The position numbers were made by a program, and so were the translations under genes. The notes below the pieces were generated by a model that ran no database searches, was not told where the DNA came from, and saw nothing but the letters and a program-made list of their open reading frames with translations. A stretch of 64,000 nucleotides of DNA. It comes from Okeania sp. KiyG1 (lineage in GTDB: Bacteria > Cyanobacteriota > Cyanobacteriia > Cyanobacteriales > Microcoleaceae). Of the stretch, positions 1-64,000 are shown one piece after another (the first letter of the stretch is position 1; every line of letters begins with the position of its first letter). Where the stretch lies: assembly GCF_014132355.1 (NCBI RefSeq), contig NZ_BLZO01000053.1:62001-126000 (forward strand). The letters are read 5' to 3'.

Positions 1-1310
1 CTGACACGAACATCCTTTTTAGGGGATGATTTACCACGTCTCCTCGTCCGTTTAATTGTCTCCGGTTGACCCTCGGCGACTTCATTAAAAAGTGATAATT
101 GTACAGACGTTTCTACTACTTTTGTTTTCGCTGTTTCCACCTTGGTTTTCGGTTGAACAACTTCTAAAATATTTACAGCAGCGTTGACATCTCTATCGTG
201 AAAAGTTCCGCAATTGAGGCAAGTCCACTCACGGACATTTAGCTCTTTCTTTCCTCCCTTAAAGCCACAAAAACTGCATTTTTGGCTAGTAGGCTCCCAT
301 CTGGAAATGACTTTAAACTCTCTACCATACTTTTCACATTTAGCCTCAGTTATAGTTCTAAATTGTCTCCAGCCTAAATCACTAATTGCTTTAGCCAATT
401 TGCGATAGCGTAGCTCCTCCGTAGGAGGCTTTTTAACCATGCCAGAAACATTCAAATCTTCCAGTACAATAACATCATACTTTCTAACCAAATCAGTTGA
501 TAACTTGTGTAGAAAATCAGTCCTAATATCTTTAATTTTGGTATGTTTGCGCAGCATTCCGTAGGAAAGTTTACCGATTTTTAGTCTACGTTTTTCACGA
601 CGTTTACTGCCTGATTCAGTTCTGGCAAATTTACGCTGAAATTTAGCTAACTTTTTGAGGTTGTTTTTCAGAGGTTTTGGAGCATTAATTTTGTCTCCGT
701 TACTCAAAGTTGCAAAAGTTGAAATACCTAAATCAATACCTATTGATTTGCCAAGCTTTGGTAAATGTTCTGCACAAGTTTCTACAACAAAACTAGCAAA
801 GTAACGTCCTGCACTATCTTTAATTATAGTAACTGAACTAGGTTTACTAGCCAATGGTCTAGACCAAACTATTTTAATTTTTCCTACTTTTGGGAGATAG
901 ATTTTATCTGGACCTACCTGATAATTTTCACCTACAAATCTTGCAGTTTGTCTAGATTTCCTGGACTTAAATAATGGTGGCTGTACGGGCGAACGGCCGT
1001 TCGCCCCTACACCTTTACGCTTACCAGTACAACTATTAAATAAATTTTTATATGCCTGGTCTAAATCTTTTAATGATTGTTGTAGTGGAGTGGATGCCAC
1101 TTCCTTTAACCAAACTAATTCTCGTTTAGCTTTAGTTATGAATTGTTTAGTTAAATCAACATAACTTGGTTTCTTACTACCATTAGCATACAGTTGATTA
1201 CAATGTGCTAATGATTGATTCCAAACATATCGACAACAACCAAATAGTTGATTAATGCGCGTTACTTGTATATGATTTGGATAGATGCGATATTTGTATC
1301 TTGCTTTCAA
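1..1310 (-). CDS. tnpB: TnpB, IS200/IS605-type RNA-guided nuclease (3' end off window)
   Basis: TnpB is the RuvC-type, guide-RNA-directed nuclease carried by IS200/IS605 elements. The reading frame is open from a TTG at 1310 to the window edge, 436 codons; an in-frame TAG lies just upstream of the TTG, so no earlier start exists. Visible are an N-terminal helix-turn-helix-like region (KYRIYPN), RuvC-I GIDLGIST near residue 190, RuvC-II VLEDLNVSGM, a C4 zinc ribbon (CSFCG and CLNCG) near residues 340-375, and RuvC-III DRDVNAAVNI. A basic, Ser/Lys-rich tail continues past the edge. No tnpA is next to it. Residues about 100-110 are encoded by an inserted palindromic repeat that keeps the frame. 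Activity is possible but unproven, because the insert lies in the N-terminal nucleic-acid-binding half. Confidence 0.85.
   Translation of the reverse strand, partial: MKARYKYRIYPNHIQVTRINQLFGCCRYVWNQSLAHCNQLYANGSKKPSYVDLTKQFITKAKRELVWLKEVASTPLQQSLKDLDQAYKNLFNSCTGKRKGVGANGRSPVQPPLFKSRKSRQTARFVGENYQVGPDKIYLPKVGKIKIVWSRPLASKPSSVTIIKDSAGRYFASFVVETCAEHLPKLGKSIGIDLGISTFATLSNGDKINAPKPLKNNLKKLAKFQRKFARTESGSKRREKRRLKIGKLSYGMLRKHTKIKDIRTDFLHKLSTDLVRKYDVIVLEDLNVSGMVKKPPTEELRYRKLAKAISDLGWRQFRTITEAKCEKYGREFKVISRWEPTSQKCSFCGFKGGKKELNVREWTCLNCGTFHDRDVNAAVNILEVVQPKTKVETAKTKVVETSVQLSLFNEVAEGQPETIKRTRRRGKSSPKKDVRV
983..1010. repeat. short palindromic repeat (GTAGGGGCGAA family) inside tnpB
   Basis: A near-perfect palindrome with arms GGGCGAACGG and CCGTTCGCCC. 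It belongs to a family also seen at 2482-2504, 9241-9266 and 14906-14932. Here it sits in frame in tnpB and adds Gly/Arg/Pro-rich residues, so its entry was tolerated by the reading frame. Confidence 0.8.
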
Positions 1311-1354
1311 TGTTTTTACCTATTACTCACACTCTTCGTATTACTATAGTATTG

Positions 1355-1410
1355 GTTGGCATTCATCCCGACACCAAATCAGAGATTATGGTGCGGGTAT
1401 AAATGCCAAC
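1355..1410. repeat. long IS-end stem-loop
   Basis: An imperfect palindrome with outer arms GTTGGCAT and ATGCCAAC and inner arms CCCGACACCA and TGGTGCGGG. The centre resembles AAATCA-AGATTAT, as in the stem-loop at 61106-61135. It lies just upstream of the tnpB at 1-1310 and is most likely a terminal hairpin of an IS200/IS605 element. Whether it is the left end of this tnpB unit or the right end of a lost neighbour is unclear. Confidence 0.5.
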
Positions 1411-1543
1411 ATTCAGATAAATATATAAATTTGTGGAGAATTTTTCACTTGATTCAACTTAATTCTCAAGTGAATTAAATCTATAATGTTTAAGAATATA
1501 GAATTATTGGTATGAAAGTTAGTTAATTGGTATAACTTATGTT

Positions 1544-1723
1544 TTACCGAATAATTAAAGTTTAAAGGAGAGGCTTTACAGGAGAAACAGCGGTCGAGGG
1601 ATGCGCCATATCCAATCGACCAAGAATCGACCAAGAGAAGAAAAAATTTTCCTTTTATTCAATCCTCTTCCTTTTAGGGAGAGGTAATTATCAATTATCC
1701 ATTATCAATTATTAATTATTGAA
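1544..1723 (+). repeat. miniature dispersed element, GATAATT subfamily
   Basis: Starts TTACCGAATAATTAA, carries a GGTCGAGGGATG / CATATCCAATCGACC inner segment, and ends in GAGGTAATTATC followed by imperfect heptamer repeats. The rest of the gap 1724-2286 holds an inverted repeat at 1889-1927, a short CTTCTTC tract near 2095-2120 and a CCCCG/CGGGG hairpin near 2166-2186 that may be the right end of the broken tnpB next to it. No gene is supported in 1311-2286. Confidence 0.7.
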
Positions 1724-1888
1724 AGTATGGTTTATAATATTTTTATATCACCATATCATATTTTGCGCCTAAAATAGTTTTTACATTTGATATATGAAGA
1801 TAAAATTAGATATTTGACGTAATAGGAAATAGAGGAAGATCGTAGGCAAATTTTTTCTTCTAGCAAAAATTTTTATCCAATATAAAAC

Positions 1889-1927
1889 AAAGCGATCGAC
1901 AATTTTTACTTTTTCGCCGATCGCTTT
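1889..1927. repeat. inverted repeat built on two HIP1-like sites
   Basis: Perfect arms AAAGCGATCG and CGATCGCTTT are separated by about 19 AT-rich bases. It lacks a clear poly-T tail, so a terminator role is not supported; the pairing of two GCGATCG sites is the notable point. Confidence 0.5.
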
Positions 1928-2286
1928 ATATAAAGTAGGCATATTTTTGATCAAACTATCTTTTTTTTCTGGATTTAATACCCCGCCTTCTGCACGGTGT
2001 TTACCATTAGTTGATATATGAGTCCCTATTCACTTTTTCCTCTCTTGGTCAGCATTCCGCAAGCGAGCTGGTGTCATCGCGGGGTCGCACCGCTTCTTCT
2101 TTCTTCCTTCTTCCTTCTGATTTATTCAAGATTAGATAGGCAGTTTATCCTCAGAAATTGACTACTCCCCGGACTCAAGTCACGGGGAAACAAGCGCAGA
2201 TACTACGCAACAGGATAAATCCATGTTGCTCCGTTTTTTCGAGCGCTGACCAAAGATACACTCTCTGGGGGCAAGTCAAAGTGCCC

Positions 2287-3515
2287 CTACACAGTCGGCT
2301 TAAGTTTAACCCTAGCTTTGCGGCTTACTTTTGTGATGATATTTGCAGCCCCATTACAGTCTGCATTAATCAAGCAATTATTACCACTTCTATACAAACC
2401 ACGCTTTATTCTTTTTCCTGACGGTTTCCAATCATTGGGTTTCTCACCATAATTAGGTAGATTTTCACCATCTAAAAATGAAGGGGCGAATGCCATTCGC
2501 CCCTACAAGTATAACTCTCTTCTGTTTCTATCAATATTATTCCATATTCATAGCATAATTGAGCTATTCTTTCTTTGAGTCTAGCTGTGGGAATTGGTAC
2601 AAATTCTGAATTGCTTTTTTTTCCTAATTCTATTTGATTTTTCTGACCTTTATTCCAACCAAATACAATTGTACCAATAGAATTTTTTAAACAATGATTA
2701 ATTACTATTCTGGCTGCTTTATTTATACCCAAATCGGATTTGGCGGTTACGCTTTTCTGTAATTGCAGCTAGTTTATTTGACCAAAATCCAGTCGGTTGA
2801 TTTTCTTTAATAGTTGATACTTGTTTGTTATACCAACGATTCATTGATTTGAGATGTTTACCATCCACAACCCGCGCTTGTACCTACATTAGATACACAG
2901 GTCAACCAATTATTTACACCATGGTCTATTCCTAATACATTGTCTTGATTTAATTGAGGTTTAATTACCACTTCTTTTTCATAGACACGCTTCCCAATAA
3001 AAAAATCTATTTCTGGGTAATATTCTCAGTTCTTTCAGAGATGAAAATTCTAGATTACTCGGCATTGGAATTAAAAAGCTATCTAGACCAAACCAGCGTT
3101 TACAGGTATTACCTAGTGGTACTCTAATTTTATTATCTTTAAGCTTTAATGCTTGCTTGGGGTAACTTACTGTAGCCATTCCCCCTTTTTTTCTGTAGTT
3201 AGGAATCCTTGGTCTTTCTGATATTTTCCCTTCATTATAGGCTTTTATTAAACCATCCTGAAGACCTAAATGATTCAGCTACAGTTCTCAATATTTGTTG
3301 TGCTGAAGAGCGAATATAAAACTTTATAGTGATTGTTCTTTTTGTAGACTAATTCCTGCGTCAAACTTGCCCAGAGTTTTGTAAGACTTAAAAAATAATT
3401 GCCGACCATAATATATTCCCATGTTAGTGAGCTTGTGAGACTGTTCACATAAGAATGTTAAGATAGCAATTAATTCAGGATTTTTACTTACTAAAACTTG
3501 CTGGCAAGAGTACAT
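2287..3515 (-). pseudogene. broken tnpB of the divergent EESYT subfamily
   Basis: Three minus-strand fragments together match one TnpB: 3324-3515 (N-terminal region), 2979-3179 (middle) and 2287-2732 (RuvC-II to RuvC-III). The C-terminal pieces contain VFGWNKGQKNQ, TEESYT, SFLDGENLPNYGEKP, KRGLYRSG and NADCNGAANI, closely parallel to the 400-residue TnpB at 30113-31315. Frameshifts separate the fragments. A palindromic repeat at 2482-2504 interrupts the frame between EESYT and SFLDG. The CCCCGG/CGGGG hairpins near 2166-2186 and 3617-3633 may be element ends. No function is expected. Confidence 0.8.
2482..2504. repeat. palindromic repeat splitting the tnpB pseudogene
   Basis: Arms AGGGGCGAATG and CATTCGCCCCT. 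Same family as 983-1010. It breaks the reading frame exactly at the C-terminal catalytic region, so this insertion alone would inactivate the protein. Confidence 0.8.
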
Positions 3516-3751
3516 TTGAAACGAGGTTTGGATGGCTTACCCCTGAATAATAATAGCATAGGACCACTTTAGTTGTCTAGTCTAAACGACTCGGTTGTTT
3601 TCATCCCCGGTTCAAACACGGGGGCCTTCAACGTGGCTTTTCGGTCAAATAAAATACATCTCCTTAAAATCCGACTCCTAGCCTTTCATCCATCGCTTAA
3701 AAGACGATGGCTTTCATGCTCCCATGTTATTTAGGTAAAAGTTTGAGTCAT

Positions 3752-4558
3752 TTATTTCTGCTTGAAAGCTTGCCAAGTCTTTCGATCCACTATCCCATTA
3801 ACCTTAATTCCCTTATATTTTTGAAATGCTTTAACTGCTCCTGTAGTTTTTCTGCCAAACACTCCATCAATTGGACCTGGATTAAAACCCATTGTTTCTA
3901 GACGCATTTGTAAGGTTTTAACTTTAGACCCCTTGTCTCCTTTTGCTAATATCTTTTCTACTTGGATGGGTGGGTTTTGCCTTGAGATGGATGGTTTTTG
4001 TCTTTGAGGTCTTTGAGTATGTGGACGAGAGGCAAATGAGGGTTTAGCCAGAGATGTCCAAGTAGCTTCATTAACTATACCTGTTACATCTAAACCCACA
4101 GACTTTTGAAAAGCTTTTACTGCTTCTCTGGTGCGAGTGCCAAACACACTATCTACAGCTCCAGGGTTGAAACCTCTAGCTTGCAAACGTCTTTGTACTG
4201 CCCAGACTTCTGCTCCTCGAGAACCTTGTGATATATTCTTTTGATTATTCTGTTTTTGAGGTGCACCTGAATAGAATGGTTTGGAGAATAATTCAGGTTG
4301 AGCAGGTTTACCTAAAGTTCTGATATTTCTACCAATAAAGGGTATCCGAAAGTTTTGATTTTTCTGTCTTTGCCACAGTTTAATTCTGTTAGTATCTTTT
4401 TCAGCAGAAGTGGCAGTCTCTAAATTAGACTTACCAGTTAAATCTTCTTTTTTTTCTGTTACTAAAGATTCTGTTTTGTTGGAGGCAACAGCTTTGGCTT
4501 GAGTAAAAGTAAACAGGGCTACTAAACTTAATAGAGTAGTAATAGTAGGGATACGCAT
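3752..4558 (-). CDS. secreted protein with two peptidoglycan-binding domains
   Basis: The product probably binds cell-wall peptidoglycan in the periplasm; no catalytic domain is present. The start is taken at 4558 (268 residues) because the next residues, MRIPTITTLLSLVALFTFTQ, form a good signal peptide ending near AKAVA. The frame stays open back to 4681, but that upstream part encodes the right end of the neighbouring IS, which recurs at 37978-38010. Two PG_binding_1-type repeats follow a Lys/Gln-rich linker, each with the pattern LQ.RL...GFNPG..D.VFG..T..AVKAFQ. They start near residues 116 and 210 and are joined by a Pro/Gln/Arg-rich linker. Insertion of the IS just upstream may have replaced the native promoter. 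Confidence 0.8.
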   Translation of the reverse strand: MRIPTITTLLSLVALFTFTQAKAVASNKTESLVTEKKEDLTGKSNLETATSAEKDTNRIKLWQRQKNQNFRIPFIGRNIRTLGKPAQPELFSKPFYSGAPQKQNNQKNISQGSRGAEVWAVQRRLQARGFNPGAVDSVFGTRTREAVKAFQKSVGLDVTGIVNEATWTSLAKPSFASRPHTQRPQRQKPSISRQNPPIQVEKILAKGDKGSKVKTLQMRLETMGFNPGPIDGVFGRKTTGAVKAFQKYKGIKVNGIVDRKTWQAFKQK

Positions 4559-4644
4559 AATAATATTGTTGTGATGATTACTTAGTTTTGGCTTAAAAAT
4601 CCTGGCTCTCTCTTCAATATTTGCTGATGTTTGCAGTTCTGGTT

Positions 4645-6055
4645 TGAGCTGAAATTGAACGGGAGTGACATACTCCCACACTAAGCTGGCCCTATAGTGT
4701 GGGCTTCTCGTTTCTCAGCCCCGGTATTCCGTCGGGCTCCACGAGCTTTAAGGACGGAATGCCCTACCGCCCTATTTTTGATATTTATCGCTGCATTTAA
4801 GTCGCGGTCAATCACAGCACCACAATGTGGGCAAGAATGAGTTCGTATGTTTAATTCTTTCTTGACTTTTTCACCACAATTTGAGCAATCTTGGCTAGTA
4901 TTTTTGGGGTTTACTGCTATAGTCTTCTGTCCAGCATTTCCGGCTTTGACAGTTAAAATAGTCAGGAATTGTCCCCATCCTGCATCGTTAATTGATTTAC
5001 TCAAACGAGTCTTTGCTAGCCCTTTTATATTTAAGTTTGCCTCCGGCACGCCGCGCTCCGCGTCTACATGGGCAATAACTTCTGCTTTTGATAATAATTC
5101 ATTGGCTGTTTTGAAATGAAAATCTTTACGTTGATCGGCAACCTTTTTATGTTGTTTCGCTACAGCTTTAACAGCCTTTAACCATCTTTTGCTGCCTTTT
5201 TTCTTTCGAGATAAACGTTTTTGTAGAGTCTTTAATCGCTGCTGAGATGAGCGATAGTATTGAGGTATGGGGACAGATTCTCCTTCACTTGTTACTAAGA
5301 ATTCCTTCAGTCCCATATCGATTCCCAGAGTATTTTTTAATGTAGGTTCAACTTTACTTGTCGAAGTTGGAACTGATTTGTCTTCTAGGGATAAAGTCAC
5401 ATAATAACCATCTGCTTTACGACTAATAGTTACTGTTTTAATTGTCAACCCTTCTGGTATTGGACGATGCTGAATTAACTTTACTTTTCCAATTTTGGGC
5501 AAACTAATTTGATTTTCTTCTATGCAGTCAAGTTTGATTTGAGGATAAGTAAAACTGCGATAACGCCCTCTTCCTTTAAACCTTGGTTTCCCTAATTTAT
5601 GTCCATTTTTATCGGCTTTAAACCATCTATCAAAAGCTAATTTCACTCGTTTAATGCAATCCTGTAAAACTTGAGAATGAATTAGCCTGTAGTCAGGAAA
5701 CTTATCCTTGGTATTGACCAAATCTCGTTTTTGAGAGTAATAATTTGGATTATCTCTTAGTTGAGGAATTGGCATCACCAAGGGACAGGCGTTAACTGGA
5801 CAACGGTTTTCTGACCACCACGAGAACCTTTCACCCAACCGATAGTTGTACTGCCGACGCAACAATTCCAACCACATTTCTATTGTGGCTATTTGGTATG
5901 AGTTGGGCCTTAATTTATATTGGTAGGCAGTGCGCATGGTGGAAAATTTTCGGAGTTATTGCAAGATAATCATATAAGTTTTTCAACCAGGGTGAAGGCT
6001 TTTGCTGGGATAGTATGCAAATTGAATGGGCATCGAACTCATTCAATTTGCTGCC
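4645..6055 (-). mobile_element. IS200/IS605-type, tnpB-only element (intact copy)
   Basis: The limits come from comparison with the degraded copy at about 36390-38010. The left end holds a hairpin with arms CAAATTGAATG and CATTCAATTTG (6018-6050). The right end holds a hairpin with arms CCCACAC and GTGTGGG ahead of AGTATGTCACTC (4655-4712). No tnpA is encoded, so movement would need a transposase in trans. Exact ends are approximate. Confidence 0.75.
4681..5937 (-). CDS. tnpB: TnpB, IS200/IS605-type RNA-guided nuclease
   Basis: Complete 418-residue TnpB, a usual length for the family. It starts MRTAYQYKLRPN, has RuvC-I GIDMGL with Asp207, RuvC-II ending in EANLNIKG with Glu299, a zinc ribbon with Cys351, Cys354, Cys369 and Cys372, and RuvC-III DRDLNAAINI near 377-386. 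The RuvC-II strand normally reads like VI..EDLNIKG. Here about eight residues (VDAERGVP, 291-298), encoded by a GC-rich short repeat at 5041-5072, stand just before the Glu. The degraded copy at 36518-37860 has a related insert. Nuclease activity is therefore uncertain although the frame is intact. Confidence 0.85.
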   Translation of the reverse strand: MRTAYQYKLRPNSYQIATIEMWLELLRRQYNYRLGERFSWWSENRCPVNACPLVMPIPQLRDNPNYYSQKRDLVNTKDKFPDYRLIHSQVLQDCIKRVKLAFDRWFKADKNGHKLGKPRFKGRGRYRSFTYPQIKLDCIEENQISLPKIGKVKLIQHRPIPEGLTIKTVTISRKADGYYVTLSLEDKSVPTSTSKVEPTLKNTLGIDMGLKEFLVTSEGESVPIPQYYRSSQQRLKTLQKRLSRKKKGSKRWLKAVKAVAKQHKKVADQRKDFHFKTANELLSKAEVIAHVDAERGVPEANLNIKGLAKTRLSKSINDAGWGQFLTILTVKAGNAGQKTIAVNPKNTSQDCSNCGEKVKKELNIRTHSCPHCGAVIDRDLNAAINIKNRAVGHSVLKARGARRNTGAEKREAHTIGPA

Positions 6056-6252
6056 GATTCAGCTAAAATTTTAACCATCTGTATAATTAATATTAACATC
6101 TTTAGTAGGAAGAAGGAAGAAGGAAGAAGCAAGAGGGAAGAGGGAAGAGGGAAGAAGGCATTTAGTTACAACAGATTCGGTCTCATAACAAAGTACAGAT
6201 ATTAACAATTAAACATTCCCAGCGCCTACATCTTGTCCGGAACGGGTGTAAC
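5938..6252. other. gap: IS left end and AGAAGGA heptamer tract
   Basis: Contains the left-end hairpin of the IS and, at about 6110-6160, a tract of GGAAGAA/AGAAGGA heptamers. No gene is supported. Confidence 0.6.
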
Positions 6253-6466
6253 TCACCGAAAAATTTGGGTTGTTACTCCTCCTCTTTTTAAGAGTTTTAA
6301 GAGGATAAAAAGCGGTTGAGGGATGGCGAGGAGACCTCGCCATATCCAATCAACCAAGAGAAAAGAAGATTCTGTATTTCAAGCCTCCTTATTGCAGAGG
6401 TACTGACAACTGATAACTGTTAACGCAGTTCCTCCGATAGGAGGCTAACTGATAACTGAAATGACC
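6253..6466 (+). repeat. miniature dispersed element, GATAACT subfamily
   Basis: Starts CACCGAAAAATT, includes GCGGTTGAGGGATGG and CATATCCAATCAACC arms, then GAGGTACTG, heptamers of ATAACTG, a nested CTCCGATAGGAGG hairpin, and ends CTGAAATGACC. A partial second copy seems to begin directly after it (6467-6500). The remainder to 6724 holds no recognisable gene. Confidence 0.7.
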
Positions 6467-6724
6467 GAAAAAGTGGGTTTCAAGCCTCGCCCTTCAGAGA
6501 AGGAAAAACCTGGCGTTTTCTGAGTTTTAAGCTGTAGAAAGAAGAGGGAAGAAAACGTTTAGTTATCTACCAGAGAAGGAAAAATCTGGCGTTCTTCCAT
6601 CTTCCATATTCCTTCTGCTATAGAGTTAAAATTGAAGAATAATCAAAACAAAGAAATGTAGAAAATATTTCGATTATTTCCAAAATAATTTTAACTTCAA
6701 TTCCTTGTTTAAAATTTACTTCCC

Positions 6725-8263
6725 TCAAGCAACAAGAGCTAATTTAAGAGAATAGATGTCACTATATTTATTTTGAATGTAACGAATAAATGGGTCAATA
6801 CTTAAAGATTTACCTGTTACTCTATCAATTAGTTCATTAGCAGTATATTTGCGACCATGTTGATAAATATTATGCTTCAACCATTTATGCAAAAGAGTAA
6901 AATTACCTTGTTCAATAGCAACAGTAATTTCGGGATTAGATTTCACTGCAGTTTCATAAACTTGAGCAGCAATTAAATTACCCAAAGTATAGCCTTGAAA
7001 CATTCCCCCAATCATTTCACCATACCAATGCACATCCTGCATTACTCCCTCACTATCATTAGTGGGAACTATACCTAAATCTTTTTTGTAGCGTTCATTC
7101 CAAGCTTCGGGAAGGTCACAAACAGCTAACTTACCCTCTAACATGGCCAACTCTAAATCGAATCGAATCATCACATGGAGATTGTAGGTTACTTCATCAG
7201 CATCAGTACGAATGGGTGACTGAACAACCTTATTAACTGCCCGATAAAATTCTGCAACAGAAACACAACTGAGTTGTTTAAGAAAAATACCCTGTAGTTG
7301 GGGATAAAAACATTCCCAAAAACCTCGACTACGTCCCACCATATTCTCCCATAATCGGGATTGACTTTCATGGATACCGCTTGAAGTTCCTTCAGCAAGG
7401 GGCGTTCCTTCTAATTCTAGGGCAATACCTTGTTCATAGAGAGCATGGCCTACTTCGTGGACTGTACTAAATAGAGCTTCGGTAAAGTTATTTTCATACA
7501 CGCGAGTGGTAATACGGACATCTCCAATGGAAAAGCTAGAAGTAAAGGGGTGGGGTGTTTCGTCTTGTCTACCTCTTTGAAAGTCGAACCCAATACGGTC
7601 TATGACAGTACGTCCAAATTTTAGTTGTTGTTCTTTTGGGTAATATTGGTGGAGGTAAAAATTATTAACGGGTGGACCGGAGGTAATGGCATCAACTATG
7701 GGTAATAATTTTTGGCGTAGCTTGCTGAAGAGAGGGCGAAGTATGGAGACTGTCATGCCTTCGTCTGCAAAGTCAATGAGAGGATCGGCAATATGTTTGT
7801 GGGGGAAAAAGCAAGCTAGTTCTCGACTTAGGTCTAATGTTTTTTCTAAGTACGGTTGTACTAGGGAAAAGTTTTTGAGAGATTTGGCTTTGACCCATGC
7901 TTCGTAGGCGGTAGTTTGATGTTGGCAAAATTTGGCCATAAATTCTGAGGGGACTCGGATGGCGCGCTCGTAGTCTCGGCGAGTAACACGGATCAAGCTA
8001 GCTGCGGTGGAGTCGTAGGGGAGGCTTTGTTCGTAGGGGCGGAGGTCTTCGAGGAGTTGACCTATGGATGGGTCGATGAATTTTTCATGGGCAAATTCTT
8101 TGAGGGTGGCTATTTGTCGGCCCCTGGCGGAAGTTCCTCCGGTGGGCATATATGTGGTTTGGTCCCAGTTTAGTATGGAGGCGGTGGCTTCTAGGTCTCG
8201 TATTTGGATGAGACGGTTTTTTAGTTCTAGGTATTTTGGTTCACAAGTACTGAGGGTTGACAT
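6725..8263 (-). CDS. M32 family zinc carboxypeptidase (Taq-type)
   Basis: Cytosolic metallocarboxypeptidase that removes C-terminal residues from peptides. At 512 residues it matches the family length. The zinc motif HEVGH is at 269-273, and the third-ligand region HESQSRLWEN follows at 298-307 with Glu299. The family marker LNWDQTTYMP is at 31-40. It is an isolated gene: miniature elements lie downstream and more than 1 kb of repeats upstream, so it is probably monocistronic. All key residues are present and the frame is intact. Confidence 0.93.
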   Translation of the reverse strand: MSTLSTCEPKYLELKNRLIQIRDLEATASILNWDQTTYMPTGGTSARGRQIATLKEFAHEKFIDPSIGQLLEDLRPYEQSLPYDSTAASLIRVTRRDYERAIRVPSEFMAKFCQHQTTAYEAWVKAKSLKNFSLVQPYLEKTLDLSRELACFFPHKHIADPLIDFADEGMTVSILRPLFSKLRQKLLPIVDAITSGPPVNNFYLHQYYPKEQQLKFGRTVIDRIGFDFQRGRQDETPHPFTSSFSIGDVRITTRVYENNFTEALFSTVHEVGHALYEQGIALELEGTPLAEGTSSGIHESQSRLWENMVGRSRGFWECFYPQLQGIFLKQLSCVSVAEFYRAVNKVVQSPIRTDADEVTYNLHVMIRFDLELAMLEGKLAVCDLPEAWNERYKKDLGIVPTNDSEGVMQDVHWYGEMIGGMFQGYTLGNLIAAQVYETAVKSNPEITVAIEQGNFTLLHKWLKHNIYQHGRKYTANELIDRVTGKSLSIDPFIRYIQNKYSDIYSLKLALVA

Positions 8264-9301
8264 GATGACTAGATGATTTTAGGATAGTAGATTTGTTTAA
8301 TGTTCTTACTTGTTAGGTGGGGTGTTATATAACGAAGTCAGAAGCTAGAAGTCAGAAGTCAGAAGTTAGAAGTCATCCCTAACTGGGTTTGAGCATTTAG
8401 GAATGTCCTAAGCTTTGCTTCGACTGCTGTATTAGTCAATAAATATAGGGAGTATTCTGGTTGGTTCTATTTCAGTATATTAAAGTTTTTACTTTTGTTC
8501 TATGTTTGATGAATTTAGGCTGTGAATTTTAAGAGAAAATTAGAGGTGTTTTGTTAATTTCTCTACTGTTTTTTTTGACTATCTAATCTAGCAATTATCA
8601 TGCTGCTTAGGTAGAAAGTTTTGGGTTTTAGGGAATAGGGAATAGGCAAAGAAGAATAATGAATATATCTAATATCATGTCTGTTTAGTTACCTGTAATC
8701 AAAGTTTTATGTGTCGATATCCCCTCAATTCCCTCTTGTAAAGTTATTAGCTGCTTTTTTCAAGGGTGGAAAATTATATCATGTCCGGTAGCATCGGTAT
8801 TGTAAGCGTGAAGGTAAGGAAGAAGGAAGAGAAAGGAAGGCTTAAAAGCATGAAAAAACGTAAATTTCCTGTAGATATTCACTTTTGGTTTTACACAAAC
8901 GCGCCCCAACGGATATGATATTATTAGCTCCTCTTTTCAAGGGTGGAAAGTTATTAGCCCCCCTTATCAAGGGGGGTTGGGGGGATCTAGATTTATTACG
9001 CTGAATTAATGCAAGTTGATATGAGAAAGTAAGGAGAGAGAAATATTCTTTTTTCTTGATAAGTTTGGAGTGAGTTTTTTGTGTGGCGATCGCTTATTTA
9101 GGAAAAAGGGAATAGGGAACAGGGAACAGGGAGAAATAATTGATAATTTATTGATAGGAATTGATTGGATTTTTAGAGATTTCTATTAGTCTGAATTGAA
9201 TAATCCCATCATACAGCCGTTTTTATTTGGATAGACCACAGTAGGGGCGAATGGCATTCGCCCTACAGGGTTTTGGTTGTGACGTGAGGTCATTTCAGTT
9301 A
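8264..9301. other. gap: heptamer tracts and two hairpin repeats
   Basis: Holds TCAGAAG heptamers near 8337-8375, GGAAGAA-like tracts near 8815-8840, a hairpin with CCCCCC and GGGGGG arms at 8957-8989 related to the array at 11820-12922, AACAGGG repeats near 9110-9135, and a GTAGGGGCGAA palindrome at 9241-9266. It ends in a GTCATTTCAGTTATC segment, the end of the GATAACT-type miniature element, which runs into the next gene. No gene is supported. Confidence 0.65.
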
Positions 9302-11665
9302 TCAGTTATCAGTTATCAGTACCTCTTTTTCTTCCTTGCTTCTTTCTTCTTCAACTGTCTGAGAAAGTAATATTTTTATCTGAGGATTTTCTAATAATTT
9401 TTCTGCATCTGCTAATAGTTTATCGCTCCAAAGTTCTTCTTTGAGCCGTTGCAAGCTTCCCCAATTTTTGTCTAATTTTAATGCCGTTTCAGCCATTGAT
9501 AAACCTGCTGAAATTTCACCTTTTTTGTATAGTGCTACTCCTATTGCTAATTGAGGTTCTAAATCTTGGTTATTTATTTTAATGGCAGCTTCCCAGTTTT
9601 TTATAGCTTCATCTATCTTTCCTATTTCATACTTAACTAAGCCAAGGTTAATAATAGAGCTTTTATAATCAGGTTGAATTTCTAGAGATTTTTCATAAGC
9701 AGCTATTGCTTGTTGATAAAATTTTAGCTGTAAGAAGGTATTGCCTTTACCGAACCAAGCATAGTGATAGTCTGGTTTAATCTCTAGAGCTTTTTCATAA
9801 GCAGCCAGCGCCTGTTCATATCTTTCTAAATTTCTCAGTGCATAACCTTTTTTTCTCCAAGCATAATAATAGTCTGGTTGAATTTCTAGAGCTTTTTCAT
9901 AAGCAGCAACTGCCTGTTCATATCTTTCTAAATTTTCTAATGCAATGCCTTTACCAGACCAAGCATAATGATAGTCTGGTTTAATTTCTAGAGCTTTTTC
10001 ATAAGCTGCCAGCGCTTGTTCGTATCTTTCTAAACAAAACAGTACATTGCCTTTATCATGCCAAGCATAATGAGAGTCTGGTTTAATTTCTAGAACTTTT
10101 TCATAAGCTATCAGCGCTTGTTCATCTCTTTCTAAACAAAACAGTGCAATGCCTTTATCATACCAAGCATAATGATAGTCTGGCTGAATTTCTAGAGCTT
10201 TTTCATAAGCAGCCAGCGCCTGTTCATATCTTTCTAATTCTTTCAGTACATTACCTTTACAATACCAACCATAATAATAGTCTTGTTTAATTTCTAGAGC
10301 TTTATCGTAAGCAGCAATTGCCTCTTCATATCTTTCTAATTTTCTAAGTGCATAGCCTTTACCATTCCAAGAATAATGATAGTCTGGTTTAATTTCTAGA
10401 GCTTTATCGTAAGCAGCAATTGCCTGTTCATATCTTTCTAAATACTCTAATGCAATGCCTTTACCTAACCAAGCATAATGATAGTCTGGTTTAATTTCTA
10501 AAGCTTTTTCATAAGCAGCAATTGCCTGTTCATATCTTTCTAAATTTCTAAGTGCATCGCCTTTATTATCCCAAGCATAATAATAATCTGGTTTAATTTC
10601 TAAAGCTTTATCATAAGCAACAATTGCCTCCTCATATCTTTCTAAATTTTCTAATGCAATGCCTTTACCAGACCAAGCATAATAATAATCTGGTTTAATT
10701 TCTAAAGCTTTATCATAAGCAGCCAATGCCTGTTCATATCTTTCTAAATTTCTCAGTGCATCGCCTTTATTATCCCAAGCTTCATGAAAGTCTGGCTTAA
10801 TTTCTAGAGCTTGATCATAAGCAACAACTGCCTCTTCGTATCTTTCTAAATTTCTCAGTGCATTTCCCTTATTATTCCAAGCTTCATAATTATTGTATTG
10901 AATTTTTAATGCTTCATCACAAGCTAATATTGCTTCTTCATTGTGCTGAAATTTTCTATCCAATAAAGCCTTTATCACCAACAAATTAGCTTTTTGTTCA
11001 CCAGGAAGTCTCTCATCATCAAGCAAACTTTTAATTCTCAACCATACATACTTACGCTCTTGCCTTGTAAGTTCTTTATAATCATCTAACTTTTTTGCTG
11101 AAACATCTAAAGATTCTTGTCGTAAATATTCCTCATTCATAGGAAACAGAAATAACCCAGAACGCCAATCAAAAAAATCTGGCGCACGTTTAATCAAGTA
11201 ATCTACAGCAAACCTTGGTAACAGAAACACAAAGCAAATATCAAAATCATCCCTAAATCTTTCTCGCTGCTGATTCAAATTAATCAAAACAGGAGGTACT
11301 CCCCTTCTACTAATAGAAATAATCTCATTACTATCCCAACCCCTTTCCTTCATCTCCTCCTCATATTGATAGAGAGAATATTCCAAACCAGTCACAAACA
11401 AAACATCAATCTCTGCTAAATTTGGCAATTCCTTTACCAGACTATAAAAATTATAAGTAGTCTTATCCAAACGCAAAACTTCCACCCTTTCTTGAGGAAT
11501 ATCCTGCCGAATTTTTTCAATAATTTCCGTTCCCTGTGGAGGCGAACATTCTACAAACAATAAACCAAAACCTTCAATAAACCTGACAACATTCAATAGG
11601 TCTTGATATTCCTCAGCAAAAGTTGACTGTATATCCTCTTCCCAAACAACTTTTTCTCCCTTCAT
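9302..11665 (-). CDS. TPR protein with degenerate nucleotide-binding-like N-terminal domain
   Basis: A 787-residue protein. Residues 1 to about 200 form a mixed alpha/beta domain with the hydrophobic strands LLFVECSPPQG, IDVLFVTGLEY and FDICFVFLLPRF, and the phrase RAPDFFDW. It resembles the ATPase-like but Walker-less domain that precedes TPRs in many cyanobacterial proteins. From about 232 to 700 it holds a dozen or more 34-residue TPRs, many nearly identical (pattern AYEKALEIKPDYHYAW), with a matching 102-bp DNA repeat that implies recent expansion. The last residues VLITDN and the stop codon lie in a GATAACT heptamer tract, so a miniature element has remodelled the 3' end. It probably acts as a protein-protein scaffold with the ATPase encoded at 12960-14276. 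The biological role is unknown. Confidence 0.8.
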   Translation of the reverse strand: MKGEKVVWEEDIQSTFAEEYQDLLNVVRFIEGFGLLFVECSPPQGTEIIEKIRQDIPQERVEVLRLDKTTYNFYSLVKELPNLAEIDVLFVTGLEYSLYQYEEEMKERGWDSNEIISISRRGVPPVLINLNQQRERFRDDFDICFVFLLPRFAVDYLIKRAPDFFDWRSGLFLFPMNEEYLRQESLDVSAKKLDDYKELTRQERKYVWLRIKSLLDDERLPGEQKANLLVIKALLDRKFQHNEEAILACDEALKIQYNNYEAWNNKGNALRNLERYEEAVVAYDQALEIKPDFHEAWDNKGDALRNLERYEQALAAYDKALEIKPDYYYAWSGKGIALENLERYEEAIVAYDKALEIKPDYYYAWDNKGDALRNLERYEQAIAAYEKALEIKPDYHYAWLGKGIALEYLERYEQAIAAYDKALEIKPDYHYSWNGKGYALRKLERYEEAIAAYDKALEIKQDYYYGWYCKGNVLKELERYEQALAAYEKALEIQPDYHYAWYDKGIALFCLERDEQALIAYEKVLEIKPDSHYAWHDKGNVLFCLERYEQALAAYEKALEIKPDYHYAWSGKGIALENLERYEQAVAAYEKALEIQPDYYYAWRKKGYALRNLERYEQALAAYEKALEIKPDYHYAWFGKGNTFLQLKFYQQAIAAYEKSLEIQPDYKSSIINLGLVKYEIGKIDEAIKNWEAAIKINNQDLEPQLAIGVALYKKGEISAGLSMAETALKLDKNWGSLQRLKEELWSDKLLADAEKLLENPQIKILLSQTVEEERSKEEKEVLITDN

Positions 11666-11819
11666 TGCAGCAACTCCTTATAGTAGTTTTCATTAACATA
11701 AAATATAGAGATTTTCGCTTAAAAGCAGAAGGCAGAAGTTTTGTAATCTACTTTTGTAAAAACCGCTATAAATTTGAAAATTTCTGTTATTAAAAATTAT
11801 TTGGTGGATAAAAATTTAC

Positions 11820-12922
11820 GATCCCCCTAAATCCCTCTTGAAAAGGGGGACTTTGAAACTTCCCCCCTTATTAAGCAGTTCTCCCTTTTTTAAGCATAAG
11901 CAGTCCCCTCCTTATTAAGGGGGGTTAGGGGGGATCTAAAATAGAATTTCTCATAAAGATGAGTTACATTTACGATCCCCCTAAATCCCTCTTGAAAAGG
12001 GAACTTTGAAACTGCCCCCTTATTAAGCAGTTCCAACTTTTTTAAGCATAAGCAGTCCCCCCCTTATTAAGGGGGGTTAGGGGGGATCTAAAATAGAATT
12101 TCTCATAAAGATGAGTTACATTTACGATCCCCCTAAATCCCTCTTGAAAAGGGGGACTTTGAAACTTCCCCCCTTATTAAGCAGTTCTCCCTTTTTTAAG
12201 CATAAGCAGTCCCCCTTATTAAGGGGGTTAGGGGGGATCTAAAATAGAATTTCTCATAAAGATGAGTTACATTTACGATCCCCCTAAATCCCTCTTGAAA
12301 AGGGAACTTTGAAACTTCCCCCCTTATTAAGCAGTTCTCCCTTTTTTAAGCATAAGCAGTCCCCCCCTTATTAAGGGGGGTTAGGGGGGATCTAAAATAG
12401 AATTTCTCATAAAGATGAGTTACATTTACGATCCCCCTAAATCCCTCTTGAAAAGGGAACTTTGAAACTTCCCCCCTTATTAAGCAGTTCTCCTTTTTTA
12501 AGCATAAGCAGTCCCCCTTATTAAGGGGGGTTAGGGGGGATCTAAAATAGAATTTCTCATAAAGATGAGTTACATTTACGATCCCCCTAAATCCCTCTTG
12601 GAAAGGGGGACTTTGAAACCTCTCACCTTATTAAGCAGTTCCCCTTTTTTAAGCGGTTCCGGACTTTGAAACCTTCCCCCTATAAATTCGATAAATCCTG
12701 TTGCGAAAAATGCTCTGGTGGGTAAAAATTAATTTATTTGAGCATCGCATTTCTTATAAAGATTAGGTACATTTACGATCCCCCTAAATCCCCCTTGAAA
12801 AGGGGGACTTTGAAATCTCTCCCCTTATTAAGCAGTTCCCCCTTTTTTAATCATAAGCAGTTCCCCCCTTATTAAGCAGTTCCCCCCTTATTAAGGGGGG
12901 TTAGGGGGGATCTGGAGTTAGG
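11820..12922. repeat. seven-copy tandem array of a ~152-bp hairpin unit
   Basis: Units start at GATCCCCCTAAATCC near 11820, 11974, 12126, 12277, 12430, 12580 and 12777. Spacing is 150-154 bp except for the last (197 bp). Each unit carries the inverse sequence GGGGGGTTAGGGGGGATC, so it can fold into a long GC-rich hairpin, followed by TCTAAAATAGAATTTCTCATAAAGATGAGTTACAT-like AT-rich sequence. Copies differ by a few substitutions and in the length of C and G runs. The array fills the gap between the TPR gene and the ATPase gene. It has no spacers and is not a CRISPR. Confidence 0.9.
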
Positions 12923-12959
12923 GGGGAATCTAAATCTGACTCCTGACTTCTTTAAAACT

Positions 12960-14276
12960 TCATTCCAACAACTCTTTAAATTCACGAACTCCTTTAATTA
13001 AAGGATGAACATCATACCAAGTTTGCTTTTCTCCCTCCTCATCCAAGAAAGTATATTCCAGCAAACAACGATTAAACAATAAATCCCGGTGTTGCTGATT
13101 ATTCAATATACTTTTAGAGCGAAAAACATCAACTAATATTTGCCATTCTTCCTGTTGAACCGATCTTTTATAAGGAAGTCTTGCTTCCGTAATAGCTCTT
13201 TGTACCACTTTGGCAGAAATCGGTAATTTACCTCCCGCACGTTTAATTACACTTTGCATTAATAACATTAAATCCCGGACATGACCCCCACTCATTAAGC
13301 AAAGTCTATCTAAAACTTCTCGACTTTCAAAAACATCCCTTTCTAAACATAAATCAGGATTAACTTCACTAACTCGTCTATCAATAATTTCCCTAATTGT
13401 AGCCACTCCCAAATCGTAAACTTCCCCCTCCCGAGTCTCCACCATAATCATCGGTAAAACCTGTGGATCGTCATATTCAACTTTGAGATTAGGCGCCTGA
13501 TTAGAATAGACCATTGAAATAGGAATTGTATAAATTGTATGACAATCTAAACCCTTCAATTGAGCGCTGCGGTCTACAAAAATTTCATCGTGATTGCTAC
13601 GTCCGTCCGGCTGAACAATTGGTACAATTCGGTCTAAACTATCAGCAATTATTACCAGTTCAGAACCAGAACCAAGTTTCTTTTTACCATCACGAATAAA
13701 ACTATTCAGAGCCTCAATTAAACTCTCAGTATAAGGATTAATTTTCTCTCTAATTTTTCTCCTTAAAGTCGGTTCTGCTCTAATATTTGCCGTCAGTTTA
13801 GCGTACTGATTAATTTGTGATTCAACTGCCAAACTTTCCAAAGAAATTTCCGTAGTTGCCAAATCTTTTAAATCTGCCCACCGCCCCTTTAACCAATCAA
13901 GTAGAGGCTTAGGATTAGCATCTTTCAAATGTTCCAATAAATGCCTAGTACAAGCCAACAAAATATCAGCATATTCCGTATCTTCTGGATTAATATCCTG
14001 TTCATCCGCAGCGAAATAAACAATAAAATATCCGTTATTTTCCAGGTGTTCTTTGAGTCGTAAAAGTTCCGTTGATTTACCCGCACCTCGATGTCCGGCA
14101 TAAAGTTGATAAGTATTATTATCAGATAATTTAATATTCTCAGCTAAATCAATAATAACATCTCCATCCCCACGAACTTCCCGACAATCAACATATACAG
14201 GACTACCAGGTTTCAAAGGTTCAAAAGGCTTAAAAGCATTGAATAATCTTTTTAATAAATCTCCCTGTTTAACCAT
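12960..14276 (-). CDS. P-loop ATPase, cyanobacterial partner of TPR proteins
   Basis: A 438-residue single-domain NTPase. Walker A GHRGAGKST is at 61-69 and a Walker B-like LVIIADSLD at 207-215. The N-terminus (YVDCREVRGDGDV) precedes the nucleotide-binding core, and the C-terminal third is helical and looks like the lid/winged-helix part of AAA or STAND-type ATPases (LMSGGHVRDLMLLMQS near 340). No membrane segment or effector domain is visible. It is upstream of, and co-oriented with, the TPR protein, though 1.3 kb of tandem repeat separates them. A joint role in signalling or conflict is inference from this pairing. Confidence 0.75.
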   Translation of the reverse strand: MVKQGDLLKRLFNAFKPFEPLKPGSPVYVDCREVRGDGDVIIDLAENIKLSDNNTYQLYAGHRGAGKSTELLRLKEHLENNGYFIVYFAADEQDINPEDTEYADILLACTRHLLEHLKDANPKPLLDWLKGRWADLKDLATTEISLESLAVESQINQYAKLTANIRAEPTLRRKIREKINPYTESLIEALNSFIRDGKKKLGSGSELVIIADSLDRIVPIVQPDGRSNHDEIFVDRSAQLKGLDCHTIYTIPISMVYSNQAPNLKVEYDDPQVLPMIMVETREGEVYDLGVATIREIIDRRVSEVNPDLCLERDVFESREVLDRLCLMSGGHVRDLMLLMQSVIKRAGGKLPISAKVVQRAITEARLPYKRSVQQEEWQILVDVFRSKSILNNQQHRDLLFNRCLLEYTFLDEEGEKQTWYDVHPLIKGVREFKELLE

Positions 14277-14315
14277 CTGTTAAAAATCTCCTGAAGTTAG
14301 TAGAAGGAAGAATTC

Positions 14316-14457
14316 AAGAATTTAGAATTTAGAATTTAGAATTTAGAATTACCTCTCCTTGAAAAGAAGAGGATTGACTAATCATGAAAATTTTTATTTA
14401 TTATCCCCTTAAAAGGGGAGGCTTTAAACCACAATATTTCGGTAAAAATCTTATACC
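14316..14457. repeat. miniature dispersed element, AATTTAG subfamily
   Basis: Starts with AATTTAG heptamers, then ACCTCTCCTTGAAAAG, a CCCCTTAAAAGGGG hairpin and TTTCGGTAA. The rest of the gap 14277-14961 holds CAGTTAT heptamers near 14776-14815 (an end of the GATAACT subfamily) and a GTAAGGGCGAATG palindrome at 14906-14932. No gene is supported. Confidence 0.65.
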
Positions 14458-14961
14458 AATTCACTTTAAAAATTTCACAAATAATTTCAAACTTTAAATG
14501 TTAAATAATTTCCTGAAATTACTGCATAATTAAAGTTTTGATTTTATAAAATCTTACTTTTAACTTTTGACTTTTGACTTATAACTTCCGTGAAACGGTA
14601 TTACATTGTCTGAGTTCTAAGCTGTCGATTTGTCCTAATACCATTTCTCTGTAACAATGCGCTTAATAATTGTTGCTCAGACCTTATTAAACTGACTATT
14701 CTCATCTTTATATTAAGTGCAACTTCATGGATAAATGGTATAACCTTTCCTTCAACTGCTATACCTAAAAGTCGTTTCAGTTATCAGTTATCAGTTATCA
14801 GTTATCAGTTATCAGTACCTCGTTTTCAAGGTTAATTTGCGTCAGTCCTGTTGGTATTAATTATTGATGTTTTTCTTCTCCCCTACTTCCCCGCTCCCCT
14901 ACTGCAGTAAGGGCGAATGCCATTCGCCCCTACTCCCCTACTTTCCTACCTTTTATTAAAT

Positions 14962-15492
14962 TTAGCTTTCCACATTTTGAATCTGATAACTTTCCAACTT
15001 TGCCAAAATTTCTGGAAATATTTTAATATCTAGATTTTCATCTTCCCGTTGAGAAAGAGAACGTTTTACTTCCCCTAAATAAAGCGGCTCTGAAACTCCT
15101 GCTTCTGGATGAATAATTGTTCTAATTCTAATAGTTAATTTACTTCCACTACCCAGACGACCAGGAGAAAATAAATCTCCAGCAGCTTGCTTTATTGTTG
15201 CTGTTAATTCTGATTCTGTAATGTTAGGAGAAACAGCTATTACCGTTTGAGTTCCCCCATTATCATAAACCAATGAATATGGAACAGCACCCGGAATTTC
15301 TACACGAGTAAATAATCCTAAACTTAAACCAAATAAACCCGCAGTTAGCACCCCCATAAAACCAGTTACTCCGACTAATCTAAATCTAAATCCCCATTTA
15401 GAAATAAAGCCAATAATTGTCAGAATAAAAAATCCAATAGTAGCAATACCAAACCATTTAGCACCAATCAGTATTTCTGTAGTTGATAACAT
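14962..15492 (-). CDS. ycf51: Ycf51-like membrane protein (DUF2518)
   Basis: A 176-residue protein with two N-terminal transmembrane helices (about 9-31 and 37-62), then a soluble domain beginning FTRVEIPGAVPYSLVY with repeated beta-strand-like stretches (TVIAVSP, LTIRIRTII). Length, topology and the motif near 64-77 fit the Ycf51 family of cyanobacteria and some plastids, whose function is not established. The assignment rests on recall of the family, not on a search. Confidence 0.7.
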   Translation of the reverse strand: MLSTTEILIGAKWFGIATIGFFILTIIGFISKWGFRFRLVGVTGFMGVLTAGLFGLSLGLFTRVEIPGAVPYSLVYDNGGTQTVIAVSPNITESELTATIKQAAGDLFSPGRLGSGSKLTIRIRTIIHPEAGVSEPLYLGEVKRSLSQREDENLDIKIFPEILAKLESYQIQNVES

Positions 15493-15917
15493 TTTTCTAG
15501 TTTTTTTCAGTTGATAATTATATTTTATATTAATTAGTTCTTAGTAATTAGTAAACTGCTCAATTCAATTTTTGATAGTATTTCTTAAAGACTGTTTGTC
15601 AACAAAAAATTAAGTAGAGTCTGTGACAGTACGCTTACTATTTCTAGAATAATTGTCAATTTTGCATCTGACACACCGCGTACTGTTGGATGGAATGATA
15701 TATAGGCTCTTCCTTCTCACTTTTGACTTTTGACTTTTGAATTCTAACTTTTGACTTCTAACTTTTAACTTTTAACTTCTAATAAATTCCCTGCTGAAAA
15801 GACTTTACCTAGAAATGTTGGTTTAACTAAAAACACAGTTTGACTATAAATATAATGATGTACTTGCCTTTCCTTCTAAATTCTAAATTCTAAATTCTAA
15901 ATTCTAAATTCTAAATT
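15493..15917. other. gap: dispersed repeat and heptamer tracts
   Basis: At 15588-15660 there is a repeat (AAGACTGTTTGTCAACAAA ... TGTGACAGTACGCTTAC) also found at 32630-32690 and, inverted, at 23600-23655. At 15718-15780 ACTTTTG heptamers occur. At 15878-15917 six TTCTAAA heptamers run directly into the stop codon of the cyclase gene, so that TAG is part of the repeat. No gene is supported. Confidence 0.65.
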
Positions 15918-16976
15918 CTAATCTTTTCTACCCAGAAGTAGATAAGTCCTCATATTACCCTTACCTTTAATATCAATTGTCCCTCGATCTTCAAATCTGT
16001 ATTTATCCCCTAAACAATCATAAGTGGCCTGGGCTACTTGAATCATACCCGGAATACCGTGAGACTCCATCCGGTGGGCTGTATTTACTGTATCGCCCCA
16101 AAGGTCATAGGCAAATTTTTTAGTCCCAATAACTCCTGCTTCCACTGCTCCCGTATTAATACCAATACGAACTTGCAAAGACTTACCTTCTTTTATAGAA
16201 ATTTCCTGGATTTTGGTTAACATTTCAAGGGCCATATCCGCGATCGCCTCTGCATGATCCTCTTTTGGAATTGGTAGTCCACCTACTATCATGTAGGCAT
16301 CACCAATGGTTTTAATTTTCTCTAGTCCATACTTGTCCGCCAATTCATCAAAAGCAGAAAAAATTCTATTGAGTAACTCTACCAATTCGGCGGGAGATAA
16401 GTTGGCCGATATTTTGGTAAAGCCTACCAAATCTGCAAATAAAACGGTTACTTCGCTAAAGCTATCGGCGATAGTTCCCTCTCCCTGTTTTAAGCGTTGG
16501 GCAATTGCTTCAGGTAAAATATTTAATAGCAACCTTTCTGACTTTTGTTTTTCCTCAGCCAACTCCTTTAAATAGGCCCGCTCCTGGTCCCGAAGTGTTT
16601 TCTTCTCTAAACAAGCATTAATTCTCGCCTTTAGCAGTATAGGATTAAAAGGCTTGGACAAATAATCTTCTGCTCCCAATTCAATACAACGGACTATACT
16701 CTCAATATCGTCCACTGCTGAAATCATAATTACTGGGATATGCCGTAGTTTAGGGTCAGACTTGAGAGTTTCCAGGACTTCATAACCGTTCATTTGTGGC
16801 ATCATAATATCTAGTAGTACCAAGTCAAACGGTTGGGATTGTATTATTTCTAGAGCTTGAAACCCATTAATCGCAGCACTGATTGAATGGCCCTCTCGCT
16901 TAAGTCGTCGTACTAAAAGCTCTCGGTTGACTTGATTATCATCTACAACCAGTATCTTTCCCTGGCCATGCTTCAT
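15918..16976 (-). CDS. response regulator-class III adenylate cyclase
   Basis: A 352-residue protein likely to make cAMP under control of a phosphorelay. The REC domain spans about 7-122, with acidic residues DD12-13, phospho-acceptor Asp56 and Lys108. A coiled-coil linker (125-165, with LLLNILPEAIA) leads to a class III cyclase domain (about 175-350). Metal-binding Asp182 lies in FADLVGFT and Asp226 in TIGDAYM; WGDTVNTAHRMES carries the transition-state Asn and Arg. The Lys and Asp positions (KTIGD, YDLWGD) favour ATP over GTP, which is an inference from the family. Its start overlaps the stop of the upstream regulator by 4 bp (ATGA), so the two are translationally coupled. Confidence 0.9.
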   Translation of the reverse strand: MKHGQGKILVVDDNQVNRELLVRRLKREGHSISAAINGFQALEIIQSQPFDLVLLDIMMPQMNGYEVLETLKSDPKLRHIPVIMISAVDDIESIVRCIELGAEDYLSKPFNPILLKARINACLEKKTLRDQERAYLKELAEEKQKSERLLLNILPEAIAQRLKQGEGTIADSFSEVTVLFADLVGFTKISANLSPAELVELLNRIFSAFDELADKYGLEKIKTIGDAYMIVGGLPIPKEDHAEAIADMALEMLTKIQEISIKEGKSLQVRIGINTGAVEAGVIGTKKFAYDLWGDTVNTAHRMESHGIPGMIQVAQATYDCLGDKYRFEDRGTIDIKGKGNMRTYLLLGRKD

Positions 16977-17350
16977 TTCCTTGGTTCTTTACCTGTAAGA
17001 TGTTTGATCTTGTCTAATAGTCTGGGAAGTTCTACTGGTTTTGTATCATAATCATTACATCCAGCAGCAATACATTTTTCTCGGTCTCCTGCCATAGCGT
17101 GGGCAGTCATTGCTATTATAGGAATATGGCTAGTTTCTGAGTTATCTTTAATTTTTTTTGCTGCTTGCCACCCATCTAAAACTGGCAAACTCATGTCCAT
17201 TAAAATTAAATCTGGTGATTTTGATTTAGACATCTCAACACCTTCAATTCCATCAACAGCAATAATTACTTCAAAACCTCTACGCATGAGACGCCTAGAC
17301 AACATATCTCGGTTCATCTCATTGTCTTCAACTAAGAGAATCTTAACCAT
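16973..17350 (-). CDS. single-domain response regulator
   Basis: The start is set at 17350 (125 residues) because AAGGAAAA precedes that ATG and the REC fold begins at once (MVKILLVEDNEMNRDML). The frame stays open up to 17443 but that part is not conserved in appearance. Phospho-acceptor Asp lies in LILMDMSLPVLDGW and the conserved Lys in YDTKPVEL. There is no output domain, so it probably relays phosphate, for example to or from the REC-cyclase encoded immediately downstream with a 4-bp overlap. No histidine kinase lies in the window. Confidence 0.88.
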   Translation of the reverse strand: MVKILLVEDNEMNRDMLSRRLMRRGFEVIIAVDGIEGVEMSKSKSPDLILMDMSLPVLDGWQAAKKIKDNSETSHIPIIAMTAHAMAGDREKCIAAGCNDYDTKPVELPRLLDKIKHLTGKEPRK

Positions 17351-17949
17351 TTTTTCCTTCTTTGTGAAATAATATCGGCATTCTACCTCCCTTGAAATTT
17401 CTTTTAACAGAGTGACATTTTTTTCTGCAGGAGAAGATACCAAAAACTATTTATTACCCCCTGATTTTCCCTAGTTAAGAGCTGCTTTGTTATAAAAATA
17501 TAGAACTATCACATAATTATTCAGAGAGCAAAATACTTTCTTGACCACATCCTTGTCAATATTTACTACTTTTTTATATTATATTGCTTGCTACACCTAA
17601 AATATGTGGATTGATAATCTTGAGTATTTTCATAAAGATATTTAAGACTATGTGGCAAACAAAGTATAGCCGCTCAATTATATAGTAATCCTAAATGATT
17701 TGTAAATCTTACTTAACTCTGTGTAAAAAGTCTGAAAATCTTACTCCAATTCAAGGATATTCTAATTTTCTGATATCTTCTGCACAATCTCTACGATGAC
17801 TGCTAGTATAGCAATAGATCATTTTATAGGTAGCCCTAAAGATGTAAGTTTATTGATTACTATATTCCTTGAATTGAATTTTCAGGAGCTAAAGTTCAAA
17901 ATTTATTAATTGTTTAGTACTACCAATTTATTAATTTTAAATCCTCAAA
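17351..17949. other. gap: upstream region of the two-regulator operon
   Basis: About 600 AT-rich bases with no gene or repeat that I can support; the promoter of the response regulator operon is expected here. Confidence 0.4.
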
Positions 17950-18168
17950 GTCATTTCAGTTATCAGTTATCAGTTATCAGTACCTCTGCAATAAGGAGGC
18001 TACGAAAATACAGAATTCTCTTTTCTCTTGGTCTCATGGATATGGCGAGGAGACCTGTTCTTGCAGACCCGCTCCGAAGTACGCCATCCCACCCTACGGG
18101 AAGCTCCGAAGATCCACCGCTTTTTATTCCCTTAAAAGGGGAGACTTTAGACCACTATTTTTCGGTAA
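17950..18168 (-). repeat. miniature dispersed element, GATAACT subfamily
   Basis: Begins GTCATTTCAGTTATCAG with heptamers, contains CTTGGTCTCATGGATATGGC and GC-rich nested repeats (CGCTCCGAAG), then CCCTTAAAAGGGG and ends TTTTTCGGTAA. Beyond it, to 18581, lie AGTAGGGAATAG-type repeats and, at about 18487-18553, a CTTCTTC/CTTCCTT heptamer tract. No gene is supported. Confidence 0.7.
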
Positions 18169-18581
18169 TATAGTGTTTTTCTCTGGAACGTGGAAACCAA
18201 GTGATATGAAAAAGGTATGGAGGTATGGAAGGAATAATAAAGGAGAGAAAACAGAATTAAATAGTAGAAATCACAAGAATATAAAGCGATAGAGAAACTG
18301 CTTTTTTTCTAAGAAAAAAACTCCATCTATAATTTACATCTCAAATAAAAACCCTATACTACAGGAATTTTATTTTAATTGTGAGATATTATAGATTTTA
18401 AGGAGTAGGGAGTAGGGAATAGAGAACAGAGAAAGAGAAAAACCGAAGCAATAAAATTCTCACAAATGATTTAGGATTGCTATAGATAACTAAACGTCTT
18501 CTTCCTTCTTCCTTCTTCCTTCTTCCTTCTTCTTTCTTCCTTCTTCCTTCTTTATTCTGCCATAACACTTCAAAACTAAAA

Positions 18582-19691
18582 TCAAGAAGTCACGGGCGGT
18601 GAATTTTGATCGCCATTATTCGTAACAAGAGATTGCATATTTTCTGCTTCTAATTTAGGTTTTAAATATAAATTTTCTACCAAAGCAGCACTACCAGCGA
18701 ACCAAGGTGGAACAATCAAAGCACCGATAATTCCTAATAATTGAATCCCCACTAAAACTGATAGTAATTGATATAAAGGATGTACTCCAACAGAAGAACC
18801 AACTAGTAAAGGATCGAGTACATAAGTTTCCACGTTTTGGATAACATAATACAAAATTATTACCCATAAAAATAACCATCCACCTTTAGCAATAGCAACA
18901 ATTAAAGCCGGGATAGCACCTAAAATCGGACCAATAAAAGGGATTAAATTTGTAACAGAAGCTATTGCTCCTAAACCTAGAGAAAAATCTTGCAATCCTA
19001 AAAATCCTAAACCAGTGGTAGTTGCTATACCTAAAATAGCAGAAACTATGATACGTCCCCTAATATAACCTCCCATTCTTTGAGTAACAGGAAAAACTTG
19101 ATTTTCCAGTCTTGTATCCCAAGGTTGAGGAAAAAGTTTTACTAAACCATTAATCAAGGTTTTGCTATCTGCTAACATATAACCTGAAATAAATAAAGCT
19201 AATATTAAACTAACTACTCCTCCCAATACACCTTTAGTTAAACTATAAGAACGTAGTAATAATTGTTGACTAGAACGAATTACCCAACTGGCGACAGATT
19301 TAGTATCAAAAATTTGATTAATCCAATCAGGAGGACTTTGATTTAAAGAACTTACAAAATCCTCAAAAATATCGCTGATGCTTTCAGAAAATAATGGTAA
19401 TTGTCGTAAAAGCCTTTCAATTTGATCGAATACTGGTGGACCAATAGTTAAAGCAACACTTATCAATCCAGAAATCAGGGTTAAATAAACTATAACTACC
19501 CCTAACCAACGGGGTAATTTCATTTTTTCTGTGATGTTTACTAATGGTGAAATTGATGCAGCTAAAACTACTGCAACCATTAAAAGTACAATGAGACTTC
19601 GCACTTGCCATAGCAGAATTAGTAGTAAAAAACTACTAATAATTAACACTATATTAGATAGGGAAATAGAAATCCTTTGTTCGGGTTTCAT
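18582..19691 (-). CDS. AI-2E family transporter (PerM-like)
   Basis: A 369-residue inner-membrane protein. Hydrophobic segments lie near 10-70, 145-170 and 210-340; the central soluble region (90-140) and the C-terminal cluster (LGLGAIASVTNLIPFIGPI near 245) match the AI-2E/PerM exporter family. The substrate cannot be told: some members export autoinducer-2, others act as Na+/H+ antiporters. It stands alone, downstream of no clear operon partner. Confidence 0.85.
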   Translation of the reverse strand: MKPEQRISISLSNIVLIISSFLLLILLWQVRSLIVLLMVAVVLAASISPLVNITEKMKLPRWLGVVIVYLTLISGLISVALTIGPPVFDQIERLLRQLPLFSESISDIFEDFVSSLNQSPPDWINQIFDTKSVASWVIRSSQQLLLRSYSLTKGVLGGVVSLILALFISGYMLADSKTLINGLVKLFPQPWDTRLENQVFPVTQRMGGYIRGRIIVSAILGIATTTGLGFLGLQDFSLGLGAIASVTNLIPFIGPILGAIPALIVAIAKGGWLFLWVIILYYVIQNVETYVLDPLLVGSSVGVHPLYQLLSVLVGIQLLGIIGALIVPPWFAGSAALVENLYLKPKLEAENMQSLVTNNGDQNSPPVTS

Positions 19692-20000
19692 CTTAATAAT
19701 TTGTCGAGTGAAAATTTGATATTTGTAGGGAGTAGGGAATAGGGAATAGGGAATAGGGAATAGAGAGATGAAATTGTTGATTTCATATTTTTAATTGATT
19801 TAATTAACACTTTTGCAAGAAGTCTCATGTAAATGTGGCACAGTATTTCAGAGTCCAAATAATGAAAGCTTATTTAACACCCATACTCAGGACAGGAAAA
19901 ACTATGTTCTTTCCTACTCTCTACTTTGTATGGACGTTGCGTGCAAAGTCCCTACTACTCCCTACTCCCTGCTCCCTACTCCCTATTCCCTGTAAATTAA
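19692..20000. other. gap: AATAGGG heptamers
   Basis: At 19725-19768 a tract of AATAGGG heptamers, and at 19955-19995 the complementary CCCTACT/CCCTATT type, flank a stretch without a supported gene. Confidence 0.6.
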
Positions 20001-21470
20001 CTAATTTCGATGCCAGCGTGTTACACCACCAGGTTGGTCTATTAGTTTAATACTTTGGCTTTGTAGTTCATCTCTAATACGGTCTGCTTCAGAATAATTC
20101 TTAGCTTTTTTTGCTGCTAAACGTTGCTGAATTAAAGACTCAATTTCAGCGTCATTTAAACCTCCAACTTCACCATTAATTTCTGCATTTGGTTGAAATT
20201 CTAAACCCAATACTTGTGACAACTTTACAAGAGTTATCCATTGTTTTTGTAATTCCTCTAAAGATGTTTCAGTTTGACCTTCATGTACTAATATATTACC
20301 CTCTCGACGTAACTCCTTAGCTAATTCAAATAAAACAGCTAAAGCACCAGGAGTATTAATATCATCATCCATTGCTTTCTGAAATTGTTCGACTTGAGAA
20401 GTTAATAAATTTGTCTTTTCAGATAATAATTTTTCTGGCGTTTCCCATCCCAACTGAGAACCATATTGATAAGCAAATAATATACCTTCCTTAATCGTAT
20501 TCCAACCATTTTCAGCAGAAGCGATCGCTTCAGGGGTAAAATCAATAGGCTTTCGATATTGGGCAGTCAAAACAAACATTCTTACAGCCATTGGGTCTAC
20601 AGGTTTGTCTAATAAATCCCGAATCGTGGTAAAGTTACCAAGGGACTTTGACATTTTTTCCCCATTAATTGTGACAAAGCCATTATGTAACCAATATTTA
20701 GCTAAAGACTTTCCAGTTACTGCTTCCGACTGAGCAACTTCATTTTCATGGTGAGGAAAAGTTAAGTCCGCTCCACCACCATGAATATCAATAGTCTCTC
20801 CTAAACACTCTCGCACCATTGCCGAACATTCAATATGCCAACCTGGTCTTCCTTTTCCCCAGGGAGAATCCCACGCAGGTTCCCCCGGTTTTGCTGCTTT
20901 CCATAGGGCAAAATCAAATGGGTCCTTCTTTTTAGAGGTCTCTAAATTTTCTCCTTCAACTCTGCCACTTGCACCAGCTTGCATTTCCTCCAAACGACGG
21001 CCAGATAATTTCCCATATTCGGTAAATTCCCGCACCTGATAATAGACATCCCCTCCTGCAGAATAAGCAAAACCTTTTTTTTCCAGGTCGTTGATTAACT
21101 GTTTAATTCCATCTATTGTCTGGGTTGCCCGAGGATATTCGTCCGCTTCTAGCACATTCAACCGCTTCATATCCTCAAAATAAGTCTCAGTGAAGCGTTC
21201 GGCCACCGACTCCATAGAAGTACCTGTTTCTCTGGCCCGATTAAGGATTTTATCATCTATATCAGTAAAATTTTGCACATATCGTACCTGATAGCCCCGC
21301 CACATTAGATATCGACGTATTATGTCCCAGGCAATATACGAACGAGCATGGCCCAAATGGCAGTAGTCGTACACTGTAACACCACAGCAGTACATTTTAA
21401 CTTTGCCTGGTTCTAGGGATTCAAAATTTTCTTGGCGACGAGTCAGGGTGTTGTATAGTTTCAGGGTCAT
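20001..21470 (-). CDS. cysS: cysteinyl-tRNA synthetase
   Basis: Charges tRNA-Cys with cysteine in the cytosol. Complete at 489 residues. The class I HIGH motif appears as HLGH at 38-41 and KMSKS at 272-276. Zinc ligands are Cys29, Cys215, His240 and Glu244. The C-terminal anticodon-binding part ends ADRIRDELQSQSIKLID. The frame is uninterrupted, in contrast to the nearby accessory genes. Confidence 0.97.
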   Translation of the reverse strand: MTLKLYNTLTRRQENFESLEPGKVKMYCCGVTVYDYCHLGHARSYIAWDIIRRYLMWRGYQVRYVQNFTDIDDKILNRARETGTSMESVAERFTETYFEDMKRLNVLEADEYPRATQTIDGIKQLINDLEKKGFAYSAGGDVYYQVREFTEYGKLSGRRLEEMQAGASGRVEGENLETSKKKDPFDFALWKAAKPGEPAWDSPWGKGRPGWHIECSAMVRECLGETIDIHGGGADLTFPHHENEVAQSEAVTGKSLAKYWLHNGFVTINGEKMSKSLGNFTTIRDLLDKPVDPMAVRMFVLTAQYRKPIDFTPEAIASAENGWNTIKEGILFAYQYGSQLGWETPEKLLSEKTNLLTSQVEQFQKAMDDDINTPGALAVLFELAKELRREGNILVHEGQTETSLEELQKQWITLVKLSQVLGLEFQPNAEINGEVGGLNDAEIESLIQQRLAAKKAKNYSEADRIRDELQSQSIKLIDQPGGVTRWHRN

Positions 21471-22077
21471 AAAGTAATTTCAACAAGTTTTTTCTAATTT
21501 TAAATTATAAGGAGAATAGCTGTTTTTGATTTTGGCGTTAATTGAATTATGAATTTTTAATCTCCACAATTGTTGTCATAGTAAATCTGTCTTTCAAAAG
21601 GTGTTTTTTTTTAGTCTCCTTAAATTTTCTGTTTTTTACCTTACTCCAGACATTGATTTGCTGCTTATAAGAATTATATAATATGTAAATGGTTTATAAT
21701 AATATTGTCAGCATTTAGCTTTGACTGCGGAATGCTGCGAAAAATCTTTTAAAGGTAATAAATTACTAAGTTTAGCTAAAGGCGACCAATTTATTCATAG
21801 GTTTTAATTTTCCTTGGATACTAATTCTTCCTGACCGTGTGATAATCAGTTAATAACTCATAGCTGAAGTCCGGATTTCTGACCCAGAAGGCTAGCTGAT
21901 AGCTGACGGCTGTTTGTGGAGCATTCCGCAGGAAATGCTTACATAATATTGACTCAAATTAATAATTTTGAGAATAAGTAGTTGTCCCTCGGTTTCTACT
22001 TTTGAATTACCTTTGAACACCTAGACAATTTAAGTGCTTAAGCAAAATTAATTACCTAATTTTATTCTCTGTAATTT
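21471..22077. other. gap upstream of cysS
   Basis: AT-rich. Contains a short AGCTGATAGCTGA heptamer-like tract near 21860-21912 and a GCATTCCGCAGGAAATGC palindrome near 21923. No gene is supported. Confidence 0.5.
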
Positions 22078-22228
22078 TTACCGAATAATTAATTATTAAT
22101 TATTAATTAAATAATTCAGCTTGATTAGCCGACCCTTTCAAGGGAAAAAAAGTGCTAGGATATTTCCTTATATTTAATTCCGTAACGGTTTTAACCAGAG
22201 GTAATTATTATCCATTATCCATTAATGA
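22078..22228 (+). repeat. miniature dispersed element, GATAATT subfamily
   Basis: Starts TTACCGAATAATTAATTATT, contains CCCTTTCAAGGGAAAAAAAG and ATATTTCCTTATATTTAATT, and ends GAGGTAATTATTATCC ... TTAATGAA. It closely matches the element that splits tnpB at 36891-37064. Confidence 0.75.
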
Positions 22229-22426
22229 AAGCATCAGTTTTTTTAGCTTTAGAGTATGTGTAATACCAATGCTCAAAAGTCTTACTATACTTATAAGCTG
22301 GCAAAAATAACTTTCCGTAATAACCAAAGTTACCAAATATCAAGTATTTGCTCCAAAAAGTAATATTTATAAATAGAAAACACAAGTATAGTAAAGTTTA
22401 TGGTAATTGGTATAATTCATTTTGCA

Positions 22427-22568
22427 TGACCGAAAAATTTTGGTCTGAATCCTCTTATTTTAAGAGGATAAAAAAGAATATTCCGTATTTAAAGCTTCCT
22501 TATTACAGAGGTACTGTTAGCGTAGCTCCTCCGGAGGAGGCTAACTGATAACTGATAACTGAAATGAC
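22427..22568 (+). repeat. miniature dispersed element, GATAACT subfamily
   Basis: Starts GACCGAAAAATTTTGGTC, then CCTCTTATTTTAAGAGG hairpin, GAGGTACTG, a nested CTCCTCCGGAGGAG hairpin, two ATAACTG heptamers and CTGAAATGACC. Confidence 0.7.
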
Positions 22569-22658
22569 CACCTGAATAGAATAGTTTAAAAGTCTGGTTA
22601 GTCCATAGAAATTATTTGCCTTTGACGATATTAATGTTTAGTTAAATATAATCTAAAT

Positions 22659-23473
22659 ATGATTTCACCATTTAAGTATCATCTCAGAAATATGATTACT
22701 TTAAGATACTTTAGCCCAATATTTTCTGGGAGCTTATTTTTTATTTTTGGTTGTCAAAGAAGTGGTACAACCTTATTGCTATCCATTCTTAATGCACATC
22801 CTCAAATTACTTGTGTAGACGAAACAGAATTTCCTAGCCCATATCCTTTTCCCTCAGCTCAAAGGCTAGCTATTAATAAGATAGCCCGTCATTATTTATG
22901 TTTTAAGATGCTAGAGCATTCTCATAAACTAGATTTCTTAAAAAGATTTTATCCTAATTCAAAAATATTATGGCCGATTAGAAATCCTCATAGCACTATT
23001 TCTTCGATGCTCAATCTAGTTAATTCGCAAGGGGATTGGATCGATCGATGTGTTATAACAGAAATAGAAAGACTCAAACCTTTTTTTGGTAAAGAGTTAG
23101 AAAATTGGCATTTATCTGAATTATCTAAAGTTGAATTAGCTGGGATTTATTGGTTATATAAAAATCAATACCCGATTTTGCTCAAGAGTCATGGATTTGA
23201 TGTTTTAGAGTTTCAATATGAAGAGCTAATTCAAAATCAAAAAGAAACATTAGCGAAAATAACTAATTTTTTGGAAATTGAATGGAGCGATGATTTACTA
23301 AATTTTTATCAAAAAATCCTGGGAAATCTTTGGCAGGAGGTACGCGGACTGACAAACCAATTAATACAACTAGAGCTAGCAATTTACAGGGAAAACTAAA
23401 TGCTGAAGAAATACAGAAAATCAATGTAATTTGTCAGCCTATAATGCAGAAATATAGCTATGCAGAACTGTAA
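22659..23473 (+). pseudogene. sulfotransferase family gene with a poly-A frameshift
   Basis: Sulfotransferases move sulfate from PAPS to an acceptor; the acceptor is unknown here. The 5'-phosphosulfate loop FGCQRSGTTLLLSILNAHP begins near residue 30 and the 3'-phosphate site WPIRNPHSTISSM near 108. The first frame stops at 23399 after an odd tail. The other frame from about 23317 reads NPGKSLAGGTRTDKP and ends NVICQPIMQKYSYAEL at 23473, the expected C-terminus of the family. Adding one A to the six-A run at 23311-23316 rejoins them. It is either a decaying gene, a phase-variable gene, or an assembly error. It sits beside a similarly broken glycosyltransferase, which suggests a cell-surface sugar cluster. 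Confidence 0.8.
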
Positions 23474-23853
23474 AAAAATTTCTATAAGTAGTGTGTAATT
23501 GCAAAAATTAGCAATATTATTTTAAGTTAATTTCTTTGAAAGAGTGTTTGTCAAATAAATATTAGACCCCATAGGGTACGAAGAAAGTAAAATGGACTAT
23601 TATTCCAGAAATTGTAAGTGTACTGTCACACACTCTACTTAATCTTTTATTTAGAAGCAACCTCTTAATTTTCGGCTTTTTTCATTAGCCTAATCAATAT
23701 ATTAACTTATACAATTTAGACAGTAGTAATATTGTTTGGTAAATCCCCCAAACGAGTGGGATATAAACTATAAAAATTACTGCTTATTGAGGGCGATCGG
23801 GAAAAGTATTCACAGATTTACTTTTTAATCAAATCAAATTAGGTTCTAAGCTA
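23474..23853. other. gap with an inverted dispersed repeat
   Basis: Around 23600-23655 lies an inverted copy (GTACTGTCACACACTCTAC) of the repeat at 15588-15660, with a partial direct copy near 23537-23560. No gene is supported. Confidence 0.55.
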
Positions 23854-24662
23854 ATGACTAACTCAAATTCTGGCGTTTTTTACGTTGCTGCAGGCAAAAA
23901 ATATGTTGATGAAGCTTGCGACTCTGCTAAAAGTTTAAAAAGATTAATCCATCTATAAAAATCTCTCTAGCTTGTAATCAAGACCCTGAAGATAAAGATT
24001 TATTCGACCAAATTATTCGAGTAGATGAACAAGTAACCTGTAGAAATGAAGGGTTATTATTCAAGGTCAAACATTTATATTTTTTATCGCCGTATGAAAA
24101 GACTATCTTTGCTGATACAGATACTTTTTTTGCCAGTGACTGTGAAAATGGATTTGACATCTTAGAATATTTTGATCTTGCCCTAGTTCCTGCTCCAGTT
24201 GATACTTACTATCCAATTTTAGAATCAGGTCAAAAAGTTCCTTGTAAACCATTAAATACAGGGGTAATTCTTTTTAAAAAAAATGAAGCAAATGATCGGT
24301 TATTTAAAGAATGGATGGACCTCTATACAGGTAAGCTTTTATCTAATAGTAAGTTGCGAGAAAGTGACCAAACATCTTTCGCCCAAGTTTTACTCAATTC
24401 CTCTTCAAGACTTTACCCTTTGCCTAGTGAATGGAATGCTAGATTTTGTTTTATTAACGCCTTTGCTGAACCAGTTAAAATTCTTCATGGTTATTCCCGG
24501 AATATAGAAAATATTGCTTATTTAATTAACTTAAATGGTAATAAACATAGAGTTTGGATTCCCCATTTAAAAAGATGTATTGTCTTTAAACCTTATACCT
24601 GGAAGCATTATTTAGGTGGATTACTGGGAAAATTGGGAATAATGAAAACGAAAAAGGGGTGA
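23854..24662 (+). pseudogene. glycosyltransferase-like gene with a poly-A frameshift
   Basis: An ATG at 23854 opens a frame (MTNSNSGVFYVAAGKKYVDE) that stops at 23958. One base further on, the frame continues KINPSIKISLACNQDPEDKD and stays open to 24662. One missing A in the five-A run at 23937-23941 accounts for the break. The joined product is about 269 residues with a DxD metal motif in IFADTDTFF and KPLNTGVILFKKN, typical of GT-A nucleotide-sugar transferases. The donor and acceptor are unknown. It follows the broken sulfotransferase by 380 bp, same strand. Confidence 0.8.
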
Positions 24663-25588
24663 ATATTTATAATTTCTCGTCAGCAAACTTAAATAATTGA
24701 AGAAGGCAGAAGGCAGAAGGCAGAAGGCAGAAGGCAGAAGGTCTAATACCATTTCTCAAAAACTTTTCTACGTTTTTTTGAATAGAGGAGTAGGTACGGA
24801 CGTTGTATGCAATGTCCGTACAGGGAGAAGTAAACACAAGACCCCACCCTTAAGGATGAGGTTTAGATTAACATTAACTTGGCTAAAATTAGCAAAAAAA
24901 ATGTTCGTTTTTTTTATTACTTAATAACTGAAGTGCTACCTAAGTATAGCATTAATGCATGGGAGTTGGTATAATTACTTATGGATAGTCTTCGACACGC
25001 CACCCCCGTGTATTATAACCCCAAACAATTTTAAGCACTCCTGTTAATTGTGGGGTATTAAACCCACAAAAGAAAATATAAATAATTAACACATTAAGTG
25101 GTTAATAATTATCAAAAAGGTCATTCTTACTATATTAATTACTTAATAATTTTTTCACCTAAGAAAAGCATTCTTTTTTCGGGGTTGCACATTATGGAAT
25201 GATCAAGAAGAAGGAAGAAGGAAAAAAATTTGAGGGGTTGCACATCATGGAATGATATTGCCAAAAATTAGTTTAGATTGTGACTAAAAAAATCTAATAT
25301 TAATCATTCTAGTAATTCTCAAATCCCAAACCCAATTCAATCAAAAATCTAAAATCATTCGTCACTGTGCAATGCCCTTTTTTCACTCTTAGTATAAGAG
25401 GCAGCATTCCATTTATCTTAGCTTTCCTTCGGAAAGAAAATGTTTACTAAAAAAGAGTGAGTAGAGCCAGCAAATTTTAAGCCTAATTTCAAATTAAAGA
25501 AAGACATGAAAAGAATAAACGGGTAAAGTGGTTCTACTTTTTGCAAGTGACTAATTAGTTATCCAAAATATTAATATCAAAAATTAAA
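24663..25588. other. gap: GCAGAAG heptamers and paired direct repeats
   Basis: At 24699-24741 a GCAGAAG tract of about six copies. Near 25029-25067 a CCCCAAACAATT/AATTGTGGGG hairpin next to GACACGCCACCCCCGTGTATT suggests an old IS end. At 25183-25205 and 25236-25256 the sequence GGGGTTGCACAT-ATGGAATGAT is repeated directly around AGAAGGA heptamers. No gene is supported. Confidence 0.55.
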
Positions 25589-28155
25589 ATGATAGATAAT
25601 AAATCCTCTGCTACAGGTGATTCTGTGCCAGAAAAACCATCCTTAAAAGCTGGCTTACTTGCTCTTAAACAAAAAAATTATCCACAGGCGATCGCTCATC
25701 TAGAAATAATTTCTCAACAAGAACCCCTAAAGCAAAAGTTAAAAGCAAAGATGGGTTTAATAGTAGCTTATGAACAAACTAAACAAATAGAGAAAGCCAT
25801 TACCCTATGCCGTAATTTAACAAAAATATCTAATGATGAAATTCAAACTTTTGCTCATCGTCATCTCAAAGAATTATTAAAGCAATATCCGCCAAAAAAT
25901 CCTAAAAAATTAACTGTTCCTGCTCCTAAACCTCCACCATTACCACCTCCACATCAACAACAAAATATTCAAACAGGGTTTGTTCCATTTAATCCCACTT
26001 CAGAGCAAAATGCCTCGGCAAAAAATAATCAACAACCATCTCAAAAAATATTAATTTATCGAACATAAATAGCTCAGTAAAAAATTCTAGTCAACCCTCA
26101 GATTTTGTACAACATCCTCAGTCAAATCAAAATGAGAAAAATGATATAGATACAGAAAAAAATAAAACACAACCTTTATCAACTGAAATTAATAACTCCA
26201 ATTCAAAACCTACAAATAAATCCCATAAAAAATCAACAGATATTGCTATAAATACAGAAGAACGCTCACAAAAAATAATATGGCGTGAAGCAGGAAGAGC
26301 AAAAGGAGGTCGTCAACTTAAATCTCCTAACTTAACACTTTTTTGGCTAGAAAAAATAGTTGTGGGTGCTAGTCTATATTGGCTAAGTCTGACCATATTA
26401 AAGTTGACTTTAGATATTACTAATGATTTCCTAGTTTGGCTGCCTTATTTCCAACCGATTCAAATTTTTTACCGAGACCCAACTAGAAATTTTATAATTT
26501 TCCTCACAGTATTATTTATTTTCTCTCCCTGGTTAATTGATGGATTATTAACCCTTGGTTATGGTCTCCAAAACTTACCAACAACAACTCTAATTAATTA
26601 TAGTAAAGAAGCCAATCAACTACTCAGTAACTTTTGTAAAAAACGAAAAATACAAAAAATTAAATTAAAGATTTTACCAATAGATGTTCCCATAGTATTC
26701 AGTTATGGATGGTTAGCTTGTATTTTCAGATTCAGAATAGTTGTTAGTCAGGGATTGTTAGATAATTTAACAGAAGATGAAATTGCCACTATTTATGCCA
26801 GGGAAATTAGTCATGTTAAAACAGGAGCCTTTTGGTTAATGTCTATGGCTACTTTGATACTTCAAATTCCCTACACTATTTATTGGCAATTAACCTTTTG
26901 GGCTGATTGGTTATTAGATTTTGTAGACCACAGATTACCCGATTTTTTACCAGAATTTCTCAAATATTGTTTACCTATTTTAGTATCCGGTTTTAGAGTC
27001 TTTGCTGCAATAATTTCCACTCTTAGTTATGGCTTATATCGGTTGCTAAAATTGCCGATTTTATGGTTATCTCGTCGGAGAATTTATTATAGCGATCGCC
27101 TAGCTTGTAATTTAACAGGAAACCCTAATGGTCTGACACGATCTATTCTTAAAATTACAATTGGCATGGCTAATGATATACAAAATCAAGGCAAAATTAG
27201 AAATTTATTAGAGATTTTTGAACTCTTGATGCCAGTGGGAATAAATCAAGCTATTACTGTTGGGAGTATTTGCTCCCATAGTAATTTTGCATCAATTTTA
27301 AACTGGGATATTACTAACCCATATCGTCATTGGTTAACAATTAATAATACTCACCCTTTGCTTGGCGATCGGTTAAAAATGTTAGAATTATATGCTAATT
27401 TCTGGAAGCTAGAAACTGAAATAAATTTAGAAAATATCAATGCTAATGCCATTGCAAAAAATCAGTTAAGTCAGAATCAAAAAGAGAAATACTTAACTCC
27501 ACCAAATTTTGATTTACAAAAACTTTTGCTTCAGGGAGCGCCTTTTTTCGGAATGTTAATAGGTTTATTTTTTGCTGGTTTATTTTGGTTAATAGGTGGA
27601 ATTTCATCTGCTGTTGGTCTTTGGAGACTTGATTGGTTATGGGGAGATATTTCGATTTTAGTTGGCTCTTTAGCTATAGGTTTTAGTATTGGTATTTTTA
27701 TTAGGATTAATCACTTTTTTCCCGATATTAAACCAGCTAAAATCCGGCAAAATCCTAATTTACTAGAATTTCTAACCGACCCGGAAGCTTTGCCATTAGA
27801 TAGTCAGCAAATTCAGCTCAAAGGCCGACTTATTGGCAAGAGTGGGATAAGTAATTTGTTGGGACAAGATTTGATTCTACAAACAACAGAAGGACTGATA
27901 AAGTTACATTATTCTTCTCAATTAGGTCCTATTGGTAACTTCTGGCCTGCACTACCTAATCCTGGCGGTCTTGTTGGTAAGTCTATAACTGTTACTGGTT
28001 GGTGGAGGAGAGGGGTCATTCCTTGGATAGATATCGATCGCTTAAAAACTGATAATGGTCAAACCATTAATAATGACCATCCAGTCTGGTCAACTGTCCT
28101 AGCTTGTATTTTTTCTGTATGGGGAGTTTATATGATATATGTAGGCAGATTTTAA
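25589..28155 (+). pseudogene. TPR-M48-like membrane protein, poly-A frameshift, altered HExxH
   Basis: Two frames make one gene. The first (25589-26068) encodes a short TPR-like helical region (ALKQKNYPQAIAHLE) and a Pro-rich linker, then stops. The next frame from about 26045 runs through the GTG at 26362 to 28155. Adding one A to the run at 26043-26048 gives one protein of about 855 residues. The C-terminal part (numbered from 26362) has a membrane helix near 41-65, the M48-like phrase LTEDEIATIYAREISHV, and two further hydrophobic pairs near 380-450. Where M48 proteases have HExxH this reads REISH (Arg147), and the third-ligand region reads YYSDRLACNLTG without the usual Glu. A proteolytic role is doubtful even if the frame is restored. 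Confidence 0.75.
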
Positions 28156-28546
28156 TGATCGGATTATGTGAAGAAAGGTTGCACTATTAAACAAACAATG
28201 TTATGTTTATCTATTAATTTAAATTTGCTTAACTAAAAGTAACTTCAGGATATAAGTTTATATTAACCTGTGGCGATATTAAATATATTGAAATGTATCA
28301 TAAATATTCAACACAAATATAGTCATATATAGTTATATGTAGTCATATGGTCTCCAGAAATTAGGGCAACTATTGATATAATCTAACAATATCTGTGATA
28401 ATAGAAAACCAAATAGCCTCAAGAATCAACGATCTGAGTTCAATAGGGTGAAATTCCTGGACTGACACGCTACCTCTAGACACATCAGAACCTACGTCCA
28501 AGCCTCTGTATTATGACCAAGTAGAAATTGAATCAGGGAGATAATC
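28156..28546. other. gap downstream of the M48-like gene
   Basis: AT-rich. Near 28452-28520, GACACGCTACC ... CTGTATTATGACC resembles the IS-end-like sequence near 24994-25020. Nothing else recognised. Confidence 0.4.
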
Positions 28547-28642
28547 ATGCAAAGAGGAAAAGAAAAAGTAGTCCCAAATGCTTTTAGCTATGGGATAGAG
28601 GGTGTTGTAGTTCACCCAGTCATGGTAACACCTGCAAAATAA
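28547..28642 (+). CDS. possible small protein, 31 residues
   Basis: ATG with AGGGAGA seven bases upstream opens a 31-codon frame, MQRGKEKVVPNAFSYGIEGV followed by VVHPVMVTPAK and TAA. The ribosome site is good for this genome and the sequence is not a repeat seen elsewhere in the window. I recognise no family. It may be a real small protein or chance. Confidence 0.25.
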   Translation: MQRGKEKVVPNAFSYGIEGVVVHPVMVTPAK

Positions 28643-28822
28643 GGATGTGTCATATTTGACTATATTTTTATGAACTATAAACTTATGCTATTTAATAGTA
28701 AGTATAGCTTTAGTATGTATATGATAGTTTTAGTTAATCAGCAGCAAATCTCTAAAATTCATAGTCGGTAAACTTCTTGCATGGTAAATCTCAATATCCT
28801 AACTAAATGTCGCGAGGGGTGT

Positions 28823-28847
28823 CCCGTTATCATCTTCGATTTAACGG
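28823..28847. repeat. stem-loop of the CCGTTAAATC...ATAACGG family
   Basis: Arms CCCGTTA and TAACGG around a loop with GATTT. Similar stem-loops lie at 32760-32782, 33141-33166, 61106-61135 and inside 1355-1410. They look like subterminal hairpins of IS200/IS605 elements. Confidence 0.5.
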
Positions 28848-28919
28848 CAGAGGAGGGTGCAACTAGCAAAAAAACTCATCTCTACAGTAAAGTAACAAGA
28901 ATTGTGCTATAGTTAATGT

Positions 28920-29215
28920 CCAAATCGAGTAGCGGTAATACGCACCTAATTGCAGAACCGAGAAAACTCAAGATATGAGGTTCAACTGGTGAAGTCCCAG
29001 TAATTTCCGATTTGTCGGTAAAATCTTGAAGCTAGCTAGGTGAATACAGAACTGGACAGTACAAAACGGCGGTGCTTCTAATTGTTGCGGCCTGGGTCGG
29101 AAAAGAGGATGCTCAACCTTGGAAGCAGGAAACCTTTTCGATGAGGGAGGTAAGCCCTCGTTATAGCGCTAGCTTAACTAGGGAGAACTTCACCACAGTA
29201 ATTTCTGCCAGCTAG
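28920..29215 (+). ncRNA. reRNA-like right end of a tnpB element, no tnpB attached
   Basis: In IS200/IS605 elements the guide RNA (reRNA, omega RNA) of TnpB comes from the 3' end of the element. This segment shows three blocks, in order, also present on the minus strand at 61106-61425: GAGTAGCGGTAATACGCACC (28927), TTCAACTGGTGAAGT (28981) and a CAGAACTGG..AGTACAAAA block (about 29047). It continues with GCTCAACCTTGGAAGCAGG and a GAGGG/CCCTC hairpin, and ends near GGGAGAACTTCACC, a plausible right-end tip. No tnpB fragment lies upstream. Identity as a TnpB right end rests on recall of cyanobacterial elements plus this internal homology. Confidence 0.55.
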
Positions 29216-29236
29216 TTATTGTGACTGTTTTTTTTT
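29194..29236 (+). terminator. candidate intrinsic terminator
   Basis: Stem arms CACAGTAA and TTATTGTG (one G-U pair) are followed within five bases by nine T residues. It lies immediately after the reRNA-like segment and would give that transcript a defined 3' end, just outside the presumed element boundary. Confidence 0.6.
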
Positions 29237-29949
29237 AAATTAAGAACCTTCGCGATCGCAGAAGTGGAGATTTCTTAATAGTTTAGCTATTTTATTTTTC
29301 TTGACTTTGCATATTTGCGGTATTATGTGTGACTGTGCGATTATTCTAATTTAATCTGTCTTTTCCTGAGCTTGAGTTCTATCCTCATCATTCCATGACA
29401 ATATTATAACGTCATTTTTTCTCTAGCTTTTGAGTTTTAGCCCTAGTGCATCTCATCTTGAACAAACTGACTCCTATATTAAAAATTAAGTCAAGTATGT
29501 TTTTCTTGATTGTCACGACCAATAAGTCTTGATGCATCTTTGTCAGACTCTTGGATTTAGGTATATCAATCCTAATTTTAATCTTAATAAAACACTCACA
29601 AAATTCAAGCTATCCTTGACGATAATATAAAGCTTTTCTTTGAGGATAGGGGTGTAAACCGAATTTTTGGTAAGAAAATATTAGTAGCCAAATTTTTCAA
29701 AAAATGTAGATTATTGACTTATGGTTATGATAAGTTTATACTGGTCAGATAAAATATTTTCTGTTAAAAAATCAAATATCTAACATGAACATTTCCGGTT
29801 TGCTGAGAAAATAAGGTAAATATTATTGTTAAGTTAAGATTTAGTCTTCAACAGTATGGACTATACTAAAAATAAATATACTATTCAACAATTAAATTGC
29901 TTGAACTTAGCAGGCTTTAAAGTTATATTTATAAGTTAGGGGTAAATAC
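29237..29949. other. gap, AT-rich
   Basis: Contains one HIP1 site (29251) and a small ATGAC/GTCAT hairpin near 29392-29413. I see no gene or recognisable repeat. Confidence 0.4.
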
Positions 29950-31340
29950 AGAAAGCAAAAACTTATCTAAAGTTCATCAAACTTACTCATAATTATAGCT
30001 ATCAAACTAAAATGAGTAATTTTGCTCAGTTGTCTATTCATTGAGTCGTTATCAGCTACAATTAGGATATGAAGCTAGTTGAACGTCATGTTATTACCAA
30101 ATCACATTATTTGTGGTCAGAAATAGACCACAAGGCTTTTTGTCGAAAAATTTATTCAATTTAGCTAACTATTATTATCGCCAACATTTCTTTGAAAACA
30201 AAAAGAAACTAAGCTTTAATCAACTGTATCACCAGGTATCTAAAAGTGAAGATTATCAAGCTTTACCTACCAAAGTAAGTAAGCAAATAATCAGAAGATT
30301 AGACTCAGCTTGGAGTAGTTATTTTGCGGCTTTAAGAGAGTGGCAAAAACAGTCAAATAAATTTTTAGGGAAACCAAAAATCCCCAAATATAAACATAAA
30401 ACAAAAGGCCGAAATATTCTGCCCTATCCTGATGAATCAATATACAAAAAAACCTTAAAAAAAGGAATTTGTCATCTGTCAATGAGTGAAATAAAAATCC
30501 ACACTTCACAGACAGAAATAATAGAAACCAGAATTATCCCCAAAAGTAGCTGTTACATCATAGAAATAGTATATGAAAAATCGGAGTCAACAACAGAAAA
30601 TCAACAAATAGCAGGAGTAGATTTAGGAGTAAATAATTTAATAGCTGTAACTACAAATCAAACAGGAACTACACCTCTGTTGATTAAAGGCAGACCATTA
30701 AAAGCAATTAACACCTTTTATAATAAACAACGCTCTTATTTACAATCTCAATTAAATAGCCACAATCAAACTAATTCTCATCGGTTAAAAAAATTAACTC
30801 ACAAACGAAATTGTCGAGTAGAAAACTATCTCCATACAGCAAGTAAAAGAGTAATAGATTGGTGTATCAACCATGAAATAGGAACCTTAATTATTGGGCA
30901 GAATCAGACTTGGAAACAAGAGATAAAATTAGGGAAAAAGAACAATCAACAATTTGTGAATATCCCTCACTATAGGTTAATAGAGATGTTAAGGTATAAA
31001 GCCCAACTAAGAGGAATAAAAGTAATAATTACCGAAGAATCCTATACATCTCAATCGAGCTGTTTAGATGGGGATGATTTACCGAAATATGGAGAACAAA
31101 AACCGAAATTTAGTGGAAAAAGAGTAACAAGAGGGTTGTATAAAACCAGAGAAAATAAATTATTAAATGCAGATGTAAATGGGTCGTTGAACATTATTAA
31201 AAAAGTAATTCCTGATGTCTTAGACCAAGGAATAAAGGGTTTGCCGTTTAACCCTGTAGTGGTTGATCCACTACGAATGACTAGACTTTCAGACCTTCTC
31301 GTTCAGTTTGAGTAAGTTTAGTTGAGCGGTAAATGCAGCA
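29950..31340 (+). mobile_element. tnpB-only IS200/IS605-type element, divergent subfamily
   Basis: The left part (about 29950-30370) recurs at about 31335-31775, and the right part (AGTAAGTTTAGTTGAGCGGT) recurs at 38173-38202 before dnaK. The unit holds one tnpB and no tnpA. The two left parts lie in tandem, so a second copy was inserted, or formed by duplication, next to the first and later truncated. Ends are approximate. Confidence 0.6.
30069..31315 (+). CDS. tnpB: TnpB of the divergent EESYT subfamily, N-terminal frameshift
   Basis: The long frame starts at a GTG (30113) and gives 400 residues. The original start is probably the ATG at 30069 (MKLVERHVITKSHYLW), as in the partial copy at 31453. 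That frame is broken by one missing T in the five-T run at 30137-30141; the copy has six. RuvC-I is GVDLGVNN. The RuvC-II strand reads TLIIGQN and lacks the usual Glu; a Glu pair instead occurs in IITEESYTS. The zinc ribbon Cys pairs are absent, replaced by FSGKRVTRGLYKTRENKLLN, and RuvC-III is NADVNGSLNI. If translated from the GTG, about fifteen N-terminal residues are lost. Activity is uncertain. Confidence 0.75.
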
Positions 31341-31452
31341 AGCGAAAACTTCTCTAAAGTTCATTAAACTTACTCATAACTATAGCTATCAAACTAAAAT
31401 GAGTAAGTTTCAGTTGTCTATCCATTGAGTCGTTATCAGCTACAATTAAGCT

Positions 31453-31775
31453 ATGAAGCTAGTTGAACGTCATGTTATTAGCAAATCACATTATTTGTGG
31501 TCAGCTTGTGACCAGAAGGCTTTTTTGTCAAAAAATCTGTTCAATTTAGCAAATTACCATCCAGCGCCAATATTTCTTTGAAAACAAAAAGAAACTAAGT
31601 TTTAATCAACTGTATCATCTAGTCTCTAAGACTTATGATTATCAAGCTTTACCAACTAAAGTTAGTCAGCAAATAATCAGAAGATTAGACTCAGCTTGGA
31701 GTAGTTATTTTGCAGCTTTAAAAGAATGGCAAAAACAGCCCCATAAATTTTTAGTCAGACCGAAAATTACTTGAC
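31453..31775 (+). pseudogene. truncated 5' copy of the preceding tnpB
   Basis: ATG at 31453 reads MKLVERHVISKSHYLWSACD and then FLSKNLFNLANY, closely matching the 5' part of the tnpB at 30069. It breaks by frameshift near 31558 and loses similarity after 31775 (FLVRPKIT). Only the first quarter of the gene remains. Confidence 0.75.
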
Positions 31776-32025
31776 TAAAAAGTTTAAGAACAACCCGATC
31801 GAATCAGATTATCTGCTAAAGTTAACAAAATTGGAAAATGAGAGATTGTTTCACTTTATTATTAAGAGTAAATAGTAATATTTGTCTCAGGTTTTTCGCA
31901 CTTCAGAGTCAGGATCGGTTTTTTCGAGTGCCCTCTTCTTTCTTTTGTTTGTGTTCAGTCAACCTCAGTTTACAAAGTTTTTGTTTTATTGTAATTAAGC
32001 AACTCACAGTCTGGAGGAAATTAGT

Positions 32026-32499
32026 ATGTCAATTCGTTTGTATATAGGTAATCTACCTAAAGAAGTAATGGAACGTCAAGAACTGCAAGAAGTTTTTGCC
32101 GAAGAAGGTGATAGTGTGATCGCTAAATTAATCACAGACCGTAAAACTGGAAAGTGTCGTGGTTTTGGCTTTGTCACAGTCAAAAATGATGAACAAGCTG
32201 ACCAAATTATTGAAAAGTACAATGGTCATCAGTTTAAAGAAAGTCCTTTGAAAATTGAAAAGGCTTTGCCCCGTTCTAAGAATAAGAACGAGTCAGAAAA
32301 GACTGAGGATGAGTCAAAACCAGCTAACAAAAGCAGTGGCAAGGCTAAAAAGTCTCGTCGTGAAAAGGATAAAGGAGCATCTAAAACTACCAGCAGTACT
32401 TCTAGTTCTAGTGGAAATGAAGCAGTTCAGCCAGACCCCCGTTGGGCAGATGCGTTAGCAGAATTGAAGCAGCGTTTAGCAGCTACCACTAATTCTTAA
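32026..32499 (+). CDS. RRM-type RNA-binding protein
   Basis: A 157-residue protein with one N-terminal RNA recognition motif (about 1-82). RNP2 is LYIGNL at 5-10 and RNP1 RGFGFVTV at 45-52. A Lys/Ser-rich low-complexity linker (83-135) follows, then DPRWADALAELKQRLA at the end. Single-RRM Rbp proteins of cyanobacteria bind mRNA and several respond to cold. The tail here is longer than in the shortest glycine-rich Rbps. The ribosome site CTGGAGGAAATT is strong. A long, pyrimidine-rich upstream region without ORFs (about 31910-32025) could be a regulatory 5' UTR. No operon partner. Confidence 0.9.
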   Translation: MSIRLYIGNLPKEVMERQELQEVFAEEGDSVIAKLITDRKTGKCRGFGFVTVKNDEQADQIIEKYNGHQFKESPLKIEKALPRSKNKNESEKTEDESKPANKSSGKAKKSRREKDKGASKTTSSTSSSSGNEAVQPDPRWADALAELKQRLAATTNS

Positions 32500-33543
32500 A
32501 AAAACAAACAGCGTTGCTGAATAGCGTGTATGATATTCATCTTAATTACTTAGGAGTCAACCCACCCCTCGCCCCTCCCCTCCTGGGAGGAGAACCGAAA
32601 ATCACCAACGCCAAACAAATAATTAATAGACTGTTTGTAAACAAAAGATTAAGTAGGGTGTGTGACAGCACCCTTACCATAAAATCTTAAGTTTATACAG
32701 TAACTTTGAGGCCTTCGATTTAATAAATAAATCAAAGGCTATTTTTTTTGACACTCTCACCGTTAAATCAAAAATTATAACGGGAGATTCTTGTTTCCCA
32801 GATTCGTAAGCTTGGTAACAAATCAAACAAGTTGAGTTGTACCCCCGCTACTACCATCTCCACAAGCTTTCTTACTCTGTCTTTACGCGCTCGGGAACCT
32901 CAGCGCAGGCGGTGCGCTTTTCTTTAACCGTGTGCCCCACGGCGATTAAGCACTGTAACTGATGCTTCCTTACAGCGCTTTTGCTCATTGATGAACCACA
33001 TCGCCATAACCAAAAGCACAGTAAGGACGCTGCATACAACGTCTAAGTGCCAATGCCATTCGCCCCTACTGTGGTCTACTGAAATGAAAACCGCTGTAAT
33101 TTACCCCTCAATAAACTTACCACTTTGAAATACCGAATCGCCGTTAAATCAGCACGATTATAACGAGAGTCCTCTTTCAAAATTTTTGATAGTTTAATCT
33201 TTAACTAAGACAAGAAAGGTTTCAGTTGATTAGTTATAGATGATTCAAAATAACCATAAGTTATAAGAAAAAATTCAGGCGTTGGTAAAGCGCGTGTATG
33301 ATATTAATCCTAACTCTTTAGGAGTCAGGAGTCAACCCACCCCTAACCCCTCACAGGAGGGGAAGTCAGGAGTCAGGAGTCAACCCACCCCCAACCCCTC
33401 ACAGGAGGGGAGAAAGAAGAAGAAACCCCGAGTAGAAGGAGAAAGTTTTTTGGTTGCGTAAAGGTCACGGAGTTCTATCGCACTCTTATCTGGACATGGT
33501 ATCATACCTCAAATTACCAACGCCAAAATTCAAAAAGAAAAAC
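32500..33543. other. gap: stem-loops, AACCCACCCC repeats, half palindrome
   Basis: Includes a repeat at 32630-32690 shared with 15588-15660, the terminator above, stem-loops at 32760-32782 and 33141-33166 (CCGTTAAATC family), a partial GTAGGGGCGAA palindrome at 33047-33069, and tandem GTCAACCCACCCC/AGGAGGGGA segments near 33320-33412 with a related one near 32553-32592. No gene is supported. Confidence 0.55.
32710..32749 (+). terminator. intrinsic terminator
   Basis: Stem arms GCCTTCGATTTA and TAAATCAAAGGC (one mismatch) are followed by A and eight T. It lies about 210 bp past the RRM gene and is the likely end of that transcript. Confidence 0.75.
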
Positions 33544-35923
<2,380 letters not shown>

Positions 35924-36389
35924 TTACTTGGTAAAAACCTCTTTAATTCAATTTACTTTTTTTTATTATTATTAATACTTTACAAGTTGTTACAAATTTC
36001 AGCAACATCTCATCTGTTATTTTTTGTTTTTGCTCTACATACTTTTGACAAAAAGTAGACAAGTGTGGTAATGTTACAGCAAAATAAGTAATATAATCTA
36101 AATATCTTAATAAAACTTAAAATATATACTTAAATTTGCTCTTGAATATCAATAACAGATTAAGATTAACAGACTAAGGGTCAGAGGCGATCGCTAAAAA
36201 AAATTAAATTTATAATATGGAAAACAAAGGCCAAGTAATACATAAGGGGGTAGAGAGCAGAATACAAATCCTATAAGTTCAATATATGTGAGGGTTTTAG
36301 CAAGGAAGTCTCGATTGTAGTTGTACCTCTAACAAAAATTAACCTTAGCTGAATCGCCGAGAAGCCTCACACCATAATATCCAGATTTT
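35924..36389. other. crtP upstream region
   Basis: AT-rich, with a HIP1 site at 36188. No gene or clear promoter motif. It ends at the left end of the degraded IS copy. Confidence 0.4.
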
Positions 36390-36517
36390 GCGGATGAATC
36401 GGCAGCAAATTGAATGGGTTAGATGGCCATTCAATTTGCCGACATCTTAGCAGAAGCTTTTGCCCTGATTGAAAAACTTGTATGATTATCTTGCCATAAC
36501 CCAGGAAATTTTCCACC

Positions 36518-37900
36518 ATGGGGACTGCCTACCAATATAAATTAAGGCCTAATAAAGAACAGTTAGCCACAATAGAAATGTTGTTGGAATTGTTGCGTCG
36601 GCAGTACAACTATCGGTTGGGTGAAAGATTCTCATGGTGGTCAGAAAATCGCTGCCCTGTTAACGCCTGTCCCAAGGTGCATGCCAATTCCTCAACTAAG
36701 AGACCATCCAGATTATTACTCTCAAAAAAGATTTGGTCAATACTAAAGACAAGTTTCCTTCCGACAAGCTAATTCACTCTCAGGTGTTACAGGATTGCAT
36801 AAAACGGGTAAAACTTGCCTTTGATAGATGGTTGAAAGCCGACAAAAATGGACATAAATTAGGGAAACCAAGATTTAATGGAATTGGACGTTACCGAATA
36901 ATTAATAATTAATAATTAATAATTAATAATTAAATAATTCGCGCCTTGAAGCCGACCCTTTTAACGGGAAAAAAAGTGCTAGGATATTTCCTTATATTCA
37001 ATTCCGTAACGGTTAAAACCCGAGGTAATTATCAATTATCCATTATCAATTATCAATTAATGAACGGAGATGAATGTTATGCTCAAATAAAACTTGACTG
37101 CATTCAAGGAAATAAAATCAACTTACCTAAAATAGGCAATATAAAGTTGATTCAACATCGACCGTTACCTGATGGTTTTCAAATTAAAATAGTGACAATG
37201 AGTCGTAAAGCAGATGGTTATTATGTAACTTTATCCCTAGAAGAAAAATCAGTTCCAGCTTTAACAAGTAAAGTTGAACCTACATTAAAAAACACTCTAG
37301 GAATTGATATGGGGCTGAATAAATTCTTAGTAACAAGTGAAGGAGAGTCTATCCCCATACCTCAATACTATCGAAAATCTCAGCAGAGATTAAAGACTCT
37401 ACAAAAACGTTGATCTCGAAAGAAAAAAGGAAGTAAAAGGAGGCTCAAAGCTGTCAAAGCTGTAGCTAAACAACATAAAAAAGTTGCCGATCAACGTAAA
37501 GATTTTCATTTTAAAACAGCCAATGAATTGTTATCACTCATCCGAAGTTATCGCCCAGACGCGGAGCGGCGTGCCGGAGGCAAACTTAAACATTAAAGGG
37601 CAAGCATTGACTCGTTTGAGTAAATCAATTAACGATGCGATTTGGGGGTCAATTCCTGTATATTTTAACTGTTAAAGCTGTTAGCGCAGCTCCGACCCAG
37701 GAGGCAAATGCTGGAGGTGAAAACCATAGCAGTGAACCCCAAAAATACTAGCCATGAATGCTCAAACTGTGGGGAAAAAGTCGATAAAGAATTAAATATA
37801 CGAACTCATTCTTGCCCACATTGTGGTGTTGTGATTGACCGCGACTTGTTTGCGTAGCATAACCTAGGAAATGCAGCGATAAATATAAAAAATAGGGGGT
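36518..37900 (+). pseudogene. broken tnpB, copy of the one at 4681-5937
   Basis: Fragments at 36518-36772, 36946-37413 and 37484-37675, plus unframed sequence to about 37900, align in order with the intact TnpB. Breaks are a frameshift near residue 52, a miniature-element insertion between GRYR and QIKLDC, a TGA after LQKR (37412), and more frameshifts around the RuvC-II and zinc-ribbon parts. It shares the GC-rich insert before the RuvC-II Glu ([11 protein letters not shown]), so that insert predates the split of the two copies. Confidence 0.85.
36891..37064 (+). repeat. miniature dispersed element inserted in tnpB
   Basis: Starts TTACCGAATAATTAATAATT with several TAATTAA units, carries a CCCTTTTAACGGGAAAAAAAG hairpin-like core and ends in GATAATT-type heptamers and TTAATGAA. 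Comparison with the intact tnpB at 4681-5937 shows that it was inserted within about ten bases of CGTTACCG. This is the best-defined example of the family in the window because the empty site is known. Confidence 0.85.
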
Positions 37901-38062
37901 AGGGCCCAGACATCTTTAAAGCACGCGCTTGCCCGACGGGATACCGGGGCAGCGAAACGAGAAGTCCACACAATGCGCGTCAGCTTAGTGTGGGAGTATG
38001 TCACTCCATTTTCAAGTTTATAGGCAGACAGAAGGCAAAAATATATTTAATTATTCCTTCAA

Positions 38063-38202
38063 GCTTTTTAGATGGGGATGATTTGCCAACACAAGAAGAT
38101 CCAAAACCGAAATTTAGTGGAAAAAGAGTAAGTCGATCCACTACAAATAACTAAGTTTTCAGGTTTTTGAGTAAGTTTGAGTAAGTTTAGTTGAGCGGTG
38201 AG
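38063..38202 (+). pseudogene. 3' remnant of a divergent-subfamily tnpB upstream of dnaK
   Basis: Reads FLDGDDLP, KPKFSGKRVSR and ends with AGTAAGTTTAGTTGAGCGG, as in the C-terminus and right end of the element at 29950-31340. It ends about 75 bp before dnaK, so it may contribute to the promoter region. Confidence 0.7.
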
Positions 38203-38275
38203 GCTATCCTCAAAGCTTAAGAAATTTGACAGGATAGAATAATCAACAAAAGGACAGAATAGAGAAAACGAAGCC

Positions 38276-40291
38276 ATGGGCAAAGTAGTCGGCATAGACC
38301 TGGGTACAACAAACTCCGTAGTCTCCGTCATGGAAGGCGGAAAACCTATAGTGATAGCTAATTCAGAAGGAATGCGGACAACTCCATCTGTAGTTGGCTT
38401 CACCAAGGAAGGAGAACGAATAGTAGGACAAATGGCCAGAAGACAAACTGTTCTGAACCCTCAGAACACTTTCTACGGGGTCAAACGATACATTGGACGT
38501 AAATACTCTGAACTATCTCCAGAGTCAAAGCGGGTTCCCTATACAATTCGCCGGGATGAATATGGCAATGTCAAAATTAAATGTCCTCGGATGAAACGAG
38601 ATTTTGCTCCGGAAGAAGTCTCAGCAATGATATTACGGAAGCTGGCAGATGAAGCAAGTCGCTATTTGGGAGAAGAAGTTACAGGAGCAGTAATTACCGT
38701 ACCAGCCTATTTTAATGATTCTCAAAGACAGGCCACTCGTGATGCAGGGACAATTGCGGGTCTAGAAGTCAAAAGAATTCTCAATGAACCAACGGCTGCA
38801 TCTTTGGCTTATGGGTTAGAGAATACAGAGAATCAGGTAATTTTGGTTTTCGACTTGGGTGGAGGTACATTTGATGTATCAATATTAGAGGTAGGAGATG
38901 GAGTATTTGAAGTTAAGTCCACGAGTGGGGATACCCAATTAGGGGGTAATGACTTTGACCAACGGATAGTAAATTGGTTGGCAGAACAATTTCTAGAGAC
39001 GGAAGGAATAGATTTAAGAACGAGCGATCGCCAGGCGTTACAACGGTTGATGGAGGCTGCGGAAAAAGCTAAGATAGAATTATCTGGGGTCGGAGTGACG
39101 GAGATTAACTTACCCTTTATTACGGCCACAAAAGATGGTCCTAAACATTTGGAAACTAGGCTGACTAGGTCTCAATTTGAAGGACTTTGTGGAGATTTAA
39201 TTCCCAGAATTGGACGCCCTGTAAAAATGGCATTAAAAGATGCAGGTATTAATCCTTCTATGATTGATGAAGTAGTATTAGTGGGTGGTTCAACTAGGAT
39301 TCCTTTTGTCCAAGATTTAGTTCGTTCTCTGATAGATATAGAACCAAATCAAGGGGTTAATCCTGATGAAGTTGTGGCTGTGGGAGCGGCTATTCAGGCC
39401 GGAATTTTAGCTGGGGATGTACGAGATGTGCTGTTGTTGGATGTCTCTCCATTATCTTTTGGCTTAGAAACTATTGGTGGGGTGATGAAAAAACTTATTC
39501 CTCGGAATACTACTATCCCGGTGCGACGTTCTGATATTTTTTCTACTTCAGAAAATAACCAGACTGTAGTTGAGATTCATGTTATTCAGGGAGAACGAGA
39601 AATTGCGGCGGAGAATAAGTCTCTGGGAAAATTTAAGTTGACGGGTATTCCTCCTGCACCACGGGGTGTGCCACAGGTACAGGTGGCTTTTGATATTGAT
39701 GCTAATGGTATTTTGCAGGTGACTGCAATGGATAAAACTACTGGTAGGGCTCAAAGTATTACTATTCAAGGGGCATCGACTTTAACTCAGCAAGAAATTA
39801 ATCAGATGATTCGGGATGCTGAAAAATTTGCTGAAACAGACCGACTCAGAAGGGAGCAAGTAGAAAAGCGTAATCGTGCAGAGGCTTTGGCCTTTCAAGC
39901 TGAACGACAGCTCCGGGAGGTGGCCTTAGATTATGGTATGCAATTTGCTGCTAGGAGTCGTCAACGGATTGAGATGTTGATTAGAGAGTTACGGGATAGT
40001 CTGGAGAGGGATGATGAGCGGGGTATTGATCGGGTGGGAGTTGATTTACAGGATGCTCTGTACGATCTGAATCGTGAAGTTTCAATTTATACTTCTGAAT
40101 CTGAGGATGATGATTTCTTTGGGTCTGTACGTCGGAGTATTTCTGGAGAAGACCGCAATCGCAGGGAACGTTATGATTATGATAGTAGGATAGATCGTAG
40201 GTCTTCGGATCGAGTTAATTATAGCAGACCGACTAGACCTAATCGTTATTATCAGAGTGATGATTGGAATGATGATGATGATTGGTTGTAA
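38276..40291 (+). CDS. dnaK: Hsp70 chaperone DnaK
   Basis: ATP-dependent cytosolic chaperone of 671 residues. The ATPase domain (1-385) has the phosphate loops [11 protein letters not shown] and [13 protein letters not shown] and the adenosine motif [16 protein letters not shown]. The linker [19 protein letters not shown] precedes the substrate domain. The C-terminus is not the short EEVD-like or DDDVIDAEF tail; it is Arg/Tyr-rich and ends [11 protein letters not shown], so this is one of the secondary cyanobacterial DnaK paralogues (DnaK1/DnaK3-like). The gene next to it encodes a J-domain protein, the likely co-chaperone, 450 bp downstream across a miniature element. Confidence 0.96.
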
Positions 40292-40444
40292 CAATTTTGG
40301 ATTTGACGGGGGGTAGTTTTGTACTTAGTTGCAAGATATGGCTAAAATTAAAAGTGAATTTATTACTGTGAATGAGTTGTGAAGATTGGAGAATTTTCTG
40401 GGTAAATTAGTGACTTTCTATTATTTTTCTCTAAAAGTGAGAAG

Positions 40445-40656
40445 GTCATTTCAGTTATCAGTTAGTCCCATAAGGTCGGAGCTACGCTAACAGTTAGCTT
40501 CATAAGGTCGCAACTGCGGACTTCAGTTATCAGTTAGCCTCCTGTGGTCGGAACTTTGTTAACAGTACCTTTTGCAATAATGAGGCTTGAAATTTGGAAT
40601 CTTCTCTTTTTTTATCCCCTTAAAAGGGGAGGCGCATACCCAGAATTTTTCGGTAA
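40445..40656 (-). repeat. miniature dispersed element, GATAACT subfamily, between dnaK and dnaJ
   Basis: Starts GTCATTTCAGTTATCAGTTA, holds three nested AGGTCGGAGCTACG-like segments, CAGTACCTTTTGCAATAATG, CCCCTTAAAAGGGG and ends TTTTTCGGTAA. It separates the two chaperone genes and may have split a former operon. The rest of 40292-40738 holds no gene. Confidence 0.7.
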
Positions 40657-40738
40657 GAATTCTTAAGTATCCTACCGTTTTGCCTCAAAAAGTTATAGAA
40701 AATATTGATAGTTAAAACTTATAAGTTTAAGTTAGCAA

Positions 40739-41749
40739 ATGCAAAATTTTCGGAATTATTATCAGATTTTAGATGTTTCTAGAGATGCTTCGGTGGATGA
40801 AATTAAGAAGGCATATAGGAGACTGGCGCGACAGTTTCATCCAGATGTAAATCCTGGTGATAAAGAGTCAGAAGAAAAATTTAAAGATATTAATGAAGCT
40901 TATGATATTTTATCGGATATAGAAAAACGGACAGAATACGATAAGTTTATTCGATATTGGAAACCTAAAGGAATTGGGGGTAGGGTAGGGATACGAGTTC
41001 CTGATTTTAGGAATTGGGATAATCGTGATGAAAATGGGCGAAGAAATGAAAAAAATTCAGATGTTAGTGATTTTTCAGACTTTAATACATTTGTAGACCA
41101 ACTATTAGGTCGTCGCCGTGAAGTTAGAACTCCAGTTGCTTCGACAGTACCAAAAACTCAGACTTCTAATGTTTATCGTCCTGGTCAGAAAAAGAATACT
41201 TATAAGGCAGCAGAACGGGAAGTAAAACGGGAAATAAAAAAGGATATTGAGGCTAGATTGACTTTGCCTTTGGAAAAGGCTTATGTGGGAGGGGTTGAAA
41301 AAATACGTTTGGAGGATGGGCGTTCGATAGAGGTGAATATGCCGATGGCGATGGTTAATGGTCAAAGAATTCGTCTGAAAAATCAAGGTCTGGGTGGGGG
41401 AGATTTGTATTTGAAGATTACGATCGCTCCTCATGATTTTTATCAGTTGGAGGGACCGGATATTTTTTGTGAGTTGCCTATTACTCCTGTGGAGGCTGTT
41501 TTGGGTGGGGATATTGAGGTGCCGACTTTGGATGGTTGGGTGAAGATGAAGTTGCCGGCGGGGGTTTTTTCTGGTCAACGTTTGCGGCTTGCGAGTAAGG
41601 GGTATCCTGATGGGAGGGGTGAGCGTGGGGACCAGTTGGTGGAGATTAAGATTGTGACTCCGAAGGAGCCAACTCAGGAGGAGTTGGAGATTTATCAGAA
41701 GTTACGGGAGGTTGAGAGGTTTAAGCCGAGGAAGGATTTGCCTGTTTGA
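40739..41749 (+). CDS. dnaJ: CbpA-like J-domain co-chaperone
   Basis: A 336-residue DnaJ-family protein that should stimulate the neighbouring DnaK. The J domain (about 4-70) has HPD at 34-36. A charged, Gly/Arg-containing linker (75-150) follows. The client-binding C-terminal domains start near 165 ([18 protein letters not shown]), with a beta-sandwich phrase [19 protein letters not shown]. There is no CxxCxGxG zinc domain, so it is type II (CbpA-like), not classical DnaJ. Confidence 0.93.
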
Positions 41750-41818
41750 TTTGAGTTTTAGCTGTGCGGTTGGTTTGAAGATTTATAACTATTTTTCATG
41801 TCTCTTTTTCTTATTAAG

Positions 41819-42372
41819 TTGAATAAAAAGTCATGCGTAGGGGCGAGCAAACCCCAATATATATATCCTATCGCGGTTTTTGAGTGGATGCAACCTCATT
41901 CTCCTCCTAATTTTTTTGAGCTTCAGAAAATGACTAGGTTCAACTTAAATTTCAAGAGGAGTCCCGCGCTTTATCCGCTGATTCAGGGTCGGGAGGAATT
42001 TTTGAGAGCAAATAAAAATCTGTTTCACTTTTTTAGTTGAATAAAAAGTCATGCGTAGGGGCGAACAACCCCCAATATATATATCCTATCGCGGCTTTTG
42101 AGTGGATGCAATCTCATTCTCCTCCTAATTTTTTTGAGCTTCAGAAAATGACTAGGTTCAACTTAAATTTCAAGAGGAGTCCCGCGCTTTATCTGCTGAT
42201 TCAGGGTCGGGAGGAATTTTTGAGAGCAAATAAAAATCTGTTTCACTTTTTTAGTTGAATAAAAAGTCATGCGTAGGGGCGAACGAACCCCAATATATAT
42301 ATCCTATCGCGGTTTTTGAGTGGATGCAACCTCATTCTCCTCCTAATTTTTTTGAGCTTCAGAAAATGACAA
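41819..42372 (+). repeat. 218-bp tandem repeat, about 2.5 copies
   Basis: Units start with TTGAATAAAAAGTCATGCG at 41819, 42037 and 42255; the third diverges after about 42370. Copies differ by only a few substitutions. Each unit carries a 73-codon frame that opens at the TTG and stops at the TGA of the next unit's TTGA, so the frames overlap by 4 bp in series. The frame content (QYIYPIAVFEWMQ) shows no family I know and the base changes do not look codon-aware, so I do not call genes. ATATATATATCC and GCGTAGGGGCGA segments occur in each unit. Confidence 0.85.
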
Positions 42373-43370
42373 AGTTAAATATTTTGACTATATATAGTCA
42401 TAGGAAGTTAGGAAGTAGGAAGCGATCGGGCAATCTTTCTATTACTTGTCTATTATTTAGGATGATTTTTTTTGAAGCGGAAGGAAGTTTTGGAAAAGAA
42501 TTGAGAATTTTGTACAAACCACGCTTAACGAGACTTTGATATTTTTGACGGTGAAAATGGCTTCAAACTCAACGGTAGCAAGGAAAATACGAAACTCAGG
42601 CTAAAAATTGCTTTTTGCGTAGCATGACCCAGGAAAATCTAGATATATCAAGAAATAAGCTATTTTGACGTTAAAGTATTACATAGCAAGAGTTTAAGGC
42701 TTTTTTTAAGGCGTTTTTTTGCTAAAGTCCCGTTAACTCGCTTACCACTAAAACTATATTTCAGTTGAATTATCGGCATTTAACGAAGTCAGAAGTCAGA
42801 AGTTATTTCTGTAACGGGGATTTGAGCAACTCTCCAAAAATATTTCGCCATTTCCCGGCGGGGTTTTAAACCCATATTATTTTGATACCCACATTCCGCA
42901 CTTCAAGAGCGTATCATTAAAAGTAGTATATAAATCTGTAGTTTGGTAAGTATTTATACTATGCAAATCATCTCAATTACTTTTTTCGTTCACCAAATTC
43001 CGAGTAAAAAATTTACGTATAAATACTTGCTATATTTGATTACTCAATCGCGGCAGCTATGATTTTCTTCTAAAATTCTGTCTCGAGCTCTCCTGACTGC
43101 TGACTCCTTCTTCGGTTGCTACATTTTTTGGTGCGGAATGTGGGTTGATAAACAGGTATCTTGTCTCTCCAGCTCTTACAGCAGTTTCGGAGTTAGTGAG
43201 GTACAAAATTTTAGGACTTTAGGCAACAGCTCCGGAAGGCAACAGAGAATTAATAAACTTTACCTCACGCTTCCTAAAAAGTGCTGTCAAAGAAGTTAGT
43301 TTCCCACTTACCGAAAAATTTTGATGAGTAAATCAAAAAAACTGCTTATGTCCGAAAATTAGGCTGGTAT
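42373..43370. other. gap
   Basis: AT-rich with TCAGAAG heptamer traces near 42787-42802 and no supported gene. Confidence 0.45.
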
Positions 43371-43764
43371 CTCAATAACTGATAATTGATAATGAATAAT
43401 TGATAATTACCTTTCCCTAAAAGGAAGAGGATTGAATAAAAGGAAAATATTTTCTCTCTTGGTCGATGGTGGGACAGCTCCGAGACTTGTTCTTGCAGAC
43501 CCGCTCCGAAGATCGCCATCCCACCCAACGGGTGCGCTCCGAAGATAGAACTCCGTTCCGAGATACGCGAAACGCGACAGCGTTGCGTTACGCCAGTTTT
43601 GCGTTGCGCCAGCTTTGCGTTGCGCCAGCTTTGCGTTGCGCCAGCTTTGCGTTGCGCCAGCTTTGCGAAGCAAAAGCAAAAGCAAAAGCAAAAGCAAAAG
43701 CAAAAGCAAACGACCGCTTGTTTCTCCTTTAAAGGAGAGGCTTTAAACCTTAATTATTCGGTAA
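43371..43764 (-). repeat. miniature dispersed element with nested 16-bp and 6-bp arrays
   Basis: GATAATT heptamers at the left, TTATTCGGTAA at the right. Inside lie CTTGGTCGATGG, GC-rich segments (GACCCGCTCCGAAGATCGCC), then about five copies of a 16-bp unit GCGTTGCGCCAGCTTT (43580-43663) and seven AGCAAA hexamers (43666-43708). It is the largest copy of the family here. Confidence 0.75.
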
Positions 43765-44539
43765 GTTTTAGTTATAGCTTTTAGTCTTTTAGTTTGAAAA
43801 TTTTTAATTTTGTCATCAACCTCTGACAAAATCGGAGAAAAGTTTTCCCAATCAGCTAACGAAGTTTCAATATTTTTAGCGCTTTTACTCGATTGTGTGA
43901 TACTCTAAATGGTAGTAAAATCCAAGGGTAAGTGTTGCTTAAAAGAATTTTGAGGCTGCAAATACCTATCGTGTCGTTGTTTTTAGAGGCGATCGCCTGA
44001 ATTTATTTGACGATGAATGACTAATTTTTCTCTCCTCATTTTTCGGTAGGTTGATAGATTGAGCGTTTTGTGGTAATGAGGTGGAAATCTGTATTAGAAA
44101 CTTGCCTGTGGTTTGTTAAAATTCAATTTTTCAGCAGTAGGAGTATTTTGCTTCGGTGCGCGAGCTAGATGCTGACATTATCAACACTTCACCTAGTATA
44201 AGTAGACAGACCCCTATTAGCTGGTACTTTACTTTTACGGAAGTCAAGGTAGGTTCGGAAAATCTAAATAGGTTAACCATGAATATAAAACAATAAGTAT
44301 TTGGCTACCCTATTAGCTTTGCTTAGAGATTACTTCTAGGGATTAAATTAAAAAGCCAAAGCTCGGCTGTCATTGCGAGGAAATATTTCACCATAATTTC
44401 TCACGCCTAGCCATAAGACCCCCGAAGCAATCTTTTTTCCTACACCCCTCCCAAAACTCCTAAATCTCTAAAAAAAATCGCGACCGCCGAACTCGGGAAA
44501 GGAAGAAAAAATAGGAAAAAAGGACAAAGGGGAAGAATC
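43765..44539. other. gap downstream of the SUMF1-domain gene
   Basis: Holds one HIP1 site (43990) and no recognisable gene. The frames that extend into the SUMF1 gene on other registers are shadows. Confidence 0.45.
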
Positions 44540-45423
44540 TTAGGAACGAACAGGAAAAACCAAAGAGGCAAACCAGACAATCCGAAAACCCCAGTAGTCG
44601 CTACAGCAGTCGCCATTGACCCAGTCGCGACACCCACTCCGGCAAAACCAAGAATAGTAATTCCAGCTACCGCCACGGAGCACTTTTCCAGTACTATTAC
44701 CCCCACTTTCCCAAGCACTTCCATCAGTAGGAGCATTATGATAATTATCATGCCAAACATCCAGACACCACTCATATACATTTCCGTGCATATTGTATAA
44801 ACCAAAAGCATTGGGAGGAAAACTTCCCACATCAGTTGTTTCTCCTCGATATTTTCCTTTAGAGGCATTGCCATAAGGAAAATTACCGTGGTAATTAACT
44901 AAGTCAGACGTTATAGTTTCGCCAAAATAGAAGGGAGTAGTTGTCCCAGCACGACAGGCATATTCCCACTGACTTTCACTGGGCAGTGTGTAAATTTTGT
45001 CAGTTTTTTGAGATAGCTTTTGACAAAATTCTTTAGCGTTGTACCAGTTCACAGTTTCTACTGGGCGGTTTCCTCCTTTAAAGTGAGAAGGGTTTTCTCC
45101 CATAATGGTTTGATATTGGTTTTGAGTAATGGGATATTTACTCATATAAAAAGGTTGAAGGGTGAGTGAATGTTGAGGGTTTTCATCACTGTGTCTTTCT
45201 GCTTTATCTTCGGGCAACCCCATGAGAAAACTGCCTGCAGGAATATAAACCATTTCTCATTGAATATGATTACCCAAGTTTTCTATTTTTTGCCTGGCAT
45301 TTCCCTGGGTACGGTTAATAATTTTGCCAGAGTCGTTGATAGTAACTACCTCAAAATTAAATACTTCTTCTTTAGAATAGCTATGAAATTGAACTGGTAA
45401 AAATATTACATAATACTGTGCCA
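44540..45423 (-). pseudogene. SUMF1/FGE-like domain gene with an in-frame TGA
   Basis: The intact part (44540-45253, 237 residues) starts MVYIPAGSFLMG and holds NVYEWCLDVW, LRGGSWNYYSWFCRSGC and GFRIV, the formylglycine-generating-enzyme fold. Upstream, the same frame from a GTG at 45423 reads FEVVTINDSGKIINR and ENLGNHIQ, then TGA and EMVYIPAG. This matches the usual lead-in of cyanobacterial SUMF1 proteins (LGNG..LEMV.IPAG), so a sense codon has probably mutated to TGA at 45257-45259. The first Cys of the FGE active-site pair is not evident (NYYSWFC), so sulfatase activation is unlikely. Such proteins are often kinase-linked or ligand-binding. Translation from 45253 remains possible. Confidence 0.7.
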
Positions 45424-46233
<810 letters not shown>

Positions 46234-46502
46234 TTTACCGAATTATTAATAATTAATAATTAATAATTAATAATTAAATAATTCGCGCCTTGAAGCCTCC
46301 CCTTGATCGGGGAAAAAGCGGTCGAGGGATGGCGTTTGCTATCGCAAAGCTGCGCTAAAAGCGGAGCGGCTCTGATAAGAGCGGTCTCCTCGCCATATCC
46401 AATCGACCAAGAGAAGAAATAATATTTCCTTATATTCAATTCCGTAGCGGTTTTAACCAGAGGTAATTATCAATTATCCATTATCAATTATCAATTAATG
46501 AA
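46234..46502 (+). repeat. miniature dispersed element, GATAATT subfamily, with nested insert
   Basis: Starts TTACCGAATTATTAATAATT and ends in GATAATT-type heptamers and TTAATGAAGG, as in 36891-37064. The core differs by an extra block from GCGGTCGAGGGATGG to CATATCCAATCGACC that itself holds GC-rich direct and inverted motifs. The short and long forms show that the core is modular. Confidence 0.8.
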
Positions 46503-46603
46503 GGAGCTATTGCCTGTTGCCTATCATTACCATCAGACTTTTTCAGCAAACCATAATTATTAATTATTTATTGTTGAACTACCCTACAAAAACTAATAAT
46601 TAA

Positions 46604-47293
46604 TTACTGCTGAAATTGACGAGCGCCGAAAAGATTTTCCCTGGCTTTTTCATCAAACTTCTTTGTCCGACTCTCACTCAAAACTGCTAAACCACGAGTC
46701 ACTGCAGGTCGCTGACTAATAGTTTCAAACCATCGTTTTAAATGAGGAAAGTCTGATAAATTTTGTCCTTGTTTTTCATAGGGTACTATCCAAGGATATA
46801 TTGCCATATCAGCAATAGAATAATCTCCCGCGACATATTCTACTTGAGATAATTGTCGATTTAATACTCCATATAAACGGGATGCTTCATTGGTGTATCT
46901 TTCAATTGCATAGGGAATTTTTTCCGGTGCATATTGACGAAAATGATGAGTTTGCCCTAACATTGGGCCAACACCTCCCATTTGAAACATTAGCCACTGA
47001 ATTACTGTGTAGCGATCGCTTGGGTTATGGGGAATAAAACGACTTGTTTTTTCAGCTAAATAAAGCAAAATAGCTCCTGACTCGAAGATAGAAATAGGAT
47101 TGCCATTGGGTCCATTGGGGTCAACAATGGCTGGCATTTTATTGTTAGGGCTAATTTTCAAATATTCTGGCTGAAATTGGTCTCCGGCGGTAATATTAAC
47201 TGGAATTAAGTTATAGGGAGTTTCTGTTTCTTCTAACATAATAGAAACTTTCCAGCCATTAGGAGTAGGCCAGTAATATAAGTCGATAGTCAT
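46604..47293 (-). CDS. glutathione S-transferase family protein (YfcG-like)
   Basis: A 229-residue cytosolic GST. The N-terminal thioredoxin-like domain begins LYYWPTPNGWKVSIMLEE and includes NNKMPAIVDPNG and the FESGAILLYLAEKT glutathione-binding region (Glu-Ser near 70). The helical C-terminal domain carries YSIADMAIYPWI. The TPNGWK start and WLMFQMGGVGPMLGQ segment fit the Nu/YfcG-type GSTs, which often have disulfide-bond reductase activity. Substrate is not evident. Confidence 0.9.
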   Translation of the reverse strand: MTIDLYYWPTPNGWKVSIMLEETETPYNLIPVNITAGDQFQPEYLKISPNNKMPAIVDPNGPNGNPISIFESGAILLYLAEKTSRFIPHNPSDRYTVIQWLMFQMGGVGPMLGQTHHFRQYAPEKIPYAIERYTNEASRLYGVLNRQLSQVEYVAGDYSIADMAIYPWIVPYEKQGQNLSDFPHLKRWFETISQRPAVTRGLAVLSESRTKKFDEKARENLFGARQFQQ

Positions 47294-48074
47294 AATTTAA
47301 AAAAGCTCCAATTTTTTTGAAGTTTGCTATTAAAAAGTCTTTCCTGACGGAATGCTGCGCAAACAGGACTTCAGCAATCAGCAGTCAGCTTTTTAGTAGG
47401 GGATTTAAACCCTTCCTAAAATTAAGCGAATTAATAGAAGTCGGATATTTAAACCGTAAGTATTCAGCCGTCAGCATTCAGCTATCAGCGATGAATTATT
47501 AACTCATTTCTTACCACATAATTGCATGGGTCCACAACTCAAGCGAGTCTTTCTTGTACTTCAATACTCTGGTTAAAAATGTAGTAGAAGTTAAAATAAA
47601 GCTGGCTTCATTCATTAAAAAGCTAGTAAGCATTCAGCTAGCTCGCATTTCCGTTTGTCATGCTCCGCAAACAACAATCAGATGCATGAAAATATTCAAA
47701 CAATAACTGAGGTTAGGTTATGGGCAATTTAATTAATGAACTTTAGGAGCCATGTAAGAATAAGTTGTACAAATTTTATCTGTGATAAATTGTGAAATAT
47801 AGCTTCCATTAAAAAAACTGTTCAAGTTATTTTTACACGACTACTTAATTCTACTTGGTAGATAATTCCCTTCTAGTATGATAATTAGTTTATAACACAT
47901 AGCTAATAGCTGATGGCTGACTGCTGAATGCTTACAAAGCGGAGAGCTGATTACTAATAGCTCAATGCTTACTTTAAACCTAAGCTTTTCCTGACGGACT
48001 GCTCCGCAAACAGATACCTAATTATATGCGCAAATTTTTAGGCTGATAGCTGACAACTAATAGCTGATAGCTAG
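47294..48074. other. gap between the two GST genes
   Basis: Holds several CAGCTAT/AGCTGAT heptamer-like stretches (47460-47495, 47895-47965, 48040-48072) and GC-rich GGAATGCTGCGCAAAC and GTCATGCTCCGCAAAC motifs. The latter are related to the TGCGCAGCATGAC segments near 60230. No gene. Confidence 0.5.
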
Positions 48075-48776
48075 TTAATTGTAACCAAGACTTTGACGTG
48101 CCAGACCGTTAAATAAATCGAGCATTTTTTCCCGCCACATATTAACAGGGTCGTTGGTTTCTAATAATTTTATGGGGGAAATAGAACGAGCAAATTGAAA
48201 CCTAGCAAATATAATGTAATCGGCAAAGTTTGGTTTTTCCCCTGCCAGGAAAGGCTGTTGATTTAAAGTTTCTTTTAAAGGAGAGAGGATGGTTCTAAAA
48301 TTATCAATTTGAGATTGTTTTACTTCCTTAAATTCTTCTAGTGTTTTGCCTAATTTTTGTTCGCGATTTTCTCGAAAATAAGCTTTATCTTTGGCATCTA
48401 TATGTTCAAATACATTGTAGATGAGGATTGGTAGTAAGGCTGGGGTCAAAACTTTTTCATCCCAATTTTTGATAAATAAAGCTTGGGCTTTTGCTTGGGA
48501 ACAACCCAATAAAGAAGGTTGATTTGGATAAGTTTTCTCTAAGTAATTGGCAATATTCCAAGAGTCAAAAACTACTTGTTCGCCATCAACAATTATAGGT
48601 ACTTTTTCTTGACCTGAGAAAGCGATCGCTTCTTTTTCAGTAAAGTGCCAAGGAATTCTTTCTACTTCAAGTTGTTTATGGGCTAGAGCCATACGAATTC
48701 TCCAGCAGTAGGGGCTAAAAGCTCTGTTATTTTCTGCCCCCACTAGGTCATACATTTTGATTTTCATAGATGCCAT
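48075..48776 (-). CDS. glutathione S-transferase family protein
   Basis: A 233-residue GST with the N-terminal phrase AFSPYCWRIRMALAHK, cis-Pro motif EKVPIIVDGEQ and FDSWNIANYLEKTYP, and a helical C-terminal domain containing FLAGEKPNFADYIIFARF. The start could be Met1 or Met4 (MKIKMYDL). It resembles the beta-etherase/LigE-like GSTs in layout, from recall. It is only distantly like the GST at 46604-47293 and is not its recent duplicate. Confidence 0.88.
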   Translation of the reverse strand: MASMKIKMYDLVGAENNRAFSPYCWRIRMALAHKQLEVERIPWHFTEKEAIAFSGQEKVPIIVDGEQVVFDSWNIANYLEKTYPNQPSLLGCSQAKAQALFIKNWDEKVLTPALLPILIYNVFEHIDAKDKAYFRENREQKLGKTLEEFKEVKQSQIDNFRTILSPLKETLNQQPFLAGEKPNFADYIIFARFQFARSISPIKLLETNDPVNMWREKMLDLFNGLARQSLGYN

Positions 48777-49925
48777 AATACTTACAACTTCTCTATCAAA
48801 TATAACAGATTTTTTGCTTGTTAATCAGTCATTTTTTTGTCAATATGGAGCTATTTTCATAGCAATAATTAACTAATTTTTTCAATCTTTGATTTTTCTA
48901 CTACTTAAAACAATAGTCATAGCGATTAGGATATAGACTGACAATTATCTTTATATAGGGAAATGATTTTCCTACTGTTCCCTGTTCCCGGCTAGATTTT
49001 GGCTTGTTAATAAATAATATTTTTGTCAATATCGAGTTATTTTTACAGCAATAATTAACTAATTTTTGCAATCTTCGATTTTTCTACTACTTAAAACTGA
49101 CTATAGCAATTATCAAAAAGCGTGAGGTAGAAAATTTTAGGTTGTAGGGAATAGCTCCATCAGGTAAGAAAGAAAAGCAACTGTACCTCAGTAACTTGAG
49201 AAAGGCTATAGTATTATTTCTGTTGATTTCGCCTTTCAGAAGGTAGGCTTTCTTATTCTTGATAAATGATAAATGGAAAAATAGAGATAATTTTAGAGAT
49301 GCTAGTATTGTTTTTAGCAAAATTTTTCTAACAATCATTTTTATCGGTTAAATAATGGTCAGTCATTTGAGTATATTTAACAATAATAATTAATCAGTAT
49401 TCAATCAAAATTACAGTTAATTTTGATGGTTAGGTCAAACAGGTAGGAGAAACTATTTTTAGATTCATTGCTCAATTAAACAAATATATTTTTTATTCCC
49501 TACTACTTCAGGGCAAACGGCAGTTTTGCTGGGTCAGAGCTTCCGCTTTTTTTGGCTGAATATTGTGCCAATATATTGCCGATAAAAATGGCGATCGCCA
49601 ATATAGTGTTTTTATTTGAGATGTAAATATAGATTGAGTTTTTTTCTGATAAAAATGTTGTTTCTAGCGCTTTATATCCTTGTTTGTTACCGAAAAATTA
49701 AGGTATACCAGTTTGATAAATCTTTGCTACAAATATTTAGGTTACTGCTTAAAAGTCAACCCACCCGCGCCCCTTCCAGGAGGGCGAATACCGACTCATA
49801 ATGAATAGATTTTATACCATTTTTTATGTAGTAATTTATCTTTTTCGTCCAATAGATATTTCCTACAAATTATTTTAATACTGCTTATTATTTGTAACAT
49901 TCTTTTTTCACGCTTGGTAGTATAG
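48777..49925. other. gap: 80-bp direct duplication and dispersed repeat
   Basis: A segment at 48834-48915 is repeated at 49021-49098 (shared core AGCAATAATTAACTAATTTT then TTTCTACTACTTAAAAC). A copy of the 200-bp dispersed repeat lies at 49700-49905, with AAGTCAACCCACCC in its middle. No gene is supported. Confidence 0.6.
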
Positions 49926-50058
49926 AGCCTCTCCATTCATGGAGAAAAAAGCGGTTGAGGGATGGCGAGGAGACCTCGCCATATCCAATCGACCAAGAGA
50001 AGAAAAAATTTTTTTTTAGCCAATCTTTCTATTACAGAAGAGGTAATTATTAATTGTT
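49926..50058 (+). repeat. miniature dispersed element, partial
   Basis: GCCTCTCCATTCATGGAG, GCGGTTGAGGGATGGCGAGG, CCTCGCCATATCCAATCGACC and GAGGTAATTATTAATTG. It has the core of the family but lacks the TTACCGAA start. Confidence 0.65.
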
Positions 50059-50497
50059 TAAGAATGGTAGTTGTATGGAACTTTCGTAAGTCAGAGGGAA
50101 GACAGAATTTGGAAGAAGAAAGAAGTATTGAATAAAAAAGTAAAAATAATAAATATAGCAGGGAACAGGGAACACTTAACTGGGAACAGGAGAAAAGCAT
50201 TTCCCTGTCTGAAGCTCATCATCAACATAAGTCCTAAGCAACTTGTTCGTTGCTATATAACTATCTAAAATGAATTAGAGAAACTCTTTTTAAGTCTCTC
50301 CCATTGAGATGCACCTTTTTGTAGCATTCTTTTTTTAAATTGGCTTGACAATTACTCACAGACATAGAAGTATAAATTACAGATGTAGAGAATTTTTTGT
50401 GCCTTTTTTCATAAATTTTCTTCACTGTTGCCTACTTCTGCAAAAAGTCTATTCTTTTTCGGATAAGTCTAATAATTTTTTGAATTTATCCCTAAAA

Positions 50498-50681
50498 TTA
50501 CCGAATAATTAATCACTAATAATTATTAATTATTCAGCTTTATTAGCCTCCCCTTGGCTGCACCGCGAGCTGTCGCTCTACAAGGGGAAAAAAAGAAGTA
50601 ATATTTCCTTATATTCAATTCCGTAACGGTTTGAAACAGAGGTAATTATCCATTATCCATTATCAATTATCAATTAATGAA
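50498..50681 (+). repeat. miniature dispersed element upstream of the GTPase gene
   Basis: Starts TTACCGAATAATTAATCACT, holds CCCCTTGGCTGCACCGCGAG and CTCTACAAGGGG, and ends in heptamers and TTAATGAAAG. It ends 110 bp before the dynamin-like GTPase, so it may carry part of that promoter region. Confidence 0.75.
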
Positions 50682-50791
50682 AGCCTTGTCCCGATCAAAA
50701 TAAAATTTTAATCAGTGAAAATACTATTGTTGTGTAGAAACAAATAATCAATAATAAAATCACAAATACTTGCTCACATCATCAAGACAAA

Positions 50792-53284
50792 ATGAATATA
50801 ATTCCCACCCAATGTCAAGACTTACAAAATCAGGTAGAAAGTTTACTTCAATTATTGCATCAAGAATCTACTCTTAGGCAACAAGATACAACAGCAGTTC
50901 GTGCTTCTTTAAATAAAGTAATTTCTCCCAAATTTGAAATAGTATTTGCGGGAGCTTTTAGTGCGGGTAAGTCGATGTTAATTAATGCTTTATTAGGAAG
51001 AGAATTACTTTATAGTGCAGAAGGTCACGCCACAGGAACAGAATGTTATATTGAATATGCTGAACCTGAAAAAGAACGAGTAGTTTTAACATTTTTAAGC
51101 GGGGCAGAAATTCAAGAACAAGTAGCAATTTTACGAAAGGAATTAGGTTTAGACCCCAGTGCTAAAATTCAACAACCAGAAGTCATCGAAATTATCCGGG
51201 AACAATGCGACGCAATTATTAAAAATGAAGGTGGCGAAAATAAATCGGAGCGGGCTAAACAAGCAAAAGCATTGAAATTATTAGTAGATGGTTTTGAGGT
51301 TAATAAAGAATGTATTCATTCTGCCGAAAATGCTATTTATTCTATGGAGCAGTTTAATTTTTCTAACTTGAAAGAAGCAGCAAGTTATGCCCGACGGGGG
51401 ATGAATAGTGCTGTGTTGAAGCGGGTGGAATATTATTGTCATCATCCTCTTTTAGAAGATGGAAATGTGATTATTGATACCCCAGGAATTGATGCGCCTG
51501 TAGAAAAAGATGCTCAAGTTACTTATGACAAAATAGAAAACCCAGAAACTTCTGCAGTTGTTTGTGTTTTAAAAGCTGCTGCTGCGGGAGATATGACAAC
51601 TGAAGAAACAGAATTACTGGAAAAAATGCGAGAAAATCCTGGTATTAGAGACCGGGTTTTTTATGTGTTTAATCGTATTGATGAAACTTGGTACAATTCT
51701 CAACTCAGACAACGATTAGAAAGTTTGATTATTTCTGATTTTCGGGAGACGGAAAGGATTTATAAAACCAGTGGGTTGTTAGGTTTTTATGGCAGCTCAA
51801 TTAAAGAAGCAAGTGCAGGCGATCGCTTTGGTTTAGATAGTATATTTGCTAATAGTGTTAAAGGTTTAGATGAGGAGGAGGAAACACCACAGTTTGTCTA
51901 TGCTTTTAACAATTATTGTGGGACTTCTCGCAAACTTCCGAGTAATTTTCGGATAAGTATTAATGGTTTTGAGTCACCTAATGAAAATTATGTCCGGATT
52001 TTAGGTGAGTGGGGAAAACCGTTAATCGAACAATTAATCAAAGATAGTGGAATAGAAGAATTTAGGGATGGAATTACTCGGTATCTGAAGGAGGAAAAAC
52101 GTCCACAATTATTTGCCAATTTGGCAGATGATTTACAAAATATCTGTATTCAATTACAGAAAAATTATTTAGCTACTCAACAAAATTTGGCAAGTCAACC
52201 CCAGGAAATAGAGGCAATGAAAATCCAGGAATTATCATTGTTGAATTCTCAACTTCAGGAAGTGGGGGAGGAGTTTAGCGAGCATATTTCTGAGGAAGTA
52301 AATTTCCTAGTCACAAATAAATGTGATGGTTTTGAAGCAGATTTTAATCAACTCCAATCTCGGATGATTCGTCGTTTAGATGAATTATTAGATACTTTTT
52401 CTGTAGAAGCTGCTTATAGTCGGGCAACTATTAATCATCCACGGAATGCAACGGCACCTTTATTAGCAGTTTTGGTCGAAGCACTTTATTATTTAGCGAA
52501 TCAATTGGAGGATATTTTAGTTGATTCTACCCAGTCAGTGGTAAGTGGATTTTTTCAACGTTTAATTGACCGAGTTCGTAAGTCAGAATATTATCGGCAA
52601 CTTTATCGTTTGTTGGGGAATGATGGAGGTATTGAACAACATTTAAAGGAAGTAGAAAAAGCAGTTACCACAGCATTAATAAGTGCGGCGCGGATAGAAT
52701 GTGACAGGTTTGTGCGAGAAAGTCCTCGTTTTTATGATGAAGGAACTTTTTCTATCTATCAGTTTAGACAGACTTTATTACAGACTTCTCAAAGTTTTGA
52801 CTGTAGCAGTATGGTAGAGGCGGAACCAGCAATTAGACAATTGTTGAAGTTGGATTTTGAGCCGAAAGTTTCTAAGACAATTCGGCAGACTTTTCGGCAA
52901 ACTGTGAATCAAACTTTGAAGACTCATTTATTACCTATGGCGGAAAAACAAGGGGAAGATATTATGCAGCAATATAATCAAGCGCGGGAATATTTAGAGA
53001 AAAGTTTGGAGACCGAAGCTGGGGATAAAATTCAACGAAATTTGCGTTTACAAACTGAGGTTAAGGAAAAGATTGGGGTTTATAATCAAGCGGTTTCTAA
53101 TATTAATAGTTGTTTACAGACGATGTTATTGAATGAGCGGCAGTTGCCAATTATTTCTGGATTTAATTTTGGGAAAGGTGAGGATGATTTGGATGCGGTA
53201 AGTGATGAAAATGAGAAATTATTGGAGAGTGCAGAAATATCCCCGCTTGATGATTTAAGACAGCAGATGAATTTGAATAGTTAG
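50792..53284 (+). CDS. dynamin-like GTPase
   Basis: An 830-residue dynamin-superfamily protein. G1 GAFSAGKS is at 54-61, G2 is probably Thr in HATGTE near 80, G3 DTPG at 229-232 and G4 NRID at 294-297. The insert between G1 and G3 (about 100-200) is long and charged. Helical stalk regions follow. A hydrophobic stretch near 553-577 (APLLAVLVEALYYLANQL) is a candidate membrane-contacting tip, as in bacterial dynamin-like proteins. The last residues, SAEISPLDDLRQQMNLNS, carry a motif repeated at the ends of the small proteins that follow. A membrane-remodelling or stress role is inference from the family. Confidence 0.88.
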   Translation: MNIIPTQCQDLQNQVESLLQLLHQESTLRQQDTTAVRASLNKVISPKFEIVFAGAFSAGKSMLINALLGRELLYSAEGHATGTECYIEYAEPEKERVVLTFLSGAEIQEQVAILRKELGLDPSAKIQQPEVIEIIREQCDAIIKNEGGENKSERAKQAKALKLLVDGFEVNKECIHSAENAIYSMEQFNFSNLKEAASYARRGMNSAVLKRVEYYCHHPLLEDGNVIIDTPGIDAPVEKDAQVTYDKIENPETSAVVCVLKAAAAGDMTTEETELLEKMRENPGIRDRVFYVFNRIDETWYNSQLRQRLESLIISDFRETERIYKTSGLLGFYGSSIKEASAGDRFGLDSIFANSVKGLDEEEETPQFVYAFNNYCGTSRKLPSNFRISINGFESPNENYVRILGEWGKPLIEQLIKDSGIEEFRDGITRYLKEEKRPQLFANLADDLQNICIQLQKNYLATQQNLASQPQEIEAMKIQELSLLNSQLQEVGEEFSEHISEEVNFLVTNKCDGFEADFNQLQSRMIRRLDELLDTFSVEAAYSRATINHPRNATAPLLAVLVEALYYLANQLEDILVDSTQSVVSGFFQRLIDRVRKSEYYRQLYRLLGNDGGIEQHLKEVEKAVTTALISAARIECDRFVRESPRFYDEGTFSIYQFRQTLLQTSQSFDCSSMVEAEPAIRQLLKLDFEPKVSKTIRQTFRQTVNQTLKTHLLPMAEKQGEDIMQQYNQAREYLEKSLETEAGDKIQRNLRLQTEVKEKIGVYNQAVSNINSCLQTMLLNERQLPIISGFNFGKGEDDLDAVSDENEKLLESAEISPLDDLRQQMNLNS

Positions 53285-53406
53285 GGGTAGTTTTATTTCA
53301 GAGAAATGTAGGGTGTGTTGTTGAAGCATCCTACAGTTATAGTGATTCGCGCAAGGCAAAAGTCAAAAGTTAAAAATTAAAAGTAATAGCAGTTTGATAA
53401 ATTTTA

Positions 53407-53544
53407 TCCTGATGAACCTGAAGAAACTGAATCAAATAAGTCAAAAAATGAAATAGAAGTTTCTGACAATCATAATTCAGAAAATATGTAAATTGAAGTA
53501 TCCCCACTTGATGACTTACCTCCGCAGATGAAGTTGAATAGTTA
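53407..53544 (+). pseudogene. remnant of a KGK-like protein tail
   Basis: Reads FYPDEPEETESN, then a stop, then SPLDDLPPQMKLNS. The final part and the following 60 bp (GTTAGGGATAGTCTTGCTCAG) match the 3' end and downstream region of the GTPase at 53240-53330. This shows a roughly 90-bp duplication that spread the tail. Confidence 0.7.
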
Positions 53545-53637
53545 GGGATAGTCTTGCTCAGAAAAATGTAGGGTGTCTTGCTGAAATACCCTGCATATCC
53601 CCACTTAATAATTTATTGGAAATAGAGGAATTAAAAA

Positions 53638-54087
53638 ATGGCAGAAAATTCAGATAATCAAGATTTTATTGTATTAAACTGGGACGAAGTTGTTGAAATT
53701 GATGTAAATGTCGGTACATATTTAGCTCTGAATTCAAACAACTTTAAATATTTACATATGATAATTTCCAACTGACAATCAGCAATTATTAGTAGAGTAG
53801 ATATTCGGGATAAGAAAATAAAAAATCAACTATTTTATGATGATTATGATGGTGTAGAGTGTGAAGTTTTGAGATTAGGCGCTCAAAGTTGGCAAAAAGG
53901 AAAAATCAAAGTAGAACTTACTGTCCAATTTTACCCTGATGAATCTGAAAAAGAGATGGAAGAAACTGAATTAAGTCAGTCAGAAAATGAAGTAGAAATT
54001 TCTGACAAAAATAATTCAGAAAATATCGAACCTGAAATATCACCTCTAGACGACTTACGACAAAAATTTAATCAGGAAAATCAGTAG
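53638..54087 (+). pseudogene. KGK-like small protein with an in-frame TGA
   Basis: ATG at 53638 opens MAENSDNQDFIVLNWDEVVE and reads in frame to 54087, except for a TGA at 53773-53775. The second half holds the KGK-type core CEVLRLGAQSWQKGKIKVEL with FYPDE, an acidic Glu/Ser linker and ISPLDDLRQKFNQENQ. The KGK domain is a small cyanobacterial family of unknown function. A shorter product could start inside, from 53869. Confidence 0.7.
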
Positions 54088-54199
54088 AAATTTTCCCAGA
54101 AATCTAGATTTATGTAGGGTAGTTTATCCCTCTACATCTTTATTTATTCAGGCAAAAATATAGAAGGAGTAAACTCACATGGAACATAAATATTAACCA

Positions 54200-54553
54200 T
54201 TGGAAAATTTAGAAGTTATAGAACTCTTACTTCGTCCCATAGCAGCAGAATTAGGTTTAAGTTCCTATTTTCAAATTTTAATTCTTCAAGTAACCCAATT
54301 TGCAGCTATCATCCAACATAATTTAAGAGTTTCTGATGAAATAAAAGAACAAGTATTTGAAGAAGGTGTAGATTGTCAAATTCTCATATATGGTGCTAAA
54401 GAGTGGCATTCAGGGAAAATCAAGGTAAAAGTTACTGTCGAATTTTGCCCCGACCCACCAGAAGAAGATACTGAAAAAACTCAATCAAGTCAGTCAGAAA
54501 ATGAAACAGAAATATCTAACAAAAATCATTCCCCAGTCATAAATTTCTTGTAA
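54200..54553 (+). CDS. KGK-like small protein, tail lost
   Basis: Frame of 117 residues from a TTG at 54200; an ATG at 54179 in another position meets a stop within five codons, so the N-terminus may be damaged. Core CQILIYGAKEWHSGKIKVKV and FCPDP, acidic linker, then NHSPVINFL instead of SPLDDLR. The change coincides with the start of the local duplication (54530-54775 against 54772-55130). Probably a decaying paralogue. Confidence 0.55.
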   Translation: MENLEVIELLLRPIAAELGLSSYFQILILQVTQFAAIIQHNLRVSDEIKEQVFEEGVDCQILIYGAKEWHSGKIKVKVTVEFCPDPPEEDTEKTQSSQSENETEISNKNHSPVINFL

Positions 54554-54816
54554 GGTACCCAGATAGTAAATAATAATGAATCAAAAAATTTTCCTAGCTC
54601 AAGAAGATGTTATCTCTATATTTATATCCGTATAATAAGTAGTAAATCTGACCGACAAAAACTACATTTATATCCCTCAGGTAATTAGCCTATCAATTTC
54701 TAATTCTGGAGAGGAAAAGAAATAATACAACCAAAATATTCCGTCAAAAATTCAGACAGTTTCATAACTCACCCCAGTCATAAATTTTTTGTAAGATACC
54801 CAGATAGTAAATAATA

Positions 54817-54984
54817 ATGAATCAAAAAACTTTCCTATCTCAAGAAGATGTTATCTCTGTTTACGACCATGAAATTTTGGTTTTTGACCAGAATTTTACT
54901 CACCATAATATTTCAGAATATCTCGAACCAAAAACATCTCCCCTAGATGACTTACTGCCAAAATTTAGTCAAAATAATAAGTAG
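54817..54984 (+). pseudogene. short KGK-family relic, tail kept
   Basis: A 55-codon frame MNQKTFLSQEDVISVYDHEI leading to HNISEYLEPKTSPLDDLLPK and FSQNNK. It keeps the N-terminal start (SQEDVIS, like NDEVISV in the intact member) and the C-terminal motif but lacks the KGK core, which was deleted. A shorter relic of the same start lies at 54576-54635 (MNQKIFLAQEDVIS). Confidence 0.65.
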
Positions 54985-55219
54985 TAAATCTAACCGACAA
55001 AAACTACATTTATATCCGTTAGGTAATTAGCCTATCAATTTCTAATTCTGGAGAGGACAAGAAATAATACAACCAAAATATTCCGTCAAAAATTCAGACA
55101 GTCTCCAACTAACCCCACTCAGAAATTTCTTGTAAACTTACAAAATGAAAATAATGATTCTGAAATATTCCCAGTATATGATCGATATCGTACATTTAAC
55201 CAAGAATAGAAATTAAAAA

Positions 55220-55648
55220 ATGGAAATTAATATGGAAGAAAATTTTTACCCTAAAGATTGTAATGATAATGATATGATTTATTTTGTAAATGCTACATAC
55301 AAAATAGGTAGTTTTAAACGCGCATTAAATAAATCATTTAGCAATAATCTAGGATCTTAATTAAGTGGTAAACTTAGCCAAAACGGTATTAGAATACCCA
55401 ATACAATTTTCAGACCACCCGGTATGAATGAACCCTATAGTAGATGGTTTGAAAATGGTATGGATTGTGAAATTCTTAATCTGGGTTCCGAACAATGGAA
55501 AAAAGCAGAAGTCAGAGTTAAATTAACTGTCGAATTTTATGTGGATCTAGAAGAAAAAGAGGAAGTTTCTAACAACGAAAATTCAGAATATATCGAACCA
55601 GAATCACCCCTTGATGATTTACGGAAAAAATTTAATGAGGAAAATTAA
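55220..55648 (+). pseudogene. KGK-like small protein with an in-frame TAA
   Basis: ATG at 55220 reads MEINMEENFYPKDCNDND, meets TAA at 55358-55360, and continues in the same frame through CEILNLGSEQWKKAEVRVKL, an acidic linker and SPLDDLRKKFNEEN. The Lys-Gly-Lys core has become Lys-Ala-Glu. A short product from 55424 remains possible. Confidence 0.65.
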
Positions 55649-55733
55649 GTAGGTGATAACTAAAGTAAACTTATACTCCAAAATTACTTCTACCTGATAT
55701 CATATCTATTATTTAGTTAAAGGGAAAAATTAC

Positions 55734-56084
55734 ATGGGAAACAAATTTGAACACCTGAGAAATGATGAAGTTATCTCAGTAGAAGAAGAGCTTCATAAAA
55801 ATCAACCCCACATAATCAAAAGCACAACCTTCCAAGTCAGTGAGTTAGTGCAAAAATTGACTGAAAGAATAAGTAGCAAGGAAAATTTAATTTTTAATGG
55901 TTTTGATTGTAAAGTATTAAGATTAGGTTCAGGTGGTTGGGTAAAAGGTAAAATAAAACTTGCTTTAGAATTTTACCCTGATGAACAAGAAGTTTCTCAA
56001 ACATCTGAAAAAAAGTTATCTAAAAACAGTGAATTAGAATCTCCACTTGATGATTTACGCCAAAAATTTAATGAGGAAAATTAG
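55734..56084 (+). CDS. KGK-like small protein (intact member)
   Basis: The only apparently intact member, 116 residues. N-terminal part MGNKFEHLRNDEVISVEEEL, a helical middle, core CKVLRLGSGGWVKGKIKLAL with EFYPDE, a short linker and SPLDDLRQKFNEEN. Same strand as the GTPase, about 2.4 kb downstream. Function is unknown; the shared C-terminal motif suggests that it and the GTPase are recognised by a common partner or bind in one complex. Confidence 0.75.
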   Translation: MGNKFEHLRNDEVISVEEELHKNQPHIIKSTTFQVSELVQKLTERISSKENLIFNGFDCKVLRLGSGGWVKGKIKLALEFYPDEQEVSQTSEKKLSKNSELESPLDDLRQKFNEEN

Positions 56085-56830
56085 TTACTGAACAAAGGAT
56101 GTTCTCCCCCTAAGAAATAAATTTATTGGCTAATGGCTGAAATCTATTTTAAGAGACTAATTTTGTTTCACTTTTTGGAGAGTTTTTTTTCTATAGTCAG
56201 GGATTTCAATCCCTGGCAGATACCTAACCTAGCTATAAAATGTAAATGATTCTCAAATTTCATTTCTTGATAATACTTCTGACATTTTCTCCATGATTTA
56301 ACAACCCAAAATTTATCCAAAAATCAATTATTTTTAACTTAGTCAGATAGTGGATATAAATATTTGTTTTTCTAGAGCGATCGCTAATACCAAGCCTGAT
56401 AAATTTTTGCTACAAATAACTAGACTATTTATTAGGAGTAAGGTAGGGGAGCTGTCAGATTAGCGACGTACAGAATGAATGGCTTAGATTCCATTTTTTA
56501 GGTAGTAAATTATCTTTTTCGTCCAATAAACATCTCCTACAAGTACCTTTTAATCAAACTTATTATTCGTAATATTCCTTGGGAAAATTGGCATAATATC
56601 AAAAAATCAAATATTTTGATAAACCTTTGTCAGAATATTTTTGGATATAGAGAAAATCCCCTGTTTGCTTAGTTGAAAATTGTAGGGGCTAACATTCAGG
56701 CAGTAACTAAAAGTATAAACTCTAGATTCTCTTTCCGAATGCTTCCCCCTCCTGTCAGGATTCAAAATTTAGATATAACAATTATCAAACCCTGAAATAA
56801 AAGCACTAAAATACTAACTACAAACTATTT
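56085..56830. other. gap with dispersed repeat
   Basis: A perfect CAGGGATT/AATCCCTG inverted repeat at 56199-56214, a HIP1 site at 56377, and the third copy of the 200-bp dispersed repeat at 56388-56575 (ATACCAAGCCTGATAAATTT ... TTATTATTCGTAATATT). No gene. Confidence 0.6.
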
Positions 56831-57136
56831 TTATTTCCCACCATAATAAAAAGCAATTTCTTTATCTTTAAGTGGAGCAAAATCTGCATCTTTCAACATT
56901 TGATTTAACTCTTCCTGGGAAATATGCTTCGCCCCAATACGCACAATACGAGACCGCATAGTATTACTAACCCCACTCCGTTGTCGTTGACCTTCTAATG
57001 CCATTACCTTGTGATAAAGGTCGAGCTTTTCTGGTGGAATAACAGAACCATCTAAATCTATTCCTTTAGCGATCGCCTTATCCACAGCATCTGCTCCAGT
57101 AGTTGATGCAGTTGTGGAAGTTTTTTCTGAAGACAT
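56831..57136 (-). CDS. conserved small cyanobacterial protein (DUF4090-like)
   Basis: A 101-residue soluble protein. After a Ser/Thr-rich start, ADAVDKAIAKGIDLDGSVIP and then RQRSGVSNTMRSRIVRIGAK, ending FAPLKDKEIAFYYGGK. I associate this pattern with a conserved cyanobacterial family of unknown function (DUF4090, from recall). Strong conservation of the RSGVSNTMRSRIVR segment in my memory suggests a core role, but none is established. Confidence 0.7.
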   Translation of the reverse strand: MSSEKTSTTASTTGADAVDKAIAKGIDLDGSVIPPEKLDLYHKVMALEGQRQRSGVSNTMRSRIVRIGAKHISQEELNQMLKDADFAPLKDKEIAFYYGGK

Positions 57137-57246
57137 AACAAAAAATTATTGGGTTTACACGATTATTTTATCTCCTGTAAGGCATACTTCAAAACTTTCT
57201 ATAGAAGTAAATTTTTCCCATTAAAATTCAAGTCATAGCAAACTAA

Positions 57247-57330
57247 TTCATTAATGGATAATGGATAATTGATAATTGATAATTACTTCTCCTTAAAAGG
57301 GAGAAGATTGACTAAAAGGTAAAAGTAACT
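57247..57330 (-). repeat. miniature dispersed element end, GATAATT subfamily
   Basis: TTCATTAATGGATAATGG followed by GATAATT heptamers and ACTTCTCCTTAAAAGGGAG. The remaining gap to 57567 has two TTTCCTGCGGAATGCTTAC-type repeats (57357-57376, 57402-57420); a third copy lies at 57838-57857. Confidence 0.6.
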
Positions 57331-57567
57331 TTTTAAATGGAGAAAGAATAGTAAGCATTTCCTGCGGAATGCTTACAAAGAATAAAAAATTACGCAAGCA
57401 TTTACTGGGGAATGCTTACACATTATTCGATCGATTAAACATTATGCTTAAAGATTTATTATAACTGAATATCCACAGTAAAATAATGTTAGTATTTTGA
57501 TAATTTTTAAGTAGTGATATAATCGTGGTGTATTAACAAAAATCAGAGATTTAATCAGAAATAAATT

Positions 57568-57813
57568 ATGAACAAAACTCCCCGAATAAAAATCCCTTTA
57601 GCAGTCAGAAAATATGTATTCGAGCGCGACAATTACCATTGTAAAAGTTGTGGTAAAACTACTAGAGAAGCACAACTTACTATAGACCATATTATCCCCC
57701 TAGCTAGTGGTGGTAGTAACGATATTAGTAATCTACAAACCCTCTGCAGTAAATGTAATCAAAAAAAGAAACATCACTTCGACCCACGATTCCAACGCAA
57801 CTTCAGTAACTAA
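57568..57813 (+). CDS. HNH endonuclease domain protein
   Basis: An 81-residue protein that is essentially one HNH/zinc-finger nuclease domain: CKSCG, then LTIDHIIPLASGGSNDISNL and TLCSKCNQKK. His of the DHI motif and the two Cys pairs are present. Stand-alone HNH proteins of this size are common in cyanobacteria and their role is seldom known. No partner gene suggests a homing or restriction function. Confidence 0.85.
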   Translation: MNKTPRIKIPLAVRKYVFERDNYHCKSCGKTTREAQLTIDHIIPLASGGSNDISNLQTLCSKCNQKKKHHFDPRFQRNFSN

Positions 57814-57922
57814 AATAAAAAAATTATTAAGTAAGAATTTCCTGCGGAATGCTTACATTATTAAACCCCGAAAAATCTCAATTTTTGAGTAACATATAAC
57901 ACGATAAAATTAGGATAAATAT

Positions 57923-58167
57923 ATGGTAAATTCAAAAAAATTAACTTTCTCAAAAGTAAGTTGTACTCTCTAATAGGTAAAATGTCTGATGCAGATATAG
58001 AAAGAAGTTGGGAATATTTACAAACACTTTATTATGACAGCTTCATGTTACAAGCTATTCAACAATCTAAAACAACTCATAAACCAGGAGATATCCTAAC
58101 TAAAGAAGAAGCTATACAAATATTACACTTTGAGCGAGAAGATAATTCAACTAAAAATCAGCAATAA
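57923..58167 (+). pseudogene. antitoxin-like gene with frameshift
   Basis: ATG at 57923 reads MVNSKKLTFSKVS and stops at 57973. From about 57961 another frame reads LIGKMSDADIERSWEYLQTL, YYDSFMLQAIQQS and KPGDILTKEEAIQIL, the pattern I associate with small cyanobacterial antitoxins of RelBE-type pairs. A single-base loss between 57955 and 57962 explains the break; unlike the others, no long homopolymer is there. Translation from the ATG at 57982 (MSDADIE) could still give a shortened protein. Confidence 0.6.
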
Positions 58168-58204
58168 TCATCAAGAATAAAGTATAGAAAAAAACAATTT
58201 TATT

Positions 58205-58461
58205 GTGAATTTAGAAGTGCGTTATGCTCGGTCTTTTGTCGAAGACCTCAAAACTTTAGAAACTGCTGCCTACCAAAAAATATATGACTTTGTTTTCTCA
58301 AATTCAGTCAAATAAATTACTTACAAGAACTACCAGAATTACGACAACTTGGAACCAATGCTATTTTCTATAGATTTACTGTGGACAAATATCTGATTGG
58401 TATAGAAGTAACAGGTCAAATTCTTAAATTTATCCGTATTTTACCAAAGCCACAAATTTAG
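58205..58461 (+). pseudogene. RelE/ParE-like toxin gene with frameshift
   Basis: GTG at 58205 reads VNLEVRYARSFVEDLKTLET and stops at 58315. The next frame reads INYLQELPELRQLGTNAIFY, RFTVDKYLIGIEV and LKFIRILPKPQI, the beta-sheet end of RelE/ParE-fold toxins. One A missing from the run at 58310-58312 restores a protein of about 85 residues. Located 37 bp after the antitoxin-like gene: a type II toxin-antitoxin pair in decay. Confidence 0.65.
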
Positions 58462-58514
58462 TCTTCTAAACTATTAGGTAACAGGCTAAAAAAACACAAA
58501 ATACAGTAATTTTT

Positions 58515-60101
58515 ATGGACTCAAAATCACTCTGGCAACGCTATATTAACTGGCTTTATTACCATGAAGGATTAAACTTTTATGTTGATATAAGTCGCAT
58601 TAAATTTGACGATTCTTTTCTAGAAACAATCAAGCCTAAATTTGAAAAAGCTTTCCAAGATATAGAAGCATTAGAAAAAGGAGCGATCGCCAACCCAGAC
58701 GAAAACCGAATGGTTGGCCACTACTGGCTAAGAGCCCCAGAACTTGCGCCCACCCCCGAAATAAAACAAGAAATTGTCCAGACTATCGAACAGATTGAGA
58801 CTTTTGCCAAGAAAGTCCATAGTGGAGAAATCAAACCTCCCAATGCCCCCAAATTTACAGATATTCTGTCCATTGGTATCGGTGGTTCAGCTCTCGGTCC
58901 TCAATTTGTGGCCGAAGCCCTTAGTCCAAATGACCCACCAATGCAAATACATTTCATCGATAATACCGACCCTGCAGGTATCGACCAAGTACTCTACAAC
59001 CTCAAAGACCGCCTCAACAGCACCCTAGTAATAGTCATCTCCAAGTCAGGGGGTACCCCAGAACCTCGCAATGGTATGATGGAAGTCAAAGCAGCTTATG
59101 CTGCTCAAAATCTAGACTTTGCTCCCCACGCCGTCGCTACTACCACCCCCGATAGTAAACTAGGTAAAATTGCCAAATCTGAAGGATGGCTAAATATTAT
59201 TCCTATGGCAGACTGGGTAGGGGGACGTACTTCTGAATTATCCTCCGTTGGTTTACTACCAGCAGCATTGCAAGGAATTGATATCCAGGCTATGTTAGAT
59301 GGGGCGAAAGAAATGGACATAGCCACTCGCAAACATGATATTAAAGGCAACCCCTCTGCTTTATTAGCTTTGAGTTGGTACGCTGTAGGTAACGGACGAG
59401 GGGAAAAAGATATGGTAGTTCTCCCCTACAAAGACAGTTTGTCAATGTTCAGTCGTTATTTACAGCAGTTGGTAATGGAATCTTTAGGTAAAGAAAAAGA
59501 CCTAGATGGTAATATAGTCAATCAAGGTATTGCAGTTTATGGTAATAAAGGTTCTACAGACCAGCACGCTTATGTCCAACAGTTGCGTGATGGTGTACCT
59601 AATTTCTTTACTACCTTCATCGAAGTTCTAGAGGATCGTCAAGGTATTTCTCCTGAAGTAGAACCTGGAGTAACTTCTGGTGACTACTTATCTGGTTTTC
59701 TCCAAGGTACTAGACAAGCACTTTATGAAAATCAGCGAGATTCTATTACAGTTACAATACCCAAAGTTAATCCTAAAAATGTAGGAGCTTTAATTGCTCT
59801 TTATGAGAGAGCTGTTAGTTTTTATGGTTCTCTAGTTAATATTAATGCCTATCACCAACCAGGAGTAGAAGCAGGTAAAAAAGCTGCGGCTACAGTGCTA
59901 GAGTTACAACAACAGGTAGTAAATGTCCTCAAGCAAGATGGTTCTCCCCTATCTTTAGCAGAAATTGCCCAAAAAGTAGGTGCTGATGAAAAGATAGAAA
60001 TCATCTACAAGATTTTACGCCATTTGGCAGCTAACCAAAAGCATATTGTTTTTCATGGAAATGTTGGGCAACCAGCTAATTTATCTGTAAGCTATCAGTA
60101 G
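58515..60101 (+). CDS. pgi: glucose-6-phosphate isomerase
   Basis: Interconverts glucose 6-phosphate and fructose 6-phosphate in the cytosol. Complete at 528 residues. Visible are [17 protein letters not shown] and [15 protein letters not shown] (sugar-phosphate binding SIS folds), the [16 protein letters not shown] segment with the catalytic-region Arg, and [10 protein letters not shown] near the C-terminus. After about residue 455 there is a helical extension ([20 protein letters not shown]), usual in cyanobacterial enzymes. HIP1 at 58683 lies inside the gene. Intact. Confidence 0.97.
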
Positions 60102-60285
60102 TATTATGATAGTTATTTTGCCTTGAGCATTAGGAGTGGTTATTGGACTTATTAGGATCGTGCAGCAGCAGATATAGTTTTTACTTGTGGACTAGGGAAT
60201 GTATTGACATCCTCTCCGGTCTGTTAGCGTTTGCGCAGCATGACTATAGGAAAGCTCCTCTGTTAGCGCAGCTCCTCCGGAGGAG
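60102..60285. other. pgi downstream spacer with IS-end-like sequence
   Basis: GTATTGACATCCTCTCCGG (60201-60219) resembles ends of tnpB elements. It is followed by GTTTGCGCAGCATGAC and GCTCCTCCGGAGGAG repeats. No gene. Confidence 0.4.
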
Positions 60286-60450
60286 TTCATTAATTGATAA
60301 TGGATAATTGATAATTGATAATTACCTCTGGTTAAAACCGCTACGGAATTGAATATCAGGAGATATTATTTCTTTTTTTTCCCCTTAAAAGGGGAGGCTT
60401 TAAACCAGAATTATTTAATTATTAATAATTAATAATTAATAATTCGGTAA
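60286..60450 (-). repeat. miniature dispersed element, GATAATT subfamily
   Basis: Reverse orientation: TTCATTAATTGATAATGG, heptamers, ACCTCTGGTTAAAACCGC, CCCCTTAAAAGGGGAGGC and TAATAATTCGGTAA. Carries the ATTCCGTAGCGGTTTTAACC core seen in 22078-22228 and 46234-46502. Confidence 0.75.
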
Positions 60451-60746
60451 CAGGCAGACACGGAGAAACAAAACTGAGCCGTAGCTCTTCGGCGGGTTGA
60501 CGTTTTGCTACCGCAAAGCTCGGCTAACATCGGCTAGGTGCTAACTAATACGTTAGTCTGACGCTCCCCTCCGCGTCCGTTTAAAGTTTCCGCAGTTCAA
60601 AGCTCCTCCGGAGGAGGCGTGTCCCTAGGCTACCATTATAACATATCTATATCAATCAAAAACGATCTAAAAGTCGCCCGCTTATGGGCGAGGCCCATAC
60701 CCCAATTTTTCGGTAACTCAAGGACTCTGGGGAACAGAAATAGCCG

Positions 60747-61056
60747 TTCAATAATTGATAATTGATAATGGATAATGGATAATTGATAATTGATAATTGA
60801 TAATTGATAATTGATAATTACCTATCCCTAAAAGGAAGAGGATTGAATAAAAGGAAAATATTTTCTCTCTTGGCCGATTGGATATGGCGAGGAGACCCGC
60901 TCTTATCAGAGCCGCTCCGCTGTTAGCGTTTGCGGTAGCATTCCGGAATGGAAAGCTTTGCGGTAGCAAACGCCATCCCATCCTAACGGACTGCTCCGCA
61001 AACGACCGCTTGTTTCTCCTTTAAAGGAGAGGCTTTAAACCTTAATTATTCGGTAA
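60747..61056 (-). repeat. miniature dispersed element, GATAATT subfamily, long form
   Basis: A long GATAATT heptamer tract (60756-60818) at one end and TTAATTATTCGGTAA at the other, with GATATGGCGAGGAGACC and nested GC-rich segments (AGCGTTTGCGGTAGCATTCC). Between 60451 and 60746 there are GC-rich scraps (CTCCTCCGGAGGAGG) but no gene. Confidence 0.75.
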
Positions 61057-61105
61057 AGTCAGTTTGTGGGTGCTTTGTGACTTATAAGTAATGCAGTGAC
61101 GTTCT

Positions 61106-61425
61106 CCTACATCAAATCAAAGATTATAATGTAGGCATCCCTTCCTCACAGATAGGGCTTTCTGTTTTGCTGGCGCAACGCTGCGCGTTACATGTCGCGG
61201 AGCGAAACACAGGGAGTGCAACCACTTAACCTTCTACAGACACCAGACTCGGAGACCAACCGTTTTTTTGTACTAAACAATTCTGCACTCCAGAAAATTC
61301 CCTCAAGAGCTTTACCTTTTCACGGCTTGAGGGCGAACTTCACCAATTAAACTCCATACTCGCTATTTGTTCTCATAGTTTTCTCAGGTGCGTACTACCG
61401 CTACTCCTGATATAATCAAGGGTGA
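61106..61425 (-). ncRNA. reRNA-like right end of a tnpB element, no tnpB attached
   Basis: Read on the minus strand, it shows GAGTAGCGGTAGTACGCACC (61406-61387), TTTAATTGGTGAAGTTCGCC (61352-61333), GCAGAATTG..TAGTACAAAA (about 61286-61266), then GGTTGCACTCCCTG, a GC-rich inserted repeat, and the terminal stem-loop CCTACATTATAATC/GATTTGATGTAGG (61135-61106) before AGAACGTC. The order matches the plus-strand segment at 28920-29215. No tnpB remains on either side. The identity as a TnpB right end is by recall and internal homology. Confidence 0.55.
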
Positions 61426-61486
61426 CACAAAAAAGCAGACAATGCAACTTCTAAGTGGACGCTGCGCGGTTTATTTGTTGGTCGGC

Positions 61487-61540
61487 AATTCCCCTCCCGT
61501 TAACTTATGTATAACGGGAGACCCCTTGCCGACATCAAAG
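61487..61540. repeat. long inverted repeat
   Basis: Outer arms TCGGCAA and TTGCCGA, inner arms TCCCGTTA and TAACGGGA with CCCC on both sides, around ACTTATGTA. It lies upstream of the reRNA-like segment (minus-strand sense) and may be another IS-end hairpin. Confidence 0.6.
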
Positions 61541-61602
61541 TTGGGCAGAAATACCCACCTAAATTGCGGTATTGGGACAACTGAGCTGTATACCTAGGGT
61601 CA

Positions 61603-61813
61603 GCGTCATTTCAGTTAGCCTCCTAAGGTCAGAGCTACGTTTTTTCCTTTTGGTATGGAATACTACGCAAACGGAATGCTTTGCTGCGCATATTAAAAGT
61701 AAGGAGGAGCTACGCTGTTACTTAACAGTACCTCTTGCAATAGGGAGGCAAAATACTTAATTTTCTTTTTTTATCCCCTTATAAAAAGGAAGCTATTGAC
61801 CTGATTTTTGGTC
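61603..61813 (-). repeat. miniature dispersed element, GATAACT subfamily
   Basis: CGTCATTTCAGTTAGCCTCC, nested GGAATGCTTTGCTGCGCA, AACAGTACCTCTTGCAATAG and TTTTTTATCCCCTTAT. It ends with CTGATTTTTGGTC about 110 bp before the regulator gene. Confidence 0.65.
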
Positions 61814-61921
61814 ATGAGTATTTTAATAGAGGATAGCTTTACAAGCACAAAAATTAGCTATTAATACTCTGGGTATTTCCCTACTTCTAATGTTAATTTA
61901 CTTCCCTATTCCCATTAAATA

Positions 61922-62596
61922 ATGCCCTTAACAATTCTCGTAGTTGATGATGATTTGGGAACTCGTTTATGTGTTGGTGATTACCTAGAAATTTCTGGTT
62001 ATTTGGTAATCAAAGCTGAAAATGGTCAACAAGCTTTAGATTTATTAGAGAAATCTCGGCCACACCTGATGATTACTGATATTGCCATGCCAGAAATGAA
62101 TGGTTATGAGCTGGTACGACAAGTTAGATCGCGTCCCATTTTTCGTTTATTGCCTGTGATTTTTTTAACTGCCCATACAAGTACAGAAGAACGAGTAAAA
62201 GGTTATAATTTGGGGTGTGATATTTACTTACCAAAGCCTTTTGAATTACCAGAGTTAGGAGCAGTAGTTCGGTCTTTGTTGGATCGGTCTGCTCTTATTG
62301 CTCAAGTTTCACCTACATTTAATCAATATTCTAAGATAGAAAAGCCATCTGAATTACATTATTCAGAGGCAGTATCTCAGTCAGTTATAGCCAATGCTCA
62401 GATTAGTTTGACTGAGCGAGAACAACAAGTTTTGAGTCTTTTAGTTAATGGTCTTTCTAATGTTCAGATTGGCGATCGCCTACATTTAAGCCATAGAACT
62501 ATTGAAAAATATGTCAGTAGTTTATTGAGAAAAACTAATACTAATAATCGAGCTGAATTAGTTCGTTTTACAATGGAAAATTACTTTACTAATTAA
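61922..62596 (+). CDS. NarL/FixJ-type response regulator
   Basis: A 224-residue two-component transcription factor. The REC domain (1-120) has Asp9-Asp11, phospho-acceptor Asp53 in MITDIAMPEMNGY and Lys105. A linker of about 40 residues leads to a LuxR-type helix-turn-helix (160-222) with LTEREQQVLSLLVNGLSN and LSHRTIEKYVSSLLRK. No histidine kinase is adjacent, so its sensor is elsewhere and its targets unknown. The frame is intact with a HIP1 site inside (62472). Confidence 0.93.
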   Translation: MPLTILVVDDDLGTRLCVGDYLEISGYLVIKAENGQQALDLLEKSRPHLMITDIAMPEMNGYELVRQVRSRPIFRLLPVIFLTAHTSTEERVKGYNLGCDIYLPKPFELPELGAVVRSLLDRSALIAQVSPTFNQYSKIEKPSELHYSEAVSQSVIANAQISLTEREQQVLSLLVNGLSNVQIGDRLHLSHRTIEKYVSSLLRKTNTNNRAELVRFTMENYFTN

Positions 62597-62654
62597 TTGG
62601 AAATTTAGTTAGTTTGAGTTGATTTTTACAAAAAAAATTAAGACTAATTGAGTG

Positions 62655-63140
62655 CTAATTTATAGCTATTTTTTGATTAATAATATACTCTAATAGTCCC
62701 TCACAAGCATCTAAAAGTATTTCAATTACATAGTCAAATCCATCCTGACCACCATAATAAGGATCGGGAACTTCTTGCACATCAAAATACCTACAAAAGT
62801 CGCACATTAATTTTACTTTATCCTGATATTTACCAGCAGTATCTAAGCGCAGTACATCCCGATAATTATCCTTATCCATTGTCAATATTAAGTCAAAATT
62901 ATCAAAATCTGCTACTTGAAATTTACGAGCTGCACCTTTAAGAGTAATTCCTCGCATCTTAGCTGCATAAGTCATCCTAGAATCAGGTGGACTACCTATA
63001 TGATAACCTCCTGTACCAGCAGAATCACAAACTATACTATGGTTCAAATTAGCTTTTTCTATCAGATGATTCATGATATTTTCTGCTGATGGAGAACGGC
63101 AGATATTACCAAGACAAACAAATAATAATTTATATTCCAT
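62655..63140 (-). CDS. low-molecular-weight protein tyrosine phosphatase
   Basis: A 161-residue cytosolic phosphatase. The catalytic loop CLGNICRS is at 9-16 with nucleophile Cys9 and Arg15. The general-acid loop VPDPYYG has Asp126. Length fits the family. In bacteria such enzymes often act on tyrosine kinases of polysaccharide export or on stress proteins; none is adjacent. Convergent with the response regulator gene (58 bp between the ends). Confidence 0.93.
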   Translation of the reverse strand: MEYKLLFVCLGNICRSPSAENIMNHLIEKANLNHSIVCDSAGTGGYHIGSPPDSRMTYAAKMRGITLKGAARKFQVADFDNFDLILTMDKDNYRDVLRLDTAGKYQDKVKLMCDFCRYFDVQEVPDPYYGGQDGFDYVIEILLDACEGLLEYIINQKIAIN

Positions 63141-63159
63141 AAATTAATCAAAAATAGGT

Positions 63160-63473
63160 CCAGAATTTAGAATTTAGAATTTAGAATTTAGAATTACCTC
63201 TTCTTATAAATTCAGAAGATTGGATAAAAGGATTTTTTCTTCTGTTGGTCTCATGGATATGGCGCAGGTTTCGAGCCATCGCACCCTACGGGAAGCTACG
63301 CTTTTTCCGTTTGTCATGCTGCGCTTGCCATGTCGGCGACAGCCGTTAACGTAGTTATGCGAAGCAAAACGACCGCTGTCTTGGTCTCATGGATATGGCG
63401 AGGTCCCCTCGCCATCCCTCGACCGCTTTTTTCTCCATGAATGGAGAGGCTTTATACCTTAATTTTTGGGTAA
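63160..63473 (-). repeat. miniature dispersed element, AATTTAG subfamily, long form
   Basis: AATTTAG heptamers (63160-63195), ACCTCTTCTTATAAATTC, TTGGTCTCATGGATATGGCG twice, GC-rich nested blocks, and ATGAATGGAGAGGCTTTATA up to TTTTTGGGTAATC. An AGAAGGA heptamer tract follows at 63478-63506. Confidence 0.75.
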
Positions 63474-63615
63474 TCTTGAAGAAGGAAGAAGGAAGAAGGA
63501 AGAAGATAAGAAAGTTTTTATCGCTAATATCAAGCCTCATTAATTATAAAAATTCATCTAAATGATTGAAGCTATTACTTTATAAATAGTCTTCTAACTG
63601 AAAAAATTTGCTCAA

Positions 63616-63729
63616 TAACCTCTCCTTTTAAGGGGATAAAAAAGAGAATATTCCTTATGTTTTAAATAAGGTTTCAAATAGAGTTGCTGAAGTCCGCAGT
63701 TCCTCTGGAGGAGGCTAACTGAAATGACA
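63616..63729 (+). repeat. miniature dispersed element fragment, GATAACT subfamily
   Basis: CCTCTCCTTTTAAGGGG, TTCCTCTGGAGGAGGC and AACTGAAATGAC. The remaining bases to 64000 hold CTGACTTCTGACTT heptamers (63950-63982) and no gene that I can support. Confidence 0.6.
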
Positions 63730-64000
63730 ATTTTATAAATATTATTAAGACTAGGATACAGGTTAGTTGTTAGTCTACGATACATTGGTTCTTAACTTAA
63801 ACCTGCCCTAGCTATTAAGACTTAAATTATCAAACAGAATTGGGTCGCGCAACCCCGCTTTTTAAGGCGAAATGTTTTTGAAGGGTTGCTCACGCATCCC
63901 CGTTACAAAAACAACTTCTGTACGTCGCCCTACCGACGGCTCCCCCTATCTGACTTCTGACTTCTGAATTCTGACTTATGACTTCATGAAAGTCCAGGTA

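Follow-up and report, generated by a model that had tools for sequence, protein, structure and literature searches.

Our in silico analysis of a 64,000-nucleotide stretch of DNA from the reef cyanobacterium Okeania sp. KiyG1 (the window) revealed that a dynamin-like GTPase and the KGK proteins encoded downstream of it share a C-terminal tail, SPLDD[LI]R. We place the probability at roughly 0.55 that this tail serves KGK partners of a SynDLP-type GTPase as their conserved C-terminal docking helix, and that the window GTPase has captured it. The members of this KGK subfamily would then be small partner subunits of the GTPase, each built from three parts: the KGK domain, then about 22 residues of flexible, acidic tether, then a short helix that is capped by S-P and whose hydrophobic face reads L-x-x-[LI]-x-x-x-[ILMF]. 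The binding site of this helix would lie in the GTPase oligomer; where a GTPase has a tail of its own, that copy might supply in cis, or between protomers, what the KGK proteins would give in trans.

The GTPase open reading frame (50792..53284, plus strand) encodes an 830-amino-acid protein of the KGK clade that ends in SPLDDLRQQMNLNS and is an orthologue of SynDLP (Slr0869). It matches Dynamin_N with 66.7 bits (Pfam cut-off 27), and its residues 3-795 align to residues 3-797 of the SynDLP structure 7zw6 with an E value of 0, that is, nearly end-to-end; orthologues are found in the genomes of relatives. The stretch GAFSAGKSMLINALL in its translation combines the P-loop with INALL, and two residues separate GKS from INALL. 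In the description of the clade, the P-loop is extended by an L/INALL/I motif in a notation that can be read as one residue after GKS (PMC5827413). A cysteine pair in the BSE that forms a disulfide is likewise described as a clade feature, and membranes are given as the site of SynDLP action (PMC10104851). The window GTPase is probably a membrane-remodelling protein. The matches bearing on an anti-phage role, those of the LeoA/LeoBC anti-phage dynamins to the GTPase, were weak and lay in the N-terminal part or the GTPase domain (best E value 1.8e-10).

Directly adjoining the GTPase gene on the same strand, six KGK copies or relics follow, five of which keep SPLDDL and three of these SPLDDLR. 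Relic 1 (53393..53545) lacks the domain, carries an in-frame stop and joins a KGK-like linker to a GTPase-type tail ending in SPLDDLPPQMKLNS; it matches KGK-1 at 83% over 53420-53519 and the GTPase 3' end at 84% from 53495 onward. KGK-1 (53638..54087; tail ending in SPLDDLRQKFNQENQ) and KGK-3 (55220..55648; SPLDDLRKKFNEEN) are each interrupted by one in-frame stop (53773-53775 and 55358-55360, respectively), and KGK-2 (54200..54553), with a TTG start, has no tail. In a remnant at 54817..54984, an N-terminus that by eye is KGK-like is joined directly to a tail ending in SPLDDLLPKFSQNNK, and the domain core is absent. KGK-4 (55734..56084; 116 amino acids, tail SPLDDLRQKFNEEN) alone is both intact and tailed. 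A Pfam scan that covered KGK-1 to KGK-4 and the remnant gave PF08872 scores (cut-off 25.6) of 64.1 bits for KGK-2 and 64.9 bits for KGK-4, part matches of 43.8 and 73.3 bits for KGK-1 and KGK-3, and no match for the remnant; KGK-3 is also the top KGK match of the genome (E value 3.3e-32). ORF translations, Pfam matches and the pattern search therefore bear out what an earlier note on this DNA had described: a GTPase and five or more same-strand KGK proteins or relics ending in a common SPLDDLR-type motif, with a single KGK member intact.

The tail is first of all a feature of KGK proteins. It lies inside the Pfam KGK model, where tailed matches reach model positions 117-119 of 119 and thereby span the motif. 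Among 206 KGK-domain ORFs, collected with a profile that excludes the tail, although the motif itself had served to fetch some of the loci, 167 carry LD[DE][LIVF]R near their end (at most 2 in shuffles); at loci fetched by the GTPase alone, the tail was present on 132 of 177 KGK ORFs. The linker preceding it is 31% acidic, and 0 to 15 residues follow the motif. An AlphaFold2 model of one KGK protein consists of a folded part, a segment with pLDDT below 50 (residues 111-123) and a low-confidence helix (127-138); the tail is carried on an acidic and probably disordered tether. Searches for solved relatives of KGK returned nothing convincing, either by sequence (best E value 0.41) or by fold. By comparison, only 7 of 706 other ORFs of at least 150 codons have the motif within their last 25 residues, and these are five GTPases and two remote KGKs.

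The pairing of KGK genes with this GTPase clade has been published, and the role of the KGK protein encoded beside the GTPase genes was called enigmatic in that report (PMC5827413). In the flanks of the GTPase genes, all 102 KGK ORFs or pieces, from 60 of 81 loci, lie on the GTPase strand, as do all 87 in another set (from 35 of 60 loci); at 50 of 141 GTPase loci the domain profile found no KGK within the fetched flank. Two counts connect the genes and the tail, each with a Fisher value that overstates independence because the KGK-only loci are family-skewed (the KGK loci of GTPase-less genomes come mainly from two families, f47 and f54, and a distinct subfamily) and most of the KGKs behind the domain profile are tailed. 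Among 242 genomes, 65 hold both genes, 16 the GTPase only, 50 KGK only and 111 neither (2.9e-13), and of the 91 GTPase loci that have a KGK neighbour, 79 have a tailed one, versus 3 of 63 KGK loci in genomes without a full GTPase match (1.2e-26). Eleven of the 12 misses at GTPase loci end, by eye, in near variants such as SPLEDLRQ or SLDGLRKQ, and the genera of the three tailed exceptions include GTPase bearers. Ten of the 16 GTPase genomes (of 81) without a KGK match belong to one genus. The tail is therefore typical of KGKs in GTPase-bearing genomes, a pattern suggestive of a docking peptide between the two proteins. In a Synechocystis lexA mutant, slr0868-slr0871, SynDLP included, are reported to rise together about 6-16 fold (PMC4759255). 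None of the papers listed by a search of the open PMC literature set contains the string SPLDDLR or SPLDDIR, and no paper on the tail was among the matches listed.

The pattern CCNYTNGAYGAYYTNMG occurs four times in the 10.98 Mb genome, always within this locus. A wider pattern gave 139 matches in 99 genomes versus 39 for a reversed control, and hand sorting (with one match assigned to KGK by eye) left 28 outside KGK and GTPase genes, which does not exceed the control. Ten of these 28 start with the stop codon TGA and therefore cannot be the motif. A check of reading frames that covered 17 of the 28 found no matching frame for 7 and the motif in frame for 10; one of the latter is internal and the other nine lie in frames of 15-133 codons that look non-coding or unrelated. 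Since the 28 stay within the control and none of the 10 read is a clear protein C-terminus, a general cyanobacterial C-terminal signal was rejected, and the motif was not found to be common on unrelated proteins among the matches read. A chance likeness of the tails is ruled out by the genome pattern count, the KGK shuffles, the survey of GTPase C-termini and the alignment scores given below. The proposal in the earlier note of a docking tag or a common complex thus survives as the best reading, as the tail follows the GTPase across genomes, but not in the form of a general signal placed on two unrelated proteins.

On the GTPase, the tail is an exception. It was present on 11 of 181 distinct C-termini, from two separate lineages, so that the orthologues are mostly tail-less (170 of 181). 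Most relatives' matches stop near residue 790, and the C-terminal extension beyond (residues 791-830; 53162..53281) is an acidic linker followed by a KGK tail that is unalignable in most orthologues; the captured tail itself occupies 53240..53281. At the DNA level, the GTPase 3' end with its stop codon and a 3' hairpin identified by eye (53307-53335) is homologous to relic DNA: the 127 bp at 53209-53335 align to 53474-53595 with a Smith-Waterman score of 61 (200 shuffles gave at most 15), and repeats D6 and D12 link the same regions. The tail is a conserved KGK C-terminus, which in this genome the GTPase has in common with the adjoining array as homologous DNA. Capture by the GTPase through gene fusion with a KGK gene is well supported in Okeania and Trichodesmium, and it would have run from KGK to GTPase.

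Such a fusion might have been a passive accident, in which the GTPase lost its stop codon and ran into, or was overwritten by, the decaying 3' end of a KGK gene in a repeat-rich array, leaving a tail that does nothing. The inclusion of stop codon and hairpin in the homologous DNA would fit this view, as would the resemblance of relic 1 to a recombination junction and the state of the array, in which five of six copies are broken or tailless. The tail has also decayed behind a stop at three Trichodesmium-group loci, sits in one genome on a GTPase fragment (residues 704-830), and shows a relaxed dN/dS in Okeania and Trichodesmium (0.39 over the last 12 codons, compared with 0.27 in the linker and about 0.10 in the body, from few sites). 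In Okeania SIO1I7 it is gone along with the GTPase 3' end. Against an accident, five full-length relatives besides the window have kept the tail with zero amino-acid changes in S-P-L-D-D-L across the six sequences, and GTPases of a second lineage, family f37, end in the same motif despite changed linkers and synonymous changes. We therefore regard a functionless tail as unlikely, albeit the competitor with the most in its favor.

In f37, four distinct GTPase tails from five genomes all end exactly in ILDDLR. Comparison of this GTPase tail with the local KGK tails found no DNA likeness, and a local DNA origin for it was dropped. As a tentative extension of the docking helix, LDD[LI]R could be a portable docking code of a cyanobacterial dynamin machine with the tailed KGK proteins as dedicated adaptors, and at least two lineages may independently have hard-wired the adaptor helix onto the dynamin. 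A contact made in trans would thereby become one in cis or between protomers, and KGK would be dispensable. Okeania hirsuta, in which the GTPase has kept its tail but no KGK match was found, may illustrate a dispensable KGK partner.

The tail might instead bind the KGK domain, so that KGK proteins form head-to-tail chains and a GTPase tail recruits them. KGK genes do occur in arrays and in long KGK ORFs of 250-275 codons, and tail and domain mostly reside in one protein. The predicted tail helix of the KGK model is of low confidence, and the model's confidence values give no sign of docking; moreover, O. hirsuta has a tailed GTPase but gave no KGK match, and tail-less KGK domains exist in the absence of the GTPase. 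Chaining thus appears rather improbable. Some results speak against the preferred docking reading itself: the AlphaFold2 model of the GTPase alone (pLDDT below 50 at residues 791-817 and 819-830) has a disordered tail with no docking visible, the dN/dS of the tail exceeds that of the body, and several relatives have lost the tail. If the tail were instead a signal for degradation or processing, controlling the level of both proteins, its short, terminal and flexibly tethered form would suit; this is highly improbable, as such a signal would be expected on other proteins and was seen on none among the pattern matches read, the tail accompanies the GTPase across genomes, and there is no fixed end, the motif being followed by anything from 0 to 15 residues. 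Least credible is an amphipathic membrane anchor: the hydrophobic spacing of L, [LI] and [ILMF] and the work of SynDLP on membranes (PMC10104851) would allow it, but the tail is not clearly basic, has two acidic residues in its core and, in the f37 GTPase, stops right after LDDLR and is too short.

Compared with SynDLP (Slr0869), as far as described in PMC5827413 and PMC10104851, the window GTPase is alike in its orthology over residues 3-795 and in the KGK genes directly downstream. It differs in its C-terminal extension, the last ~29 residues of which align by eye to KGK linker and tail; SynDLP is alignable to residue 797 of 820, so this comparison stops short of its last residues. For SynDLP, a bacterial dynamin that shows eukaryote-like features, the oligomer structure has been solved, and the tail peptide offers a defined stretch of residues as a candidate contact between GTPase and KGK. 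With respect to PF08872, the cut-off is exceeded by KGK-4 and by three further copies or parts, and the tail falls inside the model, whereas the window array is mostly broken and the model also matches, in genomes that lack this GTPase, the tail-less subfamily. Docking peptides that are short, terminal and flexibly tethered are a general kind of interaction element, and the KGK proteins would work alike, with a folded domain, an acidic disordered tether and a short helix that meets a putative receptor.

The dynamin-like GTPase gene (50792-53284, + strand), whose product scores above the Pfam cut-off for Dynamin_N, is followed by six copies or relics of KGK genes (PF08872) that lie one after another on the + strand. 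This GTPase is an orthologue of SynDLP (Slr0869), as its residues 3-795 match 7zw6 (E 0), and the named records 88-98% identical to it come from Okeania and Trichodesmium. KGK also exceeded the cut-off in a Pfam scan of the locus. KGK-4 (55734-56084, +) is intact and carries the tail, the C-terminal SPLDD[LI]R-type motif common to the GTPase and the KGK proteins; KGK-2 (54200-54553, +) possesses the domain without the tail. KGK-1 and KGK-3 (both +) each contain a single in-frame stop, and relic 1 (53393-53545, +) and a remnant at 54817-54984 (+) consist of pieces only. Within the array, 54531-55105 holds a young tandem duplication (identity of 95% over 87 nt and of 96% over 132 nt), and a small ORF at 57568-57813 looks by eye like an HNH endonuclease.

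Judged from its sequence, the tail is part of the KGK family. Matches of tailed proteins to the Pfam KGK model extend to model positions 117-119 of 119, the motif included. In an alignment of 40 KGK proteins, picked by a profile that contained the tail, no variation is seen at the first D of L-D-D and hardly any at L128, R132 and, within the W-x-x-G-K core, W89, G92 and K93. Another profile, from which the tail was omitted, detected a KGK domain complete to its end in 208 of 5752 ORFs from the loci collected up to that point; for 206 of these 208, the C-terminal region measures 5-90 residues. LD[DE][LIVF]R is present in 167 of the 206 regions, from loci partly collected via the motif itself, while 19 have just a less strict version and the remaining 20 lack both; after shuffling, the count averaged 0.1 and never exceeded 2. 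When loci were collected via the GTPase, 132 of 177 KGK ORFs carried the tail. A further 706 ORFs were 150 codons or longer; seven of them had the motif within the last 25 residues (five GTPases and two remote KGKs). The consensus of 165 distinct tails reads S-P-L-D-[DE]-[LI]-R-[QR]-x-[ILMF], its L-D-[DE]-x-R part being set by the search form. An acidic linker (median 22 residues, 31% acidic) precedes the motif in KGK proteins, and a median of 7 residues follows it. The AF2 model of one KGK protein comprises a folded part, a linker (111-123) with pLDDT <50 and a low-confidence helix (127-138); a fold search found no solved fold matching KGK convincingly. Long KGK ORFs of 252-275 codons at three loci (L106, L112, L241) apparently hold two KGK units each.

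On the GTPase, the tail is probably a derived state. In a set of 81 GTPase loci, made up of 80 fetched ones and that of the window, an SPLDD-type end occurs at seven (the window, L101-L105 and L109, the last a mere fragment of residues 704-830). In the Trichodesmium group, L106, L107 and L110 have a stop ahead of a decayed tail counterpart; the L108 GTPase is cut at residue 658. At L107 (G026), GTPase pieces (residues 83-209 beside 754-829/830) occur twice, adjoining KGK genes. The motif is found on 11 of 181 distinct GTPase C-termini, drawn from 224 loci in two collections with identical tails merged, whereas shuffling yielded 0.40 on average and no more than 4; strict LDDLR was observed 10 times, against a shuffle average of 0.002 and a maximum of 1. 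Seven of the 11 belong to Okeania/Trichodesmium and four to family f37, in which six of the eight genomes searched have the GTPase. Tailed f37 GTPases (four genomes of genus g61, one of g151) end exactly at ILDDLR; the sixth (L265) has an early in-frame break and no visible tail. Since we found no DNA likeness between f37 GTPase tails and adjacent KGK tails, the two lineages look to have gained the tail independently; alternatively, the f37 tail could be an old fusion.

At the locus studied here, the GTPase 3' end (53209-53335) aligns to relic 1 DNA (53474-53595) with a score of 61 (at most 15 in 200 shuffles), and this alignment spans the coding tail, the stop and a 3' hairpin. Upstream, relic 1 resembles KGK-1 (83%, 53420-53519); from 53495 onward, it resembles the GTPase (84%). 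By eye, the hairpin-forming stretches after the GTPase (53307-53335) and after relic 1 (53567-53595) are alike and lie within the common DNA. Because the tail occurs throughout the KGK family but on few GTPases, its transfer would have run from KGK to GTPase; the exact recombination event behind this capture is one that we infer.

Across genomes, the tail is associated with the GTPase. KGK ORFs or pieces flanking the GTPase share its strand in 102 of 102 cases (60 of 81 loci), and in 87 of 87 in a second set (35 of 60 loci, E 0.01). By domain profile, KGK is present at 91 of 141 GTPase loci, 79 of which have a tailed KGK (strict form). Of 242 genomes of the class, with the GTPase counted at E 1e-100, 65 have both, 16 the GTPase only, 50 KGK only and 111 neither; the corresponding figures for 97 of 99 relatives (two with GTPase fragments were excluded) are 78, 3, 9 and 7. 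As the genomes are related, Fisher values should not be read as if each genome were an independent event. Hand-picked pairs from the same genus or family differ in both genes (G093/G065, G097/G070, G091/G062, G071/G098; the GTPase matches of G097 and G071 are weak), with a counter-example in G250, beside G273, where the GTPase is kept without KGK. From 58 genomes that lack a complete match to the GTPase, we read 67 of 71 KGK matches, in 66 loci; the four unread include the sole one of G112, and G032, which has KGK plus a small piece of the GTPase at the edge of a contig, was left out. Only 3 of the 63 loci confirmed by domain profile have the tail; the other KGK proteins end very differently, many being DDDY- or MWS-like. 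In the loci read from families f47 and f54, which include both kinds of genome, we saw the tail or a near variant nowhere but next to the GTPase. L347-L412 represent a tail-less KGK subfamily of GTPase-less genomes, whose matches fall chiefly in the C-terminal half of the domain. One KGK copy with an MWS end (L007) is present in the window genome as well.

This distribution fits a docking helix used with the GTPase, because the tail tracks GTPase presence, sits on a tether and occurs on the GTPase itself in two lineages. In Okeania hirsuta (G003), a tailed GTPase is present and KGK has no match. Against such a role stand a higher dN/dS in tail and linker, tail losses in sister species, and genus g77, where 10 of 17 GTPase-bearing genomes (e.g., L239, L246, L251) lack a KGK match. 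Over six Okeania/Trichodesmium GTPases, dN/dS is about 0.10 for the body, 0.27 for the linker and 0.39 for the last 12 codons, values derived from few sites; the S-P-L-D-D-L codons show synonymous change only. In the GTPase model, residues 791-830 almost all have pLDDT <50.

Neither SPLDDLR nor SPLDDIR occurs in the papers checked for them from the open PMC set. Excerpts of published work name a KGK clade, with a KGK protein of enigmatic function typically encoded downstream (PMC5827413), and place SynDLP in it (PMC10104851). According to a table excerpted from PMC4759255, slr0868-slr0871 apparently rise together in a lexA mutant.
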